Positions 1-64,000 of a stretch of 64,000 bases of DNA are shown piece by piece. The notes under the pieces were generated by a model. That model worked only from the letters and a program-made list of their open reading frames with translations, ran no database searches and was not told the origin of the DNA. Source of the DNA: Clitopilus passeckerianus (Eukaryota; Basidiomycota; Agaricomycetes; Agaricales; Entolomataceae). The translations under genes were made by a program, and so were the position numbers. Location: the NCBI GenBank assembly GCA_944990035.1, contig CALYLX010000066.1, forward strand, positions 434,001 to 498,000. Direction: 5' to 3'. Within the stretch, counting starts at the first letter, position 1. Every line of letters begins with the position of its first letter.

Positions 1-2349
1 ACGGCCAGAAGTTCCTCGAGATGATGGAGCAGCTGGCAGAGCGACGGATGCAGCGGGAGGAAGAAGCTGCTGGAGATGTTGAGGATGACAGCGATGAGGA
101 AGAATACGATGAGCCCCGGCGGCGAGGAGAGGAGGAGGAGGAAGACGATGAAGAAGACGAGGAGGAGGAAGATGACGATGATGATGACGACGACGAAGAT
201 GATGATGAGGAAGAGGTAATGTTTCGACCTGATCATGTCTCTTTAATCACCCTGATCTCTTACCTGGAAAAGGCTATGACGGAAGAGCAAAAGTCGGAAG
301 AGGGGAAACGCATGTTCTCCATCTTCGCTGCCCGTATGTTCGAGCAGCGGGTTCTGCAAGCATATCGGGAAAAGGTTGCACAAGAGCGGCAGCTGCAGCT
401 TCTCCGTGAACTGGAGGACGAGGACAAGGTGTCCAAAGAACGCGAGGCCAAAAAGCAGACTCAGAACCAGAAGAAGAAAGAGAAGAAGAGGTATATATGC
501 GCCATCCATCAGGCATAAAAATACCCTTTGCTGATGTTTTTCCTCATTTTAGGCAGCAGAAAATGGCCAAGGACGAGGAAAAGGCCGCTCGGGCTGCTGA
601 GAAGGCGCATGAGGAAGCTACTTTAAAGGCCAAGCAACTTGCTCAGGAAGAGGAGGCAAGGAAGAGGCGCGAAGAGGAGAAAGTCCGCCGGGAAGCAGCG
701 AAGAAAGCTGCTGAGGAGGAAAAGGCACGGAAAGACGAGGAGAAGAAACGGAGGCAGCAGGAAGAGAAGGAGCGAGAGGCCGAACGCGAGAAGAAACGAA
801 AGGAGAAGGAGGAGAAGGTCAGGGCTGAACGCAAAGAAAGGGTGGAGCGAGAACGTAAAGCAAGGGAAGAGAAAGAAGCCAGACTTGCGAAGGAGAAGGA
901 GGAGAGGGCTGAACGGGAACGTATCGAGCGCGAGAGAGCCGAGAAGGCTCGCCAAGAAAGACTTGAGAAGGAGAAGGTTGAGAAAGCTGAACAAGAGAAG
1001 AAGCTTGCTCACGAGCGAGAGGAGAAGGAGAAGGAGCCGAGCGAGAACGTCTTGCACAACAGCAACGCGCTGCTCAGTCTCAGGCTGCCTCGAGTAGCAA
1101 CGGCAACGGCAATGGCAAGAATGCCTCGTCCACTCGCGCGACAAATGCTCGCAGCAATGCTGTCCCTTCAAGCTCAACTACTCAGGCTAGTGGTTCCCGT
1201 GCCCCTCAGCAGCAACCAGCTGTGAACGGTACTAACACCACTCCCAAGAAGAACGCAGCCAAGCCTCCTCCTGTCTCTCCTGTAACCGTTCCTCCGGCTA
1301 ATCAGCAGCCAATCCGTCCCCCTCAACCACCTCAACCTCCACGAGGGCCTCAGATGATCTCTCAGCCGCAAACGCCTGTTACTCCCCATCATCCTCATCA
1401 CTTGCCTCCGCTGAACCAGCCTCCGATGATGTTCCCTGGGCCTCCAGGCATGATGCCTCCAGCAATGTCTCCTCGAGTCCAGAACTTTGGACCTGTCGGA
1501 TACCCTTTCGGACCTCCCGGTATGCAACATCCTGGTCAAGGTGGTCTCGCTCCCTCAGCGCTGCCTCGTAACTTTGCCCCGGGTGGACCTGCGTTCGACC
1601 CTCATTTCGGTCGCGGTCTTGGAATAAGCAACAATGGTCCTAATGTACCACCTCCGCCTCCAATTGCTCCTATTGGACCCCCTAAGACTAAGTCCTCGGT
1701 GCCACCTTCGCCGTCGACACCAAGTGTGCTAACTCTTGCGCCTGGACAAGGCAGAAGAGGATCTCTTCTTACTGGCAGTCAAGAAATCGGACCCGTTTCC
1801 CGTCCTGCAGCGATGGCTCCCATCGCACGGCCTTCCAATTCGACAGGTGGTCCTGCTGAAACGAGCTCAGGCTCAGCATCGCCGACTAGACGATCTCCTA
1901 GTCCGAAAGGTCTTCTTGGATCATCTGCACTTGTTGATGACGACGATGAGGTGGTTGTTAACAGCGCACGTCGAGGACATCCAGGTGCTATTGGTATGGG
2001 ACTTGGTCCTGGCCCCATTGGGGGCACGATTGGTGGTCCGGCTATTGGCTCGTCTTGGGGCGGACCCAGCAGCCCTAGGAATGACCGTCCTGGTCCGCCG
2101 CCTTGGGCTGCTCCAGGCGCAGCTATCCCCTTTATGTCACCCCGTCCCATTGGGATGCCTGTAGGCGCACCACCGGGGCCCCAACCATTTGGGGGTGGTC
2201 CTATGGCTGGAGTGTGGGGTCCTGGAAACCCGGCAACTACGCCTGGTGGCCCAATTGGTCAGGAATGGCACGGGCAAGGCGGCTTTTTCAATCCTCCTTT
2301 TGCCAACCATGTTGCAACCTCCCCGCCTTCTAACTCTACTAGCAATTGA
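1..2349 (+). CDS. NST1: Stress response protein NST1 (5' partial)
   Basis: 3' part of an NST1-family gene; the reading frame is already open at base 3 ([15 protein letters not shown]). NST1 is a fungal cytoplasmic protein first linked to salt stress tolerance; its biochemical role is not settled. Visible order: a very acidic D/E run (about bases 130-215), the conserved block [18 protein letters not shown], a long highly charged coiled coil rich in E, K and R (about 560-1060), then a Pro/Gly/Ser-rich disordered tail to the stop at 2347-2349. One clear intron lies at 491-552 (GTATAT...TTTTAG). The coiled coil and the tail are in different frames: the frame changes near 1036, which looks like a missing base, though a 65 bp intron at 977-1041 would also join them. 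Identity is recognised from the block order; the N-terminal domain lies outside the window. Confidence 0.85.
491..552 (+). other. Intron in NST1
   Basis: Spliceosomal intron of 62 bp, GTATAT...TTTTAG. Removing it joins the exon ending in KKEKK to [11 protein letters not shown] in frame and keeps the conserved NST1 reading frame. Without it the frame stops at 516-518. Confidence 0.85.
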
Positions 2350-2748
2350 TCGTGTCAACTCCACTCGTCTCGGACAGCGTTCACTCAACCCACCTCGCAT
2401 TACTTATCGCACTGCCATCCTGTTGTCGTTAACATTAGTTAGCCTTGTTTGCCATTAACGGTCGAAATCCATCTGCATCGTTTTTGCCTACCGATCTGTA
2501 GCACTCCTGTAACCCTGTCATCTTCTCAATTTCTCCTCGTCATCACAGCTCCTTAATCTTTCATGGAATGACCATCATCATCAATACATGCATCTTTTGA
2601 GCGCATTGAGAGTTTACAAGAAAATTCATTATCACAACAACATGCTAGTACATCAGTAAAAGAAAAATTACACTATGAATAAAGGATATCCAAATGCAAG
2701 TATGCGAAAGCGGAGAGGGAGAAAAGGAGGATATGTAGAATGTTCATG

Positions 2749-3844
2749 TTAAGACGTAAGTTTAGGAATGATTTTGACCATCTGGTCAATGTTCAAGAAC
2801 TGTACCCAGGTATTCAATTGCTCGGTCGATTCGTAGAACAAGAATTTTGACTCTGGGGTTCCACGGAAGAAAGCACACGCGCACTGATAATCTTCCTTTA
2901 CGAGCTTGGTCTTCCTAGCGACGCCGAGATTAGCTTGCCAGATCCTGAATTCCCACCCTTGCAGTGGATGACCGTCGGCAGTGGCCTTCTTTTCAGGCAT
3001 GTTGAATTCGAGTCTTGAAAAGTCGAAACCCACGGGCTGGCCAATCGCTTTGATGTACGCTTGTTTGAGAGTGAGGATCATGCATAACCGTCGGAGTTGT
3101 GCTTCCTCCGATGGTGACTCTTTAATCGCGTCGAGTTCCAACTGCGTGAGCTATAGATAAAAGATGATATTCAAACTAAGATTCGTTGACTGCAATATTT
3201 TGCGTACCTTGTGCGCTTGAGATTCGATGTAGGCGGGTATGCCTACACCGCGGGGTTCAACAGCCAGCTGTTTCGAGGCAGCACCGATATTGATTACCCT
3301 CTTCTGTGTCCCTTGACACATTGCCATCATACATAGCGAACCAGACCAGGAGAGGTGGTAGCCAATCATGGAGTTCATGAAGCGTTCGGGAGTCATATCG
3401 TCCTGGGCCTGACGTGGAGGGATCAGTGGAAGAAATCAGATAGAATTTCCTCTCGCCATAAGTAGTGACTCACTTGTTCTATCCAGTGTTTTCCGTTCTG
3501 CGTTTGACAATCCCTCCATTTTGACCTTGGTATACGACGGTGACGCATCATGAGCAGGGGCAACATCATTGTGATCAGTTCACCTGTAGAACTCGATGAG
3601 GGGCGGAGAAACGGCGGATATGGGTTTAGACGCACGGAATGAATTTGGCTCTTCAGGTCTGTGGGGTAATCTTTTGTACTTGACGCAAGTACCCACTACT
3701 CTGTGGCATGCGTTGTATTCCTGAACGCAGTCGATAAACAGGTTGAGGTAGCTGGCCGTCAAAATGACTCACATCCAACGTATACTCACGGTTCAATGTT
3801 AGCAGCCAGACGAGAATAGGACAATCTGCATGCTGTGTGGCCAT
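2749..3844 (-). pseudogene. Degenerate Sfp/AcpS-type 4'-phosphopantetheinyl transferase
   Basis: The family transfers phosphopantetheine from CoA to carrier domains of PKS, NRPS and Lys2-type enzymes. Recognisable blocks: VWLLTLN at the N-terminus (3844), LIEFYR, LLPLLMMRHRRIP, NGKHWIE, GYHLS, INIG, and LKQAYIKAIGQPVGFD in the last exon. Clear exons are 3474 upward, 3408-3208 and 3150-2749, split by introns at 3473-3409 and 3207-3151. The catalytic positions are gone: the usual SHD after the GYN-type block reads SWS, the metal-binding Asp of GxD reads GAA, and the WxxKEA motif reads ILTLKQA. Between LIEFYR and LLPLLMM the frame breaks with a stop and the usual intervening residues are absent. 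I call it a pseudogene or, less likely, a pseudoenzyme. N-terminal exon borders are uncertain. Confidence 0.65.
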
Positions 3845-4708
3845 AAGGGTCTTTCAAGGGTCTTCTGTGCTTGAGCGAGCACTGCTCAGTTTTATGAAAG
3901 ATCGTCCAACAGCTTCGCCAAGGCGTTCGCGTCCTCCGTTTATGCGATTAATGCTGATTTCGATTGAAGAGTATCGCCAGGATATGCCTTCCAAGTAAAA
4001 GTTTTGCGGTTTCTTCTCAGAATTCAAAGTTTTAGAAAATTGTTAGCTTGTGCTGATAGCAAGGGGGTCGTGGTAGGAATGCATGGCAATGCAAGCTGTT
4101 GCAGCCTAATATGCCATCTACACGATGCAGTGGGATCACGTGATCACAATGGAAACTGGCAGTTTCACGCTTTCCTTTCTTCGGCGACGACCAACATCTA
4201 ATTGTCTTGTTGTACCCTCATGTTGCCTCTTGTGGACCAACAAATACTACACAGAACAAACAACGGCTGTTTTGTTTCCCAATTCTATTTTTCGTTGGGT
4301 CTTCGTCGAAATGGTCTGAATTAATTGTGCATTCAGAACATCTCTTCATCGCATCTTACCTCTTTCAACACGGTGAATAGCCCAGCGCTTGGGCTTGGAG
4401 CTTAAGTTTATCAGAGGTTGAGATGTCTTGGGACTTGTGGACGAACCCCTGACCGCATCCACTTCGGCTATTGAGGCCGATACAGCGCACCAAACGACAA
4501 CGGCCCGGGAAGCACTTGAGACTCAAGTAACGTTCGATGTGAGGCGCATTGTCCAACTCAATCCATTCTGGATCCTTGCCTCGGCAATACCTCGGTTCTA
4601 CCTCTGGAAATCACCCGTCGTCTTCCAGAAATCTGAAAAATATCGAGCCATAAATACCCGACTTGGGCAGGAGCAGAGGCAGGATACTACTGCCTCTAAG
4701 ACGCCACC
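3845..4708. other. Intergenic region
   Basis: Divergent spacer between the phosphopantetheinyl transferase remnant and the CE2-like esterase. No coding exon could be supported. A TATA-like string (CATAAATA) near 4649 is about 60 bp upstream of the esterase start and may be its core promoter. Confidence 0.4.
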
Positions 4709-6302
4709 ATGCGTCTGTTCTCTGCTGTACTACTGATGAGCACTGGAATAGGTGCTCTCGCAGCCCTTCCTCAAACTCGAACTATTCAAAACAACCACCC
4801 TCTAATCTATTACCATGGTCGGTGGGACGCTTCTCCTGGAACATGGTGGTATGTTACATTCTATCATGCTTCTCATTCAACAACACCAATTATCATTTTC
4901 AGGGCGGGTTCTGGCCTCAAGCTCCACTTCAGGAATCTCAAATCTCTGGCCCTCAACCTCGGGAATCATACCACCTCACCTTTTGCTGCCGTTGGGGTTT
5001 CCGTTGACTATCAAGATTTCTTCACTGTCAATGCCTCAGCTGGAATCAATGCAATCCCGTTATCAAGCTCCGCAAAGGACTCGACCGTGGTACGAATTAA
5101 CGTCGAAGGATGGCAAAACAACCGCATCAACTTGGAGTCAATTACCTTCAACTCTGTATGTCAAAGCATGAATCCCTTCGAGGCCTCCTTTGACCTTTTC
5201 ACACAGGATGCTATTCTCCTTCCCTATCTCCCTTCCAGGTTGACATTTCAGTTCATTGGAGATTCGCTTTCTGCAGTGCGTTTAAATCTACTTCACTGTT
5301 ACGTGCTGATGTAAATGTCTATTGAAGGGCCAGTTCCTTGATCTAGGTGTCGACCAAGCCTGGCCATTCCTCGTTGGCGAATCCTTCAAGGCTGAGCACA
5401 GAATCAATGCTCAGCCAGGTGCAACACTGAAGGTACGAGTTGCCCAAATATCACTCATGGTGCCGTTTCATTCACGTCTATTACTTAGGATATCGAATCG
5501 TATGGCAATGTTCACGGTGTTTCCTATCAATTCTTCAAGGCTTGTACTTTTCAAGATACTGTGACTACAACCACTCTGACAGATGTCTCACTTATGTAGA
5601 CTGAAGATACTGGATTCTATTACGCGTCGGACCATAATTACACCACTCCCTGGAATTTCTTGAGGGATCAGCCGGTACCTACCCATGTCGTTATTCATAT
5701 CGGGTCAGTCTTTGTGGTCTTTGACGAGGAAGACCTTCATTGATACTCTCAACAGTGCAAATGACGCGTCGCAAGGTGTCACCGATGCCGAATTTGTTCA
5801 GGTATGCCTCCAGCCGCTGGGACATATGACGGTGGACTCAGGCCCAATTTCCAGATATACTCCGATTTCTTGAAGCGTCTACGGGTCCTCTATCCATTCC
5901 AGCCTATCTTTGTTTTTACGCCCGTGAGTCTCCTGGAAGCCCCTTACCCATCGAACTGAATACTTACTTCAACAAGTGGGGATGGCCAAGCGCAGACGGA
6001 AGCGTTTACTATTATTATCCAGGACAATATGACACAATAATTGAAAAGAGGTAAGCGAATGACTATAATAATATCCTATACATTATCTACATTACATCCT
6101 TGCTGATATACATCTACCCAGACACGCCCTGGGAGACAAGAATGTTTTCCTCGTGGATACAACTGGATGGGTGACTTTTGATGATGTCTTCCCCGACAAC
6201 GTACATCCGCATGTAGCTGGGCATGCGAAGATTGCAAAGGAGTTCCAGTCGTGGTTGGAGAACTGGGGTTTGAAGCCTCAGTCGAAATGGTCGACAGTTT
6301 GA
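4709..6302 (+). CDS. Secreted SGNH hydrolase, carbohydrate esterase family 2-like
   Basis: Likely deacetylates plant cell-wall polysaccharide or oligosaccharide esters outside the cell. The protein starts with a signal peptide (MRLFSAVLLMSTGIGALAAL). It continues with an N-terminal beta-sandwich (HGRWDAS, W-AGSGLKLHF), as in CE2 enzymes, then the SGNH domain. Catalytic blocks are visible: FIGDSLSAG (nucleophile Ser), IHIGANDAS (block III Asn), and DNVHPHVAGH (Asp/His pair) near the C-terminus. Nine introns of about 48-71 bp give a clean model ending at TGA 6300-6302; the first exon is 4709-4848 and the second starts at 4903. One intron (5540-5599) appears to use a GC donor. The family call rests on motif order; CE2 versus a related SGNH family would need a profile search. 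Confidence 0.8.
5540..5599 (+). other. Probable GC-AG intron in the CE2-like gene
   Basis: After the codons for QFF-K (AAG at 5537-5539) the next in-frame exon starts with ACT GAA GAT at 5600. The only way to join them without extra residues is a 60 bp intron with a GC donor (AAG/GCTTGT) and acceptor GTAG. The alternative GT donor at 5561 gives a 39 bp intron and inserts seven residues. Confidence 0.5.
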
Positions 6303-6371
6303 TTATAGTAGAGCGGAGAAAGATCGTGTTTGCAACTCCAATACGAATGGAAACATAAATGGATGCTTTGA

Positions 6372-7661
6372 CTATACTGTGCTCTGCCGAAGTCGATAAT
6401 CAGGCGGCGCCTCCGTTGGGTAAGGTTCGTAGACCACAAGGACCTGCTGTCCTTCGCGAGCCCCATACTTGGCTGCCAAAACATTGTCCACATTACTTGT
6501 ACCGGCATCACTACTGTTGCTGTTCGCCGATGCAGCCTGGGTGGCCTGTACAGGCCCGCCGTGTTTGTGGAAGGCCGCCGGGGTGTCGCTGCTGGAATAT
6601 GTTGCCTGCGTACTTGGGAATGCTTCGATTTGGCCAGCAAGTGGTGATGTTCCATCGACAGTATATAAAGAAGAGGCAGCCATGGTACGCTTCCTGCGTC
6701 GGCGGATTAAAACCCACAGTAAGAGCAACACTGCGATCACCAGAGCTACTGCGCCGAGCGCGATGCCCACCATTGGTCCTGTGGACATTGAGGAACCGCC
6801 TGTGGAGGAGCTGGCCATGGGATCAGCCCCTGCAGAGGTTGAGGAAGGAGGGTTGGAGGCGGTTGAGATGGACAGTGAATAGACAGCAGTTGGGTTGTTT
6901 CCACCCGCTGTTACGAGAGAGGTGAATGTCTGATTGGGGACGGTTGAACCATTACTGGCAGGCGATGTTTGATTCGGCGGAGCGGTAGTCACAGTGGTGG
7001 TGCCGGTGGTCTGCCCCGCGCTCGTATTAGTAGGGTTTGGAGATGGCTTCTGTTGGGTGCTCACAGGAGGTTGAGGTGACGGTGAGCTGGTAGAGCCATC
7101 ATCAGTGGTATAGGAAAAGTAATCCAACCACAAGTGAGCACCAGCACGCCCGCTTCTTATGAGAAGTGTATGCTCCCCAGAGGAAAGTTGGCCAGAGCTG
7201 TAGAAAACGACTCGGTAGATGTCGTCTGCAGGAGGGTTTGGGGCAAAAGTAACTGGGGCTCCACCGTCGAGGCTGTAGGTTGAAACAGGCCCAGTCGATT
7301 TGAATGAAGCGGATACGGAACCAAACACGGTCACGCTTGTGCCTAAAGAGAACTTTAAATTAGGTGACCAGAACTAGGAAGAAGAGAACCCGACGAACTC
7401 ACCAGTGAATCTAAATGTTGCAGTCGAGCCTGCCATATTCGTCCCGTGGGTGGTCCCACCGAACTCTTGCTGAGAGCCTCCCAAGGTCCAGCCACCTGGA
7501 TTGAATACAGCCTGTGGGCTTCTGTCGTCGACGTTGACGACGCCCATGGCTGTATAGAAAGGAGGAGGGGAAAGTCTCTGACTGACGAGGGTTTCGGAGG
7601 CTAGGCAAGCTGGATAGGTCGTCAGAGATAAAAGATGGACAACCAGCTAGCTACCGCTCAT
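6372..7661 (-). CDS. Single-pass membrane protein with N-terminal beta-rich ectodomain
   Basis: Not assigned to a named family; the architecture recurs in Agaricomycetes. The start chosen (ATG at 7661) gives an in-frame model through an intron at 7654-7601 and reads MSASETLVSQRL. A second intron interrupts the ectodomain just after ATFRFTG. Order: ectodomain with VNVDDRSPQ, VFGSVSASF and SSGEHTLLIRSG blocks; a Ser/Thr/Pro/Asn-rich stalk; a hydrophobic helix (VGIALGAVALVIAVLLLLWV) followed by a basic stop-transfer RRRRKR; and a roughly 100-residue cytoplasmic tail ending YPTEAPPDYRLRQSTV. No cleavable signal peptide is evident, so the helix probably also acts as the signal anchor. The sensor-like layout suggests a surface receptor or adhesion role, which is inference. 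Convergent with the esterase, 69 bp apart. Confidence 0.7.
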
Positions 7662-9696
7662 TTTAAGCCCTGTAACGAGGAGTACTAGACCCTAGATCAG
7701 AAATTAGCCTGACACGGGATCACTGATTTCTGACAACTGAGTTAACCGTTGAAGACCGTCCCGGCTTATTGAGCCCAAGTTGGGCCTGTTTGGTGACAGC
7801 ACATCCATAATCTTGGGCGTATTCAATTATCCAAAAGACTGGATCCCTCAAAGAGAACCCGTTCATTTGCCAAGAAACTCACAGGCCCTATGAACAAGCC
7901 TGTGAACCCAGGGGAAGGATTTGTAGGTTCTCGGGCCCGGTGAATGCCCTTATCGGATTTGGTCTCTGCTTAAAGGCGTCGGTATAAAGTTGTCAAGGGC
8001 AATCTGATCTGAATCCTTTGAGTTAGGTAGGGTCGTGTGCTTGACGAGGTGCTTGAACGCAGAGTGTACTGGCGCTCAAGTTTAAGCGCCTGTGAAAATT
8101 GATGGATTTGCGGGCCATCAACAGTTTACGGCGCATACTTCCAGGTCCGTCGAAATGAATGTCAACTCTGCCTACTGTTGTGGGTGTGATTCATAGAGGT
8201 TCTTTGCCTTCACACCAACTTGGGATATTGAAAGATATCCGTCGAGTGGCCCGGTGCAAAGTCCCCGCCCCGACTCAGTTTATTGTAACCTGCTAGGTGA
8301 TTGTGGGTGATGCCTTTCTCCTAGCTCATGGTAGGATGAATGCACACCAGAACCCTGTAGCTGCCACTGGATACAAAAAATGACGGCCATCCCGGTGCAA
8401 CGTCATGCGGGCCCCGGCAAGTAGCTCGTTACCGCCTTCCTGAATGCAGCCCAACACTTCGTTTAACCTCCATGGTTCATGAACACCCCGGAGTGCGCCC
8501 CACCATCTGCCAGTGGAAGCCCCAGTCTCCGTCCAATCACTGACGACCATCCCTCGTGAAATCTTGAACGAGGCAGCCAATTCTTGCAGGTCTCATAGAC
8601 GGGAGGACTTATAGTCGGCAACATGCCTATGCTGGGGGAGCAGAGGGGCACTCTACACTTCGGTGGCCAAGCCATCGGCATGTGTTGTCAGCCTTCCTAG
8701 TCTCTATGAGTTTTTTGAGTTTTGGTCGGCTGACGAGGTCGGTCCAAGCCTCAACTACGCCTAGAAGGGGCAGGCAAGCGTATCCCATGGAGCAGAGTTG
8801 CGCCTTACAGCCGTATTGACCAATTTTCGCAGACAGTTGGGAACGACAGAAGAATGGATGAGACCTGAACGTTGAACCTGATTGATTCAAAGACAATCCA
8901 TCTTATTCATAGAAAGCCGCCGACTTTGTCAACGGCGTAGATTCATTTTTATTTCTATTCCGTATGGTACAACTATCAGGGGAGTACAAAGCTATGGTCA
9001 GATGGCCGTTGTGGCATCGTCGTCAACTTTCGTCGCCAACCTCGAACCAACCCTCGCTGCAGGAGTACCCTTTATGAATATAAAATACAGTATAGCCTCT
9101 CTAGAAGACAGACAGCTCCTCATAGCGAACAGCATCTGAGGACATGAACAATATATCAAGCATCTCACTATCCCAATCGGGGGTCTAGAGGTCCGGGGTA
9201 TGACGTCAGAACGAATGGCCCACCCCTAGGTGAGAGAAGGACAGAGGGAGCTGTGTAGTCAAATGTTCTCCACCCACGATTCCCAGCAAGTGAGGCTCTT
9301 TACTTTCCATTCTCGAGTTTGCTCTTGATGATCGGCGAAATTCTATGACAGGATTCTTTCACTTACAGAGAACGATCAACAGTACCATTTAGGTAATACC
9401 ATTCGAACAGAAGAAAATCAGAGAATCGACGTTCACCAGAAGGGAAACTTGAACCAAGCAAGATTGCAATCTCTCCAAAACGTTTGACAGTCTTGTAGAC
9501 GATTGTAAACCCAAGCCAAGACTCCTAAGCTATAGATAAACGAGTACATGAGATGACTAGTGAGTTCATTGAATCGCCAGGGGATAATGTCATAATTCCA
9601 GAAAGTTGACCAGAACAACCTGGGCCGACACAAGTATTCAGAGCAGCCAGAAGAAAATATAGCCAGACGAAGACATAAGGTGGCTGATTTAACGTT
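7662..9696. other. Long intergenic region, no supported gene
   Basis: About 2 kb with only short overlapping frames on both strands, none with recognisable motifs, splice consistency or repeats. I see no RNA gene or transposon end here. Part may be the upstream region of the membrane-protein gene at 6372-7661. Confidence 0.5.
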
Positions 9697-10052
9697 TCAA
9701 GTATCAGCACAATAGATGGTTGTTCCCCTTAGAATGTCCTTCTGCGTTGACGAGAGCCCAAAGGGTAAAGCGTTACAGCCAGTCGCTGGCAGGTTTCTGT
9801 AGGAAGGTACTGTCGAAGAGGAAGGCACGTTGACGCTAGCAGATGGTTGAAGATGCTTCTTAGTTGGTTTCGGATGTAAAGTCGCTGGTGAGGTCGAATT
9901 ACGGCGTTTGGGCCGATTTGGCGGATCGTTACTAGCTTCCATCAACTTCCCGAAGACATCTTTCAAGTGCTCCAGGAGTCGCTTCAAGGTTTCATTGGCC
10001 CACTTGCGAGCGGGCCTCATCTCGCCGTTACTCTCGGCGATGCTTTGGCCTG

Positions 10053-11197
10053 TCATCCCTTCAAAGTAACTGGCCCCTCATGAACTGTGAGACCAGCGCC
10101 TCCGTTGGGTAATAGCTCCCTCTTGATCCTCATCAATGCGTTCGTGGTTTCATTAGAGTTGAGTACCTGGGAGACCATCTGCGACCAGTCAGACATTAGA
10201 TCACCATTCTGTTTTCCCGTACGTACCACAATGAAAAGTCGTGAGGCTTTCAGGAATTTCCCTTTGATGGTATCTATTACCAGCCAGTACCAGCCAGCGT
10301 CGCCAAGAAATGCTCGGGCGTTAATCTGCGCCACACTGAGTACAATCTTCCCCTTCTTTGTTGGAGGACAATCCCAGTCGTATCCTGCTTGGATCAGATC
10401 CAGAGCAGCATCTTGCAGGAGTCGGGATAAAGATTTGTTGATAGGAATTGATCGCATGCTGGTAGCGGTGAGGAGGTCGAGCGGTAGGAGGCCGTCTGTT
10501 AAGAATTTGATGCCTCGTGAAGTTGTGACCATCCAGATGCACTTATTATCTGGAGCGGGCAAAAGGGATCCGGCTTGATCGTGGGGTTCTTGGTTGATAT
10601 TGTCAGCATCGAGAGGACATTGACTTGCTGAAGGAGAGGCTTACGTCCGATATCTGCGTCAACCACACCGCGGCATCCACTCCTTCGCATAAAAGAAATA
10701 TGAGGTCGATGGTTGTATAAGCAGTGTAAGGTACTTTACTCGCTGTTTGCCCAATCCCATGAATGTTCAAGCGAATTCCCGACGATCTCCATCACGTCCT
10801 CACCCTCGTCACGGAGGGCGTCCATCGACCAATAGAGATCGGGAACTTCGACATCTTGAACCCTTGAGTGTTGAGCGATGGTAAGCTTGAAGCCGCGGCT
10901 AACCAATACACCACTCATTTTCTGTGGGGAATAGTCAGGAAACTGTCGACGATAACGACGGGTACGCATACTTACTGCAAGGAAGGCAACCGATTTATTT
11001 GGGTATTTTTTCCAGATGGCGATGTTGATGCACGCATTTGTGAGTTGGCCACCTGTGAAGATTCGCCGCTGATAAATCAAAGGCCAGCGCTGCTTTACGA
11101 GGACTGCTTGCGAGAGCTTGCTAACTAGTTTTGGATGCAGGTTGGCCCTGGCATACCTGTACTTGGCGGCAAGCGGCTGGATGGCGGTGTCGACCAT
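10053..11197 (-). CDS. Hypothetical multi-exon protein
   Basis: Family not recognised. The start ATG at 11197 sits in a good context (CCACCATGG) after a pyrimidine-rich leader. In-frame coding runs to about 10980 and continues through likely introns: one with GTAAGT...CCACAG near 10978-10925, one with GTAAAG near 10741, one with GTAAGC near 10645, and one with GTACGT near 10227. The product starts MVDTAIQPLAAKYR and includes KMSGVLVSRGFKLTIAQ and YWSMDALRDEGEDVMEIVG. It ends LTVHEGPVTLKG at 10053-10055. No signal peptide or membrane segment is obvious. A further 119-codon open frame (10056-9697) begins at an ATG overlapping this stop (ATGA) and is Lys/Pro/Ser-rich; it may be a C-terminal exon joined by a splice I could not place. 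Exon borders are tentative. Confidence 0.5.
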
Positions 11198-12023
11198 GGT
11201 GGAAGATGGGAGAAGAGAGATAAGGCGTAAAGGTTGACTTGTAGAAGTTGTATACCCTTCATGGCTCGTCGATCGAGAAATGATTGCGGTCGAGAGTTTG
11301 CCAGCCTCAGCAAGGACATATATGGGTTATGTCGTGGCCCGTTCAGCGAGTTTCCTGTAGACACTTGAACCTCGCCTTTGCGGTGATCTCTAGGCGATTT
11401 CTTTCGCCTTTATGAAGCGTGTTGGGTACAAGGATGTCGTCGACATTGGTGTGTCACATTCGATGTTCAAAGAACTCTGGAGCCTAACCATACCCGCGAA
11501 TATGATTCTCTCCACCTCACTGCGCACCGTTGAATTATGTTCAGTTCGAAGGGCCGTTGCGGTGTGGTTCAAGCCATGCTAGAAATGTCCTTCATTATAC
11601 GATTCCCACGTTCAATCAAATGAGAGGCTTGGCCCCTGCGATCCCAGTGTCAAGACTCGAAATCAACGTTAATCAAGTTTAGGACCCAAGGGAAGAGCGG
11701 GTGGTGCTGCAGCAACGGGCGTATGTGGTCCTGAGCCGGGTTGACCTAACCCCCTCATAGAATCATCAAACAAAATATTCAGTCCTGAAATTCACGATTA
11801 AGCAAAGCTTACAAACTAGAAGGAAATGAATAAATGAATGTCTAGAGACAAGTCGTGATAGCGTAAAGGTCCATGTCGTTCAGTAACGAGGTAACGGGGT
11901 ATAGTTTGCAGTCCAAATCCAGCGTCCTCCCAGTCTGTAGATCATCCTTCTGATATTGGCCTCTTGTCATCTGTACTTGAACTTGACCCCGCTCTGCCAC
12001 TCGGCTCCCGGAAGGAGGTTGTC
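11198..12023. other. Intergenic region
   Basis: Promoter side of the hypothetical gene and 3' side of the next membrane-protein gene. Short open frames only; no motif, tRNA or repeat supported. Confidence 0.4.
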
Positions 12024-13012
12024 TCACAGAGAGATTGTGGTAAGCGGGGGGTACTCTTCTCGCTCTGCAGCAGGGCGAAGAGCAACCAAAGCTTCATCAT
12101 CGTTGTCGTAAGGGTCATAGCCAGGATACCGGCGTGGTGCCAGTGGTCGATGGTGCCGAGGGTAATTCTGCAATAGGGTTTGGTCTGCAGGCGAAGCATA
12201 GTTGAAAGGTGTGACTTTCGACGGTTTTTTCCTCCTACACGGCCAAAACCCTAGAAAAGTAGGGAGTTGGAACATTTGGACAAACAAGGAGGATCATGAG
12301 AACTCACAGTATGTTGGCGGTTCCTCTCCAGTCATCTCGTACCCTCGTCTTCGCTTCTGCCGTACCAGCATGAACAGCATGACTGTGATAGCCAGTAGGA
12401 ATAACAGTCCCAGCACCGCTCCCACAGAAGCCCAAACCACCATCTTGTGGGTAATCACGGTGGACCCTCCGTTCGTCGACGAATCATCATCTCCACTATC
12501 CACCAATGTAGGATCGACACCTGATGCGCCCACCACCTGGAAGTAGTCCAGCCTGAACAAGTTCTTCCCCGTTGCAGTGTTCATGATGACCAGCGTATGC
12601 TCCTTCGTAGCATCCAACGACCCGGACTGGTAAAACATTTGGCCATAGGTCGTGCCATCTGCGCTTGGCAGGCTAACATACGTTTCGGATTTCTCCCCGT
12701 CAATCGTGTATGTGGATATGGGTGCGAAGACTGGGTCTCCGTCGTTGGTTTCCCCGCTGATTGTCCCGAAAACGGATATTGAGGAGCCTGGAGAAAAGAG
12801 ACGTTTGAGTAATAATCCAGGAGGTCAAGTTCCCCAAACTCACCTTTGAACTTGATGCTAGCCTTTGCACCTGCCATGGTTGTTATATGGCTTGTTGACC
12901 GAAACTCCTGCGCATCCCCCGTGTGTGTGCTCCATGAAGAATCGGGACCTGCATAATCTATTCTTGGGTCGGCATCATCAAAGGTCGTTGTTGTGGGCGT
13001 CTGCGATGCCAT
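12024..13012 (-). CDS. Single-pass membrane protein, related to the one at 6.4-7.7 kb
   Basis: Three exons: 13012-12844, 12787-12308 and 12250-12024, with GTGAGT donors on both introns. The ectodomain contains FDDADPRIDYAGP, SSISVFGTISG and EHTLVIMN blocks. These align by eye with the neighbour at 6372-7661, including an intron at the same place before the VFG block. Then follow an acidic Ser/Gly stalk, a hydrophobic helix (about 20 residues around VGAVLGLLFLLAITVMLFML), a basic stop-transfer RQKRRRG, and a tail with PPTYWFWPCRRKKPSK and an acidic DPYDNDDE stretch. Function unknown; topology suggests N-out with a cytoplasmic tail. Start at 13012 is the first ATG in frame; a short upstream exon is possible, as no signal peptide is seen. 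Confidence 0.7.
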
Positions 13013-13900
13013 TCCGCTGCCACTTCGTGCTTATCCGACGCAAGCTCGCCACTTCGAATAACCTTGCTGCGACGTGGGTGTTGGACGAAATAGAGCACTC
13101 ACGTCAACCTAAGTCAATGAGCGGGGTACCCACGGAAACGAATGATTGATGCATGGCATTGCAAATGCCGAATGGGGCTTCAGGCGCTCAACATGACGGA
13201 GGATGCGGTTGGGCTGTGAGGTGAGAACACGAGGCACTGTTCAGTGCAACTCAGACGACGCCACACGTCCTTTCCAAACCTCATTCAGGCTAGCTGCGAC
13301 CTTCTGCTGGACCAGAAATGTCGAGGCAACTGAAGGCCAACTTGGTCTTCTTGGATCTGCGCTCTAGATGGAAAGTGTCCATCAAGAAGGTTCTGAGCGC
13401 AATCGAAGTTCCCTCCGCGGTCGTCGGAAGAGGCTTGGTGCAGGAACAATCATCGCAGATTGTATCCGAAATCCGAGACTTGCGCCGCAACCAGCGATCC
13501 ACCATCATGTCCGCCGGGACGACGAAACAATGAAATCGAATGAAGTCTCCTAAAGCAGACGTGTACGCAGCATGTCTCAAATCGAATACGCAGCAAGCCA
13601 AAAGGAGGTGATAGAACCTGACTCGAAGCCCACAGTTCTGAGAATAATGACTACACAAAACCCCGCAAACGAGATCGAAAATATTAGACGCACTCGATAG
13701 GTAGTGATAATGTAAAAGTAAAATAATAAGTAGAAGCACCATGGCCCAAACACGTCTTTGGTGGACGTAGAGAGAGTAGAGTAAAAGAGAGAACTGTCGG
13801 TCGATGGGACAATGTCTTTGTTAATACATAGAGAGTGAAATCAAGATCAGTGGCAAGGAAAAGGAAATCAAGCCCATAAGTGGGAATGCAAGAAGTACAA
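13013..13900. other. Intergenic region
   Basis: Between the membrane-protein start and the HPC2 stop. A 150-codon frame on the minus strand (13742-13290) has no recognisable domain or conserved splice context and I do not call it a gene. Confidence 0.4.
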
Positions 13901-16496
13901 TCAGGCTTCGTTCTCCATTGCTTCCTTTTCGAATTTCTTCTTCATGGCGCTCACTGGAAGGAGCTTCGGTTCAGCAAACACTATCAGACGAATACTGAAT
14001 GGAAGTACGCACCATCTCTTGAAATTTGTCCAGAGGATAACCAACCTTCTGGATAACAAGCGATCATCTACAGAGGGAAACACATCAATGACCTTGTAAA
14101 CGAGGGTATTCAGAAGAAACAAGAACCTTTTGATACAAAGTCTTCCTTGACCCTTGTTCACTGATCACCGTAACAGAACCTTCCAACTGGCTGCAAACAC
14201 CCAGTTAGGATCATTGTCAGTACCCCAAACATTGTAAAAAAGTACTCACTTCTTCTCATTCTCCAATCGACAACACTCATTGCTCAGCAACACCAACTGC
14301 CATATGATCACTTTCATACTCTCTGTAAGCCTATACTTCTTCGCTGGCGGTTGAGAATCCTTCTCCTTCCCAGCACCATCTTTGCCTCCTGGTGTATCCT
14401 CGCCACCGTTAGCAGTCGATATCCCAGGATGGTCAATGTCCATCTCTTCAGTTGGATGTCTGGTAGGCGCACTTGAATCGTCGTCCCCTGCCGCAGAGCC
14501 GTTAACGTTGGCAGATTCTCCTTGTTTCTTTTGACGTTTGTCTATAAAAGCGGGTCTTTATTAGCATTTGCGTAGGTTGGATGATTAAAGGGATGTGGAC
14601 TAACCCCAAGCAAGCACGCTTCTCTCCCACTCCTCTTGGGCGTTAGCGAATCCTTCGTCAGCCTGCTTCTTCAGCTCGGCCAAGAGAGCATCCTGTCGTT
14701 GGTGCAGCAAAGCGGTGTGCTCAGCGAAAATAGTCCGCTTGATGAGTTTCTGAGGAAGTTTGGAGTCAGGCCCGGAGTTGATAGGAGGAAGGCGCATATA
14801 CTGACACTCATAGTAAACTTGTTGTACGGGAATAGTTGAGGCATTAGATTGAAGAAATGATCATCGTACTCGTCTAATTGGATGGCGAGCAAGGCGAGAG
14901 ATGCAAGCTGAGGCTTGAGGGTTGGTGGGAATTTGCCCTTGTTCTCCCAATTTTCTAGAAAGGAGATGTCTTTCAACGGTAGTTGGAACGGAATATAAGA
15001 ACATATGCGTACCTTGAGCGATGGCAACCTTGAGTTTCTCCACCTCTTCCTGTAATCGTGGGCTGAATGACGACTGGAAGGATAGAAGGTGAGCATATGC
15101 ACCATATTTAGTCGAAAACCAAATAAGCATACCAGTTCGACGAGCTTCTTCCTCTTCCCTCCCTCCGTAACAGTTGTATACCTCTTCCTCTTCTCTCCCG
15201 TCTTTGCATCATCCCCGCCGTTGACCGACACGCCATTAGATATGGCAGGCGCAGTACTTATACTCATCCCCTCATGCTCGCCCATGTCATGCTCCTGGTC
15301 CACATCCATGGGCTCACTTTTAACCACCTTAACCTCCGGGGAACCACTTCCCTGCCTAGCCACACCTCCGTTCGAATGCGTATAGCCCATACCAGGCGGC
15401 GCAGAGATGGACGTCTCGACCCTCGTGATGAGCGTCTCGTTATCTTTCTCCTTTGCAGTGTCCTTCCTCGTGGTAGCAGGTGTCTTGGCGCCCTTGCGAA
15501 CGCTGAGTCCGAGTCCTTTGCCCACGCTCAGCCCAAGTCCGCCGAGGTAGTTCTTGCCTTCGCCCTTGTCCTTGTCTTTGTCTTTCTCCTTGCGGGACTT
15601 GGGCTTGCGGGGTGTTGCGTTGGGGTCTTTCATGAGGGCGACCTCTCCTGAGGAAACGTAGAAGCCTTGTTGCTTCGTTTGGGCGAAGAATGTGCGCTCA
15701 TCGAGGGCAAGCTCGGAGTCGTCGATGAATGGGTCCGATGTGTCGTAGTAGCCTTCATTGCGGTCCTTCTGTGCATAATATCATGAGCATATATTCTCCA
15801 TAGGCTGATAAGATAAGTGTGCAAAGACCTCACCTTCTTTTTCTTCTTCTTTTTGCCTTCGTCTCCTTCCGGTGGTGCCGCCTTCTCGGGCTCACTTTCA
15901 CTATCACTAACCACCGTAGGCCGAATGACTACCTCAGGGGTGGGTGGCCTTTGACCAGAATCACGAGCCAGAGAACGGACATCAACAGCATAATTGTTCG
16001 GTCCTCCGAGAGTGATGCTCAGCCGAACAGTCTGCAAAGGTGGAGGAGGCGGAACAGGAGGGGGTGACGGAGATGGGGTCCTGTGCTTATGGGCCTTTGC
16101 ATTAGGATCGTTCTGAGCTTTTGAACGGGGTGCTTTAGAGGTAGGTTTGTTTGAGGTCGAGGCAGAGGCCACTGCGGAAGGAGTGGCGGCGTTAGATGAG
16201 GTGGCTGGTTGTTGTGATGTGGGAGGAGGGTCGACGGAAATAGCTGTGTTGTCGTTGTGTGAGTCGTTTAGAGGGCGTGAATTGTCATTAGAAGGTTCAT
16301 TGTATTGTTGTCCAGGCGGAAGAGCAGAGAAGGATGTTGTGGGAGAGACGTTGTCAGGGTGCAGGAGCGCAGCGATAGAGGATGTTGATGATGAAGAGCT
16401 TCTTGACGACGCCGACGACGACGAAGAGGCCGAAGACAACGACCTGTGAGATACTGGGGGTGAATGCTCTTGCTGTTGTTGAGAATCCACGTCCAT
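13901..16496 (-). CDS. HPC2: HPC2/ubinuclein subunit of the HIR histone chaperone complex
   Basis: Nuclear protein of the HIR complex, which deposits H3-H4 independently of replication. Start ATG at 16496 (MDVDSQQQQEHS). Order: a Ser-rich and Pro-rich N-terminal region; TVRLSITLGGPNNYAVDVRS; a Lys run at the end of exon 1 (16496-15835); the Hpc2-related domain NEGYYDTSDPFIDDSE with DERTFFAQTKQQGFYV at the start of exon 2 (15768-15133); basic and disordered segments; then the ubinuclein middle region spread over small exons (15073-15013, exon starting 14954, and others). The last exons give MIACYPEGWLSSGQISRD and SAMKKKFEKEAMENEA to the stop at 13903-13901. Introns have standard GT-AG ends. 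The HRD block makes the identification firm; borders of the middle exons are approximate. Confidence 0.85.
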
Positions 16497-16952
16497 GATT
16501 GAAGGACGGAGAAAAAACGAGAAAAGCTGATTTCCGACAAATTTCAGAAAAGGGCACTTCTCCGTAACCTTCCTCTCACTGGCCACTCGCCATTTTCCTT
16601 GCCCTTTTCCCTTTTTCCCGGTCCTCCGATCCTCTGTCTGCCAAATTACGCCCAGTGCCACACTTTCCCAGGATCCGAACTTTCCATCTGCCGCGAGTTG
16701 GCCATTTTGAGCTTTCTCATTGGTCCGGCTATTGCCATCTTCCACTGATTGCTGTTCTCACGCTGAATCCTCCGTGCCCTCTCCTACGTCGCAGACCATG
16801 TGAAGATCAGAGGTGTCAATGTGTCTCGCCGACACGTAGTCGACCAGGCGGTTGCAGTACATTATATTCATTTTGGATTCTATAGTAATTCCTTTCTTCC
16901 ATATTCATATTTGCACCCGATCCCATTTCCTTCCGGTTCACGAGCAACTCTT

Positions 16953-19900
16953 CTACATTGACACCGATGCGTATCCAAAACCAGATCCTTCCAAGCCTCT
17001 CGCGATAAGCGTGAAGTGATTGGCAGCTTCTCTTGTTTTCTTCAGGGATTTGGGGCTGAGGAATAAGAAAATCATCAATCACAGATTCGACAATCCAGAA
17101 ACAGGGGGAAACACACTTGTTTGAAACTGCCCTAAGAAATTGTTGCTTTACCTCAGGCGTCGCCTTGGATGCAATGAAGCCATCAGAGGAGAGAATCTCT
17201 CTCATCCAGTCAACTGCCATGAAGCCACCGGAACCTCCGCCAGCCTCTCGCGACGATCGTGTGCTCCTTCCCAGCAGAGTTCCCATCAATTCTATGAGGT
17301 TTGGGACCACACTGGAATGCAATCATAAGACCAATGGATTCACGATTTGAAGCCAGCAAGAAATAAAAACATACCTCCTTGGTGCAATGCTAGCAAAACC
17401 TTCCAGGATAGCCTTCATGATTGCTTGACCATGGGTGAACATGATGCGATCCCTCTCCGCCACCAATTCTTCGTGAATAGAACTTCGTTGTATCAGGGTG
17501 GACTGGATAAAACCTGGTCAGCTCTAACGGACATAATTATTCCTTTCGCAACTTACCAGGAAGCTACAAGCAGAAACGAGGGAGTAGCGTTCTTGGAGGG
17601 CCAAAGCGCTGATCCCACAGTTGATCAAGGCATCTTGGGCGTCTTGAGGTAGGACAAAGAAGGAGCGGGTGAAATCTTGTGCAACCCTGTCCATGCATCC
17701 GAAGAATTCTTGCACGATATCTGGATTCTGAACTTTTGGTTAGTACGCCACCAGACTCAAACGCTCGAGGAGAACTTACACCTTCCATAGCTCCAGGTTG
17801 ACCGAGCGTTGTGAGTGAGCACTGCAACAGAATCGGCAGGGCACTATTCACAATCGCCTCTGCTTCCGCTGGGGCCGTGGACTTGGCTAGACTGGGAATC
17901 AAAACTGGTGGAGGCGGGTTCAACTGAGCGATCAATATCGCTGCCAAGGATAGCCAGACAGCGGTTAGCTGGCGTTGTGCTGCGAGGCAGACCAACTCGA
18001 ATAGAGGTCCAGGCGGCAGCGTGAGAAGGGTATTATCATTTGGGAGGGATGTGATCGACTTGAAGAGCTCGCTGATAGCCTTCAGATGCGGTCAAATCAA
18101 TGAAATGAGCCAAAATGATGAGTAGCTGAAAACCTTACCTGGCCAACCGTGGCATCGCCACTCCAGACTTGGACAACAGCTCTTATAAGAGCGAGTAAAT
18201 CTTGCCTGAGCCTTTCCATCCGAGGATCCGCCCTTGCTTGCGTCATTTCGCTAGACTTTGTCATTGAGTCTTGATCTTCTTCTTCGTCGGCGAAAATCAG
18301 GACTCCCTCTGTGGATCGCGTGAGTCCCTTAGCTATCCCGGACAATGTCTCCAGCTGATGAACAAGAGTTGTTCGAATTTCATCTGGTGGCTGCGAAACT
18401 TAGCATTCCATGATATGAAATCAGCGATGAAAATACCTACAAGGTTTGTAGCTTGTAAAGTTTCTCCTAGACGCTGAATGATAGGGTTGACGATAGCCTA
18501 GAGGGCATATAAGTGGTGTTTCAAGCCTTTCAAGGAAGGACGTACAGATATGGGATCAATTTCCTCGCCAGGGGGTAGCGCCTGAATCACACTGGCAATA
18601 GATTGGACGACCTTAGACTTCTCCGAATCCTGATCAAGCCTTGGTCAACGTATCAGAGTCGGTAAGATAGGAGTCACCTACGGGGATAGTCCCGAGGGCG
18701 GCATGCAGTTGTGCAAATGCGCTAATTTGAGGAGCGAGAGCTTTCCTATTCGCATCACAGAGCTTCCTTAGGGCGTTGGCTGCTTGAAGACACAGGGCTG
18801 GGTCGGGTAGGGCGGTTACAACGTAGTTCAGCGCATTCATCAAGAGGTCTGGGGTATTCTGCGCCTCGGTGCAAGTGGCAAACCAAGACGAGTAAGCACC
18901 TGCGGTTCACTGGTGAAGATCCGACACGTAGACTGGAGTGGCTGCAGAACTAACCGATAAGACTGATGGTGGTCCGCCTAAGCCTTGTGTTGCCCGTGGA
19001 GGGCAGGCGACCAATGATATCCGTCGAGAAAACTCGGGCCAGTTGAGTTGTCTTCTCAAAATCCAGAGCCTCCTGAATAGACGTGATACAGTGGAGGGTA
19101 GCTTCGACCTCCTGCGTATGAAAGTCATCAATGAAGGTATACACGTTTCGAGCCGTGGTTGCTAACCTGCCAAGCGTTGTCTGTGGTTTCCGGGGAAGAG
19201 GCTAGCCTTTGCGCCACCTCGTCAAGGTAATACAGTAGCATGTCGTCTCGGAGAACGTAATACCTGCGCAGATAGTTGAGATAATATGGTATAGCGCAGG
19301 TTCAAAGAAGACCTACGCATTGATGAGCGTGTCCCCAACATCACGTCGATAAACTTGGAACTTTTCGATCTGGTCTGTAGAGACGGTCAGCATATGGTTG
19401 ACTTTTCTGCTGTAATGAAGGCTGACCTTTTGACCACCCGCTGCCCTTGCCTGGGAACGCCACTTTTCGCCGTAATGCTCTCACAAGTTCAATATATACC
19501 GCCTTCGACATTGCCAATTGCACATCTCCACTATCTTTCTCTTTGATTTTCTTCCAGGTTCCGCCGCCTTCACCACTAAACCACTCAGACTCGGCATCAT
19601 CGTCTTCTTCATCTCCCTCACCGAAGTTCGTTGCCCACAGAGCTTCTTGATAGAGGTACCAAAAGCCTAAGGTGAGTTCTGACTCTTCTTCGTCAACCCC
19701 ATAATACCCCGGCAGAGAGGTGTATGAGAGGACTATCCGGAGGAAGTTCTGCGTGAGTTGTCCACGTGTCTGTACGTTGGTTGGCGTGTTGTAGCCAGAT
19801 CCTGACCCAGGGGTTGACCTGCCCACCGGTGTGTTTGAGGTGATATTATTTGCGAAGTAATTGGTCGAATGGTCGCCAAGGGCAACGATGAGTTTGCACA

Positions 19901-21371
19901 GAGAACGAGAGAGCTCTTCGTCGGCAACCGAATCCTCTCTGGCGTTTCCACCACTTGCTGCGAGTGCTGCTTCGACAATTGGAGCGCCAGTTGAAGAAAG
20001 CCACAAGAGTAAAGGTTCTGTCAATACACGAGTTCCGGCACCTGCTGCTAGAGATGACTTGGAAAGCAACTCCTGCAAGGCGTCAGAAGCAGCGATGAAG
20101 AGCTCAGCCAGCTCATGAGTGGTCGGTGTTAACAGAGCGATCAGCAAAGGTATCAGAGGAGTGATATCCCTAAATTCGGGATGTAAGAATTTCCTAATCG
20201 AAAGGACGAGAAAGCTAGAACATACGCCCCCGGAAGCAAAGATATCCATGCTGCCAAGCATCGGAGAGCCGAAGGAATGCTTTGTCGAGACTCTAGCGCT
20301 TGTCGAATGGCCTGCGATACCATTGGTGTGGCATCGTTCAACGACTGTTTGATCTGCATTCTAAAGGTACCATTAGTTGTTCCGAATGATACCTAATTTT
20401 GTGTCCTGCGAAAGCTCCAATCACTACTCACTTACTGGGACCAAGTAGCTCGGCGCTGTCGATTTCTTCAGCGACAATAGCTAGGAATTCATGGATTTTG
20501 TCGGTCGGTGCATTTATCCCAGAGAAGGAAACAACACAGGACATTATCCAATCAGGCCACCGTGTTGGTTGGCCTGGCACCAGCTTGAGCGCCAGAGATG
20601 TTAGCTATACGTGTCCCTGGATCAGCTATCGCCCCATGAAGGAATTGGACGCTGGTACACACTGCTACACAAAGTTTCCGTAGAATAAACTTCGGAAGTC
20701 TAGTGGCCATAGAATGCGCCGTGAGCTGAACGAGGAGATCTCGTAATGCAGTGGCATGTTCCTGAGGGAATAACGACCTGAGAAAACATGTCGAGATGAG
20801 CGACTAATCGATGACGAGGCTAGATGAAAAGGACAAGGATAACGCCAAAATACGTATTTAACACGGAATACGCATTGGGATCGATTGATTCAACTGATAT
20901 GTAGAATTGCCATTGTGAGCGATCGCTCAGGCGAACAAATAGACGTGGAAGATGATCAACCAATCGGTGTGTTCGCTCCCAAACGCTTCCAAAACCATGA
21001 CATCGCCACATCCGCGATGATGCTCAAGGGGTGACAGGTCTTGTGAACTCACCAGTCCCTTGCAATCTTTACTTGTGCAGTATGAGCACCAAAGAATTGA
21101 ACATTTGGGTCTTGGTGCTCCAATAATGGCAGAACTAGGCCCCATGCTTCAGGTCTTTTCTGAAGCTCAAAAAGTTCGTGTTGAAGCGTTTTCAATTCAT
21201 CTGGAGAGGTTCCAGCGGTCTGAGGCGCGTAGGCTTTCTGTATTAACTAGAATAGGACGTTGGATAAGGGCATTGCTTTGACGCGCTGGTGGTGGCAGTT
21301 TGACTGACTTCTGCAGCTCGTTGGACATCATAAGCAGACAAAGATGGCAAAAAGCTTGTATCCAGTGGCAT
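16953..21371 (-). CDS. Importin-beta family karyopherin, importin-13/Kap122 type
   Basis: Nuclear transport receptor built of HEAT repeats that binds cargo and Ran-GTP. Start ATG at 21371 (MPLDTSFLPSLSAYDVQRAAE). The next exon reads LKTLQHELFELQKRPEAWG and DPNVQFFGAHTAQVKIARDW, the conserved importin N-terminal region. Further recognisable blocks: HEFLAIVAEEIDSAELLGP, FQVYRRDVGDTL, EVEATLHCITSIQEAL, LRRTTISLIGAY, NALRKLCDANRKALAP. The last exon gives ARGLEGSGFGYASVSM before TAG at 16955-16953, the typical C-terminus of this subfamily. At least 18 small introns. The similarity in the middle (VEATLHCI...) and C-terminus favours importin-13/Kap122 over transportin-SR/Mtr10; separating them needs a tree. 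It is roughly 1,000 residues, the usual family length. Confidence 0.8.
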
Positions 21372-21763
21372 GCGGGTCCAAAATAGTGAGTTATGAAGAG
21401 AATGTGGGATGCGAGAGATGGCGGCTGGGAACAACGGCTTTGGACCGGGTCGTTCAAAGCAATCACACTCCCGGCATGCCGCTGTTGTTGTTGACGCTCA
21501 ACGACCATCATCGCATCTGGCTTCACAAAACGTTCTTTTGCACTGCTATAGGTGTCGAAAAAGCGTCAGGAGGCCTTTGTTAGAGCTTTATCAGATTAAT
21601 GAAAAACAATAGCTTCGTCAATTGGGGTTCTACAGCAGTTTGTTGTAAATGATTCAGAGGAGGAACTAACACGACTGAAGGCAACACAGCCTAGTAAGCA
21701 CAAAATAAACTCCTTCCCTTTCAGAGAATCAATATTATTCTCAATCTAGCACACCGCCTTGTA

Positions 21764-23446
21764 ATGGCTCTGGTCCATCTACGTTTTTTGACACGACACG
21801 CTGCTTCCAAAACTCCATCAACCTCGATCGGCCTTCCACGGATTCATACATTTTTCCCATGCGCACGACCATCCAGATCAATCTGCTGGACACTGCTGAG
21901 ATGTCTACGCTGTGAGTCTGCTCATGTTTCTACCAGCTTCGGAATTCGGTGTCTGCATATTCCTCCTTACAGTGTTCTTCAAGGGTTACTGCGAGTACAG
22001 ATCCAGTGTGCTGACTGACCTTTAGTCAAGATTATCGTATCCTCAGGCCCCAGGTCACATCCGTGATGCAAACCAGATACACTTTGAGCAGCTGCTACAG
22101 AGGCTCGTATTTTGCCGTTCTCACCATCATAGATGCCTGCCACGGCTTTTTGGGCCAGTTTCGTTCAGTCTCACAGTGCAGGGATCCGAATCGGGGTTCA
22201 GCATTGACTGCGTAAAGTTATTACTCTTCGCCTGCGCCGCCGCCGCAGGCTCTTGGGTCGACCTTGGGGACTCAATTCGGATTCCATGTGTCGTTGCACA
22301 CACCTACGCTGCGGACAAGGACCATATACTCTTCCACAGAAGGTTTAATATCATGCTGCCTCCTGCGTTTCAATTGTCTCTCAGATGCCTCGATCATTTC
22401 CGATCATGATCCCCCCAAGACTGGAGGCCTCAGAGCTCATCGATTTCTCCATCAAGTCCCAGGTTCCATCATGCCATCTCGGTGACGCAGTATGAGTCTG
22501 CCAGCAGTCAAGCACTATTTGGATGGAATCAAACACCCGAGCCGCGGCTCAAAGTACGCTGACTGGAACGGTTTGCCACTTCTCATGTGTGCTCTGTACA
22601 GGTTTGGGACAGCCAAATGGTCGCATCAATCAATGGAGAGGTCAATGATGCATGCCCGTACTATTCCGGCGGGTCTGCCTATTACCTCGAAGGTGTAACA
22701 GGTGGACAATCAGGCACCAGGCGTTGGCAGTTGCGGCATATCTGTTTCGCCTAGAGAAACGTTTTGCCAGCAGTATGGAAGGTCAATATCACAAGGTTTG
22801 CAAGCATTCGGAGTCGGAACAGGTAATGATGGGTTTTTGGGATGGATTTGTTGAACAAGCTCGGTGTTTGTGGAGTACTTCAGTATCAGCAATCCAATTC
22901 TGGCTTAATTTGTTCGCCATGGTGCGTTGGAAACAAGTAAAAATGGCTTCGGGCGCAAAGCCCAAGATCGTGCAGCAATGCTCCAAAAGCGTGCAACTAC
23001 AAATTATCGAACAAACTTGGAGGAATGGGCGCTCCGTCCCTGATTGTCCGATTCACTTCAGGCAAGCATCACCACGTGAAACTGATCTTTTTCGCATAGA
23101 CAATCGCATAATGTAAAGTTTGGCTGTACGTTCGCATAACTAGTCTACGCGCATTGTTATACCACACGACCATAACCAATTATACGTTTTCGCATAGTAA
23201 GCCCTGCCTGAAGTGATTCCGATGCTGACTGCAAGGGCGGCGGTGCCTGAGCGGTCCGGAGCCACATTTCCATCCCCTTTAGGTCTCCGCCTCCACTGCT
23301 CTCAGGCTTTGACTATTTTGACAGTTACACCTACGCAGCCTCCTCCTTTAACCAAATCTCGATGATCAACTTCAGAGATATCAGGATCTACACGTATTTG
23401 GCTGGTCCGCGCACAAGTGCGCCCAAGCCGCTCAATTTTGATTGTG
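21764..23446 (+). pseudogene. Possible remnants of a secreted-protein gene
   Basis: No complete gene can be built in this 2.5 kb gap, but several plus-strand pieces look like real protein: VWDSQMVASINGEVND and CPYYSGGSAYYLEGVTGG (about 22602-22700), ETFCQQYGRSISQGLQAFG (about 22755-22820), GRKAQDRAAMLQKRATTN (about 22950-23010), and SGFDYFDSYTYAASSFNQI (about 23301-23357) with a stop at 23461-23463. They are in different frames with stops between them and no consistent splice sites. Family not recognised. Either a decayed gene or a gene with many introns I cannot resolve. Confidence 0.25.
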
Positions 23447-23893
23447 CAGATCTATACGCGCCCTGAAAGCAGAGAACGGGTTGCAATGGACAGAGGATCC
23501 GGATGAACGACAAGCGCAAATGTAATCTAATCAAACCTGTCCTGGTGGCGCAGATGGTATAACACCACACATGATGATGGTCGATGAAGGGGGTGGGTAA
23601 ATCATCTTGCACTCTGTTCAATTCAGCCATTTTTCTGGTTCGTCTATACTAAACTAATTCTGGTCGTGAAATAGAGGATTTGTTGAACCACGTTGATACG
23701 AACGAAGTAGTAATTAATTCTAGCAGTGATAAAATAATCAAAATATATGTATCTACATTAGACTAAATTACTTTTCGTGCCTTCCTACGCCTGTCAATGA
23801 GAGCTGAGTGCGCAGTTCTGTCCATTTCGACCGTTGGCTGGCCCCCCGTAACTGTCGAAACGACTGAACTATTGGACGAAAAGTAGTACGAAT

Positions 23894-25717
23894 TCACAGA
23901 ACATCCAGAGCTCGAAGTTCTCGAGACGACGGGTGGCCGGTCTCCTGACGGGGCTCCCCGTCTTCCTCCACAGTGCTCAACCCCGGTTTCTGCCGAACCG
24001 TATTCTGCGAACTCTGTCGAGACGTCGAGGGCTTGTAGAATGACGCGTGGGTGTCATTTGGCTGACTATACGCCGACGGAGCCGACGATTGAGAGTACAT
24101 ACTGCTGGCACTCGAGTGGATTTCGTTATTTCCGGCCTTACCGCGATGCTGGCCTCGGTAATAGGAAAGCCGGGACGACGAGTCGGACCGCACGCACACT
24201 CCATTGGGTGGTTGTGTTGTCGCAATGAGAGGTACTTGAGAGTCGTGCGTCGTTTCTGGCTGAACGCTGACGCCGGGGTATGAGCGAGTGGCGGTTGTGA
24301 ATGACCCGGGATGAGAGGGCATTGGGTATGAAGCACCTAAGAGGTAGTCGTTTGAAAGTTCGCCAACGGGAGTGCGAAGTGATGAATCCGGGTATCGAGA
24401 AGTGAATTGCCTCGTAGGCATCGGCGTGAGATAGCTATCCGTAGGATCGCCTCTGTGTTCTGGTGGAGGGACCCAACCAGTTAGTGAGCCCAACGCCGTC
24501 GAGATGCTCCTCTTCAAGCTCGTCGTCCACACCTCAGGAACTGGGGGCCTGAAGGAAAGTGCTCCGTATGGACTGGGTGTTGGAAGACCGGGCCAGGATG
24601 CCGTGACTCCTTGTTGTGGCGCGTATGAGGGACCCAATTGACCTCCCCACGATAGGCCTCGTCCAGAGATTCCGAGGAAGCGAGGGCGACCTCCAGGTAC
24701 GAGCTCTCTTGGAGTTCCTGGCTCGTTGGGATTCCCGACAGGCATATCGAGAACGGATGATGCTCGACTTGATCCTGCTGACTTGTCTCCAGGCGTCAGG
24801 TTCATGATTTGCAACGGTCCAAGGCTTGAATTAGTCGAATCCGCGTCAAGTGTGCCGATTGAGGCCTTCAGGGGGTGATCATCGTCCGCAAAGTGGTTGG
24901 ACATGCCAGAGTACGTGTGGTTGAATCTGGGATAGTAGGAGGATGAACCCCAAAGGGAGCCCTTTTCAGCTCGGTCCGTATCCAATGTACTGTTCCGTGG
25001 AATAGGCGCAGATATTCGCAGTTTACTCCTCCTTTTTCGCCTGCATCGGATGCAAAACACAAGCAAGCCAATCAAGATACCCAACAGGGCAACTCCACCA
25101 CATACAACGCCAATTATGAACTGTGGTTGTCGTAGCAAGTTATTTGGCTGGGCTGGCCTGGTTGGGACTGGAGTAGCAGAACTTGAGACCCCCGTAGAAC
25201 TGGATAAGCGAAAAGGGGAGGCGGATACAGTGACAACCTTTCTGGAGGTAGTTAGGATTGAGGAGACCGCAGGGGTGGCTTCGGGACCGGGGGTACTTGG
25301 TAAGCTGGAAGCCTCAAGAGCAGTAATACCAGATGTTTCTGCGATAACGGGGGTCGATGAAGATGATTGCAGGGGTGGCTGGGGTGGCTGGTCCATCCCA
25401 GGAATGTTCGTGCCTTGTTCCGGTGCCGATGAGGAAGGAGGTTGGAAGATTTGTCGTGGATGATACCGACGCGAATCAACCACACGAGGAGCTGGGGTTC
25501 TCTGTAGTGGATTCAAAATTTTCCTTCCCGAGAGGTCCGCCATCGGTGAAACCAAGTTTAGACGTCCCGGCGGCGATCCAATAGCCTTCAATCTGGGTCT
25601 AGAGCGCATAACCATGTTGAAACGTTCAGGCTGCCAGAGCGTGAATTCGACAAGATATGGAGTGCCCGCTCGATATTCAGAAAAGGGGAATATGACCGTA
25701 GGCGTTAGTGCCAACAA
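23894..25717 (-). CDS. Single-pass membrane protein with long cytoplasmic tail
   Basis: A 607-codon open frame; the true start is uncertain and short upstream exons between 25717 and about 25950 are likely. The extracellular part is Pro/Ser/Thr-rich. A hydrophobic helix (FIIGVVCGGVALLGILIGLL) is followed by the basic RCRRKRRSKLR, then about 370 residues of Ser/Pro/Gly/Tyr-rich, probably disordered cytoplasmic tail ending SSRELRALDVL. Same plan as the membrane proteins at 6.4-7.7 and 12.0-13.0 kb, with a much longer tail. No catalytic domain visible. A signalling or cell-surface sensing role is inference from architecture only. Confidence 0.65.
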   Translation of the reverse strand: MLALTPTVIFPFSEYRAGTPYLVEFTLWQPERFNMVMRSRPRLKAIGSPPGRLNLVSPMADLSGRKILNPLQRTPAPRVVDSRRYHPRQIFQPPSSSAPEQGTNIPGMDQPPQPPLQSSSSTPVIAETSGITALEASSLPSTPGPEATPAVSSILTTSRKVVTVSASPFRLSSSTGVSSSATPVPTRPAQPNNLLRQPQFIIGVVCGGVALLGILIGLLVFCIRCRRKRRSKLRISAPIPRNSTLDTDRAEKGSLWGSSSYYPRFNHTYSGMSNHFADDDHPLKASIGTLDADSTNSSLGPLQIMNLTPGDKSAGSSRASSVLDMPVGNPNEPGTPRELVPGGRPRFLGISGRGLSWGGQLGPSYAPQQGVTASWPGLPTPSPYGALSFRPPVPEVWTTSLKRSISTALGSLTGWVPPPEHRGDPTDSYLTPMPTRQFTSRYPDSSLRTPVGELSNDYLLGASYPMPSHPGSFTTATRSYPGVSVQPETTHDSQVPLIATTQPPNGVCVRSDSSSRLSYYRGQHRGKAGNNEIHSSASSMYSQSSAPSAYSQPNDTHASFYKPSTSRQSSQNTVRQKPGLSTVEEDGEPRQETGHPSSRELRALDVL

Positions 25718-25849
25718 CCGAGTTCACATTCGAATCCGTAACATTGGGGCCCATGTTGACTTAGACTGGTTCGTATTGAAGAGGACTGGTCCAAAGATTA
25801 ATGGTAAATTTAGCCGACCCATGCGGAATCATTGACCTTGTTTATTTGC

Positions 25850-26579
25850 CGAAATCCGATCCGCAAAGCTGTGCTCCGCTTGCGGTTGAATAGTCCTCTG
25901 CCAAATATTCAGAGCAACCGTCAATGACTCGTTCCAGTGACTGTCAGAATGAGTCAACAGCTAGAATGGTGTCGTGGCACAGCCAACCAGGCGTTGTGCT
26001 CTGAATGTCAGGCGTGTACGCCATCTTCAGTCTGGCAGCTCAAGCAACTGTAAACGGCATTTCTCGGATGTATATCCTCCAATCATGAGCTGGATGAATC
26101 AGATTCATGATGGCAACAGGACTGCGCTCAGCCACTGCTCACGAAATGTTCCCAAAGTCCACCTGTAAGTGTTTGTTCATTGGCTCGTACGTGTAAGAAT
26201 TTACCGATCCTACGTTGCATTTACCATATCAAGATTCAATTGAGATGAGGATTTTGCCAGCTCCTCTGAGTTGACTTGTTCCCATCACCGATGTTTCAGC
26301 TCGTCCACCCATGGCCACTTCTGACCGAGCCTGACGGAGGTAACGAGATCTTGGCTGTCATACGTTCACTCCTTTGCGTAGTGGCAGTACTCTCGGCCTT
26401 TGGACACCTGCCGCTCGGCACCTGATGACTCCAGATATTCGATGGTACACCTATCTAGTCAACACTGCATAGTACCTGAATAGTACATTGCGCTCTGAAC
26501 CGTTTCAACTCCTGGTCTTATAAATGTCCAAGGTACGTCTCCAGATGTTCCCATTCACATATCCTTCTCCATCCCATTC
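25850..26579. other. Divergent intergenic region
   Basis: Between the membrane-protein gene (minus) and the adenylation enzyme (plus). A TATA-like CTTATAAATG at about 26517-26526 lies roughly 60 bp before the adenylation enzyme start. Nothing else supported. Confidence 0.4.
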
Positions 26580-28317
26580 ATGGTAGATTCACATTTGACG
26601 GTTCTTGCACGCAGCGCAACGACCTTCGCGTCGTCCGCGGCCTTCAAGGTCCCTCAACTCGATGCCTCCGGTTCACTCGAAGGCTTCTCAATAGTAACAT
26701 ACGAACAATTCAACGCCGACGTTGAATCACACGCCCGATACTGGCTCTCAACACTTAACCTCCCATCCGGCTCTGTGATCGGCCTCTGGTATGTATTCAT
26801 CTTCCTTCCCCTCGATAACGTCATTGACCAAGATATAGGGTGAGCGGCTATACATACCGCGATGTCGTCCACATCTACGGACTTTCAAGAGCAGGATTTG
26901 TTCCCCAGCTCTTCTCATTACGATTGCCTTGCCCCGAGGTTATCTACGAGCTCCTGGCTGACGCTGGCGCAAGGGCATTGGTGCACGAAACCGCGTTCAC
27001 CGACATCCTCAAGGACTGCCCCGTCCCAACATACCCCGCAGGGCTCGTCAATATCGAGCCTTCAGAAGTTGCATTGCCCGATGTAACTCGACCCAGCGAC
27101 GACGTCGCTTTCATCTTCCACACAAGTGGGTCAACATCAGGACGACCTAAACTGGTTCCCTGTAGCTTCGGTTGGATTGAGACTGTTGTACGCAAGTCAT
27201 ATCAGATCTCACGACCGAAATCCGCCACTCGTCAAGACATAACTTGCTCGATGGGCAGCATGTGCCATATTGGCCAAACATTCAGTGAGTTTACCTTGCC
27301 TCCGTTGCTTCCACAGCTTTCTAACGTTCAGTTCAGTGTTCATTGGTAACTTGCAACATGGGTCTTGCGTCATTGAACCTACCAAGATGCCTTTCACCTC
27401 GACTGAACTTAAGTACATGATTGAAGTTGGTGGCCTGAATCGACTCCAACTCTTCGCAGCCTTCATGTCCGCTCAACTGAAAGCTGCAAAGGCCGACGCA
27501 AAGCTCGCTTCCCTACTCGCCAACCTCGATGAGGTTCTCTACAGCGGGCAGATCCCTCGAGAGGACGATGAGTGGGCAGTCAGGAACGATCTCAAGCTCC
27601 AAGTAAGTCTTTACTGCGGTTCCAGGGTATCAACACTTCTCTGACGAACTATCTCAGAATCTATTTGGCAGCACCGAATGTGGCGTTATGCTCGTCTGCG
27701 CCGCTGGACCTCGACAGAGCTCATATCTACTGCGATCAATCGACGGTTTCACCTATCGCTTCGAGCCAACTACTTCATCGCCCGAGGGAGCCCACCAATC
27801 CACTGCAAGGCTGATGGAACTCGTTATCCCTAAAGAGTCTCCTGATTGCCCACATACCTCCCTGCGACACGCCGACGGTGACTTCCACACTGGCGACCTT
27901 TTCCAGGAGATGTCTTCCGGCGTCTGGGTCTGGCGCGGGCGCAACGACGATTGGATCAAGTCGGAGAACAGCTTGAAGATCGACACCAAATCGATCGAGG
28001 ACAACGCCATGGCAATGTGCCCTGACATTATAGCAGCATGTGTCGTTGTTGGATCTGGGCGCCCGTCACCCGCAATGTTCGTCGAGCCGATCGCTGAAGC
28101 AGACCTAGCCAAGCTCAAGCGGGAGATCATCCGAAAGACTAGGCAGTTCCACTCCCGTCGCTATCTCCACGAGCGCATCACCTTTCAGGAGCTGATCTTC
28201 GTCGTACCCAAAGGATCGCTGCCCCGGACCGCAACTAAGGGTAACATCCGACGAAAGGCAGTCGAGGAAGCCTACAAGGATCAGCTGGACGCCGTGTACG
28301 ACCGCCTCCGATCATGA
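26580..28317 (+). CDS. Stand-alone adenylate-forming enzyme (ANL superfamily)
   Basis: AMP-binding enzyme that should activate a carboxylic acid as acyl-AMP. Four exons: 26580-26788, 26839-27284, 27337-27602, 27658-28317; all junctions stay in frame. Core motifs in order: A3 loop FHTSGSTSGRPKLVP; A5 NLFGSTECGVM; A7 HADGDFHTGDLF; A8 WRGRNDDWIKSENSLKID; A10 PRTATKGNIRRKAV with the conserved Lys. About 525 residues, so only N and C subdomains are present; there is no carrier, reductase or thioesterase domain behind it. It resembles the adenylation part of fungal NRPS-like and aryl/fatty acid reductase enzymes. Substrate cannot be read from sequence, and nothing next to it forms an obvious pathway cluster. 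Confidence 0.8.
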
Positions 28318-28684
28318 ACATCTCCAACTCATTCCCTTTTCCTCAACAATCACTTCTGAAACAATCACTCCGCACCTAACTTATACCATTCCTACTCGCA
28401 ATCTCAATGGACACCATACTTACCATATTACCTGCCATCGTTTATAATTCCAACACACTTGTTTTAGCATCCACAAATGTAGCTTAATTACCTGTAATAC
28501 CTCGTAGCTGTACTATCACATGTTGTAGTTGTAATGTCGAGCAGATGAATGGCCAAAGTGTTAACTGCCGTTATATTGATTGTGATAAATCAAGAGTATC
28601 TGGACAAGAGATGTGGGGTATCATCAGCCAGTGTCTGGCCGAAACGTAAAGAGGTTCTCTGAACCAAAACGGGCCAGCCACGCT

Positions 28685-31215
28685 CTAGGTTTGCGCGAAA
28701 TATACCGATTCTTCTTGCATCTGAGGGATTATGAATAACTGTACTCAGGACTGATGAAACAGGCCGCCTTACCCAGGGCTCGTCGTTCGGGGTGTACTTT
28801 CGTGGAGGCCGTTCAAAGCACGCAATTCTATCGGCATCTTCGTTAGTTCGAAGGGGGAGGATGACTCCCACTTCATAATTAGCGATCTATTTGCATGCCT
28901 GAGTAATCTGCCATCAACAAAGACTGATGGTGGACGAACATTCAAAATTGGGTTAAATCCTGACCCCGACAAATTGCCCCACGCAGATGGGGTGAAGTTA
29001 TGAGATCCCACATATGCCCAACCAACATAGGGTTGGACGATTTCGACATCGTCTTCCTCATCTTCCGTATCGGAGTCTTCCCCCTGGGCCCTCTTGTTTG
29101 AAGAAGGTTTATCCTTGAACAGTCCGATGATCATCTAGCATGCTTCAATCAGCCAGGCCCAGAAGGCGAGCTAAAGTTCCCGAATACTTTGGAATGCATC
29201 AAAACAGGGCCTGCTTTACTGACAGAGTCGTAGAAGTGACTTCGAGGGAAGTTTTTGGCATCCCACTGCCTTCTTCGGCAAAACACGGTGCCTCCTCCCT
29301 ATCAAAAGAACATGGGTTAAGATTAGAAGGCGCTTGTTAGAAGCCACAAGTACCGGCTCTCCGAGTTTCGTGCTCTGCACCCTGGCCTTCGACGGAAAGA
29401 CTATCTTGATTGAGGGATAAGGAAGTTTTTCACGGCGCTTCTTTGGTTGATCAAGCCAATCTTCGGCCGATTCGCCTCGTGCAGACCAGTGAAACTCATT
29501 CAGCCATTGTGTCGTGTAGTTCCCTAGGCTCGACCCCTGCAAATTCAATTGAATATTAGGTTCCTTGCTTACATGTATATCAGAGTTCTCCACACCTGAC
29601 ATTCCAAGATGAGATCTTTGGCATTCATTCCTTTGCCGGTGCGAAGCCCCAATTTCCGCACAATGTGCATGAGCCTCGGATGACCGGTCCTAGGTCACGT
29701 CAGACCGTAAAACAGGCAGCATACGATAGTGTAGATGCTCACTTGATGACCGAGGGCCAGCCTTCGTGCGCACCGGCGATTGAAGCCACGAGGTGTGCCT
29801 TCACATTTGACCAATCCCAGAGCATTCGAAGTTCATCAACGAAACTCAGGGGAAGATTTGGATGCTATGCACAAAACTGTTGTTCAGAATGCGCCCCAGA
29901 AGTCAGAGATAAGGTTTTTCCACACACGTTATCCTGGATCATAGTCTGCAAAGCCGGAACCACATTAAGGGCCTTGAGCACGGTCTGGAAACAGGACGGA
30001 AAGTCAAAGGGCGCTTTCGGATCGTGGGGTATAGGTTTTGATCTCAGTGGAACGTCTTGAAGCCAGATAGTCTGATCACGTTGAGTATCATCGAAGAATA
30101 ACGAGGGAACAGGGTTCGCACATTCTCCATGTCGCGATAGTCATAATCTACCAGATTTGCAGTAGAAACCACTACTCTCAGGCGTCCAGTCCTGTAGAAG
30201 AGCTAAAGGCATTGTGAATTGCAGTACGATTCTGAGGCAGCAGAGACCTACCAACATAAACTGGTTGTAGCGGGTCTGAGTACTTTCTTCATCGAAGTTG
30301 AGTGAAATTATACCTTCATATGCATGCAGCCACGGCCACCTCGTAGGAAGGGAGTAGTCCTAATCCAATTCGGGAAAATGTTCTTGAGGCTAGCCCGGCC
30401 TGTTTCATCTGGCTGTCCAACCACTATGACCGGGACGGAGCGATCAAAGAACTGATACACCCACGGGTAATCAGAAGAGAAAGAAGATAGGATTGCAAAC
30501 GACAGCTCGGTTTTCTGGGAGACAAGGTCAGATTAGCACCGTAAGCAGTATCAACGTCAGCTCACATCTCCCAAAATCTCGGTCAACCGGAAGGTAGGTT
30601 GTCTGTCATTTCTGGGGTGGGCATGCTGGTTCGCTGTCTGACGCATTTCTCCGTTCCAATATAATTGCTCTGAAGGAGCCTGTGAGGCTGTTTTGGCAGG
30701 AGAAGCCCCCACCCTTGCTCTGTTTCAGTGAAAGCCAACTTCAGCGCCAGAATGACTAATTCAGTTGAACTTGGACCAACGTCTTCGTAGGCCGAGCCTC
30801 CGTATCCGAATCGTCGCTGTCATTGTAGTTGGAAAGCCTGCCTTCTTCAAGCTCGGGCCGAAGTCGTTTCTGTCTCTCTCGCCTTTCCCGTTCTAGTTGT
30901 GCTCGCTCTGCTAAGAAGGAGGTTAATGGGTTGCTACTTGACGTTGTGGCCGGCTCCTTGGGTGTATCGGTGGTACTAATGGGCGTCGACGCATTAGTGC
31001 TCGAAGCCTTCAGCGCAGGCTGATGTTCAATCGAGCGTATTTCGTCTCCTTCATCAGAGTCGTTGCTCAGATCTATAACTTCGTGGGGTTTGTTGCGAGG
31101 CTTGACTTGGACTTCTTGGAGGCTCAACGCGATTGCTCTACAAGATGTTAAAATGGTTGATTTGAGATGAAGGAAGCCCATACCTTGCAAAATCTTCATC
31201 TTCCTGGTTGTTCAT
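28685..31215 (-). CDS. TDP1: Tyrosyl-DNA phosphodiesterase 1
   Basis: Phospholipase D superfamily DNA-repair enzyme that removes stalled topoisomerase I and other 3' adducts. Start ATG at 31215 (MNNQEDEDFAR), first intron about 31183-31142, then AIALSLQEVQ. The N-terminus holds a ubiquitin-interacting-motif-like stretch (EDEDFARAIALSLQE) and a SUMO-interacting-like VIDLSNDSDEGDE. Catalytic motifs: HMK in RGCMHMK near 30320 with STANLVDYDYRD after it, and HSK in LMHSKMIIGLF (HSK codons just before an intron at about 29180-29135) followed by GSHNFTPSAWGNLSGSG. The C-terminus reads NDEPW/MQEES ending at TAG 28687-28685. Both HxK...N motifs are present, so the enzyme should be active. About 13 introns; some middle borders approximate. 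Confidence 0.85.
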
Positions 31216-31384
31216 TGGGCAATAATCACACAGTTTGGGACTATCCGGAACAATGTCATTTGCAAACCCGCTGCTGTTGTGTGCAAAGGCGTGACACAAG
31301 ATATGAGGAAAATATCACATCAGGTGGTTTTCGTCACGTAACGAACGCGTCGCGACGCGTGGTTTCCCGGAAACACGCCTTCAT

Positions 31385-32195
31385 TCAATATGCAGACAGA
31401 CAGCTACGCAAAGTAGAAGTAGTATACAGCCTAAACCAATGGTGCGTGACAAAGGAAGGGTGGCCAGCTATAAGAGTTTCCCGGTAAACATTCATAGTTC
31501 CGGTGTAGTTCAAGATAAAACTCACCTACCCAGAACACACTATGTTCGGTATCTGTGCATCCTCCAACTGTAGAGGCGCAAGTCTCGTTCCCTCTATAGT
31601 TGAAAGATGAAGGCGTGGGCGCGATATAGGAGAATAGCTAAGAACACCCAATTAGGTGCGTGATTCCTGCCACATTGAAACGGGGCTTTTGCTAACCTAT
31701 CAGGATTCACGTTGGCGAACGAAGTTCCGTTCACGCTATGGGAATTTCGCAAATAGTTGAAAATGTTATTTTGAAGAATGTCCGTGTTTTGGTGAGACTT
31801 ATACATCTGATCGAGGAACCAGGGATGGAAGAGGACTTTAAGTTGAACCGAAAACTTACCCTGTGAATGAGGAAATTCTTCGCCCCATTGGCCTGTAATT
31901 CCCCAAGTTTCGAGATCTGATTCACCATAGTCAGGATATGCATCTCAGTGTCACAGGAAAGTAGTATCACATCTGTATCTGTCGCCACCGACCAGTTTCC
32001 TCCAATTTTAAAATGGCCCGCGTCGCTACATTGCAAATACTCTTTTAACAATGCCGTATGAACCGCAATGAATCTGCCTTACTTAATTCCAAAGGCGACG
32101 GTGTACGATGTCTGGTCTGGATTCAAGGTGTCCAGGTATCGACCTTGTTGAAAGAACAGACGTGCTTCCGATACGAAGTCTGTGCGCTGAATAGC
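31385..32195 (-). pseudogene. GDSL esterase, C-terminal half (split gene)
   Basis: Carries the second half of a secreted GDSL/SGNH esterase. The first exon starts after an acceptor CAG at 32196 and reads AIQRTDFVSEARLFFQQG, TSYTVAFGIND (block III with GxND). It continues with LGELQANGAKNFLIH and FLDQMYKSHQ, and finally TEHSVFWVAGHPSFVTHH (block V) to TGA 31387-31385. Introns still splice cleanly with GT-AG ends. There is no start codon, signal peptide or nucleophile GDS block upstream on this strand: that part lies in the opposite orientation at 32337-32935. Read together, this is one gene broken by inversion; the half alone cannot make an active enzyme. It may be transcribed from chance promoters. 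Confidence 0.7.
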
Positions 32196-32336
32196 CTGGA
32201 CCACACGACACGTCAGAAACACTAGCCAGGTCACCAGACACCTAGGAGCAGGTATTAAAGATCGTGTTAGATCGCATCGGCTCAAATAAGCTTCGATTGA
32301 CGACAGTCAATTCATTTAGACTTGCTACGCCGCAGC

Positions 32337-32935
32337 ATGAATCTCGTTTCTGTTCTACTGCGATATGCTTGCTTTTTCACCCTTTTAAGGAGAAACAACG
32401 CTCAGGACTTGCCAGATTTAATAAACATAACCTCGCCGATCACTCTTGCAGTTCAACCTGCCTGTGGCACCCTTGATTCTACCACCGCAGTTGAGATCAA
32501 TACGGGCGTTAGTTTGAGCTCAATCAGGTATGGAATACTGCTGCTGTATATTCTAACCTACTAACGTCGCCTTCTTTTCTAGAACAATCGTTGCTTTTGG
32601 CGACTCGTGGACATCGAATGGAGGTATATACTGGACAAGGTTGCCGGCCAGCACCTCCCCTCATGGTTCTCGCTAGCAAACGGTTCCATACCCGTTCCGC
32701 CAAAATTGTGGCCGCCGTCACCATCTGCAGGCTCCTGAGTTATGTCCAATCGACGTGCTAGTAATGGGTTCGTTTGGGTAGAGGACCTCGCCGACGGCTT
32801 GAGCGCAAAGCTCTTGAACGTGCGTTTAAATCTCCGATTGCCCAGGCTCAGCTTACAGTCTAACAATAGGATGCTTGGGGAGGTGCTGTGATTGATAACT
32901 ACGCTTGGAACACCACAGCACCCCTCAACAAGACT
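32337..32935 (+). pseudogene. GDSL esterase, N-terminal half (inverted, truncated)
   Basis: Starts MNLVSVLLRYACFFTLL (signal-peptide-like), then an intron after LSSIR (GTATGG...TTCTAG), then TIVAFGDSWTSNGG with the GDS nucleophile block. Further on come NGSIPVPPKLWPPSPS, SNGFVWVEDLADGLSAKLLN and DAWGGAVIDNYAWNTTAP, ending at a donor GTCAGT (32936). An in-frame TGA at about 32738 lies before the SNGF block. Beyond 32936 no GDSL sequence follows on this strand. The next expected exon is found inverted at 32195, phase-matched (phase 0). So this is the missing 5' half of the gene at 31385-32195. Confidence 0.65.
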
Positions 32936-33201
32936 GTCAGTGAATCTTGTCAAATGATACTGATTTCTCGATGTTGACCCGTGACTTCGGTTGCCAGTGT
33001 CCTCGCATAGACCTCGCAACTTCTGTTCTTCTCGAAAAAAACTCTATTAGAAGGGCGGCAGAACGTTTATAGCTTACTATGGTGGTGGCTACGATGGCTA
33101 TTAACAATGACGTATTGCGAGGCTGACCAACCACAGACTCTACGCCAATTCTTTACCAGGTCGTGCCATCTCTAGGATGCATGGAGCACTTCCAGGGTGG
33201 A

Positions 33202-36200
33202 CTAGCCCCTATTCCGCTCGTGGGGCTCTTGCCACGGTACGTTCAGAATTTTAAAGATCTCCTCCTCAGTCTCAGAGGCCACCAGACTGCCTATATGATA
33301 GAATGCGCGTGAGAGACGAAGGTTTGGGTAATGCCCAATCTCAGCCTACCTTTGTTAAGTTTGATCCTTCGATCGCGAGGATCACGGACAACGTTCGAGA
33401 ATAGGCCTCTCTGGTTGAGTGAATAGCCCATTTTGTTGGCCTTCATACGCATTGCACGGTTGAACTACGATTGGGTTGGACTTGTCATATATGAAGGCAA
33501 CGAAAAGAACGCACTATGTCATCACCCTGGGAAAATCCCCTCAGCGGAGGCACTAGTAGCAAACGCGTTTAACATCAGAAACTCACAGTATAGTATAAAA
33601 GTGCAGCTCCTCTGGATTTCCATGGTACAGTCAAGAAATCAATGCGCCTTCGCCTTGCAGCAGGCTCAGGAATCCGGCATAGACCCCTGTAAACGTTTTC
33701 GAGGCTATCATCGCTCTCTGGCAGGGCCAGGTCCTCGGTCAAGACGCCGGCGGCATGCAAATCTGCCAACAGTTGCGGGAGAACGCCTGGGCACAACAGT
33801 TGACACGTGTTCTTATGCAGCACTGCGAGGCGGCCCTCACCTTCATGAGTCTGCCCGTCACTGGGATTTCGCGTGAGGAGAATATCGATATCGCCGCAGG
33901 TGGCTTTACCCCTAGGTAGCAATGAGAATCAAAATGCGGGTAGAACATATGGCAAGTCTATACCTTCGATAACTTCCCATAACCTCGATGAAAAGCTTGG
34001 GATCAATCTTGAAAGCTATGACGAGGATTGTGAGCTTGCTGGCCAGGCACAATTCCGTGAAGCTCACCGATTGGCTTGATTAGTTCGAACAGCTGTTTGG
34101 TTTCATGACGAGGCATTCGATCATTGATGTCTAGGAAGCGCCTTGAGTAATATCCAATTTCAAGTCACTAATCGAGCGAATACCATCGTAGAACCTTATT
34201 CCTATCTCCTGCGCGGGTGTCAATTGGATTCCGTGGTTGCCACGTGTAAGATCTTCTAAGGATCGACAACCCGCGGCATACCATTGGTATGCTGTGGCGC
34301 GACCTTGTGAATGTTATACTGTCAGGGCGAGGCAAATCAGGAATGACACCAGGTTTCCACGTACCCACGCCGTATATTCCCTGGAATAGCTTCGTAGTTT
34401 GAACGTCTTCTGTCCTCTCGTACCCGATGCGTCGAAGATCCCCGGTTTGAAGGATTTCCATGACCTTGGGTAAGAGTGTTGAATGACACCCAACATCGAA
34501 GTCACTGCGAGCTTACCTTCGCCGCTGTCTTATCACCGATACCACGAATGGAACGAGCTTCCGCGAAGGACGATATCCTCTTTGGATAGGTTTTCAAGGC
34601 GCGTATACCTATGGAAAGATTAGGTTCGGAAATATCAGTAGAGGCTACAGCATATGGCTAACATTTGTTGTAGCTGAATACGCGCCATTGTTCACCATCT
34701 CCAACCTTGGCTTCATGTAATTGCTTGAGTTCCTCGAGCTGGCGCAAAAAATAAATAAGGCCATAGTGGCGAGAATGGAGGGCAAAGGGCAAACTTTGTC
34801 AATGATGTCTTGATTAGGGCAACTTCCCTTAGACGGAGCTTGCTTATCGCAAGTCCAGGTCTATGCAGACATATCACTCCAATAGTTCGGTCGAAAATAG
34901 TGCGGATTATCTACCCATTTTTCAGGTTTTTTGGAGGTTTGCTGAGGCTCAGCAGTGGGATTCTCTGTCTCCATCTCCGCACCTGAAGATGCGCCAGCAT
35001 CAGACTCCTCTGTCAGTGACCACTGCCGTTATCCGTCATTTATACATAGGCTCAGTAAAAATACCAAATAGTTCACCTTCGAGTCAAGTTGTGACCGAGC
35101 CTTCTCGTAAAACTCCGCAAGCGGATCCTCAGCAGCTTCGCGTTTGACGGTCGCTTGATGTCTCGACGAGCTCGCTTTGGGCTTGTCTGCTTCAGAAGGA
35201 GACGTTGGGGGAGACGGCAGCACGGCATCGCGCTGGGGTACAATGTCGTCACCTGATGATTCGGAATCACATAAAAGGAGGGGAGTGCGACCTCGCCTGA
35301 CAGACGGATACGTAAACTCTCTTTAAGTTCCACGTCAGGCACTATTTGCTCGGAATATAGTTTTACGAACGATATGTGACTGATACCTTCTTCTGTGGGT
35401 GCTTTCCCATTGCCCTTGGAATCGATCTTGTACCCGGCCTCAATACGTTCGGGGAAGGCGGTGTTCATGAAAAGGCTCTCATAACATGCGTCAATGTTCG
35501 GTTTCTTGTTCATCCGGGTAGTCACCCAATTCCATGTGAGTGTGGGTATATGCTGAGGGATCTGGTCAAGACGTTTGATTCCTAGAGCTCGTAGGGTAGG
35601 ACGCTGTTGCGCATCCGTCACAATATGGGTTACGTCCTTTGGATCATACTTTGATACCAGCTGACCACCGTGCCTCAGAATCTGGAAGGAGAGTCAATAT
35701 ATATTGCAACAGTATCAGCTCAATCTTACCAGATTCATCCTCCCCTGAGTCCTTTCCGAAGCATATTGCATATCACCCCGGTGTAGAAGATGGTGGTCCC
35801 TGTTAAACCGCCTTCGCGCGGAATTGCGTTCTCCAATACAGACTTCGCGAATTCCTCTGGCGTCATCAAGACGGATTTCTCCTTCTGGGGTTTCTTCTTA
35901 GGAGGCTTGTCCTTCGCCGCTTTCTTTTGCAGTGGCTTGCGCTTTACCAGAGTTGCGGCAGCAGAGCGCTCAGGAGAGGAAGAGCGTGAGGAAGACGACG
36001 AGACACTGATCACGGAGGATTGGTCTCGGGGTGGCCGGTTGGATTTTGACGATTTCCCTCTTGTTTTCCTTTATATGCCAGTTGTTTTGTCGCCCGCTCT
36101 TGAATATCTAGCAACATCAAGCTGGGGGCGGGTTGAGTTATTTTATGTCCATCACTTGGCAATGCCTTCACGGCATTTGAAACTGAGATAGAATCCTCCT

Positions 36201-37335
36201 CGATTGGCGAGGTCGGGATGTCTTCGGTATCCGCTACCGGGAGAGTGGACAACAGCATCGGACGCAGGTCTAGAGCGGGTATTCTGCGCTGACGGGATGC
36301 TGTCTTGGTTCGCGTGAGCTGTTTGCTCACAGGACGACGCTCCACCGACTTCCTTTGGATCCGTGGGCATGTGCTAAACCTACAAATTAATGTGAACGGG
36401 AGACACATTAAAGAAAACGAGGAGGCGTACGACGTGATTTCTTCCATAGGGGATGGTGTTCTGGCTGGTGAGGGTTGCTCGTTAGATCGCTTTCTCATAT
36501 GTGCCCTGGCGGGGTTATCAGAAGACGGTTTGCGCTTCACTGTCGACTTCAATTTCCCCGATCGAACACGTTCCGTGTCGGAATGCTCAAGACTGGATAT
36601 ATGCTGGTTTGAACACAATGAGGTGCCAAGAAGTTAGTGAATGAAACCTACATATCAGCGGCGGGATCGCACAGAATAGATTTGCTAGTGGCTTAGAGAA
36701 GGGTGAGGCAACTTTCATCGACCAGATACAGCCTGACTTACTGCGGGGAAGGTGATTATCGCGAGCATTTTGTGAAACTTCGGGTGAATTTGCCGATGCT
36801 GCCAATTCAGACGATGACAGTGGAGGACCCCTGTCCATACCGATGAGCACTTCATCTCCACTCAGCCTTGAAAGATTCAACGATGTAAGATACACTTCCT
36901 TTATGTAGAAGTGGCCAGAACTTACTCTCCAGTAAAGTCGACCACTCCGCTCAAAATATCTGTTTTTGGGAGCACACTGAGGTCTGGCTTGCTAGGAAAA
37001 ATAATTCATGTATGCTGAATGCGAGACTGAGAACGAGGTTACCTCGAGGCAGACAACGCAATTGCATCGTTTTCTAGTATATTGACTTGTTGTTTTTCAT
37101 GTCTATTCAGGAGTTGTGCTTCGTTGTCCTCGAGTTTCTGGATTGTGTGATCGAAAGAATGAGGATTGTGGCTCTCCGCGCTTGAAGCTCCTTTAGCCCC
37201 ATAATCCACGGGTACGGCTCCAATTACGTGTAACAGTCGTTGGGGGACGTTCATGCGATGCAAGTATTCGTGGAAATCATCCTCCGGAAGGTTCATACGC
37301 CTGTCTTGTTCGCGATAGAACGCCTCAAAGTCCAT
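33202..37335 (-). CDS. DNA polymerase family X, lambda/Pol4-like with BRCT domain
   Basis: Gap-filling polymerase for base excision repair and end joining in the nucleus. Start ATG at 37335 (MDFEAFYREQDRRMNLPEDD). A long Ser/Pro/basic linker region follows over several exons. Then comes a BRCT domain (about 35860-35500: LTGTTIFYTG ... VTDAQQRPTLRALGIK ... IPTLTWNWV), then the Pol beta-like part. Helix-hairpin-helix and finger exons lie between 35150 and 34100. The palm shows GDIDILLTR near 33890 and RRIDFLTVPW near 33635, which supply the three catalytic Asp, then GAALLYYT, MGYSLNQRGLF and VPWQEPHERNRG to TAG 33204-33202. Many introns; N-terminal linker exons are the least certain, and a second gene hidden between 36000 and 37335 cannot be fully excluded. 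Confidence 0.8.
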
Positions 37336-37974
37336 TTCTTGACGTTCTTGAGTTCTTCCAGGGTTTGCAGCAGTCCTCAGGAGCCAATCGTTGTCTAAAT
37401 AGATATCAATTGCAGAACAAGGGTTATCGGTGGCCAGCACACGCGGTTAACGTTTTAACAGCTGGGCCACAGAAATCGGGGAGTCAGGCCAACTCAATCA
37501 ACGTCACGCAATGTGACTCATTGCACGTGAATGTCGTTGTGGCCCGTCACGGACGCGAGACGCGCCAAATCGGCGGGTCGATGCTGCAACACGACCCTCT
37601 TAACAACCCTCCCACTAGGCCGATCTTGATCAGGCAAATTCAAAACGAGCTGCTTCCCTTGAGCTTGCAATGCGCACTTGCTTGGACATCTTGTGGCTTG
37701 AATATACCAGTCGCCGTAAAACTGGTAATCATTGGTGTGCTTCAATGGTTCCGATCATCATAGATTCATACATGATGTCAAGGTTGGTGCAGTGATGATA
37801 AAACGAGGAGACATCTCTCGACACATTATTCATTTCCTTTGCTGCGTACCAACACTCATCCAAAACCATTTCCGTATGACTCGCCGAAAACAACCCCGCC
37901 AACATTCACCTAGCACTGGCTTAAAAGCAGGATGATTGGCTGCCTAAGTCTGCAAGCACTCGCTAGTATTCTTC

Positions 37975-39242
37975 ATGCACATGCCAGAACCAGACGGTCA
38001 ACTGGAGGACATTGAAGGGTATCAGCCCGGCTTTGACTCTAGCAGCTTCGAAGAACCAAATGGAACTGGAAGTTCTTCCTCTCGGGGACCGTTTGGCCCT
38101 GACTTGTCCCATCAACTCGTTGAGCTGGGCGTTGAGGATTTCCCCATGTACTTTTCTGAGCGAGATGGTCGTCTCTTCCAGTCAAGTCTCTTTTCGCCTT
38201 ACCCCCTTCCTGTAGATACCGCCGAACAACAGGTCGGATTTTGTTCCTCACGTGTACAATTCTGCGCCAAAATTGATTCTCATCACAGCGGTTAAATGTC
38301 ACACATGGACTGATGTATCAGCTACTTGGTTCACTCTATGTTGGCCCATTTCGCGATGTCATTCAGAACCGCCACGCTCTTATACTCGACCTGTGCACCG
38401 GAACCGGTAAATGGTAAGGTTTTTCTGCCATGCAAATTCATACACGCAACTTAAAATAGAGAAAGGGTCATGGAGATGGCCGCTATGTTTCCCCAATGCT
38501 TTTTCAGAGGTGTCGATATAGGTACGGGCACAAACACGGCCTCCGATCATCGGTGACAATCGAGCTGAATATTATGCAGTGCCAATCGCCACGAGATATC
38601 CCCCGCGAATGTCCAGTTCGAGATGCATGACGTGAACAACCGACTTCGATGGGAAACGGAGTCCGTAGACGTCCTTCATATTCGGGATTCCTGGATGGCA
38701 GTACGTACACCAATTTGAGCCGTAAATTTTTACTGAACTTGGGTTAGGTCAGCGACTTCCCTGCCTTGTTGCAAGAGGCTGGTCGTGTTCTTCGTCCCGG
38801 TGGATTGTTCATCTCCTGTGAGTGGGGACAGGATGCTACTTTCCATCCCAACTGGTCCAACGGAAACCTCAACCATGACGCACCCCATTCCCGTGCGTTC
38901 TTTGACGCCGTAAAAGGAGCCTTCCAAATCTGCAGGGGAATTCTTCCCACCGCACCCCACCTTCCCGCGCTACTGAGAAACTCAGGTTTATTTGGCAACA
39001 TCACCCCTCAGATCTCTTATATGCCGGTTGGATCATGGCCACGAACGGAAATTATGGAGCAAATGGGGCGTGCCTATCGAGCAGCACTTAGAAGATACGC
39101 CGACTCGGTGAAGACGTTGCTATATGATGCAGGATGGCCTGACAGGAACGTTGAAGCATTGATCAGCAACTTCAAGCAGGAGCTTATGTCGATTGAGGGG
39201 TTGGTGGGCGTTCTGTACACCGTCCATGCAAGGCGGTTGTAA
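37975..39242 (+). CDS. Class I SAM-dependent methyltransferase
   Basis: Rossmann-fold methyltransferase of unknown substrate. Start at 37975 (MHMPEPDGQLEDIEGYQPGF). Exon 2 begins RLNVTHGLMYQLL after an intron ending CACAG near 38286. The SAM-binding motif I reads LILDLCTGTGKW, split by an intron inside the W codon. Then come GVDIVPIATRYPPRNVQFE (motif II region, also split), DVLHIRDSWMA, and LLQEAGRVLRPGGLFISCEW (post-motif III). The C-terminal exon runs to TAA 39240-39242. Fungal homologues of this kind include secondary-metabolism and LaeA-like enzymes, but nothing here fixes the subfamily. Divergent from the polymerase gene. Confidence 0.75.
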
Positions 39243-39497
39243 TCACATACGTGGATTTCTTTTGTCAGAATTTCTCGCCAGGTTCCTTCACATGTTCTCC
39301 TTTTTCTTGGTGATACCTTCGTATTTATTGGTACTACTTGATGTAGTAAGCAATTAATGGATTTGTGATTGGCTAGAGCGTGGTCAAGTCGGATTGATGG
39401 CAAGCGGACAAAGCCGGAAAAACCAGAGCAACTCCGAACCCGACGCCGAATTATAGAACTGCCAACTAACTTTTTTGCCATTCCAGTATCCTCGATG

Positions 39498-40988
39498 CTA
39501 GCGACCAGGGCATCCACAAGAAACGTTCAGCGCATAGCTCGCAACTTCGCCACCGTTGTTGAGAGCTCAGGCGTCAAGGTTGCCGCTGCTGACCACAACC
39601 AGCCCACCTCTTCGGTCACATTTCTGGTCAAGGCAGGAAGCAGGTATGAGCCTAAGCCCGGTGTTGCCCATGCTTTGAAGAACTTCGCTTTCAAGGTGTG
39701 TAACAATGAAATGGAAGTTGATTAACTGTCACTGAAGACAGCCCGATGAATTTACATAGAGCACAGCAAACCGGTCGACCATCGGAACGGTCCGCGAGAG
39801 TGAGCTCTATGGTGGCCAATTGTCATCAAGCCTCACTAGGGAGCATTTGGCTTTGACAGCTGAGTTCCTTCGTGGTGACGAGTGAGTTTGTGAACTGGCG
39901 GAGGGAATAAATTCACTGACGGTATCTTCTTCACAGATCCTACTTCGTTGACGTTCTCTCGTCCTTCGTCACCTCCGCCAAGTTCACCCGACATGAATTC
40001 GAGGAGTACGTTCTCCCCACCGTACAGGGTGATGCTCTTGCTGCCCAGGCCAACCCTGCTGTTCGCGCTCTCGAAACTGCACACACCATTGCCTTCCGGA
40101 ACGGCCTCGGATCCTCCCTGTTTGCACCCGCCCACAACTCCGTTACCTCGGAGGATGTCAAGTCTTTCGCCCAGTCTGCTTTCTCAAAGGACAATATTGT
40201 TGTAATTGGCACTGGCATTGACCAGACAACCCTTTCCAAGCTTGTGGAGAAGTCTTTCAGCAAACTCACAGCTTCCGCGTCCACAACCGGTTCTACCTCG
40301 TATTTCGGTGGGGAGACCCGAGTCGAGGGTCATGGTGGTCCTCAGACCGTCTTCATTGGTTATGGCGTCACCGGTGCCCCTTCTGCTGAGCTCGCCACCC
40401 TCGCCACCCTCTTGTCCACTGAGGCGTCAGTCAAATGGTCGCAAGGCCTTTCACCCATTGCCGGCAAGATCCCCGAAGGAACACACGTCCAGAGTGTCTA
40501 CCTTCCTTACTCTGATGCTTCTCTTGTTGGTTTCCTTGTTCAAGGCAACACTGCTGCCGATGTCAAGGTTGCGAGCAAAGCTGCTGTTGAGGCATTAAAG
40601 GCAAGCGTTTCGGCTGACGCAGAGGCTCTGAAGAGGGCATCTGCAAAGGCCAAGTTTGCTGCCGCTAGCGCTGCTGACGGTAGGGATGGTTTGGTTGCCA
40701 CCATCGGTCCTAAGGTGAAATTTCTCGTTCAGACTCTGTTCGCTCCGAACTGATCATCTTGTTGCAGGTTTTCGGTGGCTCAGCACCTTCATTGGATGCT
40801 ACCCTCTCTACTTTCGACAGCGTCAACGCCTCTTCCTTCTCCAAGGTTCGTAATTCTAGTTGACCATTATTTAGCAAATCATCTGACACGTTGTATAGGC
40901 TACTTCAGAACTCATCAAGGCCAAGCCAACATTTGTCGCTGTCGGCGATGTGCAAGCTCTGCCCTACCCTGACGAGCTGGGACTTTGA
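39498..40988 (+). CDS. QCR2: Cytochrome bc1 complex core protein 2
   Basis: Mitochondrial complex III subunit on the matrix side, M16 peptidase fold. Five exons: 39498-39695, 39760-39881, 39937-40714, 40768-40845, 40899-40988. The N-terminus (MLATRASTRNVQRIARNFATVV) is a typical matrix-targeting presequence. M16-type blocks are visible: TSSVTFLVKAGSRYEPKPGVAHALKNFAF, LYGGQLSSSLTREHLALTAE, FAQSAFSKDNIVVIGTG, and the C-terminal VGDVQALPYPDELGL. The zinc motif HxxEH is absent (HALKN), as expected for a non-catalytic core 2 rather than a processing peptidase. About 420 residues, the usual size. Confidence 0.9.
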
Positions 40989-41654
40989 GCCAAAGATACA
41001 CTTACGGAGCAATAGAATCGGAGGATGTAGATTTCGATATTTGCCACCTAAAATAATACCTTCTTCTAAACATCATCGCAGTTGTGACGCTCGATTTAAA
41101 AGCGCTTTCATTAACACGGCCGCCGAGCCTAGATTTTAATATGCGATCGAGGCTTATTAGATTATCACTGGCTTTAATGAAGGTGCGCAGTGTTAGATCT
41201 TGAAAGCTCGAGGGTCAGAAGTTTCGCGAAAAGGCCGCATGCTGTGTCAAGCAACTGTATACCTATAATATACTTCAGAGCAAGGAACTAAGCGCTGGAA
41301 TGCGCCAACTACAAGGCCCCGAGGGTCGAGTTGGGCTGCCGAACGTGGGCACGAGTGCCTTCCAGTGTTTATGAAGCCCTCGTGCTTATCCCTCACCCAG
41401 AGCGCACCAAGGGGAATTTCTTTCACAGGGAACCAGGAAAATCGACTTGATTTTGACACATGGAGATGAGAGTGCATGTCCATTCAAGTTCTACCAAGCA
41501 AGAAGTGCTACGGAAAGTACATGTCCACTGCTTCCTTCAAACCGAACCAAATCTCGGTCGTTCGCCCCGGAGATCGACACACCTGTCACGAACGCGTCAA
41601 GTCGTCTGAAGCAAAAATCGAAATCGGTGTTGCTTACATGCCTTAATTTCATGG
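40989..41654. other. Intergenic region
   Basis: 3' flanks of two convergent genes (QCR2 and the small secreted protein). No coding or RNA feature supported. Confidence 0.4.
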
Positions 41655-41981
41655 TTACATTGGTTCCTCATAGCCGTAATCACCGCCTCCACCGCCATAG
41701 CTGCTCATCTGAGCAGTCGTAGCAAATGTACCAGCAGCTTTTAACAAGCTTCCCATCCGACTGCCCCATTTCTGGGCCTTGCTAGGTGGTGGTGGTGGCT
41801 TGTGCTTCTTCTGCACTGCCTTCCTCTGTGTCTTCGGCAATTGCACTCTTGCTCGGGTCTTGGGGATTTGAACCTTCTTCTTGCCCACAGCATGAACGGG
41901 CCTAGTAGGGGCGGCTGCAGCAAGAAGGATGACGCCGCTGAGGGTGAGGACAGCAAGGACGATGTTTGACAAGAATTTCAT
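41655..41981 (-). CDS. Small cationic secreted protein
   Basis: Single-exon 108-residue protein. I start it at the internal ATG 41981 because it begins directly with a signal peptide (MKFLSNIVLAVLTLSGVILL, cleavage probably after AAAAP). The mature part is strongly basic (KKKVQIPKTRARVQLPKTQR, KKHKPPPPPSK), followed by an amphipathic segment WGSRMGSLLKAAGTFATTAQM and a Gly/Tyr tail ending GYEEPM. No Cys. A TATA-like string (GGTATATATCG on the minus strand) sits near 42120. Family unknown; the basic/amphipathic/Gly-rich plan is loosely like the last module of the precursor gene at 45774-47432. A secreted effector or peptide precursor is possible, but this is inference. Confidence 0.6.
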   Translation of the reverse strand: MKFLSNIVLAVLTLSGVILLAAAAPTRPVHAVGKKKVQIPKTRARVQLPKTQRKAVQKKHKPPPPPSKAQKWGSRMGSLLKAAGTFATTAQMSSYGGGGGDYGYEEPM

Positions 41982-42649
41982 GTTTCTGTAACTTCTCGAA
42001 AGCCTCTTCTGCAAGTCCTTGAAACTATACCAGACCAGCTGGATAGTCTTTGACCGAAGGGAGATGTGTTGGTGGTTATCCGGAACCTAGAGACGGGCCA
42101 GAACGGCGCGATCCATCGATATATACCTTGGTAGGTCCGAGGGACATCAATCACAATGATCGTGGATAGACAAGCACTGCCTGCAAGAAGTTGCCGGGGA
42201 ACGGCTTGTTGACAATGTGACGAATATGATGGTTTAGTGCGGTTCTTGTATCCATAACAAGGTTGGTATGTTCTATGAAACGTTACCCCACTCATCGGTA
42301 CGAAATCTCAGAAAGATTTCACTTGATGGGACGTTCCCGTTTCATTTATCGGGGAAATGTCCTACTCCTAGCGCAATCGGATTCACAGATAGCGAATAGA
42401 CCGAATCTATTGACCCCAGCATTACGCTATGCCTCTGGCATCAACTGGCATTTCAGGTTGGAGGTGAATGACGGAATATAGTATACGCATTCGGCCTTTG
42501 TTTTCGGAGGCACGACCGAGGGGAACGGGAGTAAATCGAACACATACATTAGCGACTTCAGAGAAAGGTACAGAGGAGCAGCAAGACAGCAAGAGTAAAT
42601 ATTATAGAACCGTACCATATCAAAAATTGTCCTCAGTCCTTTCGACCTC

Positions 42650-44771
42650 TTACGCTAGGAACTCTGAGGGATCCCTAGCATACGCCTCCTCGCAGCCAAG
42701 CCACTCCAGCCACTCCCTGGTATGGTACTGTACCGTCCTAGTAGCCCAAGGCTCAACCTCCTTAATCGACCCGTCGGGTTCACGATGAATAGTACAATAA
42801 CTTGAGCCGATACGGACCACTTTGACCATGGGGAATCCATGTCGAATGATAGTGCCTGCGTTCCTGACCGACAAAGAGTCGGAGAGACCGATGTAGCGCA
42901 GGGTTGGAGGGATGCCAGGTCGTAAATGCTGTAAACGATTTCATTAAACTTTGATCAAGTGGGAGCAACGGACGATAGAAGACGGACATCAAGGAATTGC
43001 AGCGGATCTCTGTGTGCAGCAAGAACACTGTCAATACACAACGAAAGCGAAGTGACGCTCCTTGGGATAAGCCAGGATGCCAATCCGGGGGTGAGATCTT
43101 GAGGGTAAGTGATCATGAGCGCCTTGAGATTAACCAAGGACGGCAGAACACCCCAAACAGAAGCGTCAAACCCGACCAGGCGTTGAACATTCTCGTCGTT
43201 CGTGCTAAGCTGCAACGTCTTTAGATATCGCCTTCCCCGAAGAAACTCAGCAACGGCGGAGAACAGATCTCTGTCCGTTATCCTGCGAGCGCCGAAGACC
43301 GAGAAGACGAAGTGGCGAAGGAAAGGAAGCGCAGTGAGGTGAGTCCGGAATTGGGAAGATGCTGCACATTCGAGGAAGCAGCGTATGGATAGAGATTCAA
43401 GCTGGCGGCCTTGGGTAAGGATCTCTGCGATGGTTTGGCTGTTAGCTTGAATCCGCCCGGAGAAGTCGAGGCGTGTTAGGTTCCGAACGGACAAGCTGTT
43501 GGTAGGTAACGAGAGCTCCATTGTATCGATGTAGAAAGTGCGCAGTGTGTCTCTGTTCTGGCCTAGGAAGCTGTGCATTTGGTTGTTATTTTCGCAACGG
43601 CCGGTATATGCAAAGTGGGTAAGGTGTTTGAAGTCCAGGAGGCCGACGTCGAGAGTTTCGTCTCCAGCCCTTCGTAGGACGTTAGTACAGAAATGAGAGG
43701 GAGAGATGGTTGGGCGCTTACTGGAGAGACAAACCGCGTAATCGCGGTGCAAATGTATGGAGGACTCGTAGCACTGGCCTAATTGCATCAATAGTTGCAG
43801 ATATGTGTACATTTCGCAAGTTGACAAGATTCGGAACTGCGTTGGTTAGCATCCCTGTATAGGAGGGTTATCAGTCGCAGATCGGTCACAATAGCATGTG
43901 GATGCAGACCGGTTTGGAATGCTAGAGATCCATCTTTATCATGAGCATAGATTCGTAATGTGCGCACAGCACGAGCAAAATTTTGATCGACAATAATTCG
44001 TGTCAATATATCGGCGCTGCGTTGGGCAAGCCTTTGATCGTCCTCTACGTCTCCAGGATCCCGGTATTGTTTTTCGTCCCCCGCAGACCCAAAGTGTAGA
44101 TCGAGCTTTCTGAACAGCAGCTGACTGGCGACACGGGATACAGTATGTTTGACGAAGAGTAAAGCTTTCAGATCCTGCCGAGGCAGGTAAAGTGCAATCT
44201 CTCGCCAGATTTCCGGAGAGAAGACGCCGTTACTCTTCTGGACAGGTGAAAGAAGCTGCCATATTTTAATATTTGAGCCAAGCCAGGAATGTAGAACGAG
44301 GAACAAACCTTCTCAACAGTTACAGAGCGCTGGTGAAGGAGTGCCTTCGCCTCTGGATTATCTGGCTCCACAACCAACGCAGCTTGCAGGTCTGCGTTCA
44401 TTGAGCATCGGGAAACGTATGAGATAATATGAGAGCTTTATAACCCACCTTCTTGGGCGCCGAAATGATACCTAGCCGCAAGTCTAGCCCGGGCTCGGAG
44501 TATTCGAGCCTTTGCTTCATTCTCGGGGGTAAGGGTCGAGATCTGCAAACATGATTGTACTGCGTTCTCTATGATGGTTCTGTTAGGCCTAGAATATAAT
44601 CCATGCGTAAATCCGCTTTCTATTCGATATTGTAGGCCACAAGGCTGCTCACCCGTCAAGCTGCAAATTACGCATGGCGTACAACAGCAAATCTGCCTTC
44701 TGGTTGTTGGTCAGGCATGCCGAAACATCGCGTATGCTCGCATCAAGTATCTTTGGATTGAATACGTCCAT
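42650..44771 (-). CDS. TPR-like/F-box/LRR-type protein
   Basis: Putative substrate receptor of an SCF ubiquitin ligase. Start ATG at 44771 (MDVFNPKILDASIRDVSACL). The intron after LQLDG (GTGAGC...TTCTAG) leads to PNRTIIENAVQSCLQIST and a helical TPR-like segment (AKARILRARARLAARYHF, DLQAALVVEPDNPEAKALL). The F-box follows: FSPEIWREIALYLPRQDLKA. The C-terminal half has leucine-rich-repeat-like lines (DFKHLTHFAYTGRCE, NLTRLDFSGRIQ, QLESLSIRCFLE, LVNLKALMITYP). It ends GCEEAYARDPSEFLA at 42652-42650. Same plan as the gene at 52809-54988. Such genes are greatly expanded in mushroom-forming fungi. The target is unknown. Confidence 0.75.
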
Positions 44772-45630
44772 TCAAGAGCGAAGAGAGGATAGATATAATA
44801 GCAGATGTGGCAGGGGTCAAAAGGATTCGCTGTCGTCGTCGGGCAAGGTTATATAGCGTTTTCGTTGTTGACCCAGCGTCACGATACGAAGCTTCCTTGG
44901 ATAAGGTGTCAATCAGTCCATTTGACTAGGCGCATGCACTCTGTGTCACTGAAACGAACGTAAAAACTGCAGTTTCTCATGATGTTTTGAGCCCAGGTCT
45001 GTCTAGACTGCTTGGCTGGGTGCAGAATGACCGTGGAGGTGTTTGGCTTAGAAGGCTTTGCAAACAACAGCAGCCAATCAGAACTCTACTACATTCTCAA
45101 TGGCTTGGGAGGCGCTCAACACTTCGGCTCTCTTCGGGTCATCTGGAGGCTATCGCTTATTACTTATCCTGAAAGCCCGTCAATGATGCTCTAGTCTCCA
45201 TAGCACAAGTCTACAAGTTTGCTGACACCACTCGTGTTTTGATGGAAGCTAGGGAACTGCTGAACTTGTTCAGAAGGATGCTTGCACCCTGTGGTCATGA
45301 AGGGTATCACGGGAAGGTTTCATTCAAGTGCAAGACCGCTGATGTTCCAGACTCCCCGAAACTCAATGGACCGGCACTTCGTTCCATCCACGGTATCAAC
45401 AGATCATGTCGCTTCTTGGGCGTCGCTGCTGAGCCTTGATGGAGCGTCGTTTATCCGCTAAAAAGTTAACAACCGAAAGGCAAGCCTCCTGAAACCTCCC
45501 AACGCAAGGCGCAGATTTGGGTGGTTACACCGCCGCTTTGATGTTATGCCACCTGTTGATGAACCCTTGGCGATGAATGATGCATCACATTATCCTGTGG
45601 ATGACACTTTTTGCCCCTTTTCAGAGTGCC
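44772..45630. other. Intergenic region upstream of the precursor cluster
   Basis: Divergent spacer. Short open frames at 45012-45194 and 45239-45439 have no recognised motif. Nothing further supported before the TATA box of precursor gene 1. Confidence 0.4.
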
Positions 45631-45686
45631 TATAAAACCGGCTCCGAACTGGATTTCGATTCTCCAATTCCTCAGCAGGTTCTGAG
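45631..45686 (+). promoter_or_regulatory. Core promoter of precursor gene 1: TATA box and CTCAG hairpin
   Basis: TATAAAA at 45631, then CTCAGCAGGTTCTGAG at 45671-45686, a 5 bp stem (CTCAG/CTGAG) with a 6-base loop. The same pair, with nearly the same spacing (39-42 bp), precedes precursor genes 2 and 3. The hairpin should lie near or just after the transcription start. Confidence 0.6.
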
Positions 45687-45773
45687 CAATCCAAAGCCAA
45701 CACACACTCTCGCAACAGCTGGTCTAACGCGCTTTTTTCACTCTTACTCTATTACATTCCCAATCGTTTCATA

Positions 45774-47432
45774 ATGAAGTACTCTCAAGCCATCATCGTC
45801 GCCACCATCGGCTCTGCCGCCCTCGTTTCTGCTGCCCCTACTGTCGGCCACGGTGCTGCTCACCCTCAGACCCACCACAACAAGCCCGCTCACCGTGGTT
45901 CCGAGAAGGCCAAGGGTCTTACGCACAACATCAAGCAAGGTGCTTCGACCGCTCTCCGCACTGCGGGAGGTGCTGAAGGCGTCGCCACTCACCTTGGCAA
46001 TGTGGTCAACCTCTATCATGCCTCCAAGCAGTTATCGAGTCCTGAAGTCCGTGCCGTCACTGAGCCCGCGGCCAAGGCTCCAGGCGGCGTTCACCACAAG
46101 AAAGAGTCCTTGTCTGCTGCGTCTCCCTCCGAGACTGAAGAACAGACGACGGAGGCTGTTGCTCACCACCACCACAGGGAGAAGGTCGGTACCAAGCAAC
46201 CCCACCCCCACCACAAGAGCGATAAGATTCACCACCGCATCAAGGAGACCGCTGGTCATGTCAACCCTACCCTTGCCAAATCCAACAAGGCGCACCCCAA
46301 GACCAACCCTGGTGAGACTACTCCCGTCTCTACGGTCCCTACTGGCCCACCTGCGCCCGTGGCTGTCCGTGACTTCGTTGAGGAGGAGCTCCAAGCTCGT
46401 CTCTTTGACCATTTCAAGCAGAAGTACAGGGAGGCCAAGGCTGAGCGTCTCCAGAAGAAGGCCGACAAGGCAGCTGCTAAGGCTGCCGGAGGTCAAGAAC
46501 AGCCGGTCTACCGAGACCTCCTTGACGAGGAGTATCTCGCTGCTCGTGACTTTGAGGACGAGCTTGAGGCTCGTGGTCTCCGCGACGCCTTCAAGGCCGC
46601 CAAGCACGCCATCTTCCACAAGCACACTCCCTCTGCCCCCGCCGATCCCTCCCAGGACCCCAACATGGTTGCCAGGTCTTTCCTTGACGAGGAGGACCTC
46701 TTCGAGCGCGACTTCGCCGACGTTGAAGACCTCGAGGCTCGTGGCATCCGGGACGCCTTCCACGCCGCTAAGCACATGATCTTCCACAAGCACGCATCTG
46801 CTGCCCCCGCCGAGGATCCTAGCATGGTCGCCAGGGGCTTCTTTGACGAGGAAGATCTCTTTGAGCGCGACTTTGACTTCGATGATCTCGAGGCTCGTGC
46901 TGGTGGTGGTATCGGCAAGGGCATTGGCCGCGTCTTCACCAAGGCTCGCAATGCTCTCAAGGGACATAAGACCGACATCGCTCTCACTGGCGCTTCCATT
47001 GGCGCCACCGTCGGTTCGACCGTTGGTGTTTCCACTCGCGACTTGAGCGACGAAGAGTTTGACGAACTCGTCGCTCGTGCTGGTGGAGGCATTGGCAAGG
47101 GCATTGGCCGTGTCTTCACCAAGGCCCGCAACGCACTCAAGGGACACAAGACCGATATCGCTCTCACCGGTGCCACCATTGGTGCCACTGTCGGCTCTAC
47201 CGTTGGGGTTTCCACTCGCGACTTGAGTGACGAGGAATTGAACGAGCTCGTCGCTCGTGGTATCCTTAGCAAGGTCTTCAACAAGGTCCGTGGTGGTCTC
47301 AAGGGACACAAGACCGATGCTGCCTTCACCGCCATGAATGTTGGTGCTTCCATGTCTGGTGGCCAACGCCGCTCTTTGGATGACTTCGAAGAGCTCGAGA
47401 TGCGCGACTTCGAACTCAATGAGCTTGACTAA
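45774..47432 (+). CDS. Secreted repetitive peptide precursor 1
   Basis: Intronless 552-residue CDS; family not recognised. Signal peptide MKYSQAIIVATIGSAALVSA. Residues about 24-200: His/Lys/Ala-rich, low complexity. From about 200 the protein alternates basic or amphipathic modules with acidic spacers ending in one Arg. Spacers include SFLDEEDLFERDF, FEDELEAR, DLSDEEFDELVAR. Modules: two copies starting GLRDAFKAAKH / GIRDAFHAAKH (residues 268 and 324), two 60-residue units starting AGGGIGKGIGRVFTKARNAL (residues 376 and 436, exact 180 bp period), and a last variant GILSKVFNKVRGGLKGHKTD (residue 496) closed by GGQRR/SLDDFEE. It ends DFELNELD. No Cys. Lys is nearly always AAG, suggesting high expression. 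The layout looks like a precursor cut into several peptides; this is inference, and a structural or metal-binding wall protein is the alternative. Confidence 0.75.
   Translation: MKYSQAIIVATIGSAALVSAAPTVGHGAAHPQTHHNKPAHRGSEKAKGLTHNIKQGASTALRTAGGAEGVATHLGNVVNLYHASKQLSSPEVRAVTEPAAKAPGGVHHKKESLSAASPSETEEQTTEAVAHHHHREKVGTKQPHPHHKSDKIHHRIKETAGHVNPTLAKSNKAHPKTNPGETTPVSTVPTGPPAPVAVRDFVEEELQARLFDHFKQKYREAKAERLQKKADKAAAKAAGGQEQPVYRDLLDEEYLAARDFEDELEARGLRDAFKAAKHAIFHKHTPSAPADPSQDPNMVARSFLDEEDLFERDFADVEDLEARGIRDAFHAAKHMIFHKHASAAPAEDPSMVARGFFDEEDLFERDFDFDDLEARAGGGIGKGIGRVFTKARNALKGHKTDIALTGASIGATVGSTVGVSTRDLSDEEFDELVARAGGGIGKGIGRVFTKARNALKGHKTDIALTGATIGATVGSTVGVSTRDLSDEELNELVARGILSKVFNKVRGGLKGHKTDAAFTAMNVGASMSGGQRRSLDDFEELEMRDFELNELD
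46575..46898 (+). repeat. Two RDAF-module repeats in precursor 1
   Basis: Units at 46575-46742 (56 codons) and 46743-46898 (52 codons). Each has an amphipathic basic helix-like part (RDAFKAAKHAIFHKH / RDAFHAAKHMIFHKH), a Pro/Ala linker, xMVAR, and an acidic spacer DEEDLFERDF..DLEAR. Confidence 0.8.
46899..47258 (+). repeat. Two 180 bp tandem repeats in precursor 1
   Basis: Units 46899-47078 and 47079-47258 differ at few residues. Each encodes GIGKGIGRVFTKARNALKG, a hydrophobic Ala/Gly/Thr/Val stretch (TGASIGATVGSTVGVS) and an acidic spacer DLSDEE..ELVAR. A diverged third copy starts at 47259. Confidence 0.85.
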
Positions 47433-47434
47433 TT

Positions 47435-47491
47435 GTAAGTTTCCGTTCTTGATTCGCATCCGGCTCCCTTCTAATTCTTGCCTTCTTCTAG
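47435..47491 (+). other. Probable 3' UTR intron of precursor gene 1
   Basis: GTAAGT...TTCTAG, 57 bp, starting 2 nt after the TAA stop (47430-47432). Pyrimidine-rich before the acceptor. Precursor gene 2 has an intron at the same place. Confidence 0.6.
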
Positions 47492-47529
47492 GATCGATAA
47501 TGTATCTTAGAGTCGTCTATAATTAGTGT

Positions 47530-48456
47530 ATTAATTCGTGTAGACTTTTAATCGCCTGGTCGAATAAAAGAGTTTGTTGGCAAAACTTCAGTGTGCATTT
47601 GAAACCTGCTGGCAATTGGATCTGCGACTGATTACGAGGAAAATAAATCCCTCGCATCTGTTACTTGTTGGGTTTCATGGCGAGATCTTGAGTCCTAGCC
47701 ATGGAAATCTAACGAGCATGAATTGAGAGATGCCGCACCCAATGTCAGCCCAATGTTTCCGTTAGTGTTCACACACATCGAAAATTTGGCTTGTTCGTCT
47801 CGGACGAAGTTGTCCCACAACCTCTACCAGCAAACCCAACACACGAAAATATGTACTGTTGACCTGACACACTTGACCATCTCGTATCCATCGTGTTGAA
47901 CCTCATGGCTTCTATCCAGAATGACCTCGCTGTACTTATGTCCAGAGTTGCCTGGCCAAGCGGGAACCTCGGAAAACATTCTGATTTCGACCTTTTCCTC
48001 TGAGCACCCAAACATCGACGAAACAACATCTCATTACTCTGGTTGTTGTCTCTAGAAACCAGACCAAATATCTGCTGGCGACATGTGGGTTTTGAATAGG
48101 AGCGAGGGCTTTCTACTCAAGTTTCCACTAGCAACGCATCAAAGATGGGTCTTTGGAGTGTTGCAAAGTGATACCCTTTGTTCCCATTGTGGATACTGGA
48201 GATCGTGCAAATTCGCTCAAGGATACATACGTCTAACTGCTGCTAGCTCCAGGATTCGACGAAAGATATGTTTATGTATCGATTCAGTTGGGCCAGTATT
48301 CAACTGACGACAAAGGGACAGGTGGGTTAGATTCCTTTTATCATCTAGTCGATCGTGATCAAAGATTGATTTATGCTCACAGTATCCTTGTGGTAAAATA
48401 CGAATACACAGCCATCGAACCTACCTCTCTACATCTTCCATCGGCATCATCTGGAG
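47530..48456. other. Intergenic region between precursor genes 1 and 2
   Basis: No coding frame with support; contains the 3' end of gene 1 and the promoter of gene 2. Confidence 0.4.
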
Positions 48457-48511
48457 TATAAAAGCATGGCTATCGCAGGACGGTTTCTTCAATTCCTCAG
48501 CAGGTTCTAAG
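48457..48511 (+). promoter_or_regulatory. Core promoter of precursor gene 2: TATA box and CTCAG element
   Basis: TATAAAA at 48457; CTCAGCAGGTTCTAAG at 48496-48511. The flanking AATTCCTCAGCAGGTTCT is identical to gene 1, and the stem has one mismatch. Confidence 0.6.
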
Positions 48512-48602
48512 TAATCCACACAAGGATCCCAATCGCCAGCTGGTCTGACTCTCTCAACTCTTTCAACCCACTTTTCTCTTCGACAAAACTATTTTCATCA
48601 TC

Positions 48603-49955
48603 ATGAAGTACACTCAAGTCGCCATCGTTGCTCTTGCTGCTGGCGCTTCCATCGTTAGCGTCAAGGGCTCCAGTTTCCATGGACGTGACCTTACCAAAGA
48701 CCCCGCCGCCGTTGACCCTGCTGTCCAGACCCAGGCCAGCTCCCGGGCACCTCTCTTGACCACCCACAAAGCACACCATCAGCACGCTCAGGGCGCTGGG
48801 ACCACCAGAAAGACTAAGTCTCACCACAAGAGCGCTGCTGAGGCCGAGAAGAGGAAGCAGAGGCGCAGAAAACACAAGAAGGTCCCTGGTACCACCGCTG
48901 ATGGTGCTAAGGTCGATGCTGCAGCCGAAAAGCCTCTTTCCATGAAGTCTACCACCGAGACATCTTCCACCTCTAAGGCACCTTTGAGACCCCCTGTCAA
49001 CGCCAACAAGGCCCCCGTCCCAGCTCCCAAGCGCGTCACTGCTCGTGACTTCGATGAGCTCGAGGCACGCTTCCCCACCTTTGGTCGTGTTGGCTTTGCT
49101 GGTGCCCACATGCGTCACCCTGAAGGTCGCTCACTTGACGACAACCCCCTCGAAGCCCGATTTAAATTTGGTGGTGCTGTGGGCCGTATGGGAGGTCACT
49201 TCCACGGTATGATGGGAAGGATGAGAGGAGGTCACCGACATGGAGGAGGCGCGCCACAACAACCTTCTACTGAAGCCCGTAGCTTCGATGAGGAGTCCGT
49301 CTTCCAGCGTGACTTGGACTCGGATGACCTTGAAGCACGCTTCTTTGGCCGATTCAGGCATGGTCGTGGCCCTCCCCAAGCACAACCCGAAGGTCGTAGC
49401 CTTGACGCGGAGGATCTTGAGGCTCGTTTCTTTGGCCGGTTCGGGCGAGGTCGCCGTGGTGGAGCCCCTCAAGCACAGCCCGAAGGTCGCAGCTTTGACG
49501 ACAATGACCTCGACGCTCGCTTCTTTGGCCGATTTGGGCGCGGCCGCCGTGGTGGTGCTTCTCAAGCACAACGTGAAGGCCGCAGTTTCGATGAGGAGTC
49601 TCTCTCCCAACGTGCCTTGGACTCCGATGACCTTGAAGCACGCTTCTTTGACAGATTCGGGCGAGGTCGTCGTGGTGGTGGCCCTCAAGCACAAACCGAA
49701 GGTCGCAGTTTGGAAGCTGATGACCTGGAGGCGCGTTTCTTTGGCCGATTTGGACGAAGTCGCCGTGGTGGTGCTCCTCAAGCACAACCAGAAGGCCGTA
49801 ACTTCGACGACAACGAGCTCAACGCTCGCTTCTTTGGCCGATTTAGGCAGGGTCACCGTGGTGGCGCTCCTCAAGCACAACCTGAAGGCCGCAGCCTTGA
49901 CGAAGAGCTCGACCTCCGTGCCCTCGACGATTTCTTCCTTAACGAGCTTGAGTAA
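48603..49955 (+). CDS. Secreted repetitive peptide precursor 2 (FFGRF repeats)
   Basis: Intronless 450-residue CDS; no known family recognised. Signal peptide MKYTQVAIVALAAGASIVSV, close to that of precursors 1 and 3. Residues about 25-145 are low-complexity with many K, R, H and P. Then acidic spacers (FDELEAR, SLDDNPLEAR, SFDEESVFQRDLDSDDLEAR) alternate with Gly/Arg-rich modules. Six modules start FFxRF at residues 247, 276, 307, 348, 379 and 410, typically FFGRFGRGRRGGAPQAQPEGR. The spacers between are about 10 residues (SLDAEDLEAR, SFDDNDLDAR), or 20 where doubled. It ends RALDDFFLNELE. No Cys. Each module is strongly basic and each spacer acidic, a pattern of multi-peptide precursors; cutting after the spacer Arg is inferred, not shown. 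An RGG-like nucleic-acid-binding role is unlikely given secretion. Confidence 0.75.
   Translation: MKYTQVAIVALAAGASIVSVKGSSFHGRDLTKDPAAVDPAVQTQASSRAPLLTTHKAHHQHAQGAGTTRKTKSHHKSAAEAEKRKQRRRKHKKVPGTTADGAKVDAAAEKPLSMKSTTETSSTSKAPLRPPVNANKAPVPAPKRVTARDFDELEARFPTFGRVGFAGAHMRHPEGRSLDDNPLEARFKFGGAVGRMGGHFHGMMGRMRGGHRHGGGAPQQPSTEARSFDEESVFQRDLDSDDLEARFFGRFRHGRGPPQAQPEGRSLDAEDLEARFFGRFGRGRRGGAPQAQPEGRSFDDNDLDARFFGRFGRGRRGGASQAQREGRSFDEESLSQRALDSDDLEARFFDRFGRGRRGGGPQAQTEGRSLEADDLEARFFGRFGRSRRGGAPQAQPEGRNFDDNELNARFFGRFRQGHRGGAPQAQPEGRSLDEELDLRALDDFFLNELE
49341..49910 (+). repeat. Six FFxRF module repeats in precursor 2
   Basis: Modules begin at 49341, 49428, 49521, 49644, 49737 and 49830, so periods are 87, 93, 123, 93 and 93 bp. 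The 123 bp step contains a doubled acidic spacer. Units 2, 3, 5 and 6 are the most alike. Confidence 0.85.
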
Positions 49956-49957
49956 AG

Positions 49958-50018
49958 GTTAGTTCATCCGCCTCGTTCTTGTGTTCATCTATCTGACTTG
50001 GCTCGTCCTCATTCCTAG
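49958..50018 (+). other. Probable 3' UTR intron of precursor gene 2
   Basis: GTTAGT...TCCTAG, 61 bp, starting 2 nt after the TAA stop (49953-49955), the same position as in precursor gene 1. A CTGAC branch-like site lies about 25 bp before the acceptor. Confidence 0.6.
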
Positions 50019-50949
50019 TTACTCATGATTCTGATGATGTACTGTAGAGCAGTCAGTCAGGCTAGTCGTTGCATTGCTTGTTCCGGGTTTCTCTGTATTG
50101 AGATCGATTGTATCAAAACTAATACATTGCTTGAACCCAATCTCGATCCGGATGGACCTGTATCAACGGAGTCCTTTTTCTGTTCAAGGACGCCCATTTG
50201 CACGTCTACAACAGGGCATAGATGAGTAGTCTCCCAGTCTCCTAATATTCAGGAACCCATTCGCCGACAGTGAAATGTGTCTTCTAACAATCGAGCGATG
50301 ATCGAAGATCCTATCTTGTATTATAGGGTCAGAACGGTCAGCATCAGCCAACGATTCGAAGAGGGCAGTTCACCCTCGTTTCGACGCTAAAATAACGAGC
50401 GGGTTCAGTGTTGGTCCAGGGGTCACAAATGGGTCCGGGTTTGTACGTCGTGTCGTGAATGCAGGGACCCTGAAAAGCCGTTGAAAACGGTCTTAGCCAA
50501 AATTCTAGCAATCTTGTAGTCATCTTCAGTTTGACCGGCGGGATCTTTTAAAGTGTGTCGATATTAGATCTCTTTTCAGCATTCATATCGACTTCGCTGC
50601 CAGCCTGAGGGATCGCGGGACTGATGGCGGGACAAAATGCGGACCGTCAAAACAGATCCTCCTAACCAAACCATCGTAACAGTTTCCTATGTTCTGATTT
50701 CATGTTCTACTGCTAGCTACGGAGTAAGTCACCCCTGGGACGTGGAACACTCCTGTGGGCTCTGACAATATACATGACAGCGCCCAAGCTCCATTCCATT
50801 CATAGCCTTCCATACCCGACAATGAAACCTGATGGTCTGCTGATGGTTTTCAAGTCTACGGATTCTTGAGGCACTTGATATCGCACAGCTTTGGCGGCGA
50901 CTTGATCAACCTCCACTGATCTCCATAGTAACTTTGCCGAAACTCATGG
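50019..50949. other. Intergenic region between precursor genes 2 and 3
   Basis: No supported coding frame, RNA or repeat. Confidence 0.4.
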
Positions 50950-51006
50950 TATAAAAGCTTTGAAGCTCTCGTTTGTCTGTTTCCTCATCTCCTCAGCCGG
51001 TCTGAG
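50950..51006 (+). promoter_or_regulatory. Core promoter of precursor gene 3: TATA box and CTCAG hairpin
   Basis: TATAAAA at 50950; CTCAGCCGGTCTGAG at 50992-51006. The stem CTCAG/CTGAG is kept while the loop differs in sequence and length (5 rather than 6), which favours a structured element. Confidence 0.6.
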
Positions 51007-51084
51007 TAGTCACCCAAGCAACCTACGAGCAGAGCTCAATTTTTTCTTTCAACACACTTTTTTCTTATCAATCTCTTCTACATC

Positions 51085-52524
51085 ATGAAGTACTCTCAAG
51101 CCGTTCTTGTCGCTGTCGTCGGAGGTGTCACTCTTGTTTCAGCTCGCCCTCTTGCCGCTCATGCCGCACCCGCCTCTAACGCTGTCGCGGCTGAGCAGGC
51201 CCCTGCTGCTCAAGTTCACCCTCATCACCATAATAAGCCGGAGCATCATCGCCATGAGGAGGTCGGCCAACATCGTCACCAAGGTTCTACTCGTGGTGCT
51301 ACTGAGCACGGGCATAGCTCTTCTCAAGAGAGGACATCTCACGCTGGCGCACCCGCTGCCTCGGTCGCTGGTCGTGACGTTGACGAGATTTCCGCCCGTG
51401 CTCCCACCCAGGGGGGGACTGCTGAACACAGTCACAGGCATGCATCCCAGCAAAGGGCTTCTGGCCACAGGCACGAATCCTCTCGGGATGGTGCTACCAG
51501 CCACAGGCATGAGTCCTCCCAGGAGAGGGGTACCGTCTCCAAAGCAGCTCACATCCGCCGACCCGCAGCTCCTGTCTCCGAGCGCGACGTTGACCAATTT
51601 TTCGCTCGTGCTTTGACACACGCAAACGCTGCTGCTCCTCTCGCTGGTGCGACTGATACCTCTACCCCTCCTATTGTCGCGACCGATGCTTCGACCACCG
51701 GGAAGAAGCAGAAGAAGAAACACCTCAAGAAGAAGAATCACAAGAAGGTCGACGAGCAAACTGCCATCCCCGCAGCCTCCAAGGCCGTCCGCGATCTTAC
51801 CGAGTCGTTCGAGCTTTACGAACGTCAGGATGATGCATCTGCTGTTGCCGATCCCGCCGCTACATCCGCAGATCCTTCTGCAGCTGGTCCTTCCGACCCC
51901 GCGACAGCTTCACCTCCCGCCACTGGTCACAAGAAGCACAAGAAGAAGCACCACAAGAAGAAGAAGAACCACCACCGTCAGGCCACTCGCGATCTTGACG
52001 ACGACGAGGATCTCCTCACCCGCTCATTCGACGGCTTCGACGATCTCGACATCCGTGGATTCTTCGACATGTTTAATCGCAAGACAACGACTCCTGCTAC
52101 CCACAAGCACAAGCACGCTCACAAGGAAGGCCACGTGCACAAGGAAGAGCACAAGGAAGCTCCTACCCACCCCGCTGCTGCTACTGAGCAGCTTGCCTCT
52201 GCTCCTGCCCACAAGGCCGTCGCTCCCCCCACCGAGGCACCTGCCGTTCCCGCATCTGAGGAGCCTGCTCAGGCCCCTCTTGCCTCTCGTTACTACGATG
52301 AGGATGTCTTCGAGCGTGACTTCTTTGAGGAGGAGGACCTCATGGCCAGGGAATACGAGGATGATTTCCTTGCTGCCCGCGACTACGAACTCGAGGACGA
52401 GCTTGTCGCTCGCGACATTATCGATGCTCTCCGAGTTATTAGGAATACCGTCGAACATCGTGACCTTCACGATGACCTCGACCTTCGTGGCTTTGCTGAC
52501 TTCGAGCTTGAAGAGCTTGATTAA
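51085..52524 (+). CDS. Secreted repetitive precursor 3 (His/Lys-rich)
   Basis: Intronless 479-residue CDS. Signal peptide MKYSQAVLVAVVGGVTLVSA. Residues about 45-150 are rich in His, Gln and Ser (HPHHHNKPEHHRHEE, repeated SHRHESSQ). Further basic blocks: KKQKKKHLKKKNHKK and GHKKHKKKHHKKKKNHHRQ, then HKHKHAHKEGHVHKEEHKE. Between them sit acidic spacers with Arg ends (GRDVDEISAR, ERDVDQFFAR, RDLDDDEDLLTR, DVFERDFFEEEDLMAR, DYELEDELVAR). A short hydrophobic/basic segment DIIDALRVIRNTVEHR lies near the end, and the protein closes FADFELEELD. Same signal, spacers and C-terminus as precursors 1 and 2, so homologous, but the modules differ. The His clusters could bind Cu, Zn or Ni. Processing and function are inference. 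Confidence 0.75.
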   Translation: MKYSQAVLVAVVGGVTLVSARPLAAHAAPASNAVAAEQAPAAQVHPHHHNKPEHHRHEEVGQHRHQGSTRGATEHGHSSSQERTSHAGAPAASVAGRDVDEISARAPTQGGTAEHSHRHASQQRASGHRHESSRDGATSHRHESSQERGTVSKAAHIRRPAAPVSERDVDQFFARALTHANAAAPLAGATDTSTPPIVATDASTTGKKQKKKHLKKKNHKKVDEQTAIPAASKAVRDLTESFELYERQDDASAVADPAATSADPSAAGPSDPATASPPATGHKKHKKKHHKKKKNHHRQATRDLDDDEDLLTRSFDGFDDLDIRGFFDMFNRKTTTPATHKHKHAHKEGHVHKEEHKEAPTHPAAATEQLASAPAHKAVAPPTEAPAVPASEEPAQAPLASRYYDEDVFERDFFEEEDLMAREYEDDFLAARDYELEDELVARDIIDALRVIRNTVEHRDLHDDLDLRGFADFELEELD

Positions 52525-52808
52525 GTGTTTAGATAGTATATTACTTGACTGTAATTGTGGAAGCCTTGCCTTTGGCAAATCATATTGTGTGTTTGGAATA
52601 TTTCTGGTTGTGATGTCTGAGCTTTCTAAGTGGTTTTTTGGCTTTCTTTTGCGTAAATTGCCCGCGCCAAACTCCTGGTTCACGCTTGTGTGAATGATTT
52701 GCCGAGTGGTCTGCCGACCCAGCCAGATGGTAGCGGGGTCACTCAGCGGTTTCCTTTGAACCAAGCGGGAAACAGGTTCGACAAGAGAATGCGCCTTGCG
52801 ACTTTACC

Positions 52809-54988
52809 ATGACTTTACGACCACCCGATGAGTTAACGACCACTGTATACGAGGCTTTGAACTCGCTTTCACAAGCTCATAAAGCCAATGTGCTGCTGGA
52901 CACCGCTTTGGCTCTCATACAGGCTGGAAAGTCGGTAGAACAGGCCATGCGTGATTCATTCCGGCACTCACAATTCATTTCGTTCTAGGTACGGTCCAGA
53001 CGTCGAAAACTACCTGGATGTGTATTTCAAGACCCCTAATCTTCCTAGAGAAGACATCGCAAAAGCTCTTCTAGCACGTGGAACTGCCCGAAAAGCAGCA
53101 GGTGAACGGTTGTCATCACTTGCGCACCAAGGTACGTCCGTTCTTATTATCTGGATCCATATTCTATGTGTGCTGATCATGTAACGTGTCCAATTAGATT
53201 TTCAAGCCGTACTTAAACTTGACCCATCCAATAGAGAAATTCAACATCATATACGCCGGGAAAAACGTGTACGTGCACGGTCATTCATATTGCGGCCTTG
53301 ACGTTCTCAAACCCGCTCAGATACGCTTCAAGGATGAACCCGCTTCTCAACGTGCACCTTCCGAAGTTTGGGAGCGTATTGCATACCATATTCCTCGACA
53401 TTACCTGCGCAACTGGCTCTTTGTCTCTTCCTTTCACCGAGATGTTGCAGTTCGTCAGATCTTCCACACTGTGGATATCTACTTCGGCGAAGACCAAGAG
53501 AACGTTACCCGAGGTCTAGACATCTTCGATCGAGTGAAAGAAGACCCCATTTTCGCCAGTAGAGTGAAGTCGCTGCGGATTCATTGGGCATATGAAGAGG
53601 GAGAGCTGCTTGATCTCATGGCTCGTATGTCCCTTCATTCTTCTCCAACTACCCTGTTTTACTGACTTTATGGTTTCAGGGATGTTTAAAAATGCTATAC
53701 CCCACTTTAAGGCGCTTGTTGACTTCGAGTGGATAGGCTACCCCGAAATGCGTGCTGAGATGGTCCAGGCTGTTTTGGCGAGCCATCCCCGGATACGAGG
53801 TTTAGGTTTAATGTATGTTCCATTTACCAACTTCCGTAGTTTCATATGTTCATCACCTCCTAGAGGTTGGCATTTCGACGCGGTTGGTGTCTCGGCATTC
53901 CACAACCTGCGAAAATTCACATTAAGAGCGGAAGACGATGACGGCTTCGCAGATATGGGCGAAGTCCGGACAGTCCTCGATCAAAACCACCATACCCTTC
54001 GTCATCTCATTCTTGGGGCATACCTTGCACGAACGCATTCCTGGGACTCAGCTTTTCAGTCTGTGACAATCAAGAATCTAACTCACCTCGATCTCGTCGA
54101 TACCCGGATTTCGCATACGGTGTTCGCCCGGATAGCACATGCTCATAATTTGCAGAGCTTGACGTTACATGGGACCTTTACTGACTCGAATGCTGCCAGC
54201 ATTATGCTTGGAAGCGACCAAGTCCTCGATGGAGAGCACACATCCCTTCCTCATCTCGAGTCATTTAGGTTTCTGATGGTGGGACATGAGCATGACCACG
54301 CACTCTACGGAAGTGTAATTCATTTCCTCGAAGGCCGCAGGAAGCTCAGGAAACTCGATCTAGGAGGATGCCCTTGGGAGTTAGTTCAACCTCTCCTACC
54401 TGAATTGACAAGTCTACGGGTACTTGGTGTCAAGATTCCAAATTTGTCACTCGTAGAGATATCCACCCTCACCGCGTCTATTCCTGGTGAGATGAGCGCC
54501 ATCAGCCTAAGCACCACAGTCTCAGATAAACCTCTGGTATGCTTCTACATTTTCCGGCTTTCTGTCACGATCGACTCATTCAATCTCCTTTCTAGAACGA
54601 GTATGCACAGTGCTTCTCCCGATTCCACAACCTCTCTTTTCTGCACCTCCAATGTGCATCCAGACGAAGACCACAACCAAGCCAGATGCCCGAAAAAGAG
54701 TTCCAACTTCAAACGGGCCTCTGGATCTCCAGCGCACGAAGTATTGCAACAGCACTTCCCTCGGTAGACTTCATTGGTTGGCACGGGGAACATTACGTCG
54801 TCATACGAACGGGTGATCACGATAATTGGGCCGGAAGTCATTTTGGTACTAGCGGGATTGAGTTGAAGGAGTTGCCAGCGAGGCAGAGGTTGGATTGTGG
54901 GAAGGGTGTTGATCTGGGAAGTTTTGATGTGGAATGGCTGGAGAGGAAGGATGTTCCGATGGATTATGAGGAGCCTGGATTGCTATGA
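52809..54988 (+). CDS. TPR-like/F-box/LRR-type protein
   Basis: Second gene with the plan of 42650-44771. Six exons: 52809-52930, 52989-53131, 53198-53268, 53321-53624, 53680-54536, 54596-54988, all joining in frame. N-terminal helical TPR-like part: LSQAHKANVLLDTALALIQ, REDIAKALLARGTARKAAG, DFQAVLKLDPSNREIQ. F-box: APSEVWERIAYHIPRHYLRN. LRR-like lines follow (FHNLRKFTLRAED, IKNLTHLDLVDTR, AHNLQSLTLHG, RRKLRKLDLGGC). Ends DVPMDYEEPGLL. Probable SCF substrate adaptor in nucleus or cytosol; target unknown. It is transcribed away from the precursor cluster, as is the matching gene on the other side. Confidence 0.8.
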
Positions 54989-56310
54989 TTGTTCAGGGTT
55001 TATGGTGTGTATATCAGGTCTTGCACTCTCTGTATTATAGCTGCTTCGCGACTCATTCTATCTTGTATCGAGCTGTGAAACTCTTGTAATTTTGGTTCCA
55101 TGTCTAATATGAACATGTGTTCAAAGACCCTTACTAAAGTAAATATTTCTTCACGAGACGGGCGGAATTAGGCTCTCGGAGTTCTGCCTCTCAGACGGTT
55201 TACAAGTAGGTTTGGTGAACAACTGAAGTGACGTTTTGACGCAAGTAAAGGCCGTGATGCACATATATTTAAAATATGATGGGAGACTGAAATCTCGACG
55301 GCCTCTGAAGGACCTCGGGAAATTACTTTGAACTTGAAAGTTGTGCATAGAGAAACTCAGCCCGGTCTACTCCTGATCTGCTCCTCTGCACCTTTTGCTA
55401 CAACGGCGTTACGGCAGCTGCGGGGTAGTAGAGGCCCTAACAATATCCAATTCAACATGAAGCTCAAGCGAAACTTTGTTCGCAATTGTTCAGGGCTTCC
55501 CAATAGACGGGCGACGAATTACGATCATGACGTTTGTACACCAGCCCTTCTGTTTCAAGTTCATAAAGTCGGGAAAGAACGAGATACGATCTTGTGTCCT
55601 GAATTCGGACGAAGCCTGGAGAGCGATGGAGGGCCATGATCGTGCAAGCATTTAGCAATTTTGGGGTGTGCGAAAAGGCTCCGATTGACATTCTAAAAAT
55701 TTCCAAACTACTGATTGCAATTGCCCGGTCCCAATAGTGTTTAGATAGTGGAATGCCTGATAGAAAGTAGAGTCAGCTGAAGTTTCAGAATACGGTTTAA
55801 AGCAATGAAAAATCAGATTTCAAGCTCTCGACATGCCTGCTTAAGCAGTTAAGACAGGGATAACTGAAAATTTCAAGTTCTCATCTTTGGGGGTGAAGAG
55901 AACACCCTGAAAGATTACATTGAATGAAGATGGACATACCTCTTGTGTTTAGCTTCGTCACATCATAGCATACCCGGACTAGGTTTCCTGAAAAGATTTC
56001 GTACAAGTCAGTGAAACTTTCTCAATTGAGCTGAGAATAGTTAGAAAGATCAGATTCAATAGACTGTCGACACAAGGATTAAGACAGGGATAACTGATTG
56101 AAAATACATTCTCGTCCTGTAGGTGCAATGAAGCGAAGAAACAAGGAATAAAACGCTCACCATGAAATTTGCCGTCGACGAAGCAAAAAATGAACATTGA
56201 CCGCAAGCGACCACAGGTGGTTGGTTCAGGGCAGGTGACTACTATATTTGTACACAAATCCGATACTGTACAGTCTTTATGTTACATTCCTCTTCAATCG
56301 TTTATCCACT
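54989..56310. other. Intergenic region with a short direct repeat
   Basis: No gene supported. A 19-mer TTAAGACAGGGATAACTGA occurs at 55849-55867 and again at 56079-56097, each preceded by similar sequence (ATCAGATT..CAA, CGACA). Confidence 0.5.
55849..56097. repeat. Degenerate direct repeat, 230 bp apart
   Basis: Exact 19-mer at 55849-55867 and 56079-56097 inside about 60 bp of weaker similarity on the 5' side. No terminal inverted repeats or coding potential seen; probably an old local duplication. Confidence 0.5.
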
Positions 56311-57237
56311 TCAGCCCAGGAAATCCGTTTCTCCTTGCTTGATCTTCGCGTCTAATCCCTCTTCAACAGGCGTCTCTCCGCCTACTATATCAATTCCTAG
56401 CCCAGCGGCGTCCTCTTTATTCAAGAGAATTGCTAAAGCTTTAGCCACATCCTCTCTCTAAACGCGGAGAACATTTGAATGAATACCGGTGAGAGCATTT
56501 GAACGCAAGGATATAACGCACGGAGATGGTCGGTCTCAAATGTGTTCTGCCTACGCTGGCTTTTCCAGTGCCCGGCTCATTTGTCAGTCCTCCGGGACGA
56601 AGGATCGTCCATTTGAAGGCGTCACGCTTCGCCAGATTTTTATCTGCCTCGTACTTCCACTTCATGTACACAGGGATCGCGTTACGGACCCTTTCCGATA
56701 GTTTGAGATCTTCTTCGTCCTGCACCACAGCAAAAGGGTCACTGGTCAGCGAGTCAAACATAGAATTTAATTCAATGAAGTCTCCTTACATAGTGAGAAG
56801 GGATTTTCTCGGGGTCCCTGACATCGATGGCGGAAACGAGGATTAGCCTAGGTTTCGAGCCCTGAACCGCTTCAATAGCGTCGAAAACTTTGATTGCACC
56901 CTCGTAATCAACCTTCTTGGTTCGTTCTTCGCCTCCAGATCCTCCAGCACCTGCCGAGAAGTAGACAACATCTTGGCCTTCAAATGCTTTAGAAAAGTCG
57001 GCGACTGAATTGTCTTCAAGAGACAGCAGTACAGGCTCTGCTCCCACATCCGTAATGTCCTTTTATGGTCTGGGGTGCGAATAATCGATTGAATACGATG
57101 CTGAGGCGCTAATAAACGGGCGAGCCGGAGAGAAACCTGTCATGCCCACATAGATGAGCCGCGGGTAGCGAAGCAGGATGCCTGGACTCCGGGCTCACAT
57201 TTCCATGCCCACCGACGATGATAGCTTTCTTTGACAT
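56311..57237 (-). CDS. NmrA-like/atypical SDR NAD(P)-binding protein
   Basis: Rossmann-fold oxidoreductase or redox sensor of the atypical SDR group. Start ATG at 57237: MSKKAIIVGGHGN contains the glycine-rich dinucleotide motif, then an intron (GTGAGC...GACAG). Next exon reads VSLRLARLLAPQHRIQSII. Further blocks: GAEPVLLSLEDNSVADFSKA, GQDVVYFSAGAGG, RLILVSAIDVRDPEKIPSHY, then an intron, RNAIPVYMKWKYEADKNLA, FKWTILRPGGLTNEP. The last exon (REDVAKALAILLNKED..GIDIVGGETPVEEG) ends at TGA 56313-56311. Between IIRTPDHK and DITDVGAEP the frame shifts by one base inside an A-run (about 57061-57066), so the gene is either frameshifted or carries a sequence error. About 250 residues, normal for the family. 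Substrate unknown. Confidence 0.65.
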
Positions 57238-58211
57238 GATAGATCTCAAAGCTCGGAATGCCAGCGCAATGATATCGTCTTATAATCAGGGATTTACCAT
57301 CTGCTGGCAGCTGGAACGCTGAGCTATATGTACCGTCCCGGTGTCCAAATCACGTCATCAGATGCAAGGGGGTAATTAGTCACTGTCCCCATTTGGTCCC
57401 CCGATTCCACCAGCATCCATCCATCTGAAAGGTTCGTGTTCATCATCATCAGCGTCTTGACATTTCTGTCATTCGCGCAACTTAGGTGATCAGTCAAGAG
57501 AGCTAGTGTTCTGCTGCGGTTGCTCTAAAGGTCTTGGGTTGCATGAAATCTTCCTCGTAGCCTGTAGCCAAGTTTCTTGGAATAACAGCGTTGGCAAATT
57601 GGCTCAAGCGATTGTCGGATTAGCACGCCACAAATACCCAGTGTTACTTCTTCAACCTGTTGGGTGATCTTGATCATGCTGAAGACAGAGTCGGGACTAT
57701 CCGCCACATCTTCAACCGTCATCATGAATTGTTTGCCGGAAATAAGAGAAATTCCTGTGCAAGTCCACAGCCAGCGCTCGGTGTGAATTCAAACGTGTAT
57801 CCTATTGGTTTGCCTATCTAATTGCCCGCAAATGGTTGCATCCAGGTATTCTCGCCTGGCCTGGGCACCACCATCGGACCTTAGAAATTTGCTATTAAAT
57901 CTGGCTGGCACGCCACCGTTCTTTCTGTGCCGATTCTCCGGAAGACCAGTCTAGCCGAGAACATGAGGATCTTCAAGGGAATAACAGATCAATCCACTGA
58001 CTCCAAATGGCATGTGTCTTCGGTAATTCGCCTGTTAACAAAAAGAGTGCTCCTTTAGGACACATCGATTGGGGAAACTGGCAATTGCTAGCCGCAGGGA
58101 CGAGAGTAACGGGCCAGCTGATATAAAGCGCTGGTTGTATGTCATGACATCCTTTGGCGTGCCCACCTTTTCCTCCCGTCATCGTTGGTTTTGACCAACT
58201 TCGCCTTCAAC
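57238..58211. other. Divergent intergenic region
   Basis: No supported gene, RNA or repeat between the NmrA-like gene and the DUF6534 gene. Confidence 0.4.
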
Positions 58212-59949
58212 ATGCCAAGTTTACAAGGACCAACTCTCGAAAATACCGTCGGAGCATTATTTGTGGGCGTGATTTGTTCGACTTTGTGAGTTTAGATTCC
58301 CTTCGTTTCTCTCCAATTTACTGAAATACGGTCACAACCAGTTTATTTGGTATTGCAACACTGCAAGCATACATCTATTATCAAAGATTTCCCTCGGATT
58401 TTACTCTTCATAAATATTCGGTGAGTTGGGAGGCTCACACGACCACACTTCGAGGCTAAGAGACTCCCAGGTTGCATTGCTATGGTCAGCCACCACTCGT
58501 CCGGTTTAACGCAGCCTTCCTCACGGTCGTAACTTGCAGGGTACTGGATCTCCTACACTTGGCTTTTGTGATACATGCGTCCTACACATATATGGTGCTT
58601 GGGTTTGGTAATATGCTTGGCCTTGTAAAAGTCGTATGGTATGTGGAACCCCTGAACCCAGTGGAACGACATTAAAGTGTCCTGATCATGTTTTAGGTCG
58701 GTGAAAGTACGTATTTGTCCCTGAAAAATGCTTGGATTATGCTCAAGACTTCAAATTGCAGGCTCAGGTTGTGATCAATGTACGTCTCACGCTCGGGAGT
58801 CGGATGCAGTTGCTCAGACTTTGTTTCACAGGTCATGGTTGCGCTGTTTGTGCAATGGTGAGTCCAGATTGTCATTCAGGGCTCCCTTGGACTAATCCCT
58901 CCGGTATCTAGTCTTTACGCCTACCGCGTGTGGATTCGTGAGTAATCCCCTGAAGCTGCGATAATCGCACCTCAAGTATACCTTTCCCCAGTTCGTGGCT
59001 ACCATCATGGTTACCTCGGTCATACAGTCGTAAGTGTCAATGAGCTCAATATTGAATCAATGTCACTTATCACGGCATGCAGATGGCCGCCGTCATAGTG
59101 GGCTTCGGTAAATCTCCTCCTCAACCATGACATTTGGATACTGAAATGATCTGCGTGTGTTGTAGCGGTTGGCATTAGTAAGTGTCGACTTCAACTTCCC
59201 GGTTTCCCCTGATAGCTAACTCAGTTCTTCCAGTTTGCGTTGTCAAAGTGTACGTATGGATACGATATCTCATGTGCAAGCAACCTCATAATGAATCCCA
59301 GTTTCTCGGTGCACACCTTCTTGCAACTTGAGACGGTCAAGGTGAGCGCATGCTGCTTTCCTAAGTTTGACATAGAGTCTGATATGTCTATGATAGTGGG
59401 CAATTTATGCCGCATTCGCTACGGCAACAGGTGTCGATTTTTTGATCACGGGGACGATGTGTTTTTATCTCTTGAAGAGCAGAGGGACGGATAATCGGTA
59501 CGCGCATGCCAGTGTTTCTCTGATTCCTCGTGCTCCTAACTCATGTTGTATCAGCCTTAATAATAGGGTGGCCCGATTGATGCAATACACCACGGGGTCA
59601 GGTCTACTTACTGCTGCTTGTTCTCTGGCAGGATTGTTCTGCGTATGCCCTATCCATTGAACACTGTGACGCAATGAAGCTCATCACATTCCCCTAGTAT
59701 ATTCTCATCCCTGACACTTTTGTCTTCCTTGCGTTGGAGTTCGTATTGGTGCAGCGTGAGTAGTCAAATTTCGTCATTGCCTACTACTACTAATCATCGG
59801 GCTAGTCTACGTCGGCTCTTTCCTCGTCATGCTGAATGCTCGCGAGAGACCTATAGATGCATCCGAGCTCGACGGCTTCCGCCTTCCACTGGGCCGAAAC
59901 AGCCCTCCACTGAGTCCTATATTCAACAAAGCCACTGAGCCATGGTAGG
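58212..59949 (+). CDS. DUF6534-type multi-pass membrane protein
   Basis: Seven-helix-like membrane protein of a family greatly expanded in Agaricomycetes; molecular function unknown. Start MPSLQGPTLENTVGALFVGV (58212). Family landmarks in order: LFGIATLQAYIYYQRFPSD, HKYS, VLDLLHLAFVIHASY, GFGN, VKAQVVIN, ALFVQ, LYAYRVWI, VVATIMVTSVIQ, FLITGTMCFYLLKSRGTDN, LNNRVARLMQYTTGSGLLTAACSLAGLF, IPDTFVFLALEFVLVQ, LYVGSFLVMLNARE, and an acidic tail ending NKATEPW before TAG 59947-59949. More than ten introns produce several very short exons around 58690-59240; these borders are the weakest part. Every landmark is intact, so the gene is likely functional. Confidence 0.75.
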
Positions 59950-61013
59950 CTGCGACAGTCTTCTGATGCATACTCATGTCGTTTAATATCGTCTTGCCTT
60001 GGGGATAGATGCTATACTGATCCCAGAAGACGACGAACATTCAATGTACTACTACAACCATATCTCACATTGTACTATAGCTATACTCACATTCGTTAAG
60101 CTTTCGGTCACGCATCTTATACTGCATAATACCCTAGTAATACGCCTCGATTTATTGGATGGTCGAATAAAATACAACAAACTTCACGACATTTGCCATC
60201 TTTGACTGTATTAACTGAGCAGAAAAAGGCCGACGCCCAATGCGTTGTTCTAATTCTGCATTCAAAATGTGATTGAGACCTTGTGTTGCAGAACAAAGTA
60301 CGCTGGATGACACACCTCGAAGCTACGGCCTTTTATCATTGACTCCTCCTGTCTGCGTACAATAGGAACCCCATTTCTCATTCCCCTATAGCAGGCTATT
60401 GGTTTGGCTGCGTGATAGCTGCCGAGTTGTTGTTGGAGGGATCACGAAATTAGTCGTCCAGCGACTTGGTCACCAAACAGCGCTGCTGCAAGAACAATGA
60501 GGAAGATCACAGCCATGGCTCTCCATGCTATTTAAATCCCATTGAGGTCCAAAACTAGGCGGAGTTTTTTTGATCATCAAAGTCCTCTTGCCCCTCTAAC
60601 TTGACGACGGTGGAGAATGGCGAACGGCAACACAGCATTTGAGATTACAGGTTATGGAGTGGACACTCCTTCAGAATCAGTATTTACTTCTAGATGATCC
60701 AGTCACAACCACAACGTTTATATACATTGGTTATACTTATAAGTATTATTCTTTTATCCAATCCATTTAACAAGATAAAATTTAAGATGTGAATGTCAAG
60801 CTTGAGATGAAAGCTCCAGAACGAAAGCGGAGGATAGCAAGATTGCAGGTAGATGTGTCCGAGGGTGGGGAATGAAAGACACCTGCTTGGAACCAAATAA
60901 GACCGGGATAAAACAGGGAGGCGACGGAAACACTGGCGCAAACGAAACGAAAGCTTCACGAGGATAAGGCTAGAGTCATGATAGCAGGCAATGGAACACA
61001 CCAAGACACGCAA
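59950..61013. other. Intergenic region
   Basis: Convergent 3' flanks of the DUF6534 and VeA genes. No coding, RNA or repeat feature supported. Confidence 0.4.
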
Positions 61014-64000
61014 TCATTCATCCGAAATGATGTTTCCAATACTCAAAGGGTTCCTCTTCCCACGGATGCTCACACTTCTCTCCCTCTCCCTCGTTCTCTC
61101 CGATAGGCCAGAAATCCGCTCCTCTGAGCCTGGTGCCTCTCTTCCTCCGGTGGAACCTCTATGCTCCCTCTCATACTCCCTTCCTCCCTCTCCACCCCTG
61201 TCTCCACCACCCCATCTCTCATCTCGCAAACTCGACATGGCTGCTCCGGAATGATGCCCCTGCGACGCATAGGCGTACCCAGCACTAGGTGCAGCACCAG
61301 CCGAGCTATCCCGGCTACTCCTACTAATCGGCATAACGCCATAGCCTCCTTGTCCTCCAGGAGGCCCACCATTCGCACCAGCACTACCAACGACAGGTGA
61401 TGAGCTACCATCCATCGCAACACCGGTTCGTAAAGGAGCAAGCTGTATCCTATCTGCGCCGTTTCCGGCAGCACCGTTGGATCCAGCAGCACCAGCTTGA
61501 TTACCCGAATGAGCATGTGTCGAGTTGTAACCATCCCAGCTACCAGTGTTTGTATTTGTTCCCGTATATGCAGTTGCAACAGGTGGGGTACCCCATGGGT
61601 CCTGCTGGGGGGGATGCTGCTGAGGAGGAGCCTGCTGTTGATGTGGTTGCTGAGGCCCAGGATACTGTCCAGGATGAGGCGGCGGAGGCTGCTGAGGCGC
61701 ATATCCTCCATAATTTACCGCTCCACCAGGATAAGCGTTCGGAGGTGGCGCATACTGCTGTTGCTGCCTTTGCTGAGGATACTGCTGATGTTGATGCTGT
61801 GGCGGCAGGCTGATAGGGCTGCTGCTGCTGAGGTGGAGGATAGTATTGTTGTTGGGGTGGATACTGATAATGCTGAACAGGTGGAGGGGCATAGTATGCA
61901 TTATTATATGCGCCATTATTTGCATTTCCGCCTTCGTTTGTGGCAGAGGGTGCTACCGGTTGCTGAGGAGTTGGAGGAGGAATGAGACTACTGCTCGGTG
62001 ACTGTACCGCTGTAGGGACTGGTCCCGTCGCCTGAGGAGGCGTAGTGGTCCCGTTACTAGGAACGCTACGACTCGTCCCAGATGCCGCAGGTTCATTCCC
62101 TCCAGCAGGACCTTGGGTACCAGCTGCAGACGAGGTGGGCGCTGGGGTACCATTATGAGCATACCCATGCGAGTCAAAATACTGATAATGAGTGGGAGGC
62201 GGAGCGTTCTGCTGATATGCCTGAGGTTGAGAAGGGTGAGGATAATGCCCAGAAGGGGGAGGCCCAGTCGGAGGGTAAGCTCCCTGAGTCGGTGTTTGTA
62301 TTCCCTGCTGATACTGTGTATGCGGCGGTTGCGGTGGAGGCTGGTGTTGGTGTTGTTGGGGATATTGATACTGGGGCTGCTGATACTGTTGCGGTTGATG
62401 TTGAGGCGGCATATACTGACTTTGCCCATACGCATCGTAGTATGGTTGAGGTTGCTGATACACCTGTTGCTGGGGTGGATGCTGCTGTGCTTGAGGAGGG
62501 CCAGGAGGCGGCGGCGCGTATGATCCACCAGGACCATGCAAAGGTGTCTGCGAAGGTGGTGGAGGCACGCCATGTGCAGGAGCAGGTGCGTAGTCATATC
62601 TCGGCGGTGCAGGAGGTGGAGGTGCTTGCTGTTGATTCGGGTGGTGAGGAGCTGGCGGAGGTCCCCAGGTTTGATTGACCTGGGGCGGTCCGCTATAGGG
62701 CGCCTGCGGCGGCGGAGGGGCGTATCCAGAATACTGATGGTTCATCGGAGGAGGTCCATGAGCTGGAGGTCCAGGAGGAGGAGGAGCGTGTCCGTGACTA
62801 GGAACAGTATACGAAGTAGGCGCAGGAGCAGGAGCATACTGCTGAGGTTGTTGGTATTGAGTTTGTTGATGGGAATCATATCCGGTAGGCGTATGCGTCT
62901 GAGGAGCATACATATTGTACGCTGGTGTCGCAGTTGCGTCCATAGTCCCGTAAGAACCCTGCTGCTGCTGTGGCTGATGTTGCTGAACCTGGGGGTAGGC
63001 GCCGGGACAGGTTGCTGGGGGCTCTGAACTGCAGACACTCCCGGAGGCGGGGGTATTACTCCTGGGTTTTGCGTCACAATGGTCTGGGGCTGAGGCGTTT
63101 GCCTCTGGCTGCCTCCAACGCCAGGCGGCGGAGGAATCGTAGGCCCTACGTTCGGATCTGTAGGAATAGGCGGCCAGGGATGTTGTTGAGGAACAGGGAT
63201 TGGCTGAGCTGGGCCAATGGGAACACCAGATGCATTGGTACCATTAGAGTCAGGAGGTGGTATCATTGTGCCACCACTGTTTGCGGAAGGCAATGTAGAT
63301 GACGAGGGAGGGATAGCCGACAAAGGTGAAGAACGAGCGTGCATAGGGCCATCGTCGGTGCGGGACCTCTTCGTCGCTCGCTTTGGCGTCTCCATGCCAC
63401 CAGCAGTGGGTGTTGGCGAACCCCTCCCATCGAGGCTCCGGTCTCTCCCTTTGCTGCGTGACCTCTGCCTTCTTCTGCCTTCTCCTTCGCCATCCCTACC
63501 TTTATCTGCCCCTCTAGACTCTTTCTCATGCTCCTCGTCGAGTTCCATCCCTTCAACAGCATGAACAGACGCATCTACAGGTCCAAGGCTTGTAGTCGGT
63601 GTCCCTGCTCCAGCCATGGGCCGCTTCCTGACCCTAATGTCCTTCCGTATCCTTATCTTAATACCTTGATCAGCCAAGGCACACGATAATGGGGTGCTCT
63701 CCTCCATTCCCGGAAATTTCTTGGCTGTATAGACATAGAACGGTGCTGAGTATATTGATTTACAATGTCGAACATTGTTCCCTACGACCTCATAGAGGGA
63801 GAGTTTCAGCCGATAGGAACCTTCCGTTCGGACGGAGAGGTCAGGAAACACAAAGAAACCAGCATCTTCGTTGTTATTTTGCGGGTCTTTGAGGTGATAC
63901 AGAGAAGAGACGACAGAGCCTGTGGTACATCGCGTCCGGCCGTCCTAAACCACATTTAGATGTAATGGGTGACTATATGCGCGCACACATACCTTTAACC
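61014..64000 (-). CDS. veA: Velvet family regulator, VeA type (5' partial)
   Basis: Fungal-specific transcriptional regulator (NF-kappaB-like velvet fold) linking development with secondary metabolism. The first exon piece is only 63993-64000; an intron ending TTTAG gives the exon with GRTRCTTGSVVSSLYHLKD. The velvet domain continues with FFVFPDLSVRTEGSYRLKLS, HCKSIYSAPFYVYTAKKF, GMEESTPLSCALADQG and IKIRIRKDIRVRKRP. The wording (YTAKKFPGMEES, IRIRKDIRVRKR) points to VeA rather than VelB or VosA. Behind it: an acidic/basic low-complexity part with KRATKRSR as a likely nuclear localisation signal, and a very long Pro/Gln/Tyr-rich tail. It ends NPLSIGNIISDE at TGA 61016-61014. The tail changes frame near 63004 and near 61805; each looks like one missing base, though a 41 bp intron could explain the first. 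The start lies beyond the window. Confidence 0.8.

Follow-up and report, generated by a model that had tools for sequence, protein, structure and literature searches.

Three repeat genes and a shared control region

The window, that is the whole stretch of 64,000 nucleotides that was analysed, holds three genes (g1, g2 and g3) on the same (+) strand. An ORF scan finds each of them uninterrupted from ATG to stop. The genes, their predicted signal peptides and the elements upstream are as follows.

45671..45691, + strand: g1 leader element CTCAGCAGGTTCTGAGCAATC, with TATAA at 45631 (pattern search)
45774..47432, + strand: g1, single-exon CDS, 552-aa precursor (ORF and segmentation; relatives matched)
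45774..45833, + strand: g1 predicted signal peptide, MKYSQAIIVATIGSAALVSA (by inspection; MKY(S/T)Q is common to the family)
48496..48516, + strand: g2 leader element, with TATAA at 48457 (pattern search)
48603..49955, + strand: g2, single-exon CDS, 450-aa precursor (ORF and segmentation)
48603..48662, + strand: g2 predicted signal peptide (by inspection)
50992..51011, + strand: g3 leader element, with TATAA at 50950 (pattern search)
51085..52524, + strand: g3, single-exon CDS, 479-aa precursor (ORF and segmentation; cargo in common with P0003)
51085..51144, + strand: g3 predicted signal peptide (by inspection)

The proteins start with MKYSQA (g1 and g3) or MKYTQV (g2), and by inspection MKY(S/T)Q is followed by a hydrophobic stretch at the N-terminus of the family. 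They end in FELNELD (g1), FFLNELE (g2) and FELEELD (g3). None contains a cysteine, while g3 has 41 histidines, often adjoining lysine. The initial annotation had described three single-exon repeat genes on one strand whose products share their start, their acidic linkers ending in Arg and their acidic C-terminus, and both the ORFs and our segmentation agree with it. The promoter that it took to be common to the three is also borne out, as the leader element and TATAA precede every gene. The sequence CTCAGC(C/A)GG lies 93-107 nt upstream of each ATG and 39-42 nt downstream of TATAA, and all three copies of CTCAGC(C/A)GG(T)TCT(A/G)A in the window are at these leaders. The longer leader pattern, which was derived from the leaders of g1, g2 and g3 themselves, has three matches in the 64.8-Mb genome, all at g1-g3, and its reversed control has none. 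Inverted repeats of at least 12 bases were sought in the three upstream stretches and none was found.

When the three proteins and seven of their eight relatives (see below) were compared with Pfam, no match exceeded a curated cut-off, and PF25977, a database label on the relative P0001, was not reproduced. Searching the sequences of solved structures with g1 returned a best E of 0.67. The structure model of g1 consists of helices without a globular fold, at low confidence (pTM 0.25, mean pLDDT 53). In codon bias g1-g3 come close to or exceed the highest of ten other frames from the window, too weak a signal to be used as a sign of high expression.

Acidic linkers and the L-x-x-R motif

Linkers were defined by charge alone, and not by leucine, as 4-14 residues plus an Arg with a net charge of -3 or lower. 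This yields 10 linkers in g1, 11 in g2 and 9 in g3, with lengths of 8-13 residues across precursors. The terminal acidic motif of each protein is, by segmentation, a linker without its Arg. With this C-terminal token included the counts are 11, 12 and 10, compared with maxima of 6, 9 and 7 in 2000 shuffles of the residues after residue 22 of each protein. On the two strands of the whole window, 79 stop-to-stop frames reach 130 codons or more; the 76 besides g1-g3 have at most two linkers each, none with Leu at P4. Examples of linkers, all from the segmentation, are listed here.

46371..46400, + strand: first acidic linker of g1, DFVEEELQAR
46515..46574, + strand: g1 tandem linkers DLLDEEYLAAR-DFEDELEAR
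47406..47429, + strand: g1 terminal linker without Arg, DFELNELD
49920-49952, + strand: g2 terminal linker without Arg, ALDDFFLNELE
52291..52413, + strand: four tandem g3 linkers, YYDEDVFER-DFFEEEDLMAR-EYEDDFLAAR-DYELEDELVAR
52489..52521, + strand: g3 terminal linker without Arg, GFADFELEELD

The recurrent site had been given as (E/V/D)AR, but L-x-x-R describes the linker ends better. In the window genes Leu occupies P4 at 27 of the 30 linker Arg and at none of the 71 other Arg of cargo and N-regions. Across 11 proteins the figures are 113/134 for linker-end Arg and 18/232 for other Arg (Fisher tests were run), whereas drawing P4 randomly inside linkers yields Leu 21 times out of 134 on average and 36 times at most. 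Nearly all linker ends (132/134) have a P4 residue within LIVMFAP. The Arg at cargo ends, where linkers start, has such a residue in 47 of 67 cases, against 64/232 for other Arg, and is followed by Asp in 42 of the 67.

It is conceivable, though we consider it unlikely, that the proteins stay whole, as secreted polyampholytes that form condensates or cover the hyphal wall, and that LxxR is merely a repeat motif. Alternating repetitive proteins can be structural, and here charge blocks alternate in cysteine-free proteins, with a mostly low-confidence, partly helical model for g1. This would leave unexplained why Leu at P4 marks linker Arg (27/30) and not other Arg (0/71), and why cargo changes between paralogues while its boundaries are kept.

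Cargo segments, selection and relatives

Between the linkers lie the following cargo segments.

46401..46514, + strand: g1 cargo type A (LFDHFKQKYREAKAERLQKKADKAAAKAAGG...), which matches P0002 best and resembles segments of P0001; confident predicted helix
46575..46676, + strand: g1 cargo type B copy 1 (GLRDAFKAAKHAIFHKHTP...), from segmentation and comparison with relatives
46743..46835, + strand: g1 cargo type B copy 2 (GIRDAFHAAKHMIFHKHAS...), from segmentation and comparison with relatives
46899..47039, + strand: g1 cargo AGGGIGKGIGRVFTKARNALKGHKT..., copy 1, from segmentation and codon comparison
47079..47219, + strand: g1 cargo AGGGIGKGIGRVFTKARNALKGHKT..., copy 2, from codon comparison with copy 1
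47259..47372, + strand: g1 cargo GILSKVFNKVRGGLKGHKT..., from segmentation
49047..49952, + strand: g2 linker/cargo array, with six FFGRF/FFDRF-type basic cargos and two others
52414..52461, + strand: g3 cargo DIIDALRVIRNTVEHR, similar to one P0003 cargo

Of 54 cargos, 45 carry a net positive charge over their first 18 residues. The three genes have three compositional kinds of cationic cargo: Gly-start and helix-like in g1, Phe/Arg/Gly-rich in g2 and Lys/His-rich in g3. The repeated cargo of g1 and g2 is under purifying selection. The GIGK pair of g1 differs by 17 synonymous codons and a single nonsynonymous one (dN 0.010, dS 0.62), and the type B pair is under looser constraint (dN 0.14). Five g2 cargos have pairwise dN of 0.02-0.14 compared with 0.13-0.48 among four g2 linkers, ranges that touch, in a comparison that covers g1 and g2 pairs. 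These values weigh against the opposite assignment, in which the acidic linkers would be released as products, with the basic segments as spacers. Linkers are the most shared part of the family and stand in tandem, up to seven running in P0005, yet in g2 it is the linkers that vary, the two ranges just touching, while the g1 GIGK cargo is nearly fixed; we judge this assignment very improbable.

Protein and profile searches found the same linker/cargo layout in eight proteins from other sources. Each of the three protein searches scored the roughly 8000 candidates with most words in common. The profile search, built from nine sequences, gave four matches, of which P0008 was new; it missed four earlier relatives, so the set is no complete census. 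Cargo of g1 and g3 recurs in relatives, one of them from Hypsizygus marmoreus. For g2 no relative was found at E<=0.01 among 7992 scored candidates, and its cargo had none detected by search and segment comparison; the N-region of g2 resembles P0004. Three more paralogues are scattered over the rest of the genome; in each of them an intron appears to precede the last linkers.

Together, the layout, the eight like proteins and the purifying selection on repeated g1 and g2 cargo uphold the initial annotation in calling this a multi-peptide precursor family. Two of its claims stand in part. Modules said to be wholly unlike do differ among the three genes, but some cargo classes recur in relatives. 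Likewise, cargo diversifies between g1, g2 and g3, but that of g1 and g3 recurs in relatives, and most of the cargo copies compared are less variable than the four g2 linkers. The family had not been recognised as described, and we too found no description in open-licence PMC papers.

Proposed Kex2-type processing, known parallels and possible peptide use

Processing had been expected to differ from that by Kex2, a view that we abandon. Two papers give LxxR, with Arg at P1 and Leu at P4, as an extended Kex2 motif (PMC8528282, PMC6258133), and since this published preference is what the linkers carry, a different processing is unsupported. The proposed cuts mostly have Leu or an aliphatic residue at P4 and Arg at P1. 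C125 carries a tandem pair of kexin genes, both with P-domains and the catalytic motifs of Asp, His and Ser. Asp follows most cargo-end Arg, and acidic P1' residues are over-represented among cleaved Kex2 sites (PMC2515848); P1' at the cuts preceding cargo is often Gly or Phe rather than acidic. Candida Ece1 is reported to have Kex2-dependent cuts after IVAR, LITR and VSER (PMC6258133). Trypsin-like processing was dropped, as the genome has no match to the trypsin family.

At P2 yeast Kex2 prefers, without requiring, Lys, then Arg, Thr, Pro, Glu and Ile (PMC8528282). The linkers do not share this preference: Ala is found in 74 of 134, Glu in 15 and Thr in 5. Asp at P3, reported to be unfavourable for Kex2, occurs in 17/134. 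The absence of Ala from the yeast Kex2 favourites would suit another protease, e.g. a yapsin-type aspartic protease, performing the monobasic cuts, and a reference title terms yapsin 2 monobasic-specific. Set against the near-constant P4 Leu, which is a Kex2 preference, this strikes us as distinctly improbable.

In the kexin scheme that we favour, the precursors of g1-g3 would be secreted and kexin would cut them in the Golgi after the Arg at both linker ends. The cut code would be LxxR at linker ends, and at linker starts an Arg that often has a P4 residue that is aliphatic or Pro and is often followed by Asp or Ser. Linkers would be discarded and several peptides released per chain, a Kex1-type carboxypeptidase presumably trimming their C-terminal Arg; until release, the acidic linkers may mask the basic cargo. 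We give an even chance to this reading as a whole, that of Kex2-type, monobasic-LxxR multi-peptide precursors which kexin likely cuts, freeing mostly cationic, probably antimicrobial peptides. Two observations run counter to the Kex2 scheme: the linkers that stand in a row, two to seven at a time, exceed spacing needs, and the RR sites inside g2 cargo would also be cut. If cutting proceeds as proposed, one gene would give several different cationic peptides. The linkers of g1-g3 are a concrete substrate for asking whether, of two tandem kexins, one serves dibasic sites and the other LxxR.

Fungal KEPs, or Kex2-processed repeat proteins (Le Marquer 2019, Umemura 2020, Vogt 2022), resemble g1-g3 in having a signal peptide (a predicted one in g1-g3), repeated units and predicted kexin release, and when agaricomycete precursors of this kind were expressed in Pichia some products apparently ended at a single Arg (PMC9769878), which fits the proposed cuts. 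Unlike KEPs, g1-g3 place a monobasic LxxR code in their acidic linkers and combine several unrelated cargos in one chain. Two genome surveys seek KR/RR/KK (PMC6339444) or KR/KK/RK/RR (PMC7329392) between repeats, and one defines a KEP by three or more repeats, each 8 aa or longer, between such sites (PMC7329392). By eye, none of the three dibasic positions of g1 falls between repeats, and g3 has no repeats between its dibasic sites; both are outside the published dibasic definition. Also by eye, g2 does show repeated fragments bounded by RR sites within its cargo and might pass. Because the surveys seek dibasic sites, the monobasic LxxR acidic-linker class would have been largely missed (PMC6339444, PMC7329392), and charge-defined linkers with Leu at P4 are a query able to reveal it. 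KEP type #139, with eight members in one Hypsizygus strain, may or may not overlap the g1-g3 family.

Ece1/candidalysin of Candida albicans is likewise one secreted precursor of several Kex2 peptides (PMC6258133), but it has seven KR sites, and the excerpted passages make no mention of acidic LxxR linkers. K2PP effectors, which have Kex2-processed pro-domains, share the extended LxxR motif (PMC8528282); there, however, a single pro-domain is removed from a single effector, with no multi-peptide array.

Antimicrobial use is the least certain step; the three cationic kinds of cargo would fit a defence cocktail against competitors. Helical amphipathicity (p<0.05) was found in 11/54 cargos versus 12/72 N-region control windows. 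Because the control windows scored as well, we dropped general amphipathicity of cargo as support, and the test did not favour antimicrobial use; the cargos taken together give p 7e-6, over related segments and without a combined control. Could the peptides be cut as proposed and act as signals, in symbiosis or host interaction, or in metal binding? Other fungal repeat precursors have roles of these kinds, namely MiSSP8 (PMC7329392) and Rep1 (PMC8528282), and the many histidines of g3 beside lysine, like the amphipathicity equal to control, would be in keeping with such roles. However, pheromone-type precursors repeat one peptide, whereas several unrelated cationic cargos share a chain here, and cargo differs among the co-located g1, g2 and g3. 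We see this as possible but rather unlikely.

A parallel in layout comes from spider linear-peptide precursors (latarcins, cupiennins), in which cationic peptides alternate with anionic Arg-bounded linkers (PMC7889660, PMC8290080). The g1-g3 family has the same alternation, in an unrelated organism and with an unrelated protease, and the likeness likely arose by convergence. Under the proposed cutting, paralogues would swap cargo behind constant processing parts, convergent with spider venom precursors. We also entertain, as a speculation that is probably wrong, that a duplicated kexin with an altered S2 pocket (His for the first Asp of SDDYH) accepts a neutral P2, and that fungi independently evolved the spider-venom combinatorial design, slotting unrelated cationic peptides behind a fixed signal, leader and LxAR linkers. 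The spider PQM was rejected as the cleavage code: Glu is at -2, -3 or -4 of the linker Arg in 55/134, and Leu at P4 is near-constant instead. The Latarcin precursor model PF10279 was also rejected for g1 (10.8 bits, cut-off 25). In spiders, PQM/iPQM linkers have Arg at both ends and mostly 8-13 residues, about 25 in Oxyopes (PMC7889660, PMC8290080), and a t-linker without PQM ends some chains, just as g1-g3 end in a linker without Arg.

Layout and proposed cleavage code of the precursors

Each of the three neighbouring genes encodes a predicted secreted multi-peptide precursor (g1, 552 aa; g2, 450 aa; g3, 479 aa). The window features concerned are the following.

39920-40750, + strand: match to the M16 peptidase domain that exceeds its cut-off, unlinked to the precursors
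45774-47432, + strand: g1 reading frame, open from ATG to stop
47435-47491: apparent short intron (GTAAGT...TAG) starting 2 nt past the g1 stop codon
48603-49955, + strand: g2 reading frame, open from ATG to stop
49958-50018: apparent short intron (GTTAGT...TAG) starting 2 nt past the g2 stop codon
51085-52524, + strand: g3 reading frame, open from ATG to stop
53568-54764, + strand: weak leucine-rich-repeat match below cut-off, unlinked to the precursors

A Pfam scan of the three proteins gave no model at its cut-off; the Latarcin precursor model scores 10.8 bits, short of its cut-off of 25, and is a lead only. When the proteins are cut at every Arg and the tokens are marked by net charge, a predicted signal peptide is followed by a basic or His-rich N-region and then by alternating cargo and linkers. 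The cargo segments end in Arg and are mostly about 14-60 aa long, the longest (131 aa) being in g3. The acidic linkers, also Arg-ended and 8-13 aa long in g1-g3, stand singly or in tandem; the longest runs are four in g3 and seven in P0005, one of eight relatives from other sources (P0001-P0008) with the same layout. The C-terminal acidic piece resembles a linker minus x-x-Arg, e.g. DFELNELD compared with DLSDEELNELVAR.

By charge alone g1, g2 and g3 hold 10, 11 and 9 Arg-ended linkers, and Leu is found at P4 (P1 being the residue before the cut) in 10/10, 10/11 and 7/9 of these, respectively. The remaining 76 of the 79 long frames in the window have at most two linkers each, none with a P4 Leu. 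In 2000 shuffles of each protein the observed linker number was never attained for g1, g2 or g3; among the eight relatives, P0002 and P0008 each had a best shuffle that tied the observed number.

The proposed cleavage code of the precursors is L-x-x-R, because a P4 Leu marks the linker-end Arg (113/134, across g1-g3 and the eight relatives) as opposed to other Arg within cargo or N-regions (18/232, a few of which end linkers below the charge cut-off). P4 is L, I, V or F in 132/134 linker ends, and when P4 is drawn randomly within each linker, Leu reaches a maximum of 36/134 in 5000 trials. In g1-g3 only, the P4 Leu counts are 27/30 for linker-end Arg, 0/71 for other Arg and 1/21 for cargo-end Arg. 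Over the full set, cargo-end Arg has Leu at P4 in 15/67 cases and a residue from LIVMFAP in 47/67. The linker-end P2 is Ala in 74/134. After a linker, Asp stands in 52 cases, Gly in 25 and Glu in 23; after a cargo-end Arg, Asp stands in 42/67 and Ser in 12/67. P1', the one position counted on this side, is acidic at most linker starts and often Gly or Phe at the proposed cuts before cargo.

Proposed kexin processing and known precursor systems

A fungal effector review describes the motif of the kexin protease Kex2 as LxxR: P1 is Arg, P4 is Leu or a different aliphatic residue, with Pro counted among these, P2 is tolerant, and Asp is unfavourable at P3 (PMC8528282). The Candida Ywp1 study gives a library result with a strong LXXR preference, and cuts in Ece1 following IVAR, LITR and VSER that depend on Kex2 (PMC6258133). 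Cleaved Kex2 sites are enriched in acidic residues at P1', P2' and P4' (PMC2515848), and agaricomycete repeat precursors expressed in Pichia gave products apparently ending at a single Arg (PMC9769878).

The same genome has two P_proprotein matches on contig C125, about 4.7 kb apart.

G000:C125:695500-704500: tandem kexin gene pair

Both frames are kexins with the catalytic Asp (DDGLD), Ser (GTSAAAP) and His (HGTRCAG) motifs, both are closest to yeast kexin, e.g. 1OT5, and in parts of their DNA the two genes share about 74% identity. In the alignment, His replaces the first Asp of yeast SDDYH in the first copy and the second retains both Asp. As a lead, the replaced residue is taken to be D210, which is one of four S2 residues with negative charges conserved among aligned fungi (PMC2515848). 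The trypsin family has no matches across this genome. In our judgement the precursors are quite probably cut into peptides; that a kexin is the cutter we rate at somewhat better than an even chance.

Surveys of Kex2-processed repeat proteins (KEPs) targeted dibasic sites (PMC6339444; PMC7329392). Judged by eye, g1 and g3 miss this dibasic rule, whereas g2 could meet it solely via RR sites within its cargo. Spider linear-peptide precursors have the same layout as g1-g3, including a terminal linker without the processing quadruplet motif (PQM) (PMC7889660; PMC8290080); however, their cut rule differs from L-x-x-R. The PQM rule was also tried as the code and rejected, with Glu at P2-P4 in just 55/134 linkers. 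We do not suggest common descent. The three genes are best filed as a form of Kex2-type multi-peptide precursor that would function in the manner of the spider system, though not as a member of it.

Relatives and dispersed paralogues

A sequence search with g1 found seven relatives, and a later search added one more. The seven include P0001 (Hypsizygus marmoreus Hypma_002535), on account of which the genome of g1-g3 is taken to be fungal. Each search scored the approximately 8000 candidates with most words in common, and g2 as query returned no relatives at E<=0.01 among these. All relatives start with MKYSQA except P0006, which starts MVKIATS... yet has the same linkers and DELD end; the linker system is not bound to a single signal sequence. 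Of the 13 chains whose C-terminus is complete (g1-g3, the three dispersed paralogues, P0001 and P0003-P0008), 12 have E-L-D or E-L-E as their last residues and P0003 has A-L-D; P0002 is apparently cut short.

Tested against 100 shuffled queries, for which the lowest attainable p is 0.0099, 9 of the 21 window-gene segments have matches in relatives at p<=0.02. These are 6/7 in g1 (the N-region plus five cargos, of which two are near-identical), 2/5 in g3 and, in g2, the N-region with 0/8 cargos. The g1 matches are partly expected, because seven relatives came from the g1 query. P0003 appears to be a counterpart of g3, with which it shares the DLTE(S/G)FELYER linker, one His-rich cargo and one DAL-type cargo.

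Searching the genome (64.8 Mb in 160 contigs) for the start pattern gave 11 matches, namely g1-g3, three dispersed genes and five places that lack a gene of this kind.

Contigs C82, C34 and C142: dispersed paralogues, start-pattern matches

The dispersed genes have a signal as in g1-g3, a small number of linkers close to the N-terminus, a long middle rich in Thr/Lys/His and Gly/Tyr and, after an apparent intron, a stretch with more linkers ending FEVDELD. This intron sits before the last linkers, unlike the apparent post-stop introns of g1 and g2. These paralogues lie in duplicated segments: the C82 and C142 surroundings are 91% identical over 6.2 kb, and shorter pieces align with C34 at about 78-91%. 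CTCAGC(C/A)GG is common to all six genes, 93-113 nt upstream of the ATG, with TATAA another 39-42 nt upstream in g1-g3. A longer pattern derived from g1-g3 is absent at the dispersed genes, its three genome matches being at g1-g3.

Selection and possible function of the cargo

The AGGGIGKGIGR cargo pair of g1 (47 codons each) differs at 18 codons, 17 synonymously and one nonsynonymously (dN 0.010, dS 0.62). In g2, five of six cargo copies of the FFGRF/FFDRF kind were compared and give pairwise dN of 0.02-0.14 and dS of 0.17-0.88; four of its 11 linkers give dN of 0.13-0.48 and dS of 0.52-1.13 or not computable. Constraint is weaker on the g1 type B pair, which has three synonymous and three nonsynonymous codon changes among the 17 codons compared (dN 0.14, dS 0.49). 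From these comparisons, what the cargo sequence is does matter in g1 and g2, and the reading in which the linkers are the product is disfavoured.

A net positive charge is carried by the first 18 residues of 45 of the 54 cargos that are 14 aa or longer. Cargo consists of Gly-start helix-like peptides in g1, FFGRFGRGRRGG-type peptides in g2 and Lys/His-rich tracts in g3, which resemble three established classes of antimicrobial peptide. Against shuffles, helical amphipathicity reaches p<0.05 in 11/54 cargos; the combined p is 7e-6, taken across segments that are related. This test does not discriminate, because control windows from the N-regions give 12/72. Antimicrobial use of the released cargo is, in our judgement, plausible at a little under an even chance. 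A structure model of g1 (nine sequences; mean pLDDT 53, pTM 0.25) lacks a globular fold; its predicted helices span many linker-cargo junctions, and the confident helix covers residues 202-238 (pLDDT blocks 78-97).
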